Below, piece after piece: positions 1 to 49,476 of a stretch of DNA of 49,476 bases. Within the stretch, counting starts at the first letter, position 1, and the number at the start of each line of letters is the position of its first letter. This stretch comes from a virus: the IMG/VR virus record IMGVR_UViG_3300044695_003832, positions 1-49,476 of that record; one strand, 5' to 3'. Below the pieces are notes generated by a model. The model saw only the letters and a program-made list of their open reading frames with translations, made no database searches and was not told the origin of the DNA. The translations under genes and the position numbers were made by a program.

Positions 1-127
1 AGAAGGTTTATAAAAGGTGCGGATGATAATGAAATGACCTCAGGAGAGGCACAGGAGATAGGTGATACGCACTCTAGGATGGTGCGATTCGATGCACAAA
101 ACCTACAAGACACACTTACAGAAGAAC
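1..127. repeat. Terminal overlap, left copy
   Basis: These 127 bases are identical to 49350-49476. Joining the two copies keeps the portal reading frame open, so the window represents a closed circle of 49,349 bp. The exact length of 127 matches a common assembler k-mer, which argues for an assembly overlap rather than a packaged direct terminal repeat. Confidence 0.97.
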
Positions 128-468
128 TTGTTGCGGTTCTTCAAAAATACAACTTCCCCGGACTACCACAAATACGCTGGAAGTTCGACATTGATAAGCC
201 TAATGCAGGGGAAACCCTACAAGCAGCACAAGCGTTCTACCAGATGGGTGGAACACTCGATGAGGATGAACTTAGGGCTATTCTAGGCTTGAGCCGACCA
301 CAACCAGGTCATGCGATATTAGCACAAAATATGCCACTAAACCCGTCCACAATGGGAAGTCAGCCAACAGGTGTGCCAACACAAGGGCAACCAGGGCCTG
401 TGCCTGAACAAGGTGCAGAAGCGACTCAAAATCCTACACCGGACGGGGCACAAGGCGCGGGGGCATAA
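1..468 (+). CDS. Portal protein, Mu gp29-like (DUF935), C-terminal part
   Basis: This is the 3' end of the portal gene that begins at 48342; frame 1 is open from base 1 and ends with TAA at 466-468. Together the two parts encode 491 residues, within the usual range for Mu-like portals. The segment holds the family hallmark after IRRFIKGADDN, a stretch of acidic/polar residues followed by GDTHSRMV, which corresponds to the conserved G-x-x-H-x-x-V region of DUF935 portals. The last 55 or so residues are a Gly/Pro/Gln-rich tail without evident fold. Portals form the dodecameric DNA gate at one capsid vertex and bind terminase during packaging. An ATG at 34 is internal and should not be taken as the start. 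Confidence 0.85.
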   Translation, partial: RRFIKGADDNEMTSGEAQEIGDTHSRMVRFDAQNLQDTLTEELVAVLQKYNFPGLPQIRWKFDIDKPNAGETLQAAQAFYQMGGTLDEDELRAILGLSRPQPGHAILAQNMPLNPSTMGSQPTGVPTQGQPGPVPEQGAEATQNPTPDGAQGAGA

Positions 469-533
469 AGCCCCCTGCCCTTGTGTGTAATTTTAATATT
501 TCGTGTTCTATTTACAAACTTAGGAGTTTTGCA

Positions 534-860
534 ATGGAAGAATCTAAGAAGGATAAGTACAAGAGCCACCAAATTAAAAAAGACAAAAAAGTGCCTAAAA
601 AAGACGATATCCCTGAAAAGGGTGAGACTATTAAAGATCAAGTAAGAAGGACTAAAAATAAAAACTCACAAGCTAGAGCTAGAAATGATTACTACGCTGT
701 GACAGGTAAAGGTAGGCCTGATAACCAATCCCAAAGAGCTTTTGGGCCTAAATCTACAGTACCAAAAATTAAATACGAAGCAGGTTCAGAACCCTCAGGC
801 ACAAACACACATCTACCTAACTGGGGCAAGCGCAAAGACGGATCTTCTGGCCCCTGCTAA
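534..860 (+). CDS. Small lysine-rich protein, unknown function
   Basis: It encodes 108 residues. The ATG at 534 is chosen because TAGGAG at 521-526 lies seven bases upstream; a longer upstream reading from 483 has no such site. The first 60 residues are very rich in lysine and arginine (MEESKKDKYK, then repeated KK and RR pairs), and the rest is polar with few hydrophobic residues, so it is probably disordered and nucleic-acid binding or virion-internal. It sits between the portal and a second low-complexity protein. I recognise no family. Confidence 0.7.
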   Translation: MEESKKDKYKSHQIKKDKKVPKKDDIPEKGETIKDQVRRTKNKNSQARARNDYYAVTGKGRPDNQSQRAFGPKSTVPKIKYEAGSEPSGTNTHLPNWGKRKDGSSGPC

Positions 861-877
861 CAACTAAGGAAAACACA

Positions 878-2500
878 ATGCCACTAAGAGAAAACGGTTT
901 AGGCGTTCCCGGTCAAGCTGCGTCAAATGCACAACAATTGCAGAATGTTAGACAGCGTGGTGCAAATGCTGCGGGTCAACAAATTTACAATGACCCTACT
1001 ACAGCAGCAGGTATGGACGCACAACACAAGTGGAACCAAAACAACCCTATTCCTAAACAGAGCATAGACACAGTTTACGGAGGCGTAAACTACGGTAATA
1101 AGCTACAAAAAGATACTGAGGTAGCTGTTGATCAAGAGCAGATTGCACGAGGTGGTCCCGGTACTGGGAATGCAATGATTCGCGCAGGTATGCTTGATGC
1201 TAACGGGTATAAACCTAACACTTCAGGTGTTAATACCAGAGACACAAGGTCTGAATCTGCTCAATACGCACAGCACAATCAAGTTATGGCAGATATTAAA
1301 CGAGAACAGGCGAACGGCGGAATTCAGAATTCTCGTGTAAACACTGTTAACCCTTCTAAGCGTGTAGATATTAGTGGCGAAAGAAGAAGAATAGAAAAAG
1401 AAAATAAGTGGCCAGTAGGCTCCATGGATCAGGGGGGTGCAAACTATGCTGCTAATGGGCCTAGATCCGCACAACTAGTGCAGCAGAACGGACCTACAGG
1501 TATTCCACAAGCACCTGTTGCAGCACCTACGCCCCCACCTGTTGCACAAGCCACCCCTGCACCACAAGTACCACAAGGTGGCACATTTGCACCGGGTCAA
1601 TGGAACGGCACACCCGGTTCAGGTGATCCCTTCCTTGCAGAGATGCGGAAAAATAATTTTATACGCCCTGATGGATCCTATAATCCAAACGCACAGATGA
1701 GTAGCCAACAACAAGGCCCAAATTCACCACAGCAATCTGCTGCGATAGATGCATTAAATGCTAAGAACAAAGTTGGAAGCAGTAAAGGGCTACCCGGTGG
1801 ACAACAATCTACTGCGGAATTAGAAGCATCAGGTCAGATGGCCCCTAGACCTGCTGGTAGATATGGGATGACAGATGAGCAGTGGTTTAACACTCCAGAA
1901 GGACAAAAACAAGCACAGGCTATGAAAGCTACTAGAGACAAGGTGCTAGGACCACCTGACTCAGAAGGTAGCTTAGATGTAACACCGGAAAAACCTTTAG
2001 AAGGTTTGTTAGCCACTATGGACGAAGATTTTAACCCAAGGTTACCAGCGCCAGATGTTAAATTTACACCTAAAGCTCCACCACCAGCACCTAAGCCTAT
2101 GTGGAATGACCCAGGGGAGCCAGAAAAGCTAAATAGTGGATTACCCTTGATGCGCGGAGGAGAGAACCTTTTAGGGGTTAAACCTAAGGGCATGGATATG
2201 CCAAAACCGCCCACTATCAAACCAAATCCAAGCTTTGCACCTCAACCACAACGCACGCCAATTAGGCCTATTGCACCACCATCTTCAGGCCTTAGAGGTT
2301 CAACTACTTCTCCAAAATTTACACCAAGTATCGAGGGTGTAAACAAGATGCCTAAAATCAAGAAGTCTAGCCCTATCACAGACACGATTAAAGCCTCAAA
2401 TACCCCTATTCCTGAGGTAAATCCGCCTAAACCGATCCAACAGCCAACTCAACAAAAAAAACCCTTATTTCCACGCCTAGGCGGACGATTACGCAAATAG
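878..2500 (+). CDS. Proline/glutamine-rich virion-operon protein, unknown function
   Basis: The gene encodes 540 residues with a ribosome site AAGGAAAA ahead of the ATG. The sequence is low complexity: Gln/Asn/Gly-rich at the N terminus, then many Ala-Pro and Pro-Pro runs (around residues 205-235 and 390-530) and a basic end (RLGGRLRK). No folded domain or catalytic motif is visible. It lies 17 bases after the preceding gene and 13 before the next, in the head-gene cluster, so a structural, internal or assembly role is inferred from position only. Confidence 0.65.
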   Translation: MPLRENGLGVPGQAASNAQQLQNVRQRGANAAGQQIYNDPTTAAGMDAQHKWNQNNPIPKQSIDTVYGGVNYGNKLQKDTEVAVDQEQIARGGPGTGNAMIRAGMLDANGYKPNTSGVNTRDTRSESAQYAQHNQVMADIKREQANGGIQNSRVNTVNPSKRVDISGERRRIEKENKWPVGSMDQGGANYAANGPRSAQLVQQNGPTGIPQAPVAAPTPPPVAQATPAPQVPQGGTFAPGQWNGTPGSGDPFLAEMRKNNFIRPDGSYNPNAQMSSQQQGPNSPQQSAAIDALNAKNKVGSSKGLPGGQQSTAELEASGQMAPRPAGRYGMTDEQWFNTPEGQKQAQAMKATRDKVLGPPDSEGSLDVTPEKPLEGLLATMDEDFNPRLPAPDVKFTPKAPPPAPKPMWNDPGEPEKLNSGLPLMRGGENLLGVKPKGMDMPKPPTIKPNPSFAPQPQRTPIRPIAPPSSGLRGSTTSPKFTPSIEGVNKMPKIKKSSPITDTIKASNTPIPEVNPPKPIQQPTQQKKPLFPRLGGRLRK

Positions 2501-2513
2501 AAAAGGGCTTATA

Positions 2514-5500
2514 ATGAGCGCACAATTCAATAAATTTGTACACGGAGTTATAGCTTTTAAAAAGTTAACGCATTCCGTAAGCCTTGTTAAATTTAAAAAA
2601 GAATCAAACTCTAAAGAAGTTAAAAAACCTTCTAAACCGGAACCTAAAGTTAAAGAACCAAAACCGTATGCACCTAACCCAAAAGCAGCACCTCCTATAA
2701 CAGCCAAAGACGAGAAGGGGGAAACAACTCGTGTAGAACCTTCTATAACAGGAACTACTGCAAGTAAAGCTGCGGAGAAACCAAGAACACAGGAAGAAAA
2801 AGAATCTCTTGGTATAAATGTTCCTTACACTCCCTCACACAAGCCTCAATTTATAAAAGGCAACCATCAAGATGTGATAGAAAGCATATGGGCAGATCAC
2901 AAGAAAGTGACTGAATCTGATCCTGTCTTTCAAGCACATAAAAAAGAATTATGGAAAACTTTTCAAAGGGCCGCCGCTAGCAACCCTAGCATGTCAGCAC
3001 TTCAAAATTTAAGAGAAGAACATATATCAGATGACCCTACCGAAAGAGTGGCCGTTATCATGCAGCACCTGCAAGATATGCACTCTACTGAAACAGACCC
3101 TACTAAAAAATCAGAAATAGAGCATCGCTTAAATCAAATCTATACAGGTGCAACACAATTCCTTCAGCAAAAAAGAGATCAGTCTTTAAAAAATCTTGTT
3201 TCTGGTAAAGGCGGCAGGCAAGGACAGTTTTACCCAAGTACGGATACTGGGTTGAGTTCTCCTATATCTAGAACCTCCGCCGTATCTCAAGGGCAAAAAC
3301 CAGCTAAAGCTAAAGAAGAAGACGAAAATGAGAACGAAGATTCCCGCACACAAGAAGTAAAAAGTTTACTTTTTTCTTTATCCGCTGCATTTAACCCAGA
3401 AATGACTGAGGCGTACCAAGCATTAAGAACAGCAATGGTAAAAGGAAAAAGGCCTAGATTAGCGGATCCTGTTGATGATATAAAACCGTCACCAAAGAAC
3501 CCCTTAGGTACCCCAAGTGAACAAAAAAAACACCAAGATAGGGTATCTAAATTTAATCAATCCGAAGCTGAAGTTGCACGATACAACGACAACATACATC
3601 ACATACTCACACTAGAGGCAGCTAGGTCTAAACTTGCAATGTCAGGCGCTGTTGGGTACGGCTCCAACATCCAAACAAATTTAGACTTTCTAAATTGGTA
3701 TTCTAAAGACGGTAGAAAGCACGATATAAATTTAGTTAATTTAGTTAACACGCATCCTGAATTTAAACTAATGCGAGGCATGTTAGGAAATATTTCAGAG
3801 CCTGACGGTAATGGTAAGAAAAGATTAGATCAAACAGAAGAGCAAGTTCACGCAGCTATGATATTTAAGCTGCTACTTGGGCCTACATCAAGCAACTTAA
3901 CACCTATAGCTAACTCAGAAACAGCGTTAAAAATCTTTCAAGACGGTTACTACAATTATGTAAAAAGACATCAAGCTGCAAACCCCGGTGCACCTGTTCC
4001 TAAGCCTAGCATGACAGATATTCTAAAATCTGCAAGTTTAGATAAAGGTAATTTAGGCGCACAAATGACCCTCAAAGATGTAGGGTTAGACAAAACACAT
4101 TTTATAGATAAAGAGGGAAACTCTCTTGCAGGATCCCCGGCTATAAAAGGAAACACCTACGATATATATGTAAGAGATGAGCATGGAAACATAGTTCCAA
4201 AAAATTCTAAGTGGATGCTTCGCCCAGGGTCAACAGAGGACTTTCTATCTTTTGTTCAATCAGATGAAGCCAAAAACTTTAACGACAGAGATATGATAGA
4301 TTACTATTTAAACAAGAAGCACAATATAAATGAAGCAGGCCAAAGAAAAGAAATAGCAGATAAACAGTTCTATGACGCTAAATATCAAGATCCTAATGGG
4401 CATATTACTTTTGAAGAAGCAACTGCACTACCTGGCGTATTCTCTTTAGGTAAAAAGTTCGGCCCTTATGTTCTTTCTATGATGTCAGAATATTTGCATC
4501 ACTTTGGCGATGGTGCAATGAACGCACCATTTGTTGCCGATAGGGTTATGACTGAATACTTTGGTAGATGGATGAATACTGTTTTTGGGGGTGCTCCTGA
4601 AAACGACCTTCAACGAGCAGCATTTGCACACTCCCTGATAGAAGCTACTAAAGAACTAGGCTACATGGAAGAACGAGACGATAGGCGCGGAGGAACTTTT
4701 AAAATACCTAGAGTAGATATGCTTCAAGGGCACTTATGGTCTAACCATCAGGGTACTGTTAGAGCATTTGGTGGAACTAACCCAAGTTCGTACTTGTCAC
4801 ATGGTGTTATATCGTTTGCAGATAAAGCTCAAAAAAGTGCAATTCAAAGAGCGAATTCTTTATTGAGTTCTGATAACATTCATGATAAGCACCATGCTGA
4901 AGAATTAAATGCTTGGGCTAACAGCCACAGACACATACAAGAAGGAGATATACATGAAACCGAAGAAGTTATCAAAACACGAGCAAGCCAAAGAGCAGAA
5001 GCAGAAAACTTTAGAAATGGCGCTTATAGAATCCCTAAAGAAACACTACTCAGCGTTTTATCACGCTTTAAGCTCCAGAAAAGATCAACTTCCACCAGAG
5101 ATAATGGGGATGGAACTAAAAAATCTAGAGAACGACCAGTAAAATTTGCACAGTTCAAACCAGCACCCGGTGGTATGACCGGAGCACCTGTTGCGACTAG
5201 AACCAACCAACCGTTCTCCAATGCTGTGGCTAAATCTCCAGGGGGAAAGAATCTAGCACAAGGTGCACTTGGCAACCAAATTAATGCTAAGGGTGGTGTA
5301 AATACTACAGCACAAAACGCAGTGGGTGATTGGCCTAATGGTAGCGAAGAATCAATCATACACACAGCACCACAAGGCACAGACGCATTTAAATTAAAAT
5401 ACTTAGGTGCTTGGCATGGTATCTCAGGACAGAAGAAATCTGTACTTGTATTCCACCCAAATCCAAAAGGTCCAGACAGCTTGTACCACATGGTTCACCC

Positions 5501-6587
5501 TTCGACAGACATGGGCGAAGTAAGAGAACAGCTAATTGCAGCAGGTATAAACTACAAGACTCTTCTACCTGGAAAGACAAACACAAGAGTAGTAGTATAC
5601 GATCCAAACAGAGGAATGAGGAACACCATAGACCAATTTGCTACATTAAATAACTTAAATGTAGAAGAAAACATTGGACAAGGTGAAATTGTAGGTCATA
5701 ATGGTGATTGGAACAGTGCAGGTGCTCTACCTAAGTCACGACAAGCTTACCAAAATATTATAGGTGAATATGAGCAGAATAGTAACCAAGCCGGGCCTAC
5801 CAACAATCCTAGTGGGGCATCCACCAATGGCACAAGCCCCAGCGCAGGGAAAGCCCAGCAACTCTCCCGCAAAACCACAGCCAAGGCCAAAATAAAGTTT
5901 GACCGTAGTCGAAGAATCTTAGAAGGATTTCTACGACAGCACAACACGCCCAACAAAGAGTTACCACCTGTTGGGGATTTACTGAGCCAAGACCTACAGA
6001 ACATCAAGCCAGAGCATCTATCAAAATACCAACAGTTGATTCCAGACGCAAAGTGGTCAGACATAGAAGGCGCTGTAACTTCACTGCAACAAGACCCTAG
6101 CCTCTATGACGATATGACGAGTGAATCTAACAGGCGAGAAATGTACTGCAAAGAACATGCGCGAACAGTACTACAAAGCAGTGGTTTAAAGAAGTTAATA
6201 GATAGCCTGCAAGTGCAAAAGATGATACCTGAACACGCACAGCACTTGATAGAAGACGCTAAAGATGGCGACTACTTTTCACTAGAAGCCATCAGTTCAG
6301 AACTACAACATGGAGTACCTTCACTGCGGGCCTTCGCAAAGGCCGCAGAGAAGGAGTACAACAAAGCAGGAAAGGTGTGGGATAAAATGCGAACAGGCAC
6401 ACAGCCACAAAAGTTTGCTAAGAAATCAGCACACGCTAAAGATCAATATCGTGCAGGTGCACACGGTGTAACCTTCCGTGGAAGAAACTACAACGGTGGA
6501 CAATTTGCACCAAAAGACGATGGTGTAAAAAGATTTGAAAAAGACTCCAACCTAACACACATGATTAGAAAACTAAGAGGAGCTTAA
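2514..6587 (+). CDS. 1357-residue virion-associated protein with mixed domains
   Basis: This is the longest gene in the window and lies between portal and capsid protease. The first 110 residues are Lys/Pro-rich linker. A folded central region around residues 640-740 contains GKKFGPYVLSMM and VADRVMTEYFGRW, which vaguely recalls helix-hairpin-helix N-glycosylase folds; this is a weak impression. Around residues 945-1060 there is an alpha/beta module beginning GAWHGISGQKKSVLVF and ending GQGEIVG that I have the impression of having seen in other phage virion proteins. The C terminus ends with GVTFRGRNYNGGQFAP, a short tail I associate with phage proteins. An internal virion or ejection protein would fit; no tape-measure coiled coil is seen. 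A second gene may be nested at 4954-5142. Confidence 0.7.
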   Translation: MSAQFNKFVHGVIAFKKLTHSVSLVKFKKESNSKEVKKPSKPEPKVKEPKPYAPNPKAAPPITAKDEKGETTRVEPSITGTTASKAAEKPRTQEEKESLGINVPYTPSHKPQFIKGNHQDVIESIWADHKKVTESDPVFQAHKKELWKTFQRAAASNPSMSALQNLREEHISDDPTERVAVIMQHLQDMHSTETDPTKKSEIEHRLNQIYTGATQFLQQKRDQSLKNLVSGKGGRQGQFYPSTDTGLSSPISRTSAVSQGQKPAKAKEEDENENEDSRTQEVKSLLFSLSAAFNPEMTEAYQALRTAMVKGKRPRLADPVDDIKPSPKNPLGTPSEQKKHQDRVSKFNQSEAEVARYNDNIHHILTLEAARSKLAMSGAVGYGSNIQTNLDFLNWYSKDGRKHDINLVNLVNTHPEFKLMRGMLGNISEPDGNGKKRLDQTEEQVHAAMIFKLLLGPTSSNLTPIANSETALKIFQDGYYNYVKRHQAANPGAPVPKPSMTDILKSASLDKGNLGAQMTLKDVGLDKTHFIDKEGNSLAGSPAIKGNTYDIYVRDEHGNIVPKNSKWMLRPGSTEDFLSFVQSDEAKNFNDRDMIDYYLNKKHNINEAGQRKEIADKQFYDAKYQDPNGHITFEEATALPGVFSLGKKFGPYVLSMMSEYLHHFGDGAMNAPFVADRVMTEYFGRWMNTVFGGAPENDLQRAAFAHSLIEATKELGYMEERDDRRGGTFKIPRVDMLQGHLWSNHQGTVRAFGGTNPSSYLSHGVISFADKAQKSAIQRANSLLSSDNIHDKHHAEELNAWANSHRHIQEGDIHETEEVIKTRASQRAEAENFRNGAYRIPKETLLSVLSRFKLQKRSTSTRDNGDGTKKSRERPVKFAQFKPAPGGMTGAPVATRTNQPFSNAVAKSPGGKNLAQGALGNQINAKGGVNTTAQNAVGDWPNGSEESIIHTAPQGTDAFKLKYLGAWHGISGQKKSVLVFHPNPKGPDSLYHMVHPSTDMGEVREQLIAAGINYKTLLPGKTNTRVVVYDPNRGMRNTIDQFATLNNLNVEENIGQGEIVGHNGDWNSAGALPKSRQAYQNIIGEYEQNSNQAGPTNNPSGASTNGTSPSAGKAQQLSRKTTAKAKIKFDRSRRILEGFLRQHNTPNKELPPVGDLLSQDLQNIKPEHLSKYQQLIPDAKWSDIEGAVTSLQQDPSLYDDMTSESNRREMYCKEHARTVLQSSGLKKLIDSLQVQKMIPEHAQHLIEDAKDGDYFSLEAISSELQHGVPSLRAFAKAAEKEYNKAGKVWDKMRTGTQPQKFAKKSAHAKDQYRAGAHGVTFRGRNYNGGQFAPKDDGVKRFEKDSNLTHMIRKLRGA
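4954..5142 (+). CDS. Possible nested gene in the +1 frame of the 1357-codon gene
   Basis: Inside the large gene an ATG at 4954 is preceded by GAAGGAGATATAC, a very strong Shine-Dalgarno with six-base spacing, far better than the site of most genes here. It opens a 62-residue reading frame in a different frame from the host gene. The product (starting MKPKKLSKHEQAKEQKQK, then LEMALIESLKKHY and a leucine/glutamate-rich end) has the look of a real, helical, charged protein rather than out-of-frame noise. Both frames use plausible codons across the overlap. It might instead be an incidental ribosome site; direct evidence is lacking. Confidence 0.42.
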   Translation: MKPKKLSKHEQAKEQKQKTLEMALIESLKKHYSAFYHALSSRKDQLPPEIMGMELKNLENDQ

Positions 6588-7726
6588 TGGAAGAAATGAT
6601 TGTTAAACACCATGTTCCCATTCTGGACGAGCATGAGCTTAAGGATGGTAAGGGGAATGTGGTGATCCGGCTCGACCAGAAGAAACTATCAGAGATAGTT
6701 AAGGTTAACAATAAGCGCATGGGTACTACTGGTGACGAGATACCACTTGTCATAGGGCATACCAAAGATGATGCACCTGAAGGTGAACAACCTGAAATTG
6801 TTGGATACGCAACAAACCTAAAGGTTGAACCATTCTTCAAAACTGGTCGAAAGTGTATCACAGCAACTTTTAAATTCTTTAAACATGCTGCTGATAAAGT
6901 TCGTGGTTTCCCAAGGAGATCAATAGAACTTTGGCTTAGTGATTACAAGATAGACCCGATTAGTTTGCTCGGTGCAACTACACCCGAACGGGATCTAGGT
7001 TTACTCCGCCTTTCTAAAGGTGGAGTTAAAAAATATCAAAGGACTATAGGAATGAATGATCAACAAAGCATTATTGACGGTGTGTTAGCTGGACTCCAAC
7101 AAACGGATGTTTGGCAATTTCTTACACTACTCTCACAGCAAGGTGGTGAAGCACCACCTGAGGAAGGTGGTATGCCACCTGATGGTATGCCCGGTGAAGA
7201 AGCTCCTATGCCTGAAGAAGGTATGGATCCTAGCATGGGTGAACAACCACCTATGGATGATGGTATGGGCGAAGAACCTATGCCAGAAGAAAGCATGGAA
7301 GAAGAACAACCTATCCAATCTAGTCGTGGTAAACGCTACGACAGAATTAAACTGTCCAGGGTAGAACAGGAAAACCAAGTTCTCCAAAAAGAAATCCAAA
7401 ACATTAAGCTGAAATTCCAACGTGCAGAACGTGAGAAAGACCTTATTGAATTGGAAGCTGAAGGTTTCATGCTAGACCGTGGTGAAGAGCTATCCTTGGT
7501 GCAATCTCTTCCTGAGAACACCTACAGGGCGCACTTACAAATTATTCGTAAGAGATACCAAAAAGCACCTATTGGTGCACGAGCCTCTTACTATCAGGAA
7601 TCTCGTTCTAGTGGGGTGCGTGGCCGCACTAAGGACGAAGTGAACGAAGCTATTAATTTTGCAACATCTAACGGCATTAGCTACCAAGAGGCACTTGGAA
7701 GAATTAATGCTGAAAAAGTACTTTAA
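6587..7726 (+). CDS. Capsid maturation protease with C-terminal scaffold
   Basis: It encodes 379 residues; its ATG shares a base with the TAA of the previous gene (TAATG), indicating translational coupling. Residues 1-150 resemble Mu gpI-like prohead proteases: PLVIGHTKDD with the family's histidine, EIVGYATNLKVEPFF, and PRRSIELW near residue 110, followed by DPISLLGATTPERDLG, matching the conserved R-x-S-x-E and L-x-G-x-x-P elements. Residues 190-245 are an acidic Glu/Met/Pro-rich spacer and 255-300 a charged coiled coil, as in scaffolding domains. The expected role is to scaffold procapsid assembly and then cleave head proteins. Its position just before the decoration and capsid genes fits. 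Confidence 0.72.
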   Translation: MEEMIVKHHVPILDEHELKDGKGNVVIRLDQKKLSEIVKVNNKRMGTTGDEIPLVIGHTKDDAPEGEQPEIVGYATNLKVEPFFKTGRKCITATFKFFKHAADKVRGFPRRSIELWLSDYKIDPISLLGATTPERDLGLLRLSKGGVKKYQRTIGMNDQQSIIDGVLAGLQQTDVWQFLTLLSQQGGEAPPEEGGMPPDGMPGEEAPMPEEGMDPSMGEQPPMDDGMGEEPMPEESMEEEQPIQSSRGKRYDRIKLSRVEQENQVLQKEIQNIKLKFQRAEREKDLIELEAEGFMLDRGEELSLVQSLPENTYRAHLQIIRKRYQKAPIGARASYYQESRSSGVRGRTKDEVNEAINFATSNGISYQEALGRINAEKVL

Positions 7727-7741
7727 CTAGGAGAATAATTC

Positions 7742-8164
7742 ATGCCTTTGTACAATCCAGCGTTTTTGGCAGGTGGTGATATCTTCCCAGCAAGATTTGT
7801 GACAATCTCTGGGGAATTCACAGTTTCGCAAGTGAGTGCTATTACTCAACCAATCATTGGCGTATCTCAAGAAGGTACACTTGCTCCACCTAATCTTGCT
7901 AACCTTTTAGGTGGCACTGAAAGTGGTGTAGCTGCCAGTGCAGGTAAATCACTAAAGGTTTTTGGCCTAGGTGATGTGTGTATGGTACTTGCAGGTGGTA
8001 CTATCACCGCCGGTTCCAAAGTAAAATCTGGAACAGACGGAAAAGCACTTACCATTGGTACTGCTGCGGGAACACATCAAGTAGGTGGTACTGCACTTAA
8101 CAGTGTAGTTTCCGGTGAAAAACTTTTGATCCAAGTAAACCCACATGTAGTGGTAATTTCGTAA
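7742..8164 (+). CDS. Capsid decoration protein, DUF2190-like
   Basis: The gene encodes 140 residues after a clear AGGAGAATAATTC ribosome site. The protein is glycine/alanine/valine-rich and beta-predicted, with VSQEGTLAPP, GSKVKSGTDGKALT and the ending LIQVNPHVV; these are typical of the small DUF2190 or head-decoration proteins encoded directly before the major capsid protein. Such proteins trimerise on the expanded capsid surface and stabilise it. No signal peptide or membrane segment is visible. Family assignment rests on pattern and position. Confidence 0.7.
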   Translation: MPLYNPAFLAGGDIFPARFVTISGEFTVSQVSAITQPIIGVSQEGTLAPPNLANLLGGTESGVAASAGKSLKVFGLGDVCMVLAGGTITAGSKVKSGTDGKALTIGTAAGTHQVGGTALNSVVSGEKLLIQVNPHVVVIS

Positions 8165-8192
8165 TAAAACTATAATTTAAGGAACAAATATC

Positions 8193-9293
8193 ATGGCAGA
8201 TTTCGTATCTAGTGCAGCACAATTTCCAAGTGGAACAAACACATACATCCCTAGCTTTGACGCTACCGGACAACTTGTGGTATCGTTCTCGCGCAATCCT
8301 AAAGACTTTGCGTTGAACAAGTATATCACAATCACCCCTGTTAAAAAGTCTTCAGGTTACTACTTGAAACTTAATGCAGAACAGGCTGGTCGTGTTGCTT
8401 ACAGTGATCTTAAAGATCATGTATGGCACGACGGTAATGACGCTCCACACGGCGAATGGAATAATGAAAAGTTTGAGTGGTTGAACTTCAACACTCAACG
8501 CTATGTATTCCCATTCAGGTTAGGCTATAAAGCTGTTGATCAAGCTGACTGGAAGATTGTAGCTTCCTATAGCGCGATCAATGCACAACAAGCTATGACC
8601 GCACGAGTGGTTAAAGTTTGGGATAAACTGCAATCCGCAGTTGGTACAGGTATCAATGATATCGCCACCCAAAACTGTACAGCAGCAGGTAACGCCTTTA
8701 CTGGTGGTGCTGCACTTACAGACGGTGACTCCGGTGATATTGCACAAGGCACTTCTAAAGGACCTGTGTTCAAGAAGGCACTCAATGCAGTTGCCCGAAA
8801 GATCAACAAGGACACCCTTGGTGCATGTGGTCCTAAAGAGATGTGCATGATCATCAACCCAACTGTTGCTGATGCACTTTCTAGGTCTAAAGAATTGCAC
8901 ACTTATCTTAAAGAGTCTCCAGTAGCTCTTGCACAGATTCGTGGTGATTCTGACAGCATCAACGGCAAGTACGGTTTGCCTGATAAACTTTATGGTTACG
9001 ACATAATTATTGAAGATGTCGTAAGGGTTTCCAACAAGAAGGGTGCTACTCGAGCAACCGACTATGTGTTGGGAGACAATGAAGCGTGGATCCTTGCACG
9101 CCCAGGTGATTTAGTTGGCTTTGAAGGTTCGCCTTCCTTCTCGACTGTGCACCTCTTCGCATACGAAGAAATGACAGTAGAACAGAAGGATGATCCTGAT
9201 AACAGGCGCATTAATGCTCGTATCGTAGAAGACTATGGTATTGAGGTTGTTGCACCTATCACAGCCTTTAAGTTTACCAATGTGGTTGCATAA
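8193..9293 (+). CDS. Major capsid protein
   Basis: This 366-residue protein follows the decoration gene in the normal protease, decoration, capsid order of Mu-like and other HK97-fold phages. It has an N-terminal arm, an alpha-helical spine region (around residues 125-150), a domain with KEMCMIINPTVADALSRS and KLYGYDIIIEDVV, and a C-terminal segment LGDNEAWILARPGDLVG with FAYEEMTVEQKDDPDNRR, all characteristic of the A-domain and tail-end of HK97-like coat proteins. The length suits one without a fused scaffold, which is encoded separately at 6587. Ribosome site AAGGAA precedes the ATG. Confidence 0.8.
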   Translation: MADFVSSAAQFPSGTNTYIPSFDATGQLVVSFSRNPKDFALNKYITITPVKKSSGYYLKLNAEQAGRVAYSDLKDHVWHDGNDAPHGEWNNEKFEWLNFNTQRYVFPFRLGYKAVDQADWKIVASYSAINAQQAMTARVVKVWDKLQSAVGTGINDIATQNCTAAGNAFTGGAALTDGDSGDIAQGTSKGPVFKKALNAVARKINKDTLGACGPKEMCMIINPTVADALSRSKELHTYLKESPVALAQIRGDSDSINGKYGLPDKLYGYDIIIEDVVRVSNKKGATRATDYVLGDNEAWILARPGDLVGFEGSPSFSTVHLFAYEEMTVEQKDDPDNRRINARIVEDYGIEVVAPITAFKFTNVVA

Positions 9294-9817
9294 TGGCACA
9301 TGCAACAGTATCTGATCTTCTGATGCGTTACGACCTCCGTAGAATTGGTGATCTTGTACTAGACACAGATCAACGAGCTACTGCGGAGGAACTAGCCGGA
9401 AACAGCACAGCAGGGGTGGTCGTACAGACCGCCCTTTCTGATGCATCAGGCATGATCAACAGTGCAATTTTAGCAGGTGGCAGGTATAAACTTGAAGACC
9501 TGTTAGCAATGACAACAGATTCTAAAGCCTACCTTAAAAGACTGTGTTGTGATCTAGCTTACGGATTACTAATTTCTAGGCGTGGGTATGGGGGTGCTGA
9601 CTTAGATGCAATGACATCTAGATCTAAAGAATCAGAAGCCATACTAGAGTTATTGCGTACAGGCGAACGTATGTTTGAAATTGAAAAAAATGAACAGGCC
9701 TCTACACCACAACAAGCACAAATAAGTAAAAACATTGCTTTATTTTCTCAAGAATTAGATAGGTACTTTGGTATCAGGCAATCAGCAGCAAACGAATATT
9801 TTAACCCAAGGAACTAA
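9293..9817 (+). CDS. Head-tail connector, Gp36-like (DUF1320)
   Basis: It encodes 174 residues and its ATG overlaps the stop of the capsid gene (TAATG). The pattern ATVSDLLMRYDLRRIGDL, then ALSDASGMINSAI, a GGRYKLEDLL segment, a cysteine-containing helix LCCDLAYGLLISRR and a later RTGERMFEI match the helical Gp36/DUF1320 family, which includes Mu gp36. These proteins bind below the portal and help close the head-tail interface. Its place immediately after the major capsid gene agrees with that role. Confidence 0.7.
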   Translation: MAHATVSDLLMRYDLRRIGDLVLDTDQRATAEELAGNSTAGVVVQTALSDASGMINSAILAGGRYKLEDLLAMTTDSKAYLKRLCCDLAYGLLISRRGYGGADLDAMTSRSKESEAILELLRTGERMFEIEKNEQASTPQQAQISKNIALFSQELDRYFGIRQSAANEYFNPRN

Positions 9818-9819
9818 AC

Positions 9820-10467
9820 ATGGCACAGATAATTACAACTGGACCAGCGCATATTTTTATTGGGCGCTCCGAACTAGATGTAGATATTGATTCTTTAGAG
9901 TATTTAGGCACTTGTCAAAAAAGCCCTGGCATTACTATTCAAACACTCAAGGAAGATGTTGTGAATGATATCGGTGGCGAAACCCCGATATCATTCTCTA
10001 ACCAAGGTCAGGTTGGACAAATTAAACTAACCTTGAATAGATATGACGAAGCCGTTTTTGCAAAAATAGCAACTGGCCTATACAGCAATGGGCTTAATCG
10101 TGGTGAGATCACTCGTAATCAAATGGGAGTTCTAGCACAAGGAATGGGGTTTGATTTTGATTTGTTGTTTTACTTTCCATTCCACCAAGCATTCTTGTCA
10201 GGTAGCACTTCGCCTTCCCACACAACATCACACCCTGAAGGAATTCACTTTACATCAGTTGTGCCAGTTAAAGAGAAGTTATCCGAAATGGGAACACGTG
10301 CACGAACGGTATCGTTAGATCTTAAGTGCATTCCAAAAATGTATTTATCTAACACCAATGCGGACAGCAACAGCACTACAGGACCAGTAAGCCCAAACAT
10401 CAGAGAGTTCATACTGTACAACCACATTAAGACTGTTTCTGCAACCCTTAAAGCAAAGGTGAACTAA
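9820..10467 (+). CDS. Tail-tube-like structural protein, paralogue 1
   Basis: It encodes 215 residues, starting two bases after the previous stop. The N terminus (ITTGPAHIFIGR, LEYLGTCQKSPGI, DVVNDIGGETPISF, GQVGQIKLTLNRYDEAV) aligns by eye with the product of the next gene, so the two arose by duplication. A beta-rich protein with a G-x-x-P-I-x-x-x-x-x-G core placed after the head connectors is what is expected for a tail tube or connector-tube protein. I do not recognise a specific family, so the tube role is inferred from position and fold impression. Confidence 0.6.
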   Translation: MAQIITTGPAHIFIGRSELDVDIDSLEYLGTCQKSPGITIQTLKEDVVNDIGGETPISFSNQGQVGQIKLTLNRYDEAVFAKIATGLYSNGLNRGEITRNQMGVLAQGMGFDFDLLFYFPFHQAFLSGSTSPSHTTSHPEGIHFTSVVPVKEKLSEMGTRARTVSLDLKCIPKMYLSNTNADSNSTTGPVSPNIREFILYNHIKTVSATLKAKVN

Positions 10468-10469
10468 CT

Positions 10470-11132
10470 ATGCCAGCTAAAATACACACAACAGGACCCG
10501 CGCATGTTTATGTAGGTCACAAGTCTGATTTACCTGCAACAGGTATTTACCTAGGAACTTGTGAAAGATCCCCTGAATTTGAAACTGAATTTAAATGGGC
10601 GGATATTCAAAACGACATTGCAGGTTCAGCACCAATTGATTGTGTTTTCAAAGGTATGATGAGCAAACTGCAATTCCTAATGACTCGATTTAATGAGTCT
10701 AACGTGCAGAACTTTGTAGGTAATGTAAACTCTAGAGTAAAGCGACACGGACTTTCACATCAACCTGGTATTACTGATGGTGGTCAGATAGGGGCACTTT
10801 CTGAGTATTCTCAATCATCTATAGCAAACGCAGGTTATTGGATGGCTATCAAATTTGAATTTGCTGCACTAACACCTGTAGATTCCTATTTACCTGAAGG
10901 TTACTTCTTTCCATCTGTTAGCCCATCTCAGTTTGGATATGAAGAAGGGTCACTAGGAACAAACGGCAAAAAACTTATGCTAGGTGTTGAAGCACACGCA
11001 GCGGTTGTTAAGCCAGGTGTTTACGCAGCTAATGGTACAAATTCAGGTATGACCTTAGGCGATTACACCTTGCGTCTGTATTCAACAGACTCAGACGTTT
11101 TTAATTTTGCAGCACTTCCTAACATTGATTAA
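10470..11132 (+). CDS. Tail-tube-like structural protein, paralogue 2
   Basis: This 220-residue protein is the diverged duplicate of its upstream neighbour: TTGPAHVYVGH, IYLGTCERSPEF, DIQNDIAGSAPIDC and a GMMSKLQFLMTRFNESNV segment line up with the equivalent segments there. Identity looks low beyond the first 80 residues, so the duplication is old or the copies have specialised, for instance as tube and tube-initiator or as inner and outer ring proteins. The two genes are only two bases apart, so equimolar translation is likely. No catalytic motif is present. Confidence 0.6.
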   Translation: MPAKIHTTGPAHVYVGHKSDLPATGIYLGTCERSPEFETEFKWADIQNDIAGSAPIDCVFKGMMSKLQFLMTRFNESNVQNFVGNVNSRVKRHGLSHQPGITDGGQIGALSEYSQSSIANAGYWMAIKFEFAALTPVDSYLPEGYFFPSVSPSQFGYEEGSLGTNGKKLMLGVEAHAAVVKPGVYAANGTNSGMTLGDYTLRLYSTDSDVFNFAALPNID

Positions 11133-11143
11133 TAGGTGCACCA

Positions 11144-12373
11144 ATGCCTGAAAAACCAAACATGATCCCTATAGATCACGATAAGCCTAGGTTTAACCCC
11201 CTAGGCTTAAAAAATCCCCCTAAGGCTCCTGAAGAGCTTATAAAAGGCACTGATTTAGATTATTCTAAAGAAGCGATATCAAAACGCGCAATGCCTAGCT
11301 ACCTACTTGACCAATTACAAAAACAAGGTGGGTTTAGTACTAATCCTGAAGTACGAGACAAGGTTAACGCCACAATCAGAATGCAACAAGAAAAAGATTC
11401 TGAGGTTATGGCTGGACCTAACTGGAGTAAGGACGATCTAAAAAACCTAAAATCTGAGAGATTACAAGACCTAAAAAAAGTAGATGAGAAACACAATCTA
11501 ATTGGTACTGGTAAAAACGACACAAGGGAGCAGCGTATATTCTTTAGCGCGTTAAAAAACCAATCAGGTAGAACTAGCAGCTTGTCACAAGACACAGACA
11601 GGCAGGGAAAGAAGCCAGAAACAATACTCCCAACAACTAGCTTTGTTGACCAATTCCCTTTCAACATGGTTACAGGTATTCCAACCGCTAAGTTTGCAAA
11701 CTCTGTAAAACCTGAAACAACCCTAAAAGGTTTATCTAAATCATTTAAAGATGTTTTTAGCTTTTTTTCAAACCCTAAACAGCAAAACTCCTTGATGCCT
11801 GTTCCAAGTGTGGATAAGCCAGAAAACGCACCTAGCCCTGCACCTAGCCCTGCACCTAGCCCTGCTCCTACACCAACAACGGCACTTAAAGGTCCTGTTA
11901 CTAAACCACCACCTGTAATTCCAAAACCTGTGCCTGTGACACCTGTACCACCTATACCAAATCCTATTCCACCTGATCCGGGTAAAGTAGATCCGGGTAA
12001 AGTAGATCCAGAGGAAAGTCCAGAAGACGAAATAAGACGCAGAAAAAGGGAAGAAGAGGATCAAAAAAGAAAAGATCCTAAGCCTGTAGAAAATCCTAAA
12101 CCTGTTGATCCTAAACCACAAGAACCGGATCCAGAAAAACAATACAAGATGGAGCCTAAGCCTAAACCAGCGGAACCTGCTCCACCAGACAAAAAAGAAG
12201 AACCACCTAAAAAAGAAAAAGCGCCTGAACCTTTGCAAGTACCATTTATGTTGCCTATGCAATCAAGTGTTCAAGCATTCCCTAGCATGGTAATAGGTAT
12301 TCCAACCCACAGTGCTCCATCCTTCGAAAAAACCCAACTAGAGATAAATTACTATTCCGAACTGGGGTTCTAA
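11144..12373 (+). CDS. Proline/lysine-rich tail-region protein, unknown function
   Basis: It encodes 409 residues. The middle (residues about 225-375) is almost wholly Pro, Lys, Glu and Asp, built partly on tandem DNA repeats (three 12-base copies giving PSPA, two 15-base copies giving DPGKV). Two similar short segments flank it: PFNMVTGIPTAKFAN near residue 175 and FPSMVIGIPTHSAP near 390. These may be binding motifs presented at the ends of a flexible arm. It lies between tube-like and tail-completion genes, where a tape measure often sits, but it lacks the helical character of one. Function is unknown. Confidence 0.6.
   Translation: MPEKPNMIPIDHDKPRFNPLGLKNPPKAPEELIKGTDLDYSKEAISKRAMPSYLLDQLQKQGGFSTNPEVRDKVNATIRMQQEKDSEVMAGPNWSKDDLKNLKSERLQDLKKVDEKHNLIGTGKNDTREQRIFFSALKNQSGRTSSLSQDTDRQGKKPETILPTTSFVDQFPFNMVTGIPTAKFANSVKPETTLKGLSKSFKDVFSFFSNPKQQNSLMPVPSVDKPENAPSPAPSPAPSPAPTPTTALKGPVTKPPPVIPKPVPVTPVPPIPNPIPPDPGKVDPGKVDPEESPEDEIRRRKREEEDQKRKDPKPVENPKPVDPKPQEPDPEKQYKMEPKPKPAEPAPPDKKEEPPKKEKAPEPLQVPFMLPMQSSVQAFPSMVIGIPTHSAPSFEKTQLEINYYSELGF
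11831..11866 (+). repeat. Three tandem 12-base repeats
   Basis: The unit CCTAGCCCTGCA occurs three times in a row, the last copy ending in T, and encodes Pro-Ser-Pro-Ala units in the flexible arm of the protein at 11144. The near identity of the copies points to recent slippage. Confidence 0.9.
11975..12004 (+). repeat. Two tandem 15-base repeats
   Basis: Two identical copies of GATCCGGGTAAAGTA encode DPGKV repeats in the same flexible arm. A third partial copy (GATCC) follows. Confidence 0.88.
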
Positions 12374-12904
12374 ATGGCACAAGTAAAATCCCCAATTGTT
12401 GACATCCTAAAAGCTATAAAGACAGCAATTAAAACCAGCTTAGGTATCACCAATGAAACAACAGTTAAGATTGTGGCTAGGGATGACCTACCTATTTATT
12501 CAGGGGATTTTGATGTACTTATAAAGGCTAACCTGCCCTACCCTATTGAAGAGTTCGTTTCTGGAGCAGGTAGAACAGCTAGCGTAGTTCTTAGAACTAT
12601 CACCATAGTAATACGCACTAGGTTGGGTGTTGATAGAAGTGACACTGATGAACGTGCTCTGATGGATCCTATTTACGGTCACCTTAGGCGTGAAGAGCAG
12701 ATATTAAATTGCTTGCACTTAAAATTCTTAAACAATACCAACGGTGACATGATAAGCGTAGAACCAGTACGCTTAAGCGAACCTAATTCTGCTTGGGGCG
12801 AAATAGCACATTACAACAAAGAAGATTCGGACAAGTCATCACAACGCCAAGTATCCAGGTCATTTTTGAACTTTGAAGTCAAATACATAATGGACGTGGC
12901 ATAA
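12374..12904 (+). CDS. Tail-completion or tail-terminator-like protein
   Basis: It encodes 176 residues, starting directly after the stop codon of the previous gene. The layout, an N-terminal helix (SPIVDILKAIKTAIKTSL), then beta strands VKIVARDDLPIY, a conserved-looking VVLRTITIVIRTRLGVDRSDTDE and a C-terminal mixed alpha/beta part ending FEVKYIMDVA, resembles the small alpha/beta tail-terminator or tail-completion proteins that cap the tail tube. The RTRLGVDRSD segment fits a strand followed by an exposed loop. The family is not securely identified, and position is part of the evidence. Confidence 0.5.
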   Translation: MAQVKSPIVDILKAIKTAIKTSLGITNETTVKIVARDDLPIYSGDFDVLIKANLPYPIEEFVSGAGRTASVVLRTITIVIRTRLGVDRSDTDERALMDPIYGHLRREEQILNCLHLKFLNNTNGDMISVEPVRLSEPNSAWGEIAHYNKEDSDKSSQRQVSRSFLNFEVKYIMDVA

Positions 12905-14472
12905 TGGGAATATCTGCAAACTACCTTGAGTACGGTCCAATTAAAATCAATCTTGTACACGTCAAAGAGTACAAGCGCGAACCTATGTACGCCGACAAAG
13001 AGCAAACACATTACCTCTACACTAGGCACACACTAAGCGTAGAAGGCGTTATAGCTCAAGACAACGAGATTAATTTTAAGACATTTGAAGTTGCGGACGA
13101 TGCTATTGAAGTAGATGTAATTATTAAGCACTTCCTTACTCAACCAAGACAAAAACTAAAATATGTAGTTGGTGGTACGATTCTTTTAGAAAGTCCTGAA
13201 GAAGGCCAGATCATAGATTGTTCTAATGGTCCAAAGCCTAAGGGTTTTACAATCAACAGAATAAATGGCGTGAAGAGTGCTCAAGTAACTTTCACAATAC
13301 AGACAGATGTAAATGACGCACATTTATTTGGTGCACCTAAGTACGCTATTTTGAGCAACAGCTACACGATGGAACACATTATTGACCAAGACTACTACAC
13401 ATCAAGAAAAGTGTCAGGGATGATACACTTTAGAACTGATGTGATGATTGATGAAAACATATCTCCTGACGATTTTAGAGAGCTAATAAATATACCCACA
13501 CCTGTCACAATGAAGAGGGATCTAGTTAAGTGTAGGCTTCACCCAGGTTCGATGAAGATGGAGTATTCATTCATCGACAGGGAGACACACTTCCACCTAG
13601 ATAATCGACTAAATAAGCCATTAGACTACAACGGGTTTCACAAACCCAACATGAAAAACATAACACGCCTAGAAATAACCCAGGGCGTGACATGTATGCA
13701 ACCTACTACATATTCCGCAGCACAAGATGCATATAAAGCGGCAAGCACAACTATGGACGCAGGTAGCAAGGGGATGCAGAGATGGAAAACCCTAGGTAAT
13801 GTAGGAGCAGCTATTGGTGCTGCTTTGCCTGTTACTGAAGAGACTCTAACTATTCAGGTGTATGGTAATAACTTGTCTGATAAAACTGATTTAGAATACC
13901 TGATTTATTACATAGTTCAAAAAAAGCTTCCCTACCAACAGTCAGCAGGTAAATACAATTTTAAACTTGAAATAGACGCTATGGGTAGTTACGCGCGTAT
14001 TCAGGTAAACCGAACAAGTAGCCCACTAAATGTCACAGCCGAAGGTGTTACAAATCTATTAGGTACTGATTTATCCAAGTGGCTATTCGGGCCACAAAAA
14101 AACGCCGACTTACATAACAGGTTTCTAGATGCTTCTGTAATTCTAACTGGGGATAAGTTTGATTTAAATCGACTTCACAACAAGAGCTTTTTTGCAGATT
14201 TACAAAAAGACAAGACGTATGGGGAAAGCATGGATGGTGTTTTCATGAAGACCTATGTGAAGGGGCAACTAAATCCTGATCTTATAGACCTATCTCCTAT
14301 ATCGGCTAGAAACGGTAGTGATCAGATGAGGGGGTCATTCCTCGAGCAGATATTTGTTGAGGGTGTACGATCCAACCCAACAGAATATCCAATAGATCCA
14401 CATCAAAACACGCACGAGTACTACGAAAAAGACAATACATTTGAACAACACTTGGGGGATAAAAACAAATGA
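12904..14472 (+). CDS. Tail-region structural protein, unknown
   Basis: This 522-residue protein starts within the TAATG of its neighbour. The N-terminal 170 residues are beta-rich (KINLVHVKEYKREP, YTRHTLSVEGVIAQDN, VTFTIQTDV) and resemble a baseplate or tube-like beta sandwich; a second beta region lies at about 180-260. A small Ala/Gly-rich stretch near residue 290-305 (GNVGAAIGAALPVT) is not hydrophobic enough for a certain membrane segment. The C-terminal 100 residues are polar. Context places it with tail/baseplate genes; I recognise no known family. Confidence 0.6.
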   Translation: MGISANYLEYGPIKINLVHVKEYKREPMYADKEQTHYLYTRHTLSVEGVIAQDNEINFKTFEVADDAIEVDVIIKHFLTQPRQKLKYVVGGTILLESPEEGQIIDCSNGPKPKGFTINRINGVKSAQVTFTIQTDVNDAHLFGAPKYAILSNSYTMEHIIDQDYYTSRKVSGMIHFRTDVMIDENISPDDFRELINIPTPVTMKRDLVKCRLHPGSMKMEYSFIDRETHFHLDNRLNKPLDYNGFHKPNMKNITRLEITQGVTCMQPTTYSAAQDAYKAASTTMDAGSKGMQRWKTLGNVGAAIGAALPVTEETLTIQVYGNNLSDKTDLEYLIYYIVQKKLPYQQSAGKYNFKLEIDAMGSYARIQVNRTSSPLNVTAEGVTNLLGTDLSKWLFGPQKNADLHNRFLDASVILTGDKFDLNRLHNKSFFADLQKDKTYGESMDGVFMKTYVKGQLNPDLIDLSPISARNGSDQMRGSFLEQIFVEGVRSNPTEYPIDPHQNTHEYYEKDNTFEQHLGDKNK

Positions 14473-15023
14473 GTTATTATTCCAGAATAAAGCAAGCAAA
14501 CAGCGGAAATATAGGGGTTGAGGGTACTCAATACCCTAGAAAAAGTATTCGCTATTACAGAGAAGATAAAAACCCTATTAAGGCTAAACCTAAACTTCCG
14601 GTGCGAGAAGAAGAATTAAAAGACGTTTTTATAGATCCAGTAGTAGCAAAAATTCAAATTTCTAAAAGGTCAAAACTAAGTGCTGAAGGCAAAGTACGTT
14701 TCGACAAAATTTTAAACTCTCAGGTAAGTAATTTTATCTTTAAAAACTTCCCATGGGATAAAACTAAAAAGCCTAGAGAACTTTGGGTAGAAATTGGTGT
14801 AGTTCAAGAAGATGTAATGCTAACTGGCTTTGAATCTTTTAACAGTTGGTACAAGGTTTATAAGACTGCGAATGCTAACCGATCTAGCGCAGAAGGTGGC
14901 ACAGGTTTCTGGATGCTAGCAATCAATAAACTCATGAGCGGTGGATATCACGCTGATACAGGTATAGATCTATCCGCTCTAGATACACTTCTGCGAAAAA
15001 TTGAGGAGCAGTACGATGAGTAA
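14469..15023 (+). CDS. Hypothetical tail-region protein
   Basis: It encodes 184 residues; the ATG overlaps the previous TGA in an ATGA arrangement, a sign of coupled translation. The first 60 residues are basic and tyrosine-rich, followed by a helical section with KVRFDKILNSQVSNFIF and a C-terminal part with GGTGFWMLAINKLM and a short helix. Its end overlaps the next gene by eight bases. The position might suggest a tail-assembly chaperone, but no slippery frameshift site or fusion pattern is apparent. Confidence 0.6.
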   Translation: MSYYSRIKQANSGNIGVEGTQYPRKSIRYYREDKNPIKAKPKLPVREEELKDVFIDPVVAKIQISKRSKLSAEGKVRFDKILNSQVSNFIFKNFPWDKTKKPRELWVEIGVVQEDVMLTGFESFNSWYKVYKTANANRSSAEGGTGFWMLAINKLMSGGYHADTGIDLSALDTLLRKIEEQYDE

Positions 15024-15552
15024 CCCTAACTCTAGAAAAGTGTTAATATCTCTAGCGCACGCCAGATTCCCATACACTATGGCTAGCATCTCTGTGTCGT
15101 ATTTAACGGAAAACACTATTCTAAAAAGCACTGTGCTTGGGCTACAAGCATCTTCTAAAATATTTGAATTAGGATCAACTGCGACAGAGACAGTAATATT
15201 CTCATTTGTACGGTCTAACAAACCACCGGACATACCATCTTTTCTAAGCCAGTACACGTCTTTAAACAAAAGAACCCTTATAAGCCACACGGTTCGCATG
15301 GAAGCTCCAGAGGTTAACCACACAACAGGAACTACAGAATATTCCTGTAGCGGTTCAGCGGTGTACATGTTAGAATATTCAGATATTTATAGTCTGAAAT
15401 CTAAGAGGTTTTTCTACCCTAGAAGCCCTATTGATGGAAACGATATTTTTGCTCATACATCCTCATTAAACGGCGAAAACACGGAAGATTGGACATCCTT
15501 TGTTTTCGACTGGATGGGCGGCATGGAATACTCCACAACACCTACAAACTAA
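15016..15552 (+). CDS. Hypothetical tail-region protein
   Basis: The ATG at 15016 is selected because GAGGAG lies seven bases upstream, inside the end of the previous gene; this gives 178 residues. The protein is beta-rich, threonine/serine-rich and lacks membrane segments, with TETVIFSFVRSN, an STTGTTEYSCSGS-like polar patch and a C terminus ending FDWMGGMEYSTTP. It is encoded between two structural genes with 11-base spacing to the next. I do not recognise the family; a small baseplate or tail-tip component is possible. Confidence 0.58.
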   Translation: MSNPNSRKVLISLAHARFPYTMASISVSYLTENTILKSTVLGLQASSKIFELGSTATETVIFSFVRSNKPPDIPSFLSQYTSLNKRTLISHTVRMEAPEVNHTTGTTEYSCSGSAVYMLEYSDIYSLKSKRFFYPRSPIDGNDIFAHTSSLNGENTEDWTSFVFDWMGGMEYSTTPTN

Positions 15553-15563
15553 CAGGATAAACC

Positions 15564-16925
15564 ATGATAGATTACACAGGAACCTATGGGCTATTCACCA
15601 AGCTAGGCCTTATCGGTGGGTTTATATCTGATATAAACACGTTTCAAAAATCGCTTGTAAACGTAAAATCCCCAACACTTACAAATAAGTTTACATCCAA
15701 CGGTAAGACCAAAATTGTACTTAATTACATACCTGCTATTGATACTCAAATTAGCACGGTGAGTGATCTTGTGCCTGGAGTATTTGTGGATGTTGCAGAA
15801 AATGTATTAATAGATTCTGTAACCACAAACGACCCCTTAATACCTGCGAATGTGGATGATTGCCTGTTAGAGCTAGTGTCTCAGATGAAGCAAGACAATA
15901 TAACGGTACAGAAGATGTTAAACACTGTAACCGTATCAGACTCAAGCGGACTAAATTTAATTAATGTTGCGGTTGTTAATGCGGATGGCGGTTCTAACCA
16001 ACACACCCTAGCTGAAAATATAAGACTAGAGGTAACCGCTGATTCATTCACAGGTGGTGCTGGTGCAGGTAACGAAACACTAACAGTTATTGCAAAAGAC
16101 ACTGCCACCGGGGTGTTTAACTACGACTACCCATCAGGCTCAGGTGCGGATATTACTATTGAGCGCGTTAACATTAACGCCAGTGCATCTGAAGGAAACT
16201 CTATAACAAATGGTAATTTTAATCTTACAGACGCAGCAACACCAACCATACCTACTAATTGGGATGCGGTAACATCCTACGGTGTAGCTGGAACGAATTG
16301 GCTTGTTTCCCCAAACGGATTAAAAATTCAAAACTTGGCAAGTGTTCGACTAAAGCAAAATGTGTCATCTTATGTAAGTGCTAAGAAGGTGTACCATGTG
16401 CACTTTAGGTTTAAGTTAAACGCCTCTGCTGTTTTGTCTAGTGGTTCAATTACAGTAGATTTAGTAGATTCTTCTGATAACACGATGGTGGACAACTCTA
16501 ACGCATACCTAGCTAAAAGCGTTCTTTTTAGCTCAATCAATTCTGCAAACTTAGGTGTTTATCAAAATGTAGATGCAACCTTTGTAGTTGGATCAAAAAC
16601 ACCAACTACTGTTTTCTTAAGGATCATGTGCAACGGTACAAATCAAACCGGAGTTACAGTTGAGCTTAACAGGCTTGTTCTGACAGAGATGAACGCACTG
16701 TACACAGGTGGTCCGTACATCTCCCTGCTAGGTTTAGATTCAGAGCCTATGTACAAGGGGCAGCGTGTCAACATTTCCATCACAAAAACTTTAGATGGTG
16801 TTTCTACAACATACACAAACAACACTTTTCAAGTTTTGTTCAACAGGCTTTTTTCAACTGCGGAAAAAGGCATTACTTTACCATTTAGCACAGTACCAAG
16901 TGTATCGGACTCATTAATACAATAA
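15564..16925 (+). CDS. Tail/fibre-base protein with carbohydrate-binding-like domain
   Basis: It encodes 453 residues. Residues about 215-375 form a jelly-roll of the type found in carbohydrate-binding modules: NGNFNLTDAATPTIPTNWD at the start, then VRLKQNVS, VYHVHFRFKLNAS and FLRIMCNGTNQTGVTVELNRLVL at the end, a classic NG-F to V-D/E-L pattern. The first 200 residues are beta-rich with an ADGGSNQHT loop, and the last 70 look like a further beta domain. Receptor or glycan binding at the tail tip, or a baseplate-to-fibre link, is the likely role. Its stop overlaps the next ATG. Confidence 0.6.
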   Translation: MIDYTGTYGLFTKLGLIGGFISDINTFQKSLVNVKSPTLTNKFTSNGKTKIVLNYIPAIDTQISTVSDLVPGVFVDVAENVLIDSVTTNDPLIPANVDDCLLELVSQMKQDNITVQKMLNTVTVSDSSGLNLINVAVVNADGGSNQHTLAENIRLEVTADSFTGGAGAGNETLTVIAKDTATGVFNYDYPSGSGADITIERVNINASASEGNSITNGNFNLTDAATPTIPTNWDAVTSYGVAGTNWLVSPNGLKIQNLASVRLKQNVSSYVSAKKVYHVHFRFKLNASAVLSSGSITVDLVDSSDNTMVDNSNAYLAKSVLFSSINSANLGVYQNVDATFVVGSKTPTTVFLRIMCNGTNQTGVTVELNRLVLTEMNALYTGGPYISLLGLDSEPMYKGQRVNISITKTLDGVSTTYTNNTFQVLFNRLFSTAEKGITLPFSTVPSVSDSLIQ

Positions 16926-19591
16926 TGCAAGCATACTATGACGGAACGCCACTGTTGCACCCCAACGAAGATGTACTTCAGTACGCAAATACTGACGGTA
17001 TGTTTTTATTTGAAGATTACTTTCAAGGGGTTTATCACACAAACCTAGACTCAACAGAAATATACTCCCCGGTGCAAGGAAACCTTTACGGTAAATTGCA
17101 GTTAGGCCAGTTGTATTGGCCTACAGGGGCTAAAAGGTTTGGGTGTGGTATGTTCCTAGTGAGTTCAGACTTTTTAGAAAAATTACCAAAGTTTGATGTG
17201 TCTGGTTCAAATGATGCAGAGGACACAATCGGTGGTTTACGTTCCACCGTAAACCGCCTTCATAGGTACACATCAAAAAATCTAGACTTGTCTGAAGGGT
17301 ATAAACCACTACAAGCTAAAATGTGGATGTTGCCCCCAAGGCCACTGTTTCAACAGCGCAGGGTTCCCACAGGCGTGTCAGAAAACACAGCACGAATTCC
17401 TTACAACCATCTTACAGGTATTTGGGTACTTCCATTAGTGGATGACAGGTACTTTTGGTGGAACTTCACTACAGGAGATTTTAACCTTCCGACATGCACG
17501 ACGTGGGAAAACCTGTTTAAAGCAATTTTTAAAAACTTAGGGTACACAGAATCTCAAATTACAATAGACCCTATTTCAACGGACTATTTGTTTCCAAATT
17601 CTGTATTTAGAAGTGCTTCGCAATTTACTAAGGTTCCGCTACTTCTTGACACTATCGCACACTCATGCGGTACCAGGGTGATCCTAAATTACGATGGTAG
17701 CGTTCGTGTAATGAATGCTCAAAACAGCTTTGATGAAGATAACACAAGGTATTCTGTATCTAACACACAGAAATCCGGTGGGTTTGGTAGCCTAATCTCC
17801 ACTGCAAAAAATTCTATTGCTTCCAATTACCCAACTACTGCGGATATTACAAAAAGTGAAACAGAATTTAAAAAACTAAAAAGTATCATGCGCGATACCG
17901 CTGGTGTAATACCTAGGTCACTAAGCTTTTTAGTATCTGGATCAGTGTACGCCACCGTAACAACAGATGGTGGGGGAGAGACAGGTAATGCAATTAATGC
18001 TGATGGGGATGATAACACTAATTCCTCTTTTATGTCTGGTGCGCAGGTTTATTACTACACTTCTACAGATCAATCACCGTTACCACCAAGCACATTTACA
18101 CGCAACATAGGTGGAACGGCTACAGAAATTGTTACACCTGTTTCTGGAGACTACGCCTACGACTTAAATAAAAAACTACTGTATCCATTCACTACAACCT
18201 GGGGAGATCCGTCCTCAGGGAAATCACTACCTTCTAAATACTTTAAAATCTACGCATCTAGCTACAAAGCAAAAGTAAAACAGTGCCCTAGTTACGCGCA
18301 AAAACCTAGCAACAAGACTGATAAGGAGTTTAGCCAAATACAGTTAAATAACTTCATCGAGGCGTATAAAAACGACTGGATTCTGTATCAGATGAGTGAT
18401 GTTAATTTAATTTTAAACGGTATTGAAAAGATAGATCCTACAGGAATGTTTGACTATGTTTTGTATGATATTGCAACCATAGCAACTAAAGTTGTAAGAG
18501 CACCTTACAACGAACCTATACAAGACATTTACATTGAATCTTACTTGGGAGATGAATCAGGCTGTGATGCTGATGCGTACCCATGCGGTCAGTGCAAGGG
18601 TATGCAGGGGGGTAGTGTTACTAGCCAGCTATACGGTTTCGGTAATTCTAGCATGTTCTTACCCTACAGCCCGGTGCAGGTAAAAAACTCTACACTTCCA
18701 ATAAACGCTGATCCAGCTAACTACTCAAACTACCACAAGCCACCCTATGTGGTTAAATTCTGCTTAGGATCTTCTATTGGGAATGTAGCACTAGATTACC
18801 ACTTCCAAACGCAGGCAATGGTCAGTGTGTATTGGAATGGTAGCAAGGTAACATCGCGCCAAATTAATGGCTCTAAGTCTTTTACATGCCAAGGTTGTGC
18901 ACAATGTTGGGGAAGACTAACATTTGCAAAAACTGCAAAAAGTCCTGCCTATGCAACGGTGGTAATTGAAAAAGTAAACGACTACGACACAGATTTACAG
19001 CTATTACAAAACCAAAATTGGTACATGAACATGAGGTGTGTAGATTCACAGCCCTACCCTGCACCCAGGGCGGTGGCGTGCGATCAGAAGTTGGATGAGG
19101 TTGGTGGGATATTTACCCTGGGTATGTTTACTAGTATTCCAATCAACATACCTAGCTCAAGTGGCGGACTAATACCAAACACTTCGGTTTGTGTAGCAGA
19201 TGCTGCGGAGTCAGACTTTCAGTGCGGTGGAGTAAATTGCACAATACCTGCAAACCTTATAATGTCGTTTGAATCACCCCCTGATTCTTGCAAGTGGTTA
19301 AAAGACATCACAATACCACTACAGCAATCTGTTTTTGATGGTGGTTGGGCTGGAATAAATGATCAGTTTGGCCCTTTAAAAGACATAGTTCAGGCCAAGC
19401 TAAGACTAGTGGGTAACAACGGATTTGACCTCACAATTAAAGATATAGTCAATGTATCTAAACCCCAAGTACAACTAACTTCTGGAACTACCTGTCTTTG
19501 CACACCTTTTAAATTACAGTTCACAGCAGGTGATTTAACTCCGTTCTCTTGCGTAGGCACAAACACAAAAATAATTATTCAAGAGGCATAA
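16925..19591 (+). CDS. Large baseplate or tail-hub protein, cysteine-rich C-terminal part
   Basis: This 888-residue protein begins in the TAATG junction. Residues 1-290 contain aromatic-rich segments (DRYFWWNFTTGD) and a hub-like alpha/beta motif, LLDTIAHSCGTRVILNYDGSVRVM, similar in style to gp27/gpD-type hub domains in which a helix packs against a strand carrying an YDG loop. From about residue 545 onward it is unusually cysteine-rich for a phage structural protein: CDADAYPCGQC, CQGCAQCW, and several later pairs. Disulfides or metal ions could lock this exposed part. It is the last gene before the fibre genes, consistent with tail hub or tip. Confidence 0.55.
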   Translation: MQAYYDGTPLLHPNEDVLQYANTDGMFLFEDYFQGVYHTNLDSTEIYSPVQGNLYGKLQLGQLYWPTGAKRFGCGMFLVSSDFLEKLPKFDVSGSNDAEDTIGGLRSTVNRLHRYTSKNLDLSEGYKPLQAKMWMLPPRPLFQQRRVPTGVSENTARIPYNHLTGIWVLPLVDDRYFWWNFTTGDFNLPTCTTWENLFKAIFKNLGYTESQITIDPISTDYLFPNSVFRSASQFTKVPLLLDTIAHSCGTRVILNYDGSVRVMNAQNSFDEDNTRYSVSNTQKSGGFGSLISTAKNSIASNYPTTADITKSETEFKKLKSIMRDTAGVIPRSLSFLVSGSVYATVTTDGGGETGNAINADGDDNTNSSFMSGAQVYYYTSTDQSPLPPSTFTRNIGGTATEIVTPVSGDYAYDLNKKLLYPFTTTWGDPSSGKSLPSKYFKIYASSYKAKVKQCPSYAQKPSNKTDKEFSQIQLNNFIEAYKNDWILYQMSDVNLILNGIEKIDPTGMFDYVLYDIATIATKVVRAPYNEPIQDIYIESYLGDESGCDADAYPCGQCKGMQGGSVTSQLYGFGNSSMFLPYSPVQVKNSTLPINADPANYSNYHKPPYVVKFCLGSSIGNVALDYHFQTQAMVSVYWNGSKVTSRQINGSKSFTCQGCAQCWGRLTFAKTAKSPAYATVVIEKVNDYDTDLQLLQNQNWYMNMRCVDSQPYPAPRAVACDQKLDEVGGIFTLGMFTSIPINIPSSSGGLIPNTSVCVADAAESDFQCGGVNCTIPANLIMSFESPPDSCKWLKDITIPLQQSVFDGGWAGINDQFGPLKDIVQAKLRLVGNNGFDLTIKDIVNVSKPQVQLTSGTTCLCTPFKLQFTAGDLTPFSCVGTNTKIIIQEA

Positions 19592-19592
19592 C

Positions 19593-22500
19593 ATGCAGAT
19601 TCAATTTAAAAATGGTCCATCTTCTGTAATAGAGGCAAATGCAGCAGCTAATGCGTATTTAGCGGGTGAACCAGCTTACGCAAGCAACACCAATAGCTTA
19701 TATATTGGCGGCGTGTTGCTATCCACAGGTGCAACCTATTATGTTCAAGGAACACAACCCTCAGACCCTATTAACCCTGATACAGCTAAGGCGTTTTGGT
19801 TTGACACTACAAATAGCTATTTATACATCTGGAAATATTCCGGCAGCACAGGATCATGGACTCGTGTAATAGCTTCTGGATCAGCAGGCCCCGCCGGACC
19901 AACTGGCGCAATAGGCGCAACAGGAGCACAAGGATTACAAGGTATCCAGGGCGTTCGTGGAGCACAGTTTTTGTCAGGCACAACAGGCCCAATTTCAACA
20001 ACTACCGCAATAGACGGGGATTACTTCCTTAATACAACAACTCGCCTGTTATACGGCCCTAGGGTCACTACAAGCGGTGTTGTCAGTTGGGGCGGCGCAA
20101 TAGACTTAAAGGGTGAAACAGGGGCACAAGGTATTCAGGGTGTAGCTGGTGCAGTAGGTGCAAGTGGTCCGGCAGGTTCTAAAATTTTCTACGGTAATGA
20201 GGTTCCAACATCTACCTTCCCAAGCTCTACAGAGCGTAGGGAAGGTGACTTCTATATTGATACTGCCTCAGGTAAGTTGTACGGCGGTTATACAAATTCA
20301 CAAGGTTGGGGTGCAGGTGTATCTCTTAAAGGCCCACAAGGAATAGCAGGCCCACAAGGAATCTCAGGTATTGCAGGTTTAGAATGGATGGGAGAATATG
20401 TACTTGGACAATCCTATCCCGAAAATTCAGTTGTTCAGTATTTAGGATCTAGTTATGTATCAACAAAAGCTACAACTAATATACCCACTAATACTCAATC
20501 TTGGGATTTAGTAGCAGCAAAGGGCACAAGTGGCTCTGGTAGCGGTGCTACAACCATTATTGCAAATGAACCTTTAATATGGGATTCGACCACAGGAACA
20601 ATTACCTTCGATGTTCCAAATGCACAGAACGGTAATGTTCTAAAATACAACGGAACATCTTGGGTAGCTGGAAGTAGTGAAGCAGCTAAATCAATTAACT
20701 CTGGAACAAGTGCTCCAACCTCCGGTATAGGTTCAATTGGCGACTTTTACATGCAAACAGCAGGTACAGGTGCTCCAATATTATTTGGGCCTAAAACAGT
20801 GTCTGGGTGGGGCTTTGGCGTATCGCTTTTAGGGGCTAGCGGACAAAATGGTATAGCTGGCCCTGCGGGTGCTCCAGGCACCGCAGGTATGGAGTGGAAC
20901 GGCACATGGGATCCTACTGTAAACTACTCAAAAGGCGCGGTAGTTTACTACCTAGGTTCAGTATACATCTGTGAAATAAACAACACATTAAACATCACGC
21001 CAAACACCACAGCTAATTGGGATTTATTAGTTTCAAGGGGTGCACAGGGTGACCCTGCTAATTTAGTTGGAACCGCGCCTGTTGTTATTTCTTCAAACAC
21101 TACAGGTACTGCACCAAACTCAGTAACAACACTTACCGTGGCACTATCTGCTGGATCTAAGACAGGTGATGTTTTAACTTGGAACAGCACAAGTAAATCA
21201 TGGGAATCAGTTGCACCAAATATTCTTTTAGATGGTTTAGATGATGTTGTAATAACTAGCTCTAAGTCCGGTGAAGTTTTAACCTACAACGGTACAAAGT
21301 GGGTAAATGGCGAAATAACACTAGACTCACTTTTAGATGTTACTACTACTACGCCAACAAACGGTCAAATACTATCCTTTAACGGCACTAACTGGAAAAA
21401 TGCAGATACAGTAAGCACCATTAACGCAACTTTACCTTTAACTTGGGATAAATCTAAATCCTCTATCAGTATTGCAGCAGGTACAAAGAACAACCAAGCT
21501 GTTCTTTGGGATAACACAATATCCTCATGGAAAATAGACTCTTTACCTGCCGCTGAAATAAATGCTGCACAGCCTTTGTACTGGAACACTACAGATAAAA
21601 CACTTTCGTTTGGTGTTACGGCCCAAGCTGGAAATGTATTAATTTATGATGGTATTGGTTGGGCGGCTGGAACTCCATACGACCACTCTAGGCCTACTAT
21701 ATTGTGGGGAGAAGGTGTGCCACCACAAGGGGAAGGGAGGTCTGGAGACTTCTACATTGACACATTGGAACACTATTTATACGGCCCTAAGTGTGGTGGA
21801 TGTCCGGGTAACAAGTGGACAACTATAAAACCAGCGGTAAGTTTAGTTGGTCCTACTGGAGCTACCGGACCTGCTGGAGTTCAAGGAGTTCAAGGAATTC
21901 AAGGCCTTCAGGGTTTAACAGGGCCACAAGGAAATTCAACACAAAACATAATACGAAAAGTAGACCATGTTGGCGATGTGTCTACTATGCCGCCTAACAC
22001 TAATTACGATAATATCCCAAGCAACAACGGTGACTTTCTACTATTAAACTCTTCTTATTCAGTACGGTTATATGGGCCTAAAGCAGCAGGTGTTTGGCCT
22101 ACAGCAAACTACATTGAGCTAAGAGGAACAAACGGATCACAAGGAATTCAAGGAATTCAAGGAATTCAAGGAATACAAGGTCTTCAAGGTGGACAAGTAA
22201 TTCACAATGCTACGCTATATCAAAACACCCCTGTATCAACCCCAAGCAGCGGTTTAGGAAATGTTGGCGACTTTCACATTACAAAACTATTTACCACCGC
22301 ATTAGAGTATGTTGGTAGTTATTTGTTTGGCCCAAAAGTGTCAGGAACAAATCCTTGGGGAACGGCAGTAGATTTAAGAGGACCTCAAGGAACTATAGGA
22401 ACCACAGGCCCACAAGGACCACAAGGTATTTCACCTAACGCAACTGTGGCATCTACTGAGTATGGACTATTTAACTCTGGAACTACACAAAATCCAAGTT

Positions 22501-22682
22501 TAGGGATAAAAACAATTACTGGCACAGGTCTAGCATTAAAAATGCTAGGAACCACGCCAACTCCACATTTATCTTTAGATTTAGAGACTATAGGAATGTT
22601 GTACTTAGATAGTCTTAATAAATTAAAGCTTAGGCCTATATCTAACAACGCCTCTCAAAGAAGGAGCTTTTTTGGAATATGA
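19593..22682 (+). CDS. Collagen-like tail fibre
   Basis: It encodes 1029 residues. At least six stretches of Gly-X-Y repeats (for example GPAGPTGAIGATGAQG near residue 100, GIQGIQGIQGIQGLQGG near 855) alternate with short globular modules. One recurrent module has the pattern GDFYIDT, a short gap, LYGPK, G-W/WG and V-L, common in trimeric tail fibres. Two modules (near residues 265-315 and 430-480) have an aromatic-Tyr-x(5)-V-Y-LGS-Y layout like CBM5/12 chitin-binding domains, as in EWMGEYVLGQSYPENSVV. The protein most likely trimerises into an elongated fibre that binds host surface polymers. Start is two bases after the hub gene. Confidence 0.82.
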   Translation: MQIQFKNGPSSVIEANAAANAYLAGEPAYASNTNSLYIGGVLLSTGATYYVQGTQPSDPINPDTAKAFWFDTTNSYLYIWKYSGSTGSWTRVIASGSAGPAGPTGAIGATGAQGLQGIQGVRGAQFLSGTTGPISTTTAIDGDYFLNTTTRLLYGPRVTTSGVVSWGGAIDLKGETGAQGIQGVAGAVGASGPAGSKIFYGNEVPTSTFPSSTERREGDFYIDTASGKLYGGYTNSQGWGAGVSLKGPQGIAGPQGISGIAGLEWMGEYVLGQSYPENSVVQYLGSSYVSTKATTNIPTNTQSWDLVAAKGTSGSGSGATTIIANEPLIWDSTTGTITFDVPNAQNGNVLKYNGTSWVAGSSEAAKSINSGTSAPTSGIGSIGDFYMQTAGTGAPILFGPKTVSGWGFGVSLLGASGQNGIAGPAGAPGTAGMEWNGTWDPTVNYSKGAVVYYLGSVYICEINNTLNITPNTTANWDLLVSRGAQGDPANLVGTAPVVISSNTTGTAPNSVTTLTVALSAGSKTGDVLTWNSTSKSWESVAPNILLDGLDDVVITSSKSGEVLTYNGTKWVNGEITLDSLLDVTTTTPTNGQILSFNGTNWKNADTVSTINATLPLTWDKSKSSISIAAGTKNNQAVLWDNTISSWKIDSLPAAEINAAQPLYWNTTDKTLSFGVTAQAGNVLIYDGIGWAAGTPYDHSRPTILWGEGVPPQGEGRSGDFYIDTLEHYLYGPKCGGCPGNKWTTIKPAVSLVGPTGATGPAGVQGVQGIQGLQGLTGPQGNSTQNIIRKVDHVGDVSTMPPNTNYDNIPSNNGDFLLLNSSYSVRLYGPKAAGVWPTANYIELRGTNGSQGIQGIQGIQGIQGLQGGQVIHNATLYQNTPVSTPSSGLGNVGDFHITKLFTTALEYVGSYLFGPKVSGTNPWGTAVDLRGPQGTIGTTGPQGPQGISPNATVASTEYGLFNSGTTQNPSLGIKTITGTGLALKMLGTTPTPHLSLDLETIGMLYLDSLNKLKLRPISNNASQRRSFFGI
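22141..22176 (+). repeat. Four tandem 9-base repeats in the collagen-like region
   Basis: Three identical copies of AAGGAATTC are followed by one ending in AC instead of TC. Each encodes a Gly-Ile-Gln triplet, so slippage here changes the length of the collagen-like rod in steps of one triplet without frame loss. Confidence 0.9.
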
Positions 22683-23929
22683 AAACAATAATTTTAAACA
22701 ATAAGTCTAGGCTTTACATTGTATCGCAAGGCGTTTCTTGCAATATTACAGCAAGCACGCATTTGATGGAATTTACAAAAGAATCTAGCTTATACCCAGG
22801 GGCACAGGGTGAGGAAAACTATGAAAAAATTATTTATAGCCTTCCTGAAACTCCAGGGGAAAACACTTTAGTAAATACCGCTTTATCAGGAACTCGTGTA
22901 GTACGAGAAATCTATATTTACAACAACGCAGGATCTGCGCAAGTCTTTAGTATTAGAATTCGAACTTATGTAAATCTATTATTACTAGCTGGAACGGATG
23001 TTGGTAAAAAAGACCACCCCGACAATTACACAGATACATGTTTAATAGATATTACAATACCTTCTTTAAAAGTTTGGAGATTATCGGAGGCTTTCCTACT
23101 TAGCTACCCTTCTGTGATTGTTTTAGACAATCAAAATATGGACGAGATATCCATAGTAACCGCGCCAACAGGAACGCAAACTTTAAACAGTTCGGACAAG
23201 GTGCATGTTACGATGTCTCACGGTGTAACAGGTGAAACTACTTGGGGAATTACAGAAAAACTAACACAGAAAGTAATTTCAGGTACTGCAAACACCTCTA
23301 TCTACAAAATACCGTACTCAGCATCACCAACTGCAACGGTAATCAAGCAAATCTGTGTTTATAATTCTAGCAGTAAAACCATTCATGTAAGGGTTGGTTT
23401 TGGGCCTGCCACATCAAGCAATTTACAAGGTTATATTTTTGAAGGCGATTTAGCACCTAACAAAAGCTGGTGGAGTGATGCTAACAGCTATCAAAAAATA
23501 GAAGACTACATAGGAAGTTCAGGTGGCTCCGGTGGTTCTCTAACACTAAACACGATTCAACCATTGTCGTACACACCTACAGGAAGTGTACTACGGATAG
23601 CACAAGGGGGTGCTACAGATAGGCAGGTTTTAGGTTGGGATGATACTGCACAAGAATGGCGCCCACAAGATAATCTAGAAGTGTTGACACCAGTTGCACC
23701 TTTAAAGTATAATCTAGAGACATTACAGCTACTTATTGATGGTAGTGCAGCAGTTGACGGTGATGTCTTAACTTGGAAAGAGTCCACACCAAACGCTAAT
23801 GATTTTGCTTGGAGGCCTTTTGTAGGTGGTAGTGGGGGCGGAGGTACTAGCGGCACCGTAGGTTGTGGGGGTGGTATACCTAACCGTAACTTAATCATTG
23901 ACGGCGACTTTTTCTACGGGAGCGTATAA
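22679..23929 (+). CDS. Fibre-associated protein, two beta domains and linker
   Basis: It encodes 416 residues; the ATG overlaps the collagen fibre's TGA (ATGA). Residues 1-150 and 160-275 look like two related beta-sandwich domains, each ending with a phrase about intertwined strands (VVREIYIYNNAGSAQVFSIRIRTY and VIKQICVYNSSSKTIHVRVGF), so they are probably an internal duplication. A Gly/Ser linker follows, then short fibre-like repeats (VLGWDDTAQEWRP, DVLTWKEST) and a glycine-rich end. It stops just after NLIIDGDFF, which looks like the first strand of a carbohydrate-binding domain, as if the module had been cut off. It probably sits between fibre segments. Confidence 0.6.
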   Translation: MKTIILNNKSRLYIVSQGVSCNITASTHLMEFTKESSLYPGAQGEENYEKIIYSLPETPGENTLVNTALSGTRVVREIYIYNNAGSAQVFSIRIRTYVNLLLLAGTDVGKKDHPDNYTDTCLIDITIPSLKVWRLSEAFLLSYPSVIVLDNQNMDEISIVTAPTGTQTLNSSDKVHVTMSHGVTGETTWGITEKLTQKVISGTANTSIYKIPYSASPTATVIKQICVYNSSSKTIHVRVGFGPATSSNLQGYIFEGDLAPNKSWWSDANSYQKIEDYIGSSGGSGGSLTLNTIQPLSYTPTGSVLRIAQGGATDRQVLGWDDTAQEWRPQDNLEVLTPVAPLKYNLETLQLLIDGSAAVDGDVLTWKESTPNANDFAWRPFVGGSGGGGTSGTVGCGGGIPNRNLIIDGDFFYGSV

Positions 23930-25002
23930 TGCGTGTAATTAGAGTATTCAGACAGATAGACGGCGCTAGGTACGGTAGCCTTGCTTCCGTTCAGCCTATT
24001 ATAGAGATAGGTGATTTAACTAATAGTGTTTTTACTAGAGACTCCACTTACAGTTCAGCGACTACCGGGCCAAACGCACTTACTGAGATAGTTACATGTG
24101 GTGAGGGTGCTGGAAATTCAGGGTATAGCTTCGGACCAACACAACCCACAGCTAAATTTATTTCAGGTCTTGCTACATTTACAGACATGGGTTTTGTTCG
24201 AGATACTGCAAGTAATCCCAACGCAGATGTAACCGAAGCTGCAACAGTAGTTTTTAACTATGTTGGTCTTCAGGTAATAACTAGCGCGCCCTTTAGTATA
24301 TCTAATGCAACCAAGCTAGCTATAAAATCAGCAATGTCCGCTACCTTATTTGCAAACAGAAAAATAAGCGTTTCTATTATTGTCGAGGTTCAGGACGCAC
24401 AAAGTAACCCTGTGCTTCTTGCAGGTATACCGATAACACTAACTGGAATTGGAACGGTTCTAACAGGAACACTCTCAGGTGTTACTAATGCTTCAGGCCA
24501 AGTTACATTTGATAATGTAACACCTTCTAACGGATCTGCCTGCAATATGGCAGCATCAATTGTAGCATCTTCATTAGGACTTACTGCATTTTCTTGGAAC
24601 ACTGTAATTCTTCAAAAAGAAATTATCAAGCCTCGGAGAAGTGAGGTAGCTGGTAAAATTCCATCATCTTTAGAATTAGATACGTACGAGATGGCAATTA
24701 ATTTAACAGACAAGAAAATATTTGCTAAGAAGTTAGATGGTACTGTAGTTACTGTATCCGATTTAACCGATATGACTAACGCCAATATTGCGTACGACAA
24801 CAGAATTGCAAGTTTGACAACAAATGGTTCAAGCGGTGCATCAACATTAGCTGCAAACAATATCAATATCCCAAATTACACTTTAACGGGTTTAGGTGGG
24901 TTACCTAGCTCCGGTGGAACTATCTCTGGATCATTAATAGTTACTAACAGCGTAACATCTACACAACTTTTTGGTGCAGATATTGACGGAGGTGCATTCT
25001 AA
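23929..25002 (+). CDS. Fibre protein with Big-1-like domain and repeat-unit module
   Basis: This 357-residue protein starts within TAATG of its neighbour. Residues about 130-225 contain an immunoglobulin-like segment with ISVSIIVEVQDAQSNPV, LAGIPITLTG and NASGQVTFDNVTP, the layout of bacterial Ig-like (Big-1/invasin) domains. Around residues 235-280 the motif ELDTYEMAINLTDKKIFAKKLDG is the aE-x-x-x-N-x-x-D-K-K-x-F module widely used in phage tail fibres for joining segments. The C terminus repeats the ASTLAANNINIPNYTLTGLGG phrase also found in the next gene, so both genes share a trimerising repeat. Likely a fibre subunit. Confidence 0.65.
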   Translation: MRVIRVFRQIDGARYGSLASVQPIIEIGDLTNSVFTRDSTYSSATTGPNALTEIVTCGEGAGNSGYSFGPTQPTAKFISGLATFTDMGFVRDTASNPNADVTEAATVVFNYVGLQVITSAPFSISNATKLAIKSAMSATLFANRKISVSIIVEVQDAQSNPVLLAGIPITLTGIGTVLTGTLSGVTNASGQVTFDNVTPSNGSACNMAASIVASSLGLTAFSWNTVILQKEIIKPRRSEVAGKIPSSLELDTYEMAINLTDKKIFAKKLDGTVVTVSDLTDMTNANIAYDNRIASLTTNGSSGASTLAANNINIPNYTLTGLGGLPSSGGTISGSLIVTNSVTSTQLFGADIDGGAF

Positions 25003-28000
25003 TGCCTACGGTAAATCCTTATTGCGTATCCGGTGCGGGTAGCTCACAAGCTAACGGGACATACAGCTATAATAGCGTTAATGGTAGTTGGGAAAAAGTT
25101 GGAAACACTTCCATATATTTCAGCTATGATTATGATTACGACAGTTTTAGATTGATAGATGGCACAATGGGAAATATGCCCCTGTATTCAGGAACTTTTT
25201 ATCAAACTAATCCATCCTTAATAACTTGGGCAACTGTTTATGGAACATCACCAGCCCCAACAATGGCATCGGGAGAATGTGCAGTTACTTTGGTTGATCC
25301 TTATTGCGTGGCAGGTGCAGGAACAGCTATTGCAAACGGAACTTACAGTTGGAATCCTAACAGCTTCAATATGTTTATGTATGGGTATTATCAGCACACA
25401 ACCGAAGCCACTTTAAAAATGGGCCAAGGGATGATGGGCGGGTACTCTATATTCAACGACAATACAGAACTTTATTCAGCAACAAGCTTAACGGGGGATT
25501 GGAATGTTTCAAATGGTGCAGCATCCGCACCTACAGTTACAGCAGGTGCGTGTGGAACTACATCTGTACCCACAGTTACAGCAATTTCACCTTCAACTGG
25601 AACTACAGCAGGTGGCACAAATATAACAATAACCGGAACGAATTTGACTGGTGCAACTGCGGTCACCATCGGTGGCACTGCTGTTACGAGTTTTACAGTG
25701 ATAAGTTCAACAAGCATTACCGCAGCTACACCTGCTAAAACAGCGGGTGTTGCAAGTGTACTAGTTACGACATCTGGTGGCACCAATGCTGCTAATACTC
25801 TATTCACCTACCAAACACCTACACCACCTCCTGTTAACGCACCCACGGTAACTAGTATTTCACCAACTAGTGGTTCTACCGCAGGTGCCACAAGCATCAC
25901 CATCACAGGCACTAACTTTACCGGAGCTACAAGTGTTACTGTTGGGGGCGTTGCTGCTACAAGTGTTATCGTAGTTAGCTCAACAAGTATTACCGCAACA
26001 ACACCTGCCGGTACCGCAGGTACCGCTAGTGTGTTAGTTACATCACCAGATGGAACTAATGCAGCAAACACCTTATTTACTTTTACAGCCCCTACACCAA
26101 ATCCAACACCAAACCCCACACCAACTACAACGCCAAATACAATCCGAATTAAAAGATCTAGCACAACTACAGTTGTACCTACCACACTTGCTTTGGGTGA
26201 AATTGCTGCAAATATTGTTGATAAGAAAATATTTATTGGGGATTCTAGTAAAACACCTATTCTTATTTCAGACTACAACAACGGTACTGTAAATTCAGTT
26301 GCGATGACAGTTCCAACAGGTTTATCTGTAACAGGAACCCCTATTACAACTTCTGGTACATTGGGAATAACTTTTACAGCCGGATACTCAATACCTACTA
26401 CCGCAAAACAAACAAATTGGGATACTGCTTATACAAACAATTTTCAATGGGATGGGGGATCTACAAATCTTAATTCGGCAACAGGCAGAACATCCTTGGG
26501 TGCAACTACGGTAGGTGGGAACCTTCTCACATTAACAAACCCTTCAGCAATAACTTTTTTACAAGTTAACGCAAATAACACCATATCAGCATTATCAGCA
26601 GCTAGCTTTCGCACAGCTATAGGTGCTGGAACATCATCAACAACAGGAACTGTAACCTCTGTTGGGCTTACTGCTCCTACCGGATTGACTGTAACAAATG
26701 TTCCTATTACATCTTCAGGAAATATAGGGTTATCTTTTACAACTGGTTTTTCAATACCAACCACAGCCTCACAAACTAATTGGGATACTGCTTATAGCAA
26801 TAGAATTTCAAGTTTAACAACAACCGGAACTGGTGCAGCAAATCTAACTAATAATCAATTAAATATACCAACTCCACCAGACCCGGCATTTAAATCTTTA
26901 GCTGTGTTAGGTAACAGTGGTGCAAGTACATTAGTATCAGGTGTTTTAAATGTTCCAACCTACACTTTAAGCGGATTAGGCGGTATTAAGCTTACTGATT
27001 TAAGTTCTACTGCAACAGGTTTAACTTATACGAATACTACTGGGGCCTTTTCCTTAACTTCTGGGTACTCAATACCAACTACCACAAAGCAGGGAAATTG
27101 GGATACAGCCTATAGTCAAACTCAACAATGGAACGGTGGGGTGAATGGACTAAATGCTATAACAGGAAGAAATTCACTAGGAGCTACTACCGTTGGTAGT
27201 AGTATGTTTACACTTGTAAACCCTAATGCAATTACATTCCCTAGGTTTAATTCGGACAATACAATAAGCGCTTTAGATGCCGCAACTTTTAGAACTGCGA
27301 TAGGTGCTGGTACATCTTCCACAGTAGGTACGGTTACATCTGTAGCTGCATTGACCATTGGAACCAACGGAACTGATGTATCTAGTACTGTTGCCACAAA
27401 TACAACAACCCCAGTTATTGTATTAAATATTCCCACTGCATCTGCATTAAATCGAGGAGCATTAAGCTCCTCCGATTTTACAAATTTTAACACAGCCTAC
27501 ACCAGTCGAATATCATCATTCTCAGCGTCAGGAAACAGTGGATCTGCTACTTTTTCGGGTAACGCGCTAAACATTCCAACTTACACACTTGCTGGTTTAG
27601 GTGGTATAGGATTAACAAATTTATCATCTACTGCAACCGGATTGACTTACACTAACACCACTGGCGTGTTTAGCTTAACTAGTGGCTATTCAATCCCAAC
27701 GACTACAAAACAAGGTCAGTGGGATGCTGCGTACAGCAGCTATTTACAGTGGGATGGTGGCTCTACTAGTTTAGTTGCAGCAACTGCAAGAACATCTTTA
27801 GGTTTAGTTATCGGTACTGATGTGCAAGGTTATGATGCAGATTTACAAGCTATTGGGGCAATTGCAGGTACGAGCGGAATACTAAAAAAGACAGCAGCAA
27901 ACACTTGGTCTTTAGATACATCCGCTTACTTAACAGGAAATCAAACCGTTACACTTTCTGGGGATGTTAGTGGAAGTGGCACAACAGCAATTACTACCAC

Positions 28001-28805
28001 CCTAGCCACCGTTCCAATTACAAAAGGCGGAACAGGTCAAACTACAGCTAATGCAGCAATAAACGCTTTGCTACCTTCCCAACCTGGAAACAGCACTAAA
28101 TATTTAACTACTGATGGAACAAACTCTTCATGGGGTACAGTTTCTGCCGGAACAACTATACCTTCAGCTTCAATGCAAATGTACGCTGGTGCAATTACTC
28201 AAACAGTAAGTTCTGGTGTGGTAACAACAACAGCACCTACTGGATGGTTATTGGCTAATGGGAATGCGGTTTCAAGAACTACATATAGTGCTCTATTTAC
28301 AGCATTAGGGGGAGTTTCTAGCCCTTTTGGGTATGATGCAACAACATTCAACTTACCCGATATGAGAGGTCGAGTTGGTGCAGGTGTGGGAACTGGCACT
28401 TATGCTAATGCTACAGCAAGAACTTTAGGCGGAACAATTGGAACGGAAAATGAAACTCTTATAGCTAGTCAAATACCTGCACACGCCCACCCTAATAGTA
28501 TTGGTTCAACCGCTGGGGGTACTAATCAAGCGACAGCAGGTGTGAATGGAAGTTTAGCTCACGCACACAATTTAAACGAAAGTGTTGGGCGTATGGCGTT
28601 AGGTTGGTCAGGCAGCGGTGGCAGCTATGCAGGTGGAGTTGTAGGCAATCAGCCACAAGCAGGTACGGTTTTGTACGCGGCTAATTCTTCTGGACTAGAC
28701 CACACCCATAATATTTATATAAGCAATGCAAACAATACAGGCGGTGGCGGATCGCATAACAATATGCAACCAACTATTGGGATTAACTACATCATTAAAA
28801 TCTAG
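25002..28805 (+). CDS. Long tail fibre with IPT/TIG domains and C-terminal tail collar
   Basis: It encodes 1267 residues. The N terminus has two copies of a small module beginning PYCVSGAG and PYCVAGAG (each followed by NGTYS). Two consecutive IPT/TIG Ig-like domains follow at about residues 190-270 and 280-362, with the ISP-x-x-G-x-x-x-G signature. A linker with NPTPNPTPTTTPN leads to three or so longer repeats built on GYSIPTT-K/S-Q-x-N/W-DTAY and NNLNIPTYTLSGLGG. The last 200 residues are a phage tail-collar domain: GWLLANGNAVSRTTY, FNLPDMRGRVGAG, then a histidine-rich QIPAHAHPN and DHTHNI. This arrangement is typical of the outermost fibre that contacts the host. Confidence 0.85.
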   Translation: MPTVNPYCVSGAGSSQANGTYSYNSVNGSWEKVGNTSIYFSYDYDYDSFRLIDGTMGNMPLYSGTFYQTNPSLITWATVYGTSPAPTMASGECAVTLVDPYCVAGAGTAIANGTYSWNPNSFNMFMYGYYQHTTEATLKMGQGMMGGYSIFNDNTELYSATSLTGDWNVSNGAASAPTVTAGACGTTSVPTVTAISPSTGTTAGGTNITITGTNLTGATAVTIGGTAVTSFTVISSTSITAATPAKTAGVASVLVTTSGGTNAANTLFTYQTPTPPPVNAPTVTSISPTSGSTAGATSITITGTNFTGATSVTVGGVAATSVIVVSSTSITATTPAGTAGTASVLVTSPDGTNAANTLFTFTAPTPNPTPNPTPTTTPNTIRIKRSSTTTVVPTTLALGEIAANIVDKKIFIGDSSKTPILISDYNNGTVNSVAMTVPTGLSVTGTPITTSGTLGITFTAGYSIPTTAKQTNWDTAYTNNFQWDGGSTNLNSATGRTSLGATTVGGNLLTLTNPSAITFLQVNANNTISALSAASFRTAIGAGTSSTTGTVTSVGLTAPTGLTVTNVPITSSGNIGLSFTTGFSIPTTASQTNWDTAYSNRISSLTTTGTGAANLTNNQLNIPTPPDPAFKSLAVLGNSGASTLVSGVLNVPTYTLSGLGGIKLTDLSSTATGLTYTNTTGAFSLTSGYSIPTTTKQGNWDTAYSQTQQWNGGVNGLNAITGRNSLGATTVGSSMFTLVNPNAITFPRFNSDNTISALDAATFRTAIGAGTSSTVGTVTSVAALTIGTNGTDVSSTVATNTTTPVIVLNIPTASALNRGALSSSDFTNFNTAYTSRISSFSASGNSGSATFSGNALNIPTYTLAGLGGIGLTNLSSTATGLTYTNTTGVFSLTSGYSIPTTTKQGQWDAAYSSYLQWDGGSTSLVAATARTSLGLVIGTDVQGYDADLQAIGAIAGTSGILKKTAANTWSLDTSAYLTGNQTVTLSGDVSGSGTTAITTTLATVPITKGGTGQTTANAAINALLPSQPGNSTKYLTTDGTNSSWGTVSAGTTIPSASMQMYAGAITQTVSSGVVTTTAPTGWLLANGNAVSRTTYSALFTALGGVSSPFGYDATTFNLPDMRGRVGAGVGTGTYANATARTLGGTIGTENETLIASQIPAHAHPNSIGSTAGGTNQATAGVNGSLAHAHNLNESVGRMALGWSGSGGSYAGGVVGNQPQAGTVLYAANSSGLDHTHNIYISNANNTGGGGSHNNMQPTIGINYIIKI

Positions 28806-28813
28806 GAGAAAGT

Positions 28814-29011
28814 ATGGAAATTTTTATTAGTCCAACAAGTATAACCGATGTTGATGGAAACATAACAAAGGGGTATTTGATTTCTACAAGTACTAGAACC
28901 GGAAAAAGAAACACTCAGGACAGTGATGTTTTTTTAGATGGTAGTGATATTGAAATTAAAGTTCAACAGCTTCGCAGATTACTAAAGCTTCACTTTGACG
29001 CTCAGGTGTAA
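28814..29011 (+). CDS. Small protein following the fibre genes
   Basis: It encodes 65 residues after a good AGGAGAAAGT ribosome site. It starts MEIFISPTSITDVDGNITKG, has a polar centre and ends with a helix LRRLLKLHFD. No membrane segment or cysteine is present. Small proteins after the last fibre are sometimes fibre chaperones, but the evidence here is only position. Confidence 0.6.
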   Translation: MEIFISPTSITDVDGNITKGYLISTSTRTGKRNTQDSDVFLDGSDIEIKVQQLRRLLKLHFDAQV

Positions 29012-29014
29012 ATA

Positions 29015-29398
29015 ATGTCAAGACCTTGCACATGCAATAATGTTATTCCTAATAGCACTTGGGATAACACACAATGTCAACTTTGTTGGCATTACCACCA
29101 TAACTCCAGAGTAAGGGAAGCTTGGGATAGTGACCATCCTATACAAGTTCCGCCTATGCTAGAACAAGCTAGCTCTTTAATGTCTTCTGTAGCTAAATGG
29201 AGCTTTTCAGGTTGCACTCGAGTACCCTTAGAAGTGCAAGAAGACAGGATGCATATTTGCAACAACTGCGAATTTAAAAAGTTTGATAAATGCGGAGTTT
29301 GTGGCTGTTTTTTAAAAATTAAGGCTAGCTGGATTACTGAAAAATGCCCTTTAGGGAAATGGAGCGAATATGACACCACAAGACCTACCCCCAATTGA
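29015..29398 (+). CDS. Zinc-ribbon protein
   Basis: It encodes 127 residues with two cysteine clusters. The N-terminal one is CTCNN, then CQLCWHYH; the C-terminal one is CNNCEFKKFDKCGVCGCFLKIK followed by CPLGKW (long motif at about residues 83-117, with CxxC, CxxCxC and a final Cys). The C-terminal pattern C-x2-C-x(5,6)-C-x2-C-G-C-x-L/F-x-x-K-x(6-9)-C-P-x-G-x-W is one I know from small zinc-ribbon proteins of many phages, often near lysis or tail genes. Role unknown. Its end overlaps the next small gene by 29 bases. Confidence 0.6.
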   Translation: MSRPCTCNNVIPNSTWDNTQCQLCWHYHHNSRVREAWDSDHPIQVPPMLEQASSLMSSVAKWSFSGCTRVPLEVQEDRMHICNNCEFKKFDKCGVCGCFLKIKASWITEKCPLGKWSEYDTTRPTPN

Positions 29399-29534
29399 AC
29401 TTTTAGAGGATATTTTACTACCTTTAAAGTGGACTATTGATAGAATATATTGGTGGGGTTTTAAGGACGGTGTGACTATGGGAGGCGTTGCGTTCTTTGT
29501 TTTGTTCCTCTTAACTAACAGGAGAGCATCATGA
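29370..29534 (+). CDS. Small single-span membrane protein, holin or spanin candidate
   Basis: This 54-residue gene begins at ATG 29370, inside the zinc-ribbon gene in another frame, with GGAG six bases upstream, and its TGA overlaps the ATG of the peptidase gene (ATGA). An amphipathic N-terminal part (PPIELLEDILLPLKW, then RIYWWGFKDG) is followed by one hydrophobic segment, MGGVAFFVLFLLT, and a positively charged end (NRRAS). A one-span protein with a basic tail directly coupled to a secreted peptidase is a reasonable holin candidate. No sequence family was recognised. Confidence 0.6.
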   Translation: MTPQDLPPIELLEDILLPLKWTIDRIYWWGFKDGVTMGGVAFFVLFLLTNRRAS

Positions 29535-30292
29535 ACAAAGTGATAGGAATGCTAATTCTAGCTGTTGGGCTTATCTCAGCCAACGAGGTATATTTTGGTC
29601 GAATGAAGTTCGACCCTATTCCACTGCTTAAGCCAAAAGTAGCACCAACACCAGTACCAATTAAACCAGACGAACCTAAGCCTAAAAGACCCTGGGGCAC
29701 AGGCCTAGAAGGCTCAGTTGAGTCTATCACACTAGGTGGTTCTATTGCTCCTGATGGTAGCACGCCATTGCAAATAGATTTTCCATTAACACAACATATC
29801 CCCAATATTGGTTCTCATGTGGATGGTGCAGGTATGTGCGTAATGAGTTCTATAGAAATGGCTGGAAGATGGCAGAACTTAGAACAGGTTCGAGGACTAC
29901 GGAATTGGTGTGCCAATAAGCCAGGTGGAGGATACCCCTCTAAAGTTGATAAGCAGCTAAAAGAGTACTCTCAGGCACAAAAGATTAGCACACCCGAATA
30001 TGTGCAATACGAGGGCAAAGAACTAGACCTGCTTAAACTAGCATTAAAGACAGGTAGATTCCCTGCTGTGACCTACTCAGGGCGCGATAAAGTTCGATAT
30101 TCTGGCACAATCGCGCACATGGTGTGTTTGGCTCACCTAGACGATAAATGGGCTTGCATTTGGGATAATAACGGCACTGCGGGGGAACTAATATGGATGA
30201 CTCCAGAAGAATTTAAAACTCGATGGACTAATGATAGTAACGGTTGGGCCTTTGTATGGCTCGCACCACCCCCACCACCTGTACCGCACTAG
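29531..30292 (+). CDS. Exported papain-like (C39-like) cysteine peptidase, putative lysis or cell-envelope enzyme
   Basis: It encodes 253 residues. Residues 1-18 form a plausible signal sequence (MNKVIGMLILAVGLISA), followed by a Pro/Lys-rich linker to about residue 85. The remaining domain has the papain-like order: Cys103 in GAGMCVMSSI, His196 in TIAHMVCL and Asp212/Asn213 in IWDNNG, with PGGGYPSKVD between. A secreted cysteine peptidase could cut peptide cross-links of the host wall, or process envelope proteins. It is flanked by small membrane proteins, and no muramidase or amidase is found elsewhere, so it is the best endolysin candidate here. The C39 link is a fold-level impression, not a family search. 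Confidence 0.6.
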   Translation: MNKVIGMLILAVGLISANEVYFGRMKFDPIPLLKPKVAPTPVPIKPDEPKPKRPWGTGLEGSVESITLGGSIAPDGSTPLQIDFPLTQHIPNIGSHVDGAGMCVMSSIEMAGRWQNLEQVRGLRNWCANKPGGGYPSKVDKQLKEYSQAQKISTPEYVQYEGKELDLLKLALKTGRFPAVTYSGRDKVRYSGTIAHMVCLAHLDDKWACIWDNNGTAGELIWMTPEEFKTRWTNDSNGWAFVWLAPPPPPVPH

Positions 30293-30300
30293 GAGCTAGT

Positions 30301-31044
30301 ATGAACTTACTATTTGCTGTTTTCATGTTCTTAGACTTTAGCTGGGTTCCCACTGACGATATTCGTCAAGTGGCATTATACCAGGACAATCTACAGGTAG
30401 GTGTATTTAAAGTGCCAGAACGAGTTTACCTAGAGATAGATTCAAAAGGTGAATTTAAAGAATCCGCACTGCCTACGCCAGTACCAGAAAAATATTTAGA
30501 CCTATTTCCTACAAAAAAGATTCTTAATTATGGAATTGACCTATCTGAGTTAAAAGGAAAGTCAGAATCCTACTATCACAACGGCAGGGCTATTACTAAA
30601 GAAAGTGCACTTTTGCTAATGGGTACAAAGGACATACCTGATGACAGTGAGTTTTTAAGACTCACTGTCATTGGGCCTGACGCAATTAGAAAAAGAGTTC
30701 GAGACGACCTATTTAATGACCCAGCTCTTAGTGATTTTAAAAGTTTTACTGTAGTGCAAGACTACCCTTCTAGCCATTGGGCTGTAGCGGATATTGGCTT
30801 TGAACTTACAGGAGAGGTTGCAATTTATGTGCAATCTCCTGACGGCACAGTTCTCCACAAACAAAACGACTACAAGGATGGCGCGGTAGGTTTGGCGGCA
30901 GCATTAAGGAAGGTAGACCCTAACTATAGGAGAGGGGGTGATCCAGATCTCAGAGGTACTCTTGAAGGATCTCTGTTGGTGTTTGTTATCGTTATAACCC
31001 TTGTTTTGGCTGTATTTTTTTTCAGAAGGAGTGATCAAGAATGA
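30301..31044 (+). CDS. Type I membrane protein, signal peptide and C-terminal anchor
   Basis: The ATG at 30301 is chosen because TAGGAG overlapping the previous stop lies five bases upstream; 247 residues result. Residues 1-16 (MNLLFAVFMFLDFSW) form a hydrophobic N terminus and the last part, SLLVFVIVITLVLAVFFFRR, spans the membrane with a basic cytoplasmic end. The domain between, with LQDNLQVGVFKV-style strands, an Asp/Glu-rich stretch and SPDGTVLHKQNDYKDGAVGL, reads like a thioredoxin-like or periplasmic-facing fold, but I do not assign it. The orientation, outside domain with an inner-membrane anchor, fits a spanin-like or envelope role. It follows the peptidase in the cassette. Confidence 0.62.
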   Translation: MNLLFAVFMFLDFSWVPTDDIRQVALYQDNLQVGVFKVPERVYLEIDSKGEFKESALPTPVPEKYLDLFPTKKILNYGIDLSELKGKSESYYHNGRAITKESALLLMGTKDIPDDSEFLRLTVIGPDAIRKRVRDDLFNDPALSDFKSFTVVQDYPSSHWAVADIGFELTGEVAIYVQSPDGTVLHKQNDYKDGAVGLAAALRKVDPNYRRGGDPDLRGTLEGSLLVFVIVITLVLAVFFFRRSDQE

Positions 31045-31223
31045 ACATTTTAACTATTGCGATTGCACTAGCTGGATTTGCAGGTGGTTGGATTGCGCGA
31101 GAAACTTGTAGGCCTAAAGACCACCCGATCTTAGATGCTGTGCGAAAGCTAATTGCACAAAAAGCTAAAGAAGCAAAGCAAATTGACGTGGAAGAAGAAC
31201 TCAAAAAACTAAAAGGAGTATAA
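31041..31223 (+). CDS. Small membrane protein with coiled-coil end
   Basis: This 60-residue gene overlaps the preceding stop as ATGA. Residues 1-19 (NILTIAIALAGFAGGWIA) are one hydrophobic segment, followed by a basic/acidic helix with KLIAQKAKEAKQIDVEEELKKLKG. A single N-terminal anchor plus a charged helix resembles phage spanin, holin-accessory or Rz-like small proteins. Identity is not known; position in the lysis cassette supports a membrane role. Confidence 0.6.
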   Translation: MNILTIAIALAGFAGGWIARETCRPKDHPILDAVRKLIAQKAKEAKQIDVEEELKKLKGV

Positions 31224-31225
31224 CT

Positions 31226-31378
31226 ATGGCTGGATTTAAAACATACCTTGCTTGTGCTGGTCTACTTGGTTTAGCACTTTACCAACTCTCAGAAGGTCAC
31301 ATCGAACAAGCTGGACAAAGCTTCCTAGCAGCACTTGCTGCGTATGGACTTCGAAGTGCATTAAAGAATGTGGCCTAA
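31226..31378 (+). CDS. Small hydrophobic protein
   Basis: It encodes 50 residues from ATG 31226, preceded by AAGGAG eight bases upstream, and ends at TAA 31378. The sequence MAGFKTYLACAGLLGLALYQ is hydrophobic, then HIEQAGQSFLAALAAYGLR forms an amphipathic helix. Small proteins of this design are common beside phage lysis genes and might act at the membrane. No family name is assigned. Confidence 0.6.
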   Translation: MAGFKTYLACAGLLGLALYQLSEGHIEQAGQSFLAALAAYGLRSALKNVA

Positions 31379-31380
31379 GT

Positions 31381-32100
31381 ATGGGAAAAGTACTTATAGC
31401 GGGTGAATGTAGTAATGGTGTTGCATCGCACCTTCGTGCGCTGGGACACCATGTCACTACTGCTGATTTTAAACCTAACGAGGTTGACCAGACAAATCAT
31501 TACCAAGGCAACTATTGGGATTTACTAGATGGTAAGCACCATTGGGATTTGCTTCTAGGTCACCCAACATGTACAAACATGGCCAATAGTTCAGTTAGCA
31601 GGCTAACTCAGCAAAAACCTGACGGTACACTAGCCTACCCTACACGAATGCAAGACATGCAAAGGGATGCTGAGGATTTCAAACGCATGTTGAACACCCC
31701 ACATGCGTCCAGGGTAATGTTAGAGAACCCTATTATGCACGGACACGCTGCAAAGATAGTAGGTGAGAAACCAACCTTCTCTATACAGCCATATCATCAC
31801 GGTGTGCAAGAGTCTAAGAGGACTATGTTTCACACTCGCAATGTGCCACCATTAAAGCCTACACAAGTTGTGCCTAAGCCTGCCAATGGTCTTTGGAACA
31901 ATCAGATCCGTGGTAAAAATGGAAAAGTGTACCCCAAGGAAGCACCATCCGCGCAAAGAGGTACAGACAGATCACGCACAAGGCCTCAGGTGGCTAAGGC
32001 TATTGCAGATCATATACACTCTCTAATTCCACCCGTAGAAAACAAGATTAAAATGAGCAGGCGTAAAGATGGATCTTGGTATTTTAACAATGCCGTCTAG
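31381..32100 (+). CDS. Cytosine-methyltransferase-like (HPPC-type) protein
   Basis: It encodes 239 residues from ATG 31381, two bases after the previous stop. The N terminus MGKVLIAGECSNGVASHL plus ALGHHVTTADF matches the SAM-binding start of DNA methylase-like phage proteins (E-x-S/C-G/N). HHWDLLLGHPTCTNMANSS is the HP-x-C catalytic-type loop, with Thr in place of the usual Pro, and VMLENPIMHGHA is the ENP element. These proteins are usually annotated as C5-MTase-related, although target and activity are unproven. It lies outside the other methylase's operon, at the junction of lysis and recombination genes. Confidence 0.65.
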   Translation: MGKVLIAGECSNGVASHLRALGHHVTTADFKPNEVDQTNHYQGNYWDLLDGKHHWDLLLGHPTCTNMANSSVSRLTQQKPDGTLAYPTRMQDMQRDAEDFKRMLNTPHASRVMLENPIMHGHAAKIVGEKPTFSIQPYHHGVQESKRTMFHTRNVPPLKPTQVVPKPANGLWNNQIRGKNGKVYPKEAPSAQRGTDRSRTRPQVAKAIADHIHSLIPPVENKIKMSRRKDGSWYFNNAV

Positions 32101-32320
32101 GCGTGTGTATGACTGGCATGGTACAATAGACCCGTACCTGCCTACGGTATATCCACCCGGTTCACCTGAGAAAATCAGGGTAATGCAAATTCGTGCAGAA
32201 CTGGAACTACCGCTACATCACACCGAGGACAACAAGCATGTCGAATTGCAAGTTCGTGACTCTAGATCAGAGCGGTTCCGATTGGTTGAAATGGAGACAG
32301 GGCGGGGTTGGTGGTTCTGA
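32090..32320 (+). CDS. Small hypothetical protein bridging methylase-like and exonuclease genes
   Basis: It encodes 76 residues from ATG 32090 (MPSRRVYDWHG), beginning ten bases before the end of the preceding gene, and its last 83 bases overlap the exonuclease gene in a different frame. It has no good Shine-Dalgarno of its own, so translation would rely on coupling. The product is polar with HGTIDPYLPTVYPPG and no recognisable domain. It could instead be a chance open frame. Confidence 0.4.
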   Translation: MPSRRVYDWHGTIDPYLPTVYPPGSPEKIRVMQIRAELELPLHHTEDNKHVELQVRDSRSERFRLVEMETGRGWWF

Positions 32321-32840
32321 CGCTGCTGTACTAATGGGTTCCAACCCTTGGTGCAAACCAGCAGAACTAATGGATCGAAAACTAGGCACAGTGCAAGAAC
32401 AATATGAAAACGAGCGTATGGCTAGAGGTAAGCGCCTCGAACCAATAGTGCGCGAAATGTACGAGGACTTGACAGGCCTAAAGGTAGAACCAGCGTGTGT
32501 TGAGCACGAGGAGTTCCCTTGGTTCATGGCGAGTCTAGATGGTATTACCAAGGATGGCAAATTGATCGTTGAAATAAAATGTCCTAATGATAGGGCACAT
32601 TCAGAGGCACTGAGAGGATGGATACCTAAATACTATTACCCCCAAGTGCAACATCAACTGGGTGTAACAGGCGCAAAGGTAGCACACTATGTGTCCTACT
32701 CAGATGCTGAAAAGTTTAAACCACATGAAAGGCTAGCCTTGGTAGAAATGCGTCCGAACGAAGGATATATCAAAGAACTCTTTCTAAAGGAGATGTCATT
32801 TGTCCAATCACTCGAACATCAGAAGGCTCGACCTACATGA
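32238..32840 (+). CDS. YqaJ-type phage recombination exonuclease
   Basis: It encodes 200 residues. ATG 32238 is selected as it follows GAGGA by about nine bases and begins just before the family's first motif. The residues match the YqaJ/lambda-exonuclease nuclease fold: GGVGGSDAAVLMGSNPW (residues 22-38), KRLEPIVREMYEDLTG, ASLDGI with Asp101, then VEIKCPN with Glu112 and Lys114 (the D-x(n)-E-x-K centre), and YYPQVQHQLGVTG. Such enzymes resect double-stranded DNA 5' to 3' for a RecT-type annealing protein, and one is encoded at 35920, in a separate operon. Confidence 0.85.
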   Translation: MSNCKFVTLDQSGSDWLKWRQGGVGGSDAAVLMGSNPWCKPAELMDRKLGTVQEQYENERMARGKRLEPIVREMYEDLTGLKVEPACVEHEEFPWFMASLDGITKDGKLIVEIKCPNDRAHSEALRGWIPKYYYPQVQHQLGVTGAKVAHYVSYSDAEKFKPHERLALVEMRPNEGYIKELFLKEMSFVQSLEHQKARPT

Positions 32841-33234
32841 TCTAGATCAACATTACTTAGATCTTCTAAATGAATTCGCACCTGTGTTTACGACGTTAGA
32901 AGAAATGAAAAGGTGCTACCTGGACAGGGCCTTCACTGGCACCTGTCCTACTTTTTTATGTTTCAGTGATTGTGGGAAACCATTAGGGAGTATTACAGTG
33001 CACTTAGTAGACAAAATGATTTATAGACTTCCTTATGCGTTCGTAGATGATTTTATTGTTGCGGAAGCTTGGAGAAGTAAGGGCATAGGAAGGCAACTAA
33101 TGCGACACGCAATTAACTACTGCCACAACAAAGGGTGTTTTAAAATAATATTAGATTGTGCCCCCTCTTTAGAAAAGTACTATTCGACATTCGGCTTTTA
33201 TGTTAATGGCACAACAATGCGTCTTGACCTGTGA
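32800..33234 (+). CDS. GNAT acetyltransferase similar to glucosamine-6-phosphate N-acetyltransferase
   Basis: It encodes 144 residues and uses TTG at 32800, since AAGGAGA lies six bases before it and no in-frame ATG precedes the domain. The C-terminal half matches the acetyl-CoA-binding GNAT fold: FVDDFIVAEAWRSKGIG (R/Q-x-x-G-x-G/A-like loop) and then CFKIILDCAPSLEKYYSTFG. The phrase GC-F/Y-KIILDC followed by a Tyr-rich helix is characteristic of GNA1, which acetylates glucosamine 6-phosphate, but small-molecule specificity is not provable. It sits between exonuclease and integrase, a place where cargo genes are common. Confidence 0.75.
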   Translation: MSNHSNIRRLDLHDLDQHYLDLLNEFAPVFTTLEEMKRCYLDRAFTGTCPTFLCFSDCGKPLGSITVHLVDKMIYRLPYAFVDDFIVAEAWRSKGIGRQLMRHAINYCHNKGCFKIILDCAPSLEKYYSTFGFYVNGTTMRLDL

Positions 33235-33244
33235 AGGAGTGATA

Positions 33245-34252
33245 TTGTATAGCCAAATTATGGCTACAATATTCTTCGACAAAAGTAGTAAACTTTGGGC
33301 GTTTCAAACCAGCACTAATGGTAAGAAAAAGCGCACATACCACAGCACAAAAGAGGAGGCAGAGGCTTTAATGCCTCGCGCCTCCTTGTCAGAAAAAGTA
33401 CATAGTTTTTCTGACATCATGAATAAATTTTTACAGTCTAGAAATGTAAGATACACATCTCTAGTACGATATAAGCAAGAAATAGCCTCTTTAAAAGAGT
33501 GCATAATTTCAGACAAATTAACTACAGACACTGTATCACTCACTGCGTCTGTGATTAACAAAAAATATCCAATAGCTAAAGCGTACAGGCTCATTAAACG
33601 ACTACTCACACTGTGCAAGGTAGCTGGTGTTGTACCACCTTACGACATTACGCCTAAGCACACCCATCAACCTGGACGCGCTCTAACGCAACAGGAGGTA
33701 GCGAAGTTAGTAAAGTTGTCAAGTCCTACGCACTATCATTCCTTATTACTTTTCCTGTTGGATACAGGTTGCAGGCTAGGTGAAGCACTTGGGCTAAATT
33801 GGGGTGATTTTCAGAACGGAAAGGTAGTAATTAACAAGGCCTATAATCAAAACAACAAGGCCTCTAAAACAACGCAGGTCAAGACTTCTAAGGGAAATCG
33901 AAAGATAACACTATCTGACAACCTGAATCAAATTTTGACACGTTTAAGGCCCAAGGATAGTAAGCTACCTATATTCACATCTCCAGAAGGTTTTAGAGTA
34001 TCCAGGTGGAACCTGCGTAGATGGTGGTCACCACTAATCAAAAAGTTTGGTACACCACTGCGAATACATGATCTCAGGCACACAAACGCCACGTATTTGC
34101 TTGGTGTATGCGATGTCAGGATGGTAGCTGCTAGGCTAGGTCACACTAGCCCTACCACCACCCTCAAGATCTATGATCACTATGTTTTAGATGATTCTGT
34201 AACAGCTTTCTGTACCCCGGCGGGTACAGTCGTAGCTAGAAAAAAGGCCTAA
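33245..34252 (+). CDS. int: Tyrosine recombinase, phage integrase
   Basis: The start is taken at TTG 33245, because GAAGGAG precedes it by about five bases; ATG 33260 is the alternative. The 335-residue product has an N-terminal arm-binding/core-binding region and a complete catalytic domain: Arg177 in TGCRLGEAL, Lys213 in VKTSKGNRK, His275-x-x-Arg278 in HDLRHTNATYL, His300 in RLGHTSPTTT and Tyr310 in KIYDHY. All six expected residues are present, so the enzyme is probably active. The gene is the last of the rightward block; the tRNA-like attP is eight bases downstream. It would integrate the circular genome into a host tRNA-Arg gene. Confidence 0.93.
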   Translation: MYSQIMATIFFDKSSKLWAFQTSTNGKKKRTYHSTKEEAEALMPRASLSEKVHSFSDIMNKFLQSRNVRYTSLVRYKQEIASLKECIISDKLTTDTVSLTASVINKKYPIAKAYRLIKRLLTLCKVAGVVPPYDITPKHTHQPGRALTQQEVAKLVKLSSPTHYHSLLLFLLDTGCRLGEALGLNWGDFQNGKVVINKAYNQNNKASKTTQVKTSKGNRKITLSDNLNQILTRLRPKDSKLPIFTSPEGFRVSRWNLRRWWSPLIKKFGTPLRIHDLRHTNATYLLGVCDVRMVAARLGHTSPTTTLKIYDHYVLDDSVTAFCTPAGTVVARKKA

Positions 34253-34260
34253 AAACCTAG

Positions 34261-34333
34261 TGCGCCCGGTAGGAATTGAACCTACGACCCTCGATTTAGG
34301 AAACCGATGCTCTATCCCCTGAGCTACGAGGGA
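34261..34333 (-). tRNA. tRNA-Arg(CCT)-like sequence, probable attP
   Basis: Read on the minus strand, these 73 bases form a normal tRNA layout from the D arm onward: D stem GCTC/GAGC, anticodon stem TCGGT/ATCGA with loop TTCCTAA (anticodon CCT, reads AGG), variable loop GGGTC, T stem GTAGG/CCTAC, acceptor strand CGGGCGC plus A. The 5' acceptor strand, TCCCTCG, pairs poorly with CGGGCGC (two mismatches), unlike a functional tRNA. No CCA is encoded. This is what an attP carrying the 3' part of a host tRNA gene looks like, and it abuts the integrase gene. A functional but odd tRNA remains possible. Confidence 0.75.
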
Positions 34334-34397
34334 GGGGGAAAAGCAGGGGAAAAGTGAAGGAAAGAAAAGCACCTAGTGTGCTGACTTCTTAACTTTA

Positions 34398-34410
34398 TAC
34401 CTCCGAGGTA
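34398..34410. promoter_or_regulatory. Dyad TACCTC-C-GAGGTA, possible operator
   Basis: This 13-base perfect inverted repeat with a single central base lies six bases upstream of a promoter-like pair (34416-34444). It might bind a dimeric repressor or integration accessory protein, or be coincidental. Confidence 0.45.
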
Positions 34411-34415
34411 CAGGT

Positions 34416-34444
34416 TTGGCATACAAATTGCTTTTATATACTAT
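34416..34444 (+). promoter_or_regulatory. Possible sigma70 promoter, rightward, near attP
   Basis: TTGGCA (34416-34421) and TACTAT (34439-34444) are 17 bases apart, a good spacing. A transcript from here would run into the long hairpin at 34471 and oppose the RHH gene, so it may produce an antisense or regulatory RNA. Confidence 0.4.
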
Positions 34445-34470
34445 ATATACTACTAACACTTATCTACTTA

Positions 34471-34538
34471 TAGATATAGCTAAGTATTAGTTATTTTCTT
34501 TTAAGAAAATAACTAATACTTTAGACTAGCTATATCTA
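34471..34538. terminator. Long AT-rich hairpin between convergent genes
   Basis: An 18-base perfect stem (34483-34500 with 34503-34520, TT loop) is extended by a second arm pair TAGATATAGCT (34471) and AGCTATATCTA (34528). It lies at the convergence of the integrase-side transcription and the leftward RHH gene, whose stop codon is within the outer arm. No U tract follows on the plus strand, so it may act as a bidirectional terminator, a processing site or a protein-binding dyad. Confidence 0.6.
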
Positions 34539-34733
34539 CAGATTTGAAACTCCTTTTTTCATTTCTTCAATATCTTTTTGCCCCTGTGTGCGTACCAGGT
34601 GATCGACATACTCACAAAGAGTACAATTTTTCCACGCACTAATGATCTGCATTAGCCTCAAAGTTTTACGATTAACACGCACAGTTGTGGTTTCTGTGGG
34701 CTCATCCTCCGCTGGGGCGGGTTTAGTAACCAT
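34536..34733 (-). CDS. Ribbon-helix-helix DNA-binding protein, candidate lysogeny regulator
   Basis: The start at 34733 is chosen because AAAGGAG lies seven bases upstream; a longer version to 34796 would begin upstream of that site and inside the promoter region. It encodes 65 residues: an acidic N terminus (VTKPAPAEDEPTE), then TTTVRVNRKTLRLMQIIS (strand and first helix) and CTLCEYVDHLVRTQG (second helix), the layout of Arc/CopG-type dimers. It is the only leftward gene near integrase, has its own promoter with a consensus -10, and divergent operators, so it may repress the rightward early operon. No cI-like helix-turn-helix repressor is seen. Confidence 0.6.
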   Translation of the reverse strand: MVTKPAPAEDEPTETTTVRVNRKTLRLMQIISAWKNCTLCEYVDHLVRTQGQKDIEEMKKGVSNL

Positions 34734-34775
34734 CACACGACTCCTTTTGTTAGACCAACAGCACTTCCTAAAAAT

Positions 34776-34804
34776 ATTATACGGATTTAAGGGCATGTCT
34801 GCAA
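34776..34804 (-). promoter_or_regulatory. Sigma70 promoter of the RHH gene
   Basis: On the minus strand TTGCAG (34804-34799) and a perfect TATAAT (34781-34776) are 17 bases apart. Transcription would start about 35 bases before the ATG at 34733, leaving room for its AAAGGAG ribosome site. Confidence 0.7.
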
Positions 34805-34858
34805 CAGAGTTACATCAATTATAAAAAATACTTGGAAATTATTATTAAGCTGGGCTTG

Positions 34859-34878
34859 CAGTCTGCATTAGCAGATTG
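34859..34878. promoter_or_regulatory. Dyad in divergent region, possible operator
   Basis: CAGTCTGC-ATTA-GCAGATTG forms an inverted repeat with 7 of 8 positions matching. It lies between the RHH promoter and the first rightward early gene, partly within a weak promoter-like pair (TTGCAG 34857, TAGAAC 34880, 17-base gap). A regulator dimer could bind here. Confidence 0.5.
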
Positions 34879-34939
34879 TAGAACGAGTATATGCAATCTA
34901 CTGTGGATCGCAGTTACAAATCTTAGAGGGAGATTAGTG

Positions 34940-35299
34940 ATGTCAGTAAAATATTTTATCGCCGACTATGTGGTTGCGGTTATGGAAAAGTTTGATGTGG
35001 CCACTAGATACGATGCGTCTGATTGGGATCGTTACAATCACCTTGTTACTGCGTTAAAAGTTGGCAAAGATTTTACACTCTTAGGTGTTCATTCATCTAC
35101 TAGCCTTACAGCTTCATTTAAAATTGAAGTGAAGACTTACGATTGCAAAATGCAGCAGTCTTACACAATTTACACTCCTGTACGACCTAATTGGTTTGAA
35201 GAAACAATTCTATCTTTGGAGTGGTGTGACCAAGAGTGCAATCGCAAGATTGCGGAACTAATTGAAAAAATCTACGCAGAGGAGAACGCTCATGTCTAG
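34940..35299 (+). CDS. First gene of early operon, unknown function
   Basis: The ATG at 34940 follows GAGGGAGATTAGTG, a fair ribosome site; it encodes 119 residues. An open frame from 34832 extends upstream across the regulatory dyad region, so the shorter start is preferred. The product begins MSVKYFIADYVVAVMEKF, has a mixed alpha/beta pattern and two late cysteines, CDQECN. I do not recognise a family. As the first gene of the early rightward operon it could be an anti-host or regulatory protein. Confidence 0.6.
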   Translation: MSVKYFIADYVVAVMEKFDVATRYDASDWDRYNHLVTALKVGKDFTLLGVHSSTSLTASFKIEVKTYDCKMQQSYTIYTPVRPNWFEETILSLEWCDQECNRKIAELIEKIYAEENAHV

Positions 35300-35465
35300 T
35301 CCTGATTTCAATGACTACGACCTAGATCAGTACGATCACGGTGATCCACACGACTACCAACAAGATGAGAACGACAGTGCTGAGGATGCTTTCGAGGCAT
35401 CCTCAGAAGACACAGAGCACGATGATAACAGTGATGATCCTTACTACTTTATGGGGGAATACTAA
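35292..35465 (+). CDS. Highly acidic 57-residue protein without Lys or Arg
   Basis: ATG 35292 overlaps the end of the preceding gene by eight bases. The product has 15 Asp and 6 Glu in 57 residues, no Lys or Arg, three His and six or more Tyr/Phe, giving a very low pI. It has short repeats such as YDHGD and SSEDTEHDD. Such a composition matches DNA-mimic proteins (restriction or nucleoid inhibitors), though acidic disordered linkers look the same. It is in the early operon, where anti-defence proteins are often placed. Confidence 0.6.
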   Translation: MSSPDFNDYDLDQYDHGDPHDYQQDENDSAEDAFEASSEDTEHDDNSDDPYYFMGEY

Positions 35466-35626
35466 TGTCTTATATGAAAGCGACTATACCTGACCGTGGT
35501 GATTTTCATGACGATAGTCCTGAGTATGAACCATCAGACTCAGAGATTTTAGCAATTGAATCAACTTGGGAAAAGGTTGCTAAGGTTGTAAACACATTAC
35601 CGGAAAAGGGGGAAAATAATGTCTGA
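35465..35626 (+). CDS. Small early protein, unknown function
   Basis: It encodes 53 residues; its ATG shares the last base of the previous TAA, and its TGA lies eight bases into the next gene. It starts MSYMKATIPDRG, is acidic in the middle (DDSPEYEPSDSEI) and has a C-terminal helix with WEKVAKVVNTLPE. Compact packing with both neighbours suggests real translation. Function cannot be guessed. Confidence 0.55.
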   Translation: MSYMKATIPDRGDFHDDSPEYEPSDSEILAIESTWEKVAKVVNTLPEKGENNV

Positions 35627-35927
35627 TGAAAATGTAGACACTTGTGAATTCTATCCTTTGTATTCCAGGGTGCATGTCTGGGGTTTTGGTCAAAACGACC
35701 CTGCAAATGTGTTGCATGGTTTAATCTGTAGTCCTTTACTTCCATACTATCACGGCGAATCAACCTCTATGGGATATCTAGTTAAACTAGACGAACCATT
35801 ATATGTCTCGTCTCAGGGCGGGGCGGCTATAGGCAAGATGCAAATTGTGTTTGTTCATTACTCTAGCTGTGAATATATCGCCGCTGGAGATCCCCCTAAC
35901 TCTAACGAGGAGTCATCTGATGAGTAA
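35619..35927 (+). CDS. Hypothetical early protein, 102 residues
   Basis: The ATG at 35619 has GGGGGAAAA upstream and overlaps the end of the small gene before it. The product has a compact beta-like centre (RVHVWGFGQND, STSMGYLVKLDEPLYV, KMQIVFVHYSSCEYI) and an acidic C-terminal end (SNEESSDE), with no membrane segment. It overlaps the RecT-like gene by eight bases. I recognise no domain. Confidence 0.6.
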   Translation: MSDENVDTCEFYPLYSRVHVWGFGQNDPANVLHGLICSPLLPYYHGESTSMGYLVKLDEPLYVSSQGGAAIGKMQIVFVHYSSCEYIAAGDPPNSNEESSDE

Positions 35928-36642
35928 TGTTGTTGTTACTGACACATTTAATAGTGTGTCAGACATGGAGAGATTTGCTGTAGCTGCTGTAAAGTCCGGT
36001 ATCTACAAAGATGTAAAAGATGCTGCTAGTGCGATGGTTCGCATACAAGTAGGTAGAGAACTTGGCCTAGGGGCAGCAGCTTCCCTAAAAGCTATACAAC
36101 TAATCCAGGGCACACCTACATTTTCCGCAAACTTCATTGCGGCACTTATTAAAAAATCACGACCTAGGTATAACTATCGGGTCAAAGTCCTGACACCTAC
36201 AGAGTGCTCAGTCGACTTTCTTGAAGACAAGGAAGTGGTTGGTAATCACAGCTTTACTTGGCAGGATGCCATTAAAGCTGAACTTCACACTAAGGATGTG
36301 TGGAAAAAATACCCTAAAAGTATGCTCTTTGCTAGGTGCATTACTGCGGGTGGTAGGGTTTATTGTCCAGACCTCACAGCGTTTCCTTATTACACGCATG
36401 AGGAATTAGGCGGAGAACCTAATGTTGAAGACATCATGGAAGACGAAAAACAGGAGAAGACTTTTGTGTCAACCTCAGAAGTTTCTTTGGATGATCGCTA
36501 CAAGCTTCTTACAAGCTGTAGTAAGCAAGGTATTCAAATTTCAAAAATGTGCAAACATTTGGGCATTCAATCGTTTGAAACGATGAGTGAAGCTGAGTTT
36601 AATCGTGCGGTTCAATTTGCAAATTCTTACAAAGGAGAGTAA
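35920..36642 (+). CDS. RecT-like single-strand annealing protein
   Basis: It encodes 240 residues from ATG 35920, preceded by GAGGAG 11 bases upstream; an open frame from 35845 is not supported. The first 125 residues show the RecT-family pattern: GRELGLGAAASLKAIQLIQG (compare the LGLSPM-x-A-L-R-G-I-x-x-I-x-G type), then ATLIKKS-like NFIAALIKKS, YNYRVKVLTPTECSV, and FTWQDAIKAELH-KDVWKKYPKSML with YCPDLTAFPYYTHEELG. These proteins anneal complementary strands beside a 5'-3' exonuclease such as the YqaJ-type enzyme at 32238. The C-terminal part is acidic and helical. Confidence 0.75.
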   Translation: MSNVVVTDTFNSVSDMERFAVAAVKSGIYKDVKDAASAMVRIQVGRELGLGAAASLKAIQLIQGTPTFSANFIAALIKKSRPRYNYRVKVLTPTECSVDFLEDKEVVGNHSFTWQDAIKAELHTKDVWKKYPKSMLFARCITAGGRVYCPDLTAFPYYTHEELGGEPNVEDIMEDEKQEKTFVSTSEVSLDDRYKLLTSCSKQGIQISKMCKHLGIQSFETMSEAEFNRAVQFANSYKGE

Positions 36643-36644
36643 TT

Positions 36645-37238
36645 ATGTCAGAGATGTTACCTGTTGGAAATTACAATGGTCAAATTGAAGGCCATGACCT
36701 AACTGCCCTGGGTGATAAGGGTACACCATGTGTTGTGTTTGACGTAGTTTTGCGTGATGGCAAAGACTCAGATAAACAGCATGTGGACTGCGAAGGTGTG
36801 CGAAAAAAGATACTAATGTGGTTAACTGATAAAGCACTTCCTTACACCGTTAAAAATATACGCTCACTTGGGTACACCAAGGGAGATATTAAAGGCCTAG
36901 CGATGGAACACGAAGAAACATCAGGGCTTGTTGGAGTGCAAGTGAGAATCTCCTGTAAGCACGCAGAAGATCACAATGGTGTTTTACGAGAACGCCTAGG
37001 GATGTTTGTCGCAGCTAACAATTCAAAACCTTTAGCTGCTGATACGCTGTCTGTTTTTGCAAAGTTGTTCAGAGAAGAGCAACAGAAGTTAACTACTCAG
37101 GAGGAGTCTAGCGATGTGGATGACAATGAAGAAGAAGAGCCGGTGGTTGTTGCTCCGCCTAAGAAAGCTACGCAGACAGGTACTAAACAACCTGCAAGGG
37201 TAGCTAGGTCTAAGGGCGGATACCAAACACCTTTCTAA
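36645..37238 (+). CDS. Single-stranded DNA-binding-like protein
   Basis: It encodes 197 residues, two bases after the annealing-protein gene. The N-terminal 140 residues form a beta-rich fold (NYNGQIEGHDLTALG, TPCVVFDVVLRDG, VGVQVRISCKH, RLGMFVAAN) similar to DUF669-type or SSB-like OB domains, and a Pro/Lys/Glu-rich tail (NEEEEPVVVAPPKK) follows, ending RSKGGYQTPF. Phage SSBs often have an acidic or aromatic-ended tail that contacts partners. Placed between RecT and primase, it would coat single-stranded DNA. The fold assignment is by eye. Confidence 0.55.
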   Translation: MSEMLPVGNYNGQIEGHDLTALGDKGTPCVVFDVVLRDGKDSDKQHVDCEGVRKKILMWLTDKALPYTVKNIRSLGYTKGDIKGLAMEHEETSGLVGVQVRISCKHAEDHNGVLRERLGMFVAANNSKPLAADTLSVFAKLFREEQQKLTTQEESSDVDDNEEEEPVVVAPPKKATQTGTKQPARVARSKGGYQTPF

Positions 37239-37251
37239 TTTTGTAACTTTT

Positions 37252-37280
37252 GGAGGGGGATCGCTCTTACAGGCGATCCC
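37252..37280 (+). promoter_or_regulatory. Hairpin after a Shine-Dalgarno, possible translational control
   Basis: GGAGG at 37252-37256 is followed at once by an eight-pair perfect stem, GGGATCGC (37257-37264) with GCGATCCC (37273-37280) and an eight-base loop. The next start codon, ATG 37291, has no Shine-Dalgarno of its own. If the stem folds, GGAGG comes within ten bases of the ATG. No U tract follows, so a terminator is unlikely. Confidence 0.5.
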
Positions 37281-37290
37281 TATACAAAAC

Positions 37291-37662
37291 ATGAAAAAAG
37301 TTAGTGCTAAGAATCTAGAGGCGTTCAAGATATTTTCACATGCGTTTGCTTTGTGGGGCATTCGTGTGCGAAAGGTTCAGGTGGATAGCTTGGATGCTTT
37401 TGAACTTCTAATGAAACAGTTTATTAAGAACGGCAGGCAGATAGATAAGTCTTCTGATTTGTTTTTAGTAAATGGCGCGGCGTATTGGGCCGGTATAGCG
37501 GATGTAGCACACACACTTTCTCTTACAGCAGAACACCTGTCAAGAGAGTGTAACAAACTATCAGGTTATAAGCTAGACATGGGGGATATAGAGGATGTCT
37601 TTAATCAACAAAAGCAATGGAACGACAAATACCTCAATACAGAAGGTGTTGAACCTTCTTGA
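37291..37662 (+). CDS. Hypothetical helical protein ahead of primase-helicase
   Basis: It encodes 123 residues, start ATG 37291, and its end overlaps the primase-helicase gene by 68 bases. The product is helical with a KKVSAKNLEAFKIFSHAFALWG start and an AGIADVAHTLSLTAEHLSREC segment; no catalytic or DNA-binding motif is clear. The 10-base distance from a hairpin with an upstream GGAGG makes its translation interesting. A helicase loader or primase accessory role is only a positional guess. Confidence 0.55.
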   Translation: MKKVSAKNLEAFKIFSHAFALWGIRVRKVQVDSLDAFELLMKQFIKNGRQIDKSSDLFLVNGAAYWAGIADVAHTLSLTAEHLSRECNKLSGYKLDMGDIEDVFNQQKQWNDKYLNTEGVEPS

Positions 37663-39316
37663 GGGTGTGACCACCAGTGGTGGTGAATATAAATCATTGT
37701 GCCCCTCTCACGATGACTCTTCACCATCATTGACTATAAGGGAGCGTGACGGTCAAATATTACTACACTGTCACGCTGGGTGCAAAATACTAGACATTAT
37801 GTCTAGCGTAGGAATTGAGTGGAAAGACCTATTTACAGACCCAGATTATGATCTGTGGCATGAAGTTTATAGGCACATGATTCAATTGAGCGAACTGTCG
37901 TCTAGTGATAGTAACGCACTTGTTGTGCGGGGTTTAACTAGTGAGTGGATAACTTTGGGCGGGTATCGCTCACTAGGATCTCCCACCACTAGACGCAGTG
38001 TTATTAAGTTGGCGGAGTTGTTTGGTGAATCCCTGCTAAGTGTGCCGGGGTTCACTCGCAAACAAGATCAAGCTCCAAGAATAAAGCCTACTAAGGGAAT
38101 ACTACTACCTGTAACTGATACACACCAAAGGGTGCGTGGGTTCCAGATAGCTACAGGAGGTACTCCAAAATACATTTGGCTATCCGGTGACGCACAAGCT
38201 AAGGTCACATGCCATGTGCCTTGGCAAGCACAAGACCGTGAGAGAGTGCGAATAACAGAAGGTATACTTAAGGCTGATATAGCGTGTTGTGTAGATAAAA
38301 CTACGCTTAGTATTGGAGTGCCTGGAACATCTAACTGGTCAACAGCACTTCCGGTTATCCGGTCACTCCAGTGTAAAGAGGTGTTTATTGCGTTTGATAT
38401 GGACTGGATGACTAATGAAGCCGTAAAGACGCAGTTAGCAGAGTTGTTTTTTGCATTGAAATCTGAAGGAGTTTCCACATTCATAGAAATGTGGGATCCG
38501 AGCTTTAAGGGCATTGATGATGCCCTTTTAGCTGGATCGGAAATAACTGTGCACAGCAGCATACCGGGCAATAAGGCTGTTGAGGGTGTTAGGCCTGCAA
38601 GCTCCTATAAGACTGTACCTGTAGAGTGGGTGTGGAAGGGTTGGATACCTAAGGGCATGTTGGTGGTATTAGAAGGTGATCCAAGCTTAGGTAAGAGCAC
38701 ACTGTGCGCGGACATTGCTATGAGGCTAACAACGTGCACACCGTTTCCGGGTGAGACGGAAAAACCTGTGTGCGGTTCTGTGCTGTTTCTTAGCGCGGAG
38801 GATGACCCAGGGCGAATCACAGTTCCTAGGATGCGTGCCGCTGGTGCTGATTTAGACAAAGTCTACTTCTGGGATTTCCATCCCACATTCCCTGAAAAGC
38901 TTGCACAACTAGAGCACATAATTGAACAGTTGGGCATTGTTCTTGTCGTGTTAGATCCGTTTTTAGCGTTTCTTGATGATGATATAGACAGTTACAAAGA
39001 CCAGAACATCAGGCAGGTTCTTACACCTATTAGCAAGATGGCAGAGAGAACAGGTTGTGCTGTACTCTTGATACGCCACCTGAATAAGAGTTCAGCCCAA
39101 GTAAACAAAATGTACAAGGGCACAGGAAGCATTGCAGTTGTAGCTGCTGCACGAGTGTGCTTATACATGCTTCAGGATGAAGACACAGGCGATAGGATCC
39201 TAGGCCAAGTTAAGAACAACCTAGCACCTACACAGGCTTCATGGGCGTTTGAATTCTTAGAAGGAGCTAACTGGCAAGACACCCGCCTACATTGGAAAGG
39301 AAGATCCGAACTATGA
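37595..39316 (+). CDS. Primase-helicase: zinc-binding, Toprim and RecA-like ATPase
   Basis: It encodes 573 residues. A primase-type zinc finger is at 36-63 (CPSH, then CHAGC). A Toprim region follows, with RITEGILKADIA (conserved Glu) and VFIAFDMDW (DxD) near residues 210-275. Residues 330-560 form a RecA-like ATPase: Walker A GDPSLGKST from 361, LFLSAEDDPG, Walker B VLVVLDPFLAF and LLIRHLNKS. This combination is the common phage and plasmid replicative primase-helicase, similar to RepA-type AAA_25 fusions. ATG 37595 starts inside the previous gene; a start a little downstream is possible. Confidence 0.82.
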   Translation: MSLINKSNGTTNTSIQKVLNLLEGVTTSGGEYKSLCPSHDDSSPSLTIRERDGQILLHCHAGCKILDIMSSVGIEWKDLFTDPDYDLWHEVYRHMIQLSELSSSDSNALVVRGLTSEWITLGGYRSLGSPTTRRSVIKLAELFGESLLSVPGFTRKQDQAPRIKPTKGILLPVTDTHQRVRGFQIATGGTPKYIWLSGDAQAKVTCHVPWQAQDRERVRITEGILKADIACCVDKTTLSIGVPGTSNWSTALPVIRSLQCKEVFIAFDMDWMTNEAVKTQLAELFFALKSEGVSTFIEMWDPSFKGIDDALLAGSEITVHSSIPGNKAVEGVRPASSYKTVPVEWVWKGWIPKGMLVVLEGDPSLGKSTLCADIAMRLTTCTPFPGETEKPVCGSVLFLSAEDDPGRITVPRMRAAGADLDKVYFWDFHPTFPEKLAQLEHIIEQLGIVLVVLDPFLAFLDDDIDSYKDQNIRQVLTPISKMAERTGCAVLLIRHLNKSSAQVNKMYKGTGSIAVVAAARVCLYMLQDEDTGDRILGQVKNNLAPTQASWAFEFLEGANWQDTRLHWKGRSEL

Positions 39317-39678
39317 GTGGAAAGTTTTCTCGTGATAAGGGTATGCGTAGAGAAAGGGAGTTCGTGCACCGATACATGAAACTTCCCGGTGTGTTTGCTC
39401 ACCGTGTACCACTAAGCGGCGCGGACGCAAACTATAAAGGTGATTTAAAAATACAGGCAGGCGTGCACGAATGGACCGGGGAGGTCAAGTGCAGGTCTAC
39501 CGGATTTAAACAGATATACGATTGGCTAGGCAAGAACGATGTGCTGCACATTCAAGCAGATAAGAAAGAACCATTAGCTGTACTACCGTGGTGGTTGTGG
39601 AGTTGTATCGTTGAAAAACTAGCCAGAGAGGAGTTTATAGATGGGAACACTATTACAGAGAAATCTTTGGAACGGTGA
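39313..39678 (+). CDS. PD-(D/E)XK nuclease, Holliday-junction-resolvase-like
   Basis: The ATG at 39313 overlaps the previous stop (ATGA) and gives 121 residues. The pattern MRREREFVHRYM (motif with Glu), then GADANYKGDLKIQAG with Asp and EWTGEVKCRSTGF with E-x-K matches the endonuclease core, in the order E-D-E-K as in archaeal-type Hjc/VRR-like nucleases. The second part, GFKQIYDWLGKND and LAVLPW, is also usual in such resolvases. It may resolve branched DNA made during replication and recombination before packaging. Its last 38 bases overlap the polymerase gene. Confidence 0.68.
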   Translation: MSGKFSRDKGMRREREFVHRYMKLPGVFAHRVPLSGADANYKGDLKIQAGVHEWTGEVKCRSTGFKQIYDWLGKNDVLHIQADKKEPLAVLPWWLWSCIVEKLAREEFIDGNTITEKSLER

Positions 39679-41761
39679 GCACTTGAAGTGTGATGGTGCT
39701 TTTGGTTTTGATACCGAGACTACCATGATTGAACCTGGACAAATACCAGAACTAATCGTACTCACATTTAGCGACAACAAGCGTAGCTACATTGTATCTC
39801 CAGACATGGTTGGTGCTTGGGTAGAGATGATCTATCACAGTGGTTGCAATCTTGTAGCACACAATGTTGCGTTTGATTATCACGTTGTGTTTGCATCACT
39901 TAGGTTTGTTGAAGAAATTCAAATGTGGAAGAACATGGTAGATCAGAACCGCTTGTGGGATACCATGATTTTAGACTTTCTAGTGCGATTAGCGAACGGC
40001 GAAGAGGACGGTCCACTGAGGCCTAAAAGCCTCAGTGACCTGTGCGAACACTATCTATCTTTAAAGCTAGATAAATCATTACAGACAGAATGGTACAAAC
40101 ACCTTAATCAACCAATGAGCAGTATACCTGATGAATACCTAGAGTATGCGTTAAAAGACAGCGCGGTAACTAGGGAACTATTCAACGAGCTTCACCCGGT
40201 TGCTGTGCACATTGCACACCATAATAGTTGCTTAATAGACGCACATGGACCACTAACACATCACACCCAGGTTAAAGGTTCTATTGCACTTACAGATTGT
40301 AGTCGTGTTGGTATCAAGGTAGATACAGCAGCACAACAAAACATAGGCGTTGAAATCAAGCTACAGATCAATGACATAGTTCAATGGCTGGATGCAAACT
40401 ACCCTTCCCTGTTTAAGCGAGATGTACGCAAGAAGTATAAGGGTGCGTTGATGTACAACGAAACTACAGGCGTACCTGCAATAGATTCTAAAGCACTTCG
40501 TGTTTACCTGTTGAGCATTGCTACAGAACTTAAGGTAAAAGATAAGAGCATACCTACTACTGATAAGAGTAAAGAGATAACTACCAGTGCTGACTATTGG
40601 TCAGAACACAAACACCCTTTTATTCAGCACTGGTTAGATATGAGTAACAAAGGTAAACTACTAAACTTTGTTGAGCAGATAAAGACAGAGCGTGTTAACC
40701 CTAGATACCAAGCTCTAGTTCGAACAGGTAGAACATCATGTTCTAAACCTAATTTACAGCAGATGCCAAAAGCCCAATGGTTTAGAAAGTTGTTTGTTCC
40801 TACAAAGGGAACTAAGTTCATCATTGCAGATTACAATGCAGTAGAACTAAGGTGCTTGGGCGCGATATGTAAAAGTCGTTATGGCTTTAGCCAACTAGCA
40901 CGCACATTTCAAGAAGGTATTGACCCTCACGCCTATACAGCCGCTAGCTTGTCAAACATACCGTTTAAAGATTTTATGGAATTAAAGAAAACAGATCCTG
41001 AGAAATATAAGAAGTTTAGACAGTCAGCCAAAGCGGTAAACTTTGGTGTGCCCGGTGGCTTAGGGGCTAAGTCATTAATGGAATACGCATCAGCTTCCTA
41101 TGGTGTAACCATGACACTAGACCAAGCCAAAGAATGGAAGAACAAACTAATCACAGAGGTGTACCCAGAGTTGTCCAGGTACTTATTTCAAGATGTGCTT
41201 GGTGCATTGTGTTTCAACCTTCAATGTGGGCCTGATGATGTGTGTAATGAGTTTAATTTAAAGTCTTCAGGTATTTATGCATTCACACCAATACAAGATG
41301 TTGTGTCAGGTAACCTGAGGAGCAAAAAGGGCACAGGCTACAACAGTTCTTTCAGGAGACATGTTTGGAACGCACTATCCAAGATAAACAAGGATAGCTC
41401 ACTAGAAATGCCTCTAAGGTCACAGCGCGGAAGTCCTAGTTTAAGGCGCAGAATATTTGGGAATACTGTGGTTACACTTACAGGGCGTGTGCGTGGTGCT
41501 GCTGAATACACAGAGTCGTGTAATACACAATTTCAGGGTTTAGCTTCAGATGGTGCAAAGCTGGCTTTATACGCTGTGTCCCAGCGATACCCTGTTGTTG
41601 CGTTTGTGCACGATGAGCTTGTGGTTGAAGTACCTGCCGATTCACCTGAGGCACATGGTAAGGTGATTGAAAAACTAATGTGTGAAAACATGGATCAGGT
41701 TTTGGGTGGATATGTGAAATCAGAAGTTGAATGGGTTGTATCTGATAACTGGAGTAAATAA
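39641..41761 (+). CDS. DNA polymerase, family A, with 3'-5' exonuclease domain
   Basis: It encodes 706 residues; ATG 39641 follows GAGAGGAG. The N-terminal part is a DEDD exonuclease: FDTETT at 23-28, VAHNVAFDYHV near 78 and YALKDSAVTREL near 170. The polymerase has motif A IIADYNAVELR from about residue 395, motif B RQSAKAVNFG from 460 with Lys and the Phe that replaces Tyr, and motif C VHDELVVEV with His657-Asp658-Glu659. The chain lacks the 5'-3' exonuclease domain and so is a replicative T7/T5-style or small phage enzyme. It lies between the resolvase and the nucleotide diphosphohydrolase-like gene. Confidence 0.93.
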   Translation: MGTLLQRNLWNGEHLKCDGAFGFDTETTMIEPGQIPELIVLTFSDNKRSYIVSPDMVGAWVEMIYHSGCNLVAHNVAFDYHVVFASLRFVEEIQMWKNMVDQNRLWDTMILDFLVRLANGEEDGPLRPKSLSDLCEHYLSLKLDKSLQTEWYKHLNQPMSSIPDEYLEYALKDSAVTRELFNELHPVAVHIAHHNSCLIDAHGPLTHHTQVKGSIALTDCSRVGIKVDTAAQQNIGVEIKLQINDIVQWLDANYPSLFKRDVRKKYKGALMYNETTGVPAIDSKALRVYLLSIATELKVKDKSIPTTDKSKEITTSADYWSEHKHPFIQHWLDMSNKGKLLNFVEQIKTERVNPRYQALVRTGRTSCSKPNLQQMPKAQWFRKLFVPTKGTKFIIADYNAVELRCLGAICKSRYGFSQLARTFQEGIDPHAYTAASLSNIPFKDFMELKKTDPEKYKKFRQSAKAVNFGVPGGLGAKSLMEYASASYGVTMTLDQAKEWKNKLITEVYPELSRYLFQDVLGALCFNLQCGPDDVCNEFNLKSSGIYAFTPIQDVVSGNLRSKKGTGYNSSFRRHVWNALSKINKDSSLEMPLRSQRGSPSLRRRIFGNTVVTLTGRVRGAAEYTESCNTQFQGLASDGAKLALYAVSQRYPVVAFVHDELVVEVPADSPEAHGKVIEKLMCENMDQVLGGYVKSEVEWVVSDNWSK

Positions 41762-42330
41762 TGAAATACGAAATAAAAGACAGTGGTGAGCGAGAAACAT
41801 TCCCAAGTGGTTCTGTGCGTGACTCACAGTGGGCGAAGGGTAGGTATGATTTGCTACCCTTCTCTGCCCTGGAGAGGATTGCCATTCACACAGAGTTAGG
41901 TGCTGCTAAATACGGTGATCGTAACTGGGAGAAGGGGCAACCAGTTGCACGCTATATTAACAGTGCTATACGCCACATAACTAAGTATTGCATGGGCTAT
42001 CGTGATGAGGATCACCTAGCTGCGTGCTGTTGGAATGTAATGGCAGCAATGTGGACAGCAGAGCAGGTTATAGAAGGTAAACTTCCGCCCCAACTAGGAG
42101 AAGGTTATGTCGATGGACAACACAGGCGAGAACAATGCACGACACAAGAACAAGATGTCACAGCACAAGATTATAAAAAAGGAAAGGAGACTAGAAGCAA
42201 TAGCCATGCGAAAACAGGGCTTAACATATGCGGAGATTGGGCGTGCAATGGGTGTGACAAGGCAGGCTGCCTATTCGTATGTAGAGAGGGAGTTCAAGAG
42301 TCTGATGAAGGAGGGCAGTGTAGTAGCTGA
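41761..42330 (+). CDS. dATP/dGTP diphosphohydrolase-like protein (DUF5664)
   Basis: The first 115 residues carry the family's motifs: ETFPSGSVRDSQWAKGRYDLLP, a GAAKYGDRNWEKGQP segment, SAIRHITKY and DEDHLAACCWNVMA (the MazG-like metal-binding E-D-H). The family includes MazZ, which removes dATP/dGTP in phages that use diaminopurine, but it also occurs in many ordinary phages and no PurZ is visible here. From about residue 116 the frame overlaps the next gene by 224 bases and reads like an out-of-frame tail with clustered cysteines, so the true end may be shorter in relatives. ATG shares the polymerase stop (TAATG). Confidence 0.72.
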   Translation: MKYEIKDSGERETFPSGSVRDSQWAKGRYDLLPFSALERIAIHTELGAAKYGDRNWEKGQPVARYINSAIRHITKYCMGYRDEDHLAACCWNVMAAMWTAEQVIEGKLPPQLGEGYVDGQHRREQCTTQEQDVTAQDYKKGKETRSNSHAKTGLNICGDWACNGCDKAGCLFVCREGVQESDEGGQCSS

Positions 42331-42646
42331 AAAGGCCCTATCGCTCACATTAGCTAGATTCGATGAATTGCTAAAGGTGTACTATAAAGAAGCTAAGGAT
42401 GGTAATAGGGAGTCATTGCACTCCGCGCTATCCATCATAGACAGGCAGATTAAGATACTTGGACTAGAAGCACCCAAAAAGTCTGAGTCTACAATCACCT
42501 ATCAGACACTGAGTGACCAAGAGCTTATTCAACAAGCTAGTATGTGGGGAATTTCTATACCTTTAGACCAGTTATCCTTGCAATCAGGGCAAATTACTGA
42601 TAATATACAAAAGTCCAGTAATTTTACCCAAACAGAGGAAGGATAG
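42107..42646 (+). CDS. Terminase small subunit-like HTH protein
   Basis: It encodes 179 residues from ATG 42107, which follows AGGAGAAGG in the end of the previous gene. Residues 26-60 contain a helix-turn-helix (RRLEAIAMRKQGLTYAEIG, then MGVTRQAAYSYV), followed by a long helical region and IDRQIKILGLEAPKK, a common small-terminase motif, and a polar tail. Such proteins bind the packaging site and hand DNA to TerL, encoded 1.7 kb downstream at 44350. Another HTH regulator is possible. It overlaps its upstream gene by 224 bases in another frame. Confidence 0.65.
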   Translation: MSMDNTGENNARHKNKMSQHKIIKKERRLEAIAMRKQGLTYAEIGRAMGVTRQAAYSYVEREFKSLMKEGSVVAEKALSLTLARFDELLKVYYKEAKDGNRESLHSALSIIDRQIKILGLEAPKKSESTITYQTLSDQELIQQASMWGISIPLDQLSLQSGQITDNIQKSSNFTQTEEG

Positions 42647-42652
42647 GGATTT

Positions 42653-42871
42653 ATGATCAGTTGTTCGCCCGGTCAGGTCACATTTGTTACTGTAAAGGCT
42701 TTATGGAATGATGAAGAATCTTTCATAGATATATCTTTCAGTAATGATGGTGTAAACATAATTCTGAAAGACGATAAGAATAATGTTCTTGATGACATCT
42801 CATTGAATCCAACCCAAACCCAGGTTGTGAAGAATTTGCTAGGAAATGCTAATGATGACATCTTTTTCTAA
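42653..42871 (+). CDS. Small hypothetical protein
   Basis: It encodes 72 residues, six bases after the TerS-like gene, with GGAAGGATAGGGATTT preceding the ATG. The product is beta-like (CSPGQVTFVTVKAL, SFIDISFSNDGVNIILKDDKNN) with a C-terminal helix. It is the last gene before a clear terminator. No family is recognised. Confidence 0.58.
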   Translation: MISCSPGQVTFVTVKALWNDEESFIDISFSNDGVNIILKDDKNNVLDDISLNPTQTQVVKNLLGNANDDIFF

Positions 42872-42950
42872 ATTTGTAGAAATAATCTGCAACATTTAGC
42901 GAATAACTAATGTTGGCTCGTTGGATCTTGTTTGCGAAGACGACAACAGA

Positions 42951-42982
42951 ACACCTAGATGAAAATCTGGGTGTTTTTTTTT
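42951..42982 (+). terminator. Intrinsic terminator of the replication operon
   Basis: ACACCTAGAT, loop GAAA, ATCTGGGTGT (10 pairs with one G-U) is followed by a run of eight T. It ends the early operon after the gene at 42653. Confidence 0.85.
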
Positions 42983-43002
42983 ATTTATTTTTCCTGCTAG
43001 GC

Positions 43003-43030
43003 TTGATTCTGTAACCCAGTGTCTTAGAAT
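43003..43030 (+). promoter_or_regulatory. Possible sigma70 promoter for 43084 operon
   Basis: TTGATT (43003-43008) and TAGAAT (43025-43030), 16 bases apart, lie between the terminator and the gene at 43084. Confidence 0.45.
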
Positions 43031-43083
43031 ACTCAGTATACAGGTGACACACAGTTGCCTGAACCACTTGAGGGAGTGTAGAG

Positions 43084-43290
43084 ATGACAAAGTTCACATC
43101 AGCACCACATCTGCGAGAATGGGTTAACGAAAGAGTTAGCCAAGACACTAGCAATATCGACAGTTTCATCATCGCTGACATAATTAAGTGCTCTGTAGGA
43201 TTTCCAGCATGGGGCGAAGACGCAACTCAGTTTATATCCACCTTACCTGTATATTTGGAAGACTTGTACAACGCCTACGGGGAGGAGTAA
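43084..43290 (+). CDS. Small hypothetical protein
   Basis: It encodes 68 residues with GAGGGAGTGTAGAG ahead of the ATG. The product is helical and slightly acidic (HLREWVNERVSQDTSNI, then IADIIKCSVGFPAWGED). It begins a three-gene cluster between two terminators, one base before the next ATG. Nothing indicates its function. Confidence 0.6.
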   Translation: MTKFTSAPHLREWVNERVSQDTSNIDSFIIADIIKCSVGFPAWGEDATQFISTLPVYLEDLYNAYGEE

Positions 43291-43291
43291 C

Positions 43292-43624
43292 ATGAGTATT
43301 CAATTCGTTAGAAATGATGAAATCATACCTGCGTTACTCGCTAATGGTTACATAACTACAGGTGCTAATATAGCCCCTAGGAGGCCCAAGGTTTGCACGA
43401 TATCTATTGAAGAGGCCAACGAGTGCACTGACAACTACTCAAAGAAACTGTGCACCAATGAGAACCCCTATTACTACATTGAAACTGATGAGTTTAATGC
43501 TGATGATAGGTATAGCGTTCCTACCTTGGATAAATATGATAGGAAGACAGGAAAGCCTATCATTCAACGATATGAGCAGCTAGAATATGAGTGGGCGATG
43601 GACAGGTGTTGTGGTAGTAGATAA
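43292..43624 (+). CDS. Hypothetical protein, tyrosine/asparagine-rich middle
   Basis: It encodes 110 residues. GGGGAGGAG overlaps the end of the previous gene. The product has IPALLANGYITTGANIAP, a cysteine-containing region (CTISIEEANECTDNY, KLCTNENPYYYIETDEF) and a final DRCCGSR. The cysteines and acidic patches might bind metal, but no known zinc motif is formed. Unknown function. Confidence 0.6.
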   Translation: MSIQFVRNDEIIPALLANGYITTGANIAPRRPKVCTISIEEANECTDNYSKKLCTNENPYYYIETDEFNADDRYSVPTLDKYDRKTGKPIIQRYEQLEYEWAMDRCCGSR

Positions 43625-43658
43625 TGTTGTTTAACTATTTTATAAGGAGATTTGAATT

Positions 43659-43841
43659 ATGGCTAAGAAGACTCGTTATGATATTACTTGGATGAATCAC
43701 GAAAACAATCACGAGATTACTGATTGGGTTATTGCTAACTCTGAACAAGAAGCGCGTGCGAAGTTTAAGTTAGAGCGAGAAAATGCAGGCAAAGAGTATC
43801 CAACTAACTGTACTGTAAAAAACACATTTCTTGTTGTATAA
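43659..43841 (+). CDS. Small protein of 60 residues
   Basis: TAAGGAGA precedes the ATG by eight bases, a good site. The product MAKKTRYDITWMNHE, then EITDWVIANSEQEARAKFKLERENAG and VKNTFLVV looks like a compact alpha/beta fold with a conserved-looking A-x-S-x-x-E-A-R-x-K-F segment, such as seen in small phage proteins of unknown role. A terminator follows directly. Confidence 0.6.
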   Translation: MAKKTRYDITWMNHENNHEITDWVIANSEQEARAKFKLERENAGKEYPTNCTVKNTFLVV

Positions 43842-43858
43842 TTCTTTTTTAAAACAAC

Positions 43859-43890
43859 ACCCAACTGCTTAAATGTAGTTGGGTTTTTTT
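43859..43890 (+). terminator. Intrinsic terminator of small-gene cluster
   Basis: ACCCAACT (43859-43866) pairs with AGTTGGGT (43877-43884), followed by a T run. The opposite strand is also T-rich after the stem, so it may stop transcription from both sides, including that of the leftward gene at 44010. Confidence 0.82.
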
Positions 43891-43896
43891 ATTTAC

Positions 43897-43926
43897 TTGA
43901 CACATAAAATACCTGATAGGTATAAT
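43897..43926 (+). promoter_or_regulatory. Consensus sigma70 promoter
   Basis: TTGACA (43897-43902) and TATAAT (43921-43926) both match the consensus exactly, with an 18-base spacer, directly after a terminator. It drives rightward transcription starting near 43933, through a strong hairpin and then antisense to the leftward gene at 44010, towards the terminase. Confidence 0.8.
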
Positions 43927-43932
43927 TAATCT

Positions 43933-43978
43933 TAGGGAGATTCAGTGCCAGAGCGCGAGCGTCAGGCACATGAATCTC
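43933..43978 (+). ncRNA. Predicted 5' hairpin of the transcript from the consensus promoter
   Basis: GAGATTCA (43937-43944) pairs with TGAATCTC (43971-43978), and GTGCC (43945) with GGCAC (43965), with one bulged A: 13 pairs closing a 15-base GC-rich loop. It lies at the very start of the predicted transcript. It may be a stabilising leader, a small RNA or a regulatory element; no U tract follows, and no reading frame is apparent in it. Confidence 0.45.
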
Positions 43979-44009
43979 ATCCTTAAATGTCTTTGCTATA
44001 TACTGTGCA

Positions 44010-44279
44010 CTAATACTCATCTTGTGCAGTAGCAGTACAAAAACCCATTAGATTGAACATATTGGCACAATACTCTTCTAACTCAACTGGGTTGTCCTGG
44101 GTGGCTACAAATGTACCATCGTTAGCTTCAATCGTCCAATACTCCACATCATCTCTAAACTTCAGCATACTACCTATAAACTTATACATCTTTCCTAGGT
44201 TTAGTTGCCAATCACACTGATAATCAGTGTTATCTGTGAACAAAACATTGATCCTGAAACAAAGGCCTCTCTTCAACAT
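44010..44279 (-). CDS. Leftward hypothetical protein
   Basis: It encodes 89 residues, with GGGGAATTACT before its ATG. The product has MLKRGLCFRINVLF, QLNLGKMYKFIGSML, EYWTIEANDGTFVATQDN and ends TATAQDEY; small beta/alpha protein, several cysteines, no membrane segment. It is flanked by rightward genes on both sides and is read through by the strong promoter at 43897, which would produce antisense RNA to it. The gene has normal phage-like codon use, but function is unknown. Confidence 0.58.
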   Translation of the reverse strand: MLKRGLCFRINVLFTDNTDYQCDWQLNLGKMYKFIGSMLKFRDDVEYWTIEANDGTFVATQDNPVELEEYCANMFNLMGFCTATAQDEY

Positions 44280-44349
44280 AGTAATTCCCCTTACTGTGTG
44301 GTATAGTCAACACAGTTTGCAAGTATACTAAGTATCAAGGAAACACACA

Positions 44350-45924
44350 ATGTCAGCAGGCATGACAAGATTAGAATTAGAAACTAAATTACAACAGGCA
44401 TATACTGTTGCGGAACTAGCCTCCGCACGCAGTATAAAAGGCTATTTAGAAAGTGTAATCATAGATTCTAGACCAGAACCTAAAAGGTTTGCACATGTTG
44501 CACGCCCTTGGCAATGGAAGCGTACTGACTACATGTTGAGTCCTATTGAGGCTTTGTGTGGGCTTAGGCCTGAGTTTAAAGGGCCTAGAAACACTTGGGA
44601 AACACTTCCGCGCGGACACGACAAGACTACAGGCCTAGCGCGTATATGTAATTGGGTATTAGCATTCTCTAGGAAGCCTATCGAAATCGTAGCGGCAGCT
44701 GCAGATTTCGACCAAGCAGCATTACTAGTTGAGTCTATGTCAGCTGAGGCTAGGCTTAATCCATGGTTAGCTAAAAGAATTGTGTATGGTGCTAAAAGAA
44801 TAAAAGGCCCAGGTGGTGTATTAAAAATTCTTACAGCTGATAGTGCAACAAGCTTTGGACTACGCGCTGATCTAGTCGTTTGTGATGAAGTGACACATTG
44901 GAAGAAAAGAGATCTGTGGGATACATTGTGGTCAGGGCGACAGAAGCGCCCTGGGTCTGTGTTTGTGGTTATTACTAACGCAGGTACATTAGGAAGTTGG
45001 CAACATGATATTCTAGAACAAGTAAAGACTGATGATAGCTGGACAGTCTACGAAGCACCCGGACAATTAGACTCTTGGATGGATGCAGAAGCTATCCAGC
45101 GTGATCGAGCACTTCTACCTAATGGTGTAGCTAGGCGTGTACTAGATAATGTGTGGATAGATCCAGCAGAAGAATCAGGTTATTTAACTAGACAAGAAAT
45201 CAATCTAGGTACACAACTAGGCGCATCAAAAAACCTCGTTTACACCACCTCCGGTCTGCATGGCATGGAATACGTAGCCAGCATCGACTATGGAGCCAGA
45301 AGAGATAGGACTTCCATGTGTGTTATGCATCGTGATTTGGATGGTGTGTATGTGCTTGACCGTATGGATATTATCCAGGGCACACCAACTAACCCAGTGC
45401 CTATTGCTAGTGTTGATGCATGGATAGAAAACGTAGCAGCTAACTTTAATAATCCCACTATAATTATAGACCCTTGGCAGATGGAAGCTACAGTTCAAAA
45501 GTATGAACACAGACTGCGTTGTACTAGGTTTGATGGGCGTAGTGGTAAGAGTAATTATGAGATGGCTGAACTACTTAGAAGCCTATTAGTTAACAACCAA
45601 TTAGCGTGGTATTCTGACCCTGCACCACTACAAGTTGGTAAGAGAAAAGAGACGCTTGTTGATGAGATGGCTAGCCTGATTATCAAGACTACAGGTGCGT
45701 CTTACAGGTTCGACCATAGCAATGGCCTGCACGATGACCGCACAGTATCGATGGGCATGGCGCTAGTCACACTAGCAGCGCAACAACAGGTAGGTCCGTG
45801 GGTAGCACCGGGTAGCCTGCAAAAACCAGCACCAACAGACTATAGCCTGCGCACACCCAAGTTCAATGGTATGTTTGGGTTAGGTCTAAAACCCCAGGGC
45901 ACAAGTAGAAATATATTTGGTTAG
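44350..45924 (+). CDS. terL: Terminase large subunit
   Basis: It encodes 524 residues with AAGGAAACACACA before the ATG. The ATPase has a Walker A-like LPRGHDKTTG (residues 86-95, Lys92), a Walker B ADLVVCDEVTHW with Asp179-Glu180 and an ITNAG motif III near 209. The nuclease domain has SIDYGARRDRT (Asp313), IIIDPWQM (Asp374) and GLHDDRTVSMG (Asp462). All these are expected for a DNA-packaging motor. The gene is followed by a repeat-rich noncoding region, and three copies of the GCCTGCA repeat (one of them a variant) already lie within its 3' end. Confidence 0.9.
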   Translation: MSAGMTRLELETKLQQAYTVAELASARSIKGYLESVIIDSRPEPKRFAHVARPWQWKRTDYMLSPIEALCGLRPEFKGPRNTWETLPRGHDKTTGLARICNWVLAFSRKPIEIVAAAADFDQAALLVESMSAEARLNPWLAKRIVYGAKRIKGPGGVLKILTADSATSFGLRADLVVCDEVTHWKKRDLWDTLWSGRQKRPGSVFVVITNAGTLGSWQHDILEQVKTDDSWTVYEAPGQLDSWMDAEAIQRDRALLPNGVARRVLDNVWIDPAEESGYLTRQEINLGTQLGASKNLVYTTSGLHGMEYVASIDYGARRDRTSMCVMHRDLDGVYVLDRMDIIQGTPTNPVPIASVDAWIENVAANFNNPTIIIDPWQMEATVQKYEHRLRCTRFDGRSGKSNYEMAELLRSLLVNNQLAWYSDPAPLQVGKRKETLVDEMASLIIKTTGASYRFDHSNGLHDDRTVSMGMALVTLAAQQQVGPWVAPGSLQKPAPTDYSLRTPKFNGMFGLGLKPQGTSRNIFG

Positions 45925-46360
45925 CCTGCATGTGATTAGGAATAAGAGAGTGGGATAGTGCGTAATTGGTTAGCCTGCACGAAACCCTATGATTATAGGT
46001 GTTTGGGGGTGGGTTGCCTGCAACTCTTACACTGAATATAGAGAGAGAGAAAAGGCGTGTTGCCTGCATGTCTTACACTAATGTAGGCATCGCTGCGCGA
46101 TAGCCTGCAATGTGTATCATTGTCTAATGGTGTTCGCTTCGCTCACACATTTCTTGTAGTGCACTTCGTGCACCACATCTGTAGTTGGTGACCCACTCGC
46201 TGTGCTCGTGGAACAAGCGGGCATAATCCGCCACCAGAGATATTAATACTTAGGATGTGCGTAATAGCTTACACCTATCACCAAAGCCTATGTTTATAGG
46301 GGTTTCATGCACACAGCGCATTAGAGACATGGAGTGTGCGTAAATATTTTATTGCCTGCA
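45725..46360 (+). repeat. GCCTGCA direct-repeat array
   Basis: Eight copies of GCCTGCA and one GCCTGCG lie on the plus strand at 45725, 45815, 45845 (variant), 45924, 45973, 46016, 46062, 46103 and 46354; most are preceded by TA or TT. Copies from 45924 to 46103 are spaced 41-49 bases. The array starts in the terL 3' end and runs into noncoding DNA. It looks like an iteron or packaging-protein site array. Confidence 0.8.
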
Positions 46361-46526
46361 TCGATGTGCACCAAACCCTATAAATATAGGTGTTTCGTGC
46401 ATGCCTCTTTCTTCTACTGCACAATAGCGGCGAATAACGGATATTTCTAGTCTCAATATATTCATACCTAGTGTGTGCGTAATTACAACTTCGCATGTTC
46501 ACCAAAGCCTATAAAAATAGGGGTTT
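45958..46526 (+). repeat. Four composite repeats: GTGCGTAA plus hairpin AAASCCTAT/ATAGGKGTTT
   Basis: GTGCGTAA occurs at 45958, 46257, 46336 and 46475; 24-37 bases on from each there is a hairpin made of AAASCCTAT, four loop bases, ATAGGKGTTT (45982-46004, 46283-46305, 46373-46395, 46504-46526). The middle base varies together on both arms: CCC with GGTG, GCC with GGGG. Three of the four are preceded by CACC, and three followed by a TTTC-A/G-T. Repeated units plus coupled changes point to selection on structure. Confidence 0.8.
46130..46232. repeat. Cluster of short GC-rich hairpins
   Basis: Consecutive small inverted repeats occur here: GTGTTCGCTTCGCTCACAC; GTGCAC-TTC-GTGCAC (46159-46173); CCAC...GTGG around CTCGCTGTGCTC; and GCGG-GCATAAT-CCGC. 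A similar one, ATCGC-TGC-GCGAT, is at 46089-46101. They could form a structured RNA or protein-binding sites. They are not coding in any supported frame. Confidence 0.55.
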
Positions 46527-46633
46527 CATAACACCTATTAGAGACACGCTTAGTGCACTATTACCTATAGTGGACATTGCAGGTAGCTTATATGCGAGTA
46601 CGGCGTTTTGCGTTTAAAAAGTTTTTTGTGCTA

Positions 46634-46657
46634 GGGGGGGGGGACCCGAGGGGGGGG
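46634..46657 (+). other. Paired G runs (10 G and 8 G), quadruplex-prone
   Basis: Ten G (46634-46643) and eight G (46650-46657) are separated by ACCCGA. This is the only such run in the window and could fold into a G-quadruplex, or mark a phage end or packaging signal. Homopolymer length may also be inexact in the assembly. Confidence 0.7.
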
Positions 46658-46740
46658 TACTTCAAATTTACAAAATAAAAAAATGACACCCTCTTCACAA
46701 AACCTTCACACGCATATATGTGTTAGCCTACACTATGCGA

Positions 46741-46899
46741 TTAGTTTTGTCCAGTATGTTTCTCAGACTGAGATACAGAAGGGGGAAGCTCTAGTATAAA
46801 TTTATACAGTACAAGTGCGTCTTGTAGTTGTATGAATGGTTTGGAGGCCTTGAACGCAATTTCAATGCGTTCTAAGGCCTCTCTTAGGCGTTCGTCCAT
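46741..46899 (-). CDS. Small leftward protein downstream of the methyltransferase
   Basis: It encodes 52 residues, ATG at 46899 immediately after the methyltransferase stop (46901), with AAGGA seven bases upstream within the end of that gene. The product MDERLREALERIEIAFKAS, then LQDALVLYKFILELPPS is amphipathic-helical. The linked position suggests a cofactor or accessory to the methyltransferase, but there is no other evidence. Confidence 0.5.
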   Translation of the reverse strand: MDERLREALERIEIAFKASKPFIQLQDALVLYKFILELPPSVSQSEKHTGQN

Positions 46900-46900
46900 A

Positions 46901-48145
46901 TTAGTCCTTTAGTTTATTTATTCTTTCGCCAATCCAGCGCATCACAGGAACAGCCATAGAATTACCTAGGGCTTTGTACCTGGGTGCATCTGGGCATAGT
47001 TCAGGTGGTTTGTTCTTCCACGCAATAGATGTGTAGTCATCAGGAAATCCTTGTAACCTTTCACATTCACGAGGTGTAAGTCTTCTAACAGCCGTGTTTT
47101 TTATAAGCACATTTTCGCCGCCATTATTTCTACCTTGTGCAAATGCAATATTAGAAACACAAGGATCTTGTGTGCCATGCACAATGTGTGCCACCGCAGT
47201 TCGGTTATCTCCCATAACACCTCTTAGTGTGCCTGTTAACTCCGGTATAAATCGGCTAGGATCACCTTCTCTAACTGCGATGCCGGGTTCAAAAGATATA
47301 GCAGCTAAAGGCGTGTTACCACAAACAAAAGCACAGTTACGAGTAGTTAAATGCGCAGTAGAACTTTCTTGAGGATTATGGTGATTAGCCATGTCGTAGG
47401 TTGTAATTAGCTTACCTTCATGTGCGTACTGATCACTAACCCCCTTAGGCCCATCAGCAGCAGCTAGTGCACCTGTTATTGGTTCACAGTATTCAATCTT
47501 ATAAGCCCCATCACTTATTTGGATGTGGTCAATACCACGCTCTCCAAAGCCACCTGTAATAGTTCCGGTAACTTCTTTCCTCTTGTCTCTGCACGGCGGA
47601 GTATCCCTGCGCACGCTTTCGGACTCAAATAGTACCTTTTGTGCACTTGTTCTGTCTCCAAGACATCCGACAACAAACACACGCTTGCGTCTTTGGGCCA
47701 ATCCGAACCACTGAGCGTCCAACACACGGTAGGCCCACCCATACCCCATGTTCCCCAACGCTGTGATGAAGGTAGAAAAATCTCTTCCTCTGTTAGATGA
47801 CAACACACCGGGGACATTTTCCCAGATAGTCCACTTAGGCCGTCTACTTTCAAGGATTCTAAGGTAGGTAAGCATGATGTTACCTCTAGGGTCTTCGAGT
47901 CCTTTTCTAAGTCCTGCGATGCTGAAAGACTGACAAGGTGTTCCTCCGACCAAAAGGTTGATTGGTGGTAGTTTCCATTTCTTGTGGTCATTAATATCTC
48001 CGTAGTTTTTAACTTTAGGATAGTGGTGTTTTAAAACCGCACATGGAAAAGGTTCTATTTCGGAAAAACCTGCGGGTTGCCACCCTAGGTTTTCCCAAGC
48101 ACAAGTTGCCGCTTCAATCCCAGAACAAACAGATAAATACTGCAT
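46901..48145 (-). CDS. DNA cytosine-5 methyltransferase
   Basis: It encodes 414 residues. The motifs of a C5 DNA methyltransferase appear in order: I FSEIEP region after YLSVCSGIEAA; IV GGTPCQSFS with the catalytic Cys71; VI ENVPG (109-113); VIII QRRKRVFVVG (151-160); IX RRLTPRECERLQGFP and X YKALGNSMAVPV. Residues about 165-345 form a long variable segment (target-recognition region), larger than in many phage enzymes. It probably protects the phage DNA from host restriction or marks it. Transcribed leftward, divergent from the portal operon. Confidence 0.92.
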   Translation of the reverse strand: MQYLSVCSGIEAATCAWENLGWQPAGFSEIEPFPCAVLKHHYPKVKNYGDINDHKKWKLPPINLLVGGTPCQSFSIAGLRKGLEDPRGNIMLTYLRILESRRPKWTIWENVPGVLSSNRGRDFSTFITALGNMGYGWAYRVLDAQWFGLAQRRKRVFVVGCLGDRTSAQKVLFESESVRRDTPPCRDKRKEVTGTITGGFGERGIDHIQISDGAYKIEYCEPITGALAAADGPKGVSDQYAHEGKLITTYDMANHHNPQESSTAHLTTRNCAFVCGNTPLAAISFEPGIAVREGDPSRFIPELTGTLRGVMGDNRTAVAHIVHGTQDPCVSNIAFAQGRNNGGENVLIKNTAVRRLTPRECERLQGFPDDYTSIAWKNKPPELCPDAPRYKALGNSMAVPVMRWIGERINKLKD

Positions 48146-48231
48146 AAAACCCCTTGTTTTAATGGTTATACAGTATAATCTATATTGCTACAATGTGTAT
48201 AGCTAAATTATATATAGAAGTAGAATTAATC

Positions 48232-48259
48232 TTGACTAATAAAATACTAATGTTATCTT
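48232..48259 (+). promoter_or_regulatory. Possible promoter of the structural operon
   Basis: TTGACT (48232-48237) and TATCTT (48254-48259) are 16 bases apart, 80 bases ahead of the portal ATG. It is the best match in the divergent region between methyltransferase and portal. Confidence 0.5.
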
Positions 48260-48272
48260 AGATAGATCCAGA

Positions 48273-48330
48273 AGTCTAGTTCCCCCTAGACTGGGTGCAC
48301 CCACAAGAGGCCCCCGCTTAACGGCGGGGG
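48273..48330 (+). promoter_or_regulatory. Structured leader of the portal operon
   Basis: Three inverted repeats lie in the predicted 5' leader: AGTCTAG-TTCCCC-CTAGACT (48273-48292), the palindrome GGGTGCACCC (48293-48302), and CCCCCGC-TTAACG-GCGGGGG (48311-48330). The last ends 11 bases before the ATG at 48342, with no other Shine-Dalgarno; its 3' G-rich arm may be the ribosome site. This suggests translational control or an RNA element. Confidence 0.55.
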
Positions 48331-48341
48331 TCCAGATATAC

Positions 48342-49476
48342 ATGGCTAATGATGATGTAATACCTGATCCATTTGCACAAATACCACAAGAGCGTGGTTA
48401 CGACTTCCCACAGGCAGAGATGAAGGAAGGTCGTGTACCTGGAGATGGTGGTCAACCGTTACCGCACTTCATGACATTTAGTCAGGTTGTGAATTGGGCA
48501 TCTCGCACATACCGTTACACATTTGATGAAGCACTAAGACACAGTGCTAAAAACACCCTTGCGATGCGGCGTGACCCTGTGATTATGGAATGTATACGGT
48601 CTAGGCAGATGCCTACCGCGCAACTAGGTTGGCATTTAGAGCCACAAAACCCAGAAGATACTGCACAAACAGAAGCAGCTAAAGAACTAACCGACATAAT
48701 CAAACAAACTCCAAGATTACAGCAATTAATGATGCACCTGCTAGAAGCAATGTTCTACGGCAGGTACGCCGTTCAGCTTAATTACGAGTGGGATTTCACC
48801 ACAAAGAAACGCCGTATGTTGGTTAAGGATTTTAAACCTATCAACGGTGATAAACTTGTCTTCAGGTATTCCGGCCAAGCTGGAATCCTAGTGCACGCTA
48901 CTTTTGACGGTAGTTGGGCTATTACAGACCGTGGAAGAGCACACTTCTTCACACCTGAAGAGCGCGAACAAATAATAATCCACAAGCACGAGCCAGAAGA
49001 CGCAGATTTCTACGAAGGTGAGTTAGCTGGTGGTATTCATGGCGTAGGCATCCGCAGTAAGATTTATTGGTTGTGGTATCTTCGCTCACAAGTACTCACA
49101 TTCTTAATGGACTACCTAGAAAGAATCGGCGCGGGTGGACTCACAGTGTACTACTTTGAGGCGGGTAACCCACAATCACTAGCAGAAGTTAAGCAATGTG
49201 CCGAAGAGCAGATGCGAAATAACACAATTCTATTCCCTAGATACCGTGACAACTCAACTGCGGGTCCTGGGATCGAAAGAATCGACCCATCCCCCGCAGG
49301 CGCACAGCTATTGTACGACCTTATTACGGCCTATTTTGATCAACAGATTAGAAGGTTTATAAAAGGTGCGGATGATAATGAAATGACCTCAGGAGAGGCA
49401 CAGGAGATAGGTGATACGCACTCTAGGATGGTGCGATTCGATGCACAAAACCTACAAGACACACTTACAGAAGAAC
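48342..49476 (+). CDS. Portal protein, Mu gp29-like (DUF935), N-terminal part
   Basis: The gene begins at ATG 48342 and runs off the window end; its remainder is 1-468 (491 residues in total, see that entry). This part holds the N-terminal portal domain: MTFSQVVNWASRTYRYTFDEALRHSAKN, followed by RDPVIMECIRSRQMPTAQLGW (common in DUF935 portals), an LLEAMFYGRYAVQ helix, ATFDGSWAITDRG and KIYWLWYLRSQVLTFLMDYLER. It is the first gene of the structural block, preceded by a putative promoter and structured leader and divergent from the methyltransferase. No frameshift is seen at the joint. Confidence 0.88.
   Translation, partial: MANDDVIPDPFAQIPQERGYDFPQAEMKEGRVPGDGGQPLPHFMTFSQVVNWASRTYRYTFDEALRHSAKNTLAMRRDPVIMECIRSRQMPTAQLGWHLEPQNPEDTAQTEAAKELTDIIKQTPRLQQLMMHLLEAMFYGRYAVQLNYEWDFTTKKRRMLVKDFKPINGDKLVFRYSGQAGILVHATFDGSWAITDRGRAHFFTPEEREQIIIHKHEPEDADFYEGELAGGIHGVGIRSKIYWLWYLRSQVLTFLMDYLERIGAGGLTVYYFEAGNPQSLAEVKQCAEEQMRNNTILFPRYRDNSTAGPGIERIDPSPAGAQLLYDLITAYFDQQIRRFIKGADDNEMTSGEAQEIGDTHSRMVRFDAQNLQDTLTEE
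49350..49476. repeat. Terminal overlap, right copy
   Basis: Identical to bases 1-127. It shows that the window wraps round to its start inside the portal gene. Confidence 0.97.

Follow-up and report, generated by a model that had tools for sequence, protein, structure and literature searches.

A repeat- and hairpin-rich noncoding block after terL as a candidate pac-type packaging start in an uncultured phage

The pac site of phage P1 features several short same-sense words around the cut, and a DNA methyltransferase is involved. Phage T7 carries a terminal repeat with arrays of short repeats, SRL and SRR. In SPP1 and SF6, the pac repeats differ though the terminases are interchangeable, and the small terminase subunit (TerS) binds with little sequence preference (PMC4737164). 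The locus compared here with these systems lies at the end of the gene for the large terminase subunit (terL) of an uncultured phage. Positions 45725-46671 may represent a composite cis-acting terminase site of the pac type, i.e. a packaging-initiation site with repeats turning over as in SPP1/SF6. This is the best explanation at hand and a plausible one, which we hold tentatively.

The noncoding block after terL and its repeated elements

The window, i.e. the whole stretch of 49,476 nt that was analysed (virus record G000), is a complete, closed phage-type contig with identical ends of 127 nt. The genes recognised include a Mu-like portal gene, which wraps around the contig ends, and those for scaffold and adaptor proteins, an integrase, RecE, RecT, a primase-helicase and a family-A DNA polymerase. 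At 33200-34333, an integrase gene precedes an intact tRNA-Arg (CCT) located on the opposite strand. Such an arrangement is likely to mark an attachment site, and thus the phage is probably temperate. Two proteins of the portal-to-scaffold interval, of 540 aa (878-2500) and 1357 aa (2514-6587), have no PHROG or Pfam match. No TerL relative was detectable in named phages. A TerL search of bacterial genomes gave a single match (31%, in a planctomycete MAG) and was rejected as a guide to the host.

Downstream of terL (44350..45924, + strand) lies a gap (45925-46740) which is the longest noncoding stretch of the phage and holds about 0.7 kb of conserved noncoding DNA. Its right border is a conserved 52-aa ORF convergent with terL (46741..46899, - strand). 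Beyond it, outside the element, a C5-cytosine DNA methyltransferase gene is found as a neighbour (46901..48145, - strand), with no match in the short record G020. The convergent arrangement is kept in the relatives examined; since the block lies between convergent genes, it is not upstream of a gene. Promoters and terminators in the window did not exceed chance, and no intrinsic terminator was seen. An Rfam scan returned one tRNA only in the window and no match in L001, L008 and L011, i.e. no known structured-RNA family.

The array of eight GCCTGCA words and one variant, on which the original prediction was built, is real. The 7-nt word starts at 45725, 45815, 45924, 45973, 46016, 46062, 46103 and 46354, and the variant GCCTGCG at 45845, all on the + strand. 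By exact counts, 45725-46360 holds eight copies on the + strand and none on the - strand against a Poisson expectation of 0.043 (3e-16), an enrichment of about 190-fold, with five copies elsewhere in the genome on both strands together. The variant does lie inside terL as proposed, along with two perfect copies rather than one, and the third overlaps the last base of the terL stop codon. Regular spacing holds for 45924-46103 only (49, 43, 46 and 41 bp) and not elsewhere in the array. A spacing of 41-50 bp recurs in relatives, among which the copy number differs by whole units of about 48-50 bp.

Four GTGCGTAA/palindrome units are likewise concentrated here, as had been predicted. The GTGCGTAA words start at 45958, 46257, 46336 and 46475 on the + strand (span 45958..46482), with one other genome copy at 29836. 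The palindrome AAASCCTATn4ATAGGKGTTT occurs on the + strand as AAACCCTAT-GATT-ATAGGTGTTT (45982..46004), AAAGCCTAT-GTTT-ATAGGGGTTT (46283..46305), AAACCCTAT-AAAT-ATAGGTGTTT (46373..46395) and AAAGCCTAT-AAAA-ATAGGGGTTT (46504..46526), and nowhere else in the window. Its arms were thought to change together, which is true of the window's four copies (CCC with GGTG, GCC with GGGG) and fails in relatives, which have the pairings GC..GTG, CG..GGG and CG..GTG as well. Covariation of the arms was rejected: 7 of 13 pairs never vary, the variable pairs are uncompensated, and 176 of 500 shuffles reach the observed score. Invariant stems lacking compensation would suit a palindrome bound by a protein no less than a hairpin. 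Similar hairpins (L073:215-300, L113:1450-1560, L115:1450-1560) are found ahead of the integrase gene in G004/G002/G017, where a TGATCACGAAA..TTTCGTGATCA inverted repeat precedes them, and near a tRNA-like stretch in G023; the window has no such hairpins at those places. A REP/RAYT reading, raised by a GTAG ahead of some hairpins, was set aside, no Y1 transposase being seen.

A second hairpin family, missed by the original prediction, carries the motif TCGCTnnGCTC. Two members lie in the window's block (both + strand), with arms GTGT/ACAC at 46127..46151 and CCAC/GTGG at 46190..46214, the latter compensatorily replaced in L001 and L008, and others occupy orthologous places in relatives. Their arms are different yet complementary words, GTTCCGG/CCGGAAC and TGCAGG/CCTGCA being further examples. 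Six of nine pairs change on both sides, and 0-4 of 500 shuffles reach the observed values (four distinct sequences only); slid structures score far lower. These compensatory changes would be expected of RNA and of DNA folding alike. On the complementary strand the hairpins would form stem-GA-GC-GNA-GC-GA-stem', with tandem G.A and a GNA triloop in most copies, which suggests that the - strand may be the folding one. Two further + strand hairpins flank this family's first member: TGTAGGC-ATCGCTGCGCGATA-GCCTGCA (46082..46109), whose 3' arm is one of the GCCTGCA copies and whose block is 94% conserved in L008, and GTGCAC-TTC-GTGCAC (46159..46173). In each of the five lineages tested, local folding energy is lower than in dinucleotide shuffles, for the most part on either strand and whether RNA or DNA parameters are used; the exception is the L055 - strand as RNA. 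A general density of perfect stems was rejected as an account of the DNA, as only L011 exceeds its shuffles (10 against at most 6) and the window does not.

Relatives and the landmark they share

Relatives were gathered by TerL searches of IMG/VR (loci with TerL 46-98% identical), and DNA-pattern scans added contigs. Four kinds of terL-adjacent region are distinguishable among them. L001-L005 (TerL 98%) resemble the window and have one extra 50-bp GCCTGCA unit. L006-L009, L013 and L018 (TerL 92-94%) have three AAASSCTAT palindromes and 6-7 GCCTGCA. L010-L012 (TerL 83%) carry nine GCCTGC copies in an array (0.23 expected) together with GTGCAC-type triloop hairpins, and lack the AAASCCTAT palindrome. 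In L046/L054/L055/L060 (TerL 77% where complete), the region is only about 250 bp long, with one palindrome and neither GCCTGCA nor GTGCGTAA. Hence the expectation that relatives with a similar terL would conserve the motifs was not borne out, one or the other family being missing at TerL identities of 77-83%.

The proposal that gene-free DNA beside terL is under constraint fared better. When the window is compared with L008, identity is 76% over the gap's final 425 bp, with several blocks at 88-94%, against 60% at four-fold degenerate terL sites. Between the window and L011, where four-fold sites have fallen to 38%, the alignable gap sequence is a 42-bp landmark only, at 79%.

This landmark occupies 46596..46671 on the + strand, just past the range of the original prediction (45725-46526), and consists of GAGTACGG, a G10 run (46634-46643), ACCCGA, a G8 run (46650-46657) and TACTTCAAATTTAC. 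All relatives with a contig long enough have GAGTACGG followed by two runs of G6-G10 with ACC between. The length of the runs varies among lineages and is never below six, and the G-rich strand is the non-template strand for terL transcription. Across the contigs compared, it is the landmark, not the motifs first noticed, that is kept by all lineages.

Possible roles of the block

The protein encoded at 42107..42646 (+ strand) had been called TerS-like, and homology bears this out: it is 30-32% identical to the gene 1 products of Gordonia and Arthrobacter phages, labelled terminase small subunit or HTH protein. Another match is a DNA-binding protein of cluster B mycobacteriophages, which is encoded far from terL. 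Among the small proteins encoded upstream of terL, the TerS homologue alone persists beside the 46% TerL (L064), and its recognition helix is nearly constant across relatives. The position of the homologues at base 1 of phage records is in keeping with the linearisation of circularly permuted records near the terminase start (PMC5513430). The same source lists Sonny as circularly permuted (PMC5513430), and the cluster B1 phages are listed likewise (PMC9584339, PMC10353444). By its relatives, TerS would favour a circularly permuted genome with headful (pac) packaging over cos. The window and G013 close on themselves, and other contig ends are scattered. An AlphaFold model of the protein has a mean pLDDT of 67, and Foldseek gave no match with E <= 0.001. 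The PHROG family that it matches, phrog_645 ('Rnase E'), is labelled a terminase small subunit in several Gordonia records, and the RNase E label looks misannotated. Two candidate signals were rejected: GCCTGCA as the TerS operator, because L055 has an almost identical recognition helix and no GCCTGC array, and a pair of G-runs that precedes terS in Gordonia Kroosvirus, which is not kept in Bibwit, RiverRaider and Love.

A packaging or replication site had been proposed. As a cis-element of either kind the block is reasonable, since it is gene-free, under selection, located in the terL-to-portal interval of every relative examined and accompanied by a TerS homologue; the motif families themselves are not conserved. 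A pac-type start is preferred because a constant TerS helix and landmark with exchanged repeats fit SPP1/SF6, and in all lineages examined the block directly follows terL, near the terminase genes as in pac systems. From the conserved DNA we infer a terminase target, as well as the reading of this DNA by the terminase, the position of the cut and the direction. A ring of TerS, the proposed reader, would assemble where repeats and hairpins are dense, past the end of terL. The initial cut by TerL would then fall at the GAGTACGG/twin-G-run landmark or close to it, this landmark being the likeliest core of the pac site. Headful packaging would run rightwards into the portal and head genes. Several points tell against this: known pac sites are next to terS, and here terS is separated from terL by 1.7 kb and from the gap by 3.3 kb; neither the AAASCCTAT palindromes nor GCCTGCA occur in every relative with a near-identical TerS helix; and the contig breaks at the landmark, described below, would be equally well explained by sequencing drop-out.

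An R-loop-primed replication origin seems unlikely. Transcription of terL would cross the G-runs, an RNA/DNA hybrid G-quadruplex would form, and termination would prime DNA synthesis, the hairpins and repeats serving as unwinding or primosome sites. The twin runs of at least six G on the non-template strand in all lineages agree with this, as do the direct repeats, the covarying TCGCTnnGCTC hairpins and the precedent of mitochondrial CSB II (PMC5027508). The polymerase and primase-helicase genes are at least 4 kb away, however, and as much as 5-6 kb or more. For an iteron origin, no initiator gene was found among the proteins scanned, and regular spacing covers only part of the array. Cumulative GC skew has a peak at the block instead of a dip; gene orientation explains this peak.

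Doubtful, too, is a transcription boundary or 3'-UTR element, in which hairpins and G-runs would end or stabilise the terL message and separate convergent transcripts. The convergent genes and the low folding energy suit such a role, and L008 has GCCG-AGTA-CGGC followed by T11. Nevertheless, the window has no intrinsic terminator, L055 and L011 lack the T-run, the block with its 0.7 kb would be a long terminator, and the DNA folds equally strongly on both strands.

The G-runs also invite a wider reading. A scan for G7-ACCC-x-G7-WCCC found matches in unrelated viral contigs. In phiKZ (31139-31289, in the conserved gap between PHIKZ037 and PHIKZ038; L188:7140-7290, also L157, L147 and L189), a stretch to which 56 Pseudomonas jumbo-phage records have matches, a hairpin G7-ACCC-TTT-G7-TCCC caps a long AT-rich stem in which two pairs have changed on both sides; its carrier record L171 gave no Rfam match. 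Other viral groups with the pattern are L140, L156 and L166; L137, L161, L173 and L176; and L141, L145 and L178. L166 has it close to the gene for a phage-type RNA polymerase. Because chance could give tens of matches, common descent or function is not claimed. It is quite unlikely that the landmark belongs to a recurrent structured element (G7-ACCC-short hairpin-G7-WCCC) of this clade, the phiKZ-like gap and phages with phage-type RNA polymerase, i.e. a shared DNA/RNA switch in genome processing acting, e.g., by two-molecule G-quadruplex pairing.

Lineage-specific selfish or slippage-prone repeats, with the words as roleless expansions and the landmark alone mattering, would account for copy numbers shifting by whole 48-50 bp units and for motif families swapped among lineages. 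This is distinctly improbable, as blocks are conserved above neutral in lineages sharing little else, hairpin arms covary, and no mobile-element gene was found among the proteins scanned.

Contigs L098, L097, L100, L060 and L006 each have an end no more than about 20 nt from the first G-run (at -18, -11, in the run, -9 and about -5; nominal binomial 7e-10), and most contigs run through. Since the break points differ and L164, an unrelated virus with a G7 pair, breaks alike at -12, these ends are provisionally counted as sequencing drop-out. A cos site, with the landmark as cohesive-end cut and genome ends fixed there, would draw on these five ends and is very improbable given their scatter over tens of bases, the like break in L164, the contigs running through and the circularly permuted TerS relatives; cos was rejected as a reading of the contig ends.

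Comparison with described systems

If the block is a packaging start, it would represent a pac architecture after terL in which an invariant core is combined with freely exchanging repeats, and its landmark would allow the packaging sites of uncultured phages to be located from sequence when virion reads are lacking. The view, drawn from SPP1/SF6, that DNA shape matters more to the terminase than the repeat words would also be in line with it. An R-loop origin, by contrast, would make the block a phage counterpart of the mitochondrial CSB II switch, which likewise has a G-tract pair of variable length on the non-template strand (PMC5027508).

The 25-nt core of the phiKZ-like hairpin is nearly identical to that of L010-L012 (three differences in 25 bases for L010), whereas its long covarying outer stem and codirectional flanking genes set it apart. 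Like the block, T7 has arrays of 7-nt repeats on that side of the genome end where terL lies, and it shares the words GTACGG and GGGGGTACCTAAA, but its TerL is of another family and the likeness may be chance. At the T7 left end (L099:1-48), GTACGG and GGGGGTACCTAAA follow each other in the order that they have in the landmark of the clade (in the window, the sequence is TACTTCAAA); this too is possibly chance. Lambda-type cos (cosQ-cosN-cosB) is similar in its conserved cut-like core with flanking repeated boxes near terminase genes and differs in its fixed ends, circular permutation being more likely here. P1 pac has short same-sense words and a methyltransferase in common with the block, although the words here are unrelated to those of P1 and the methyltransferase gene is a neighbour outside the element. 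The pac site of SPP1 spans the terS promoters and start, whereas the block here follows terL and ends in a twin G-run. Yet SPP1/SF6 pac resembles it as a direct-repeat composite, with an HTH small terminase as reader (here proposed) and with repeats that differ between related phages (PMC4737164).
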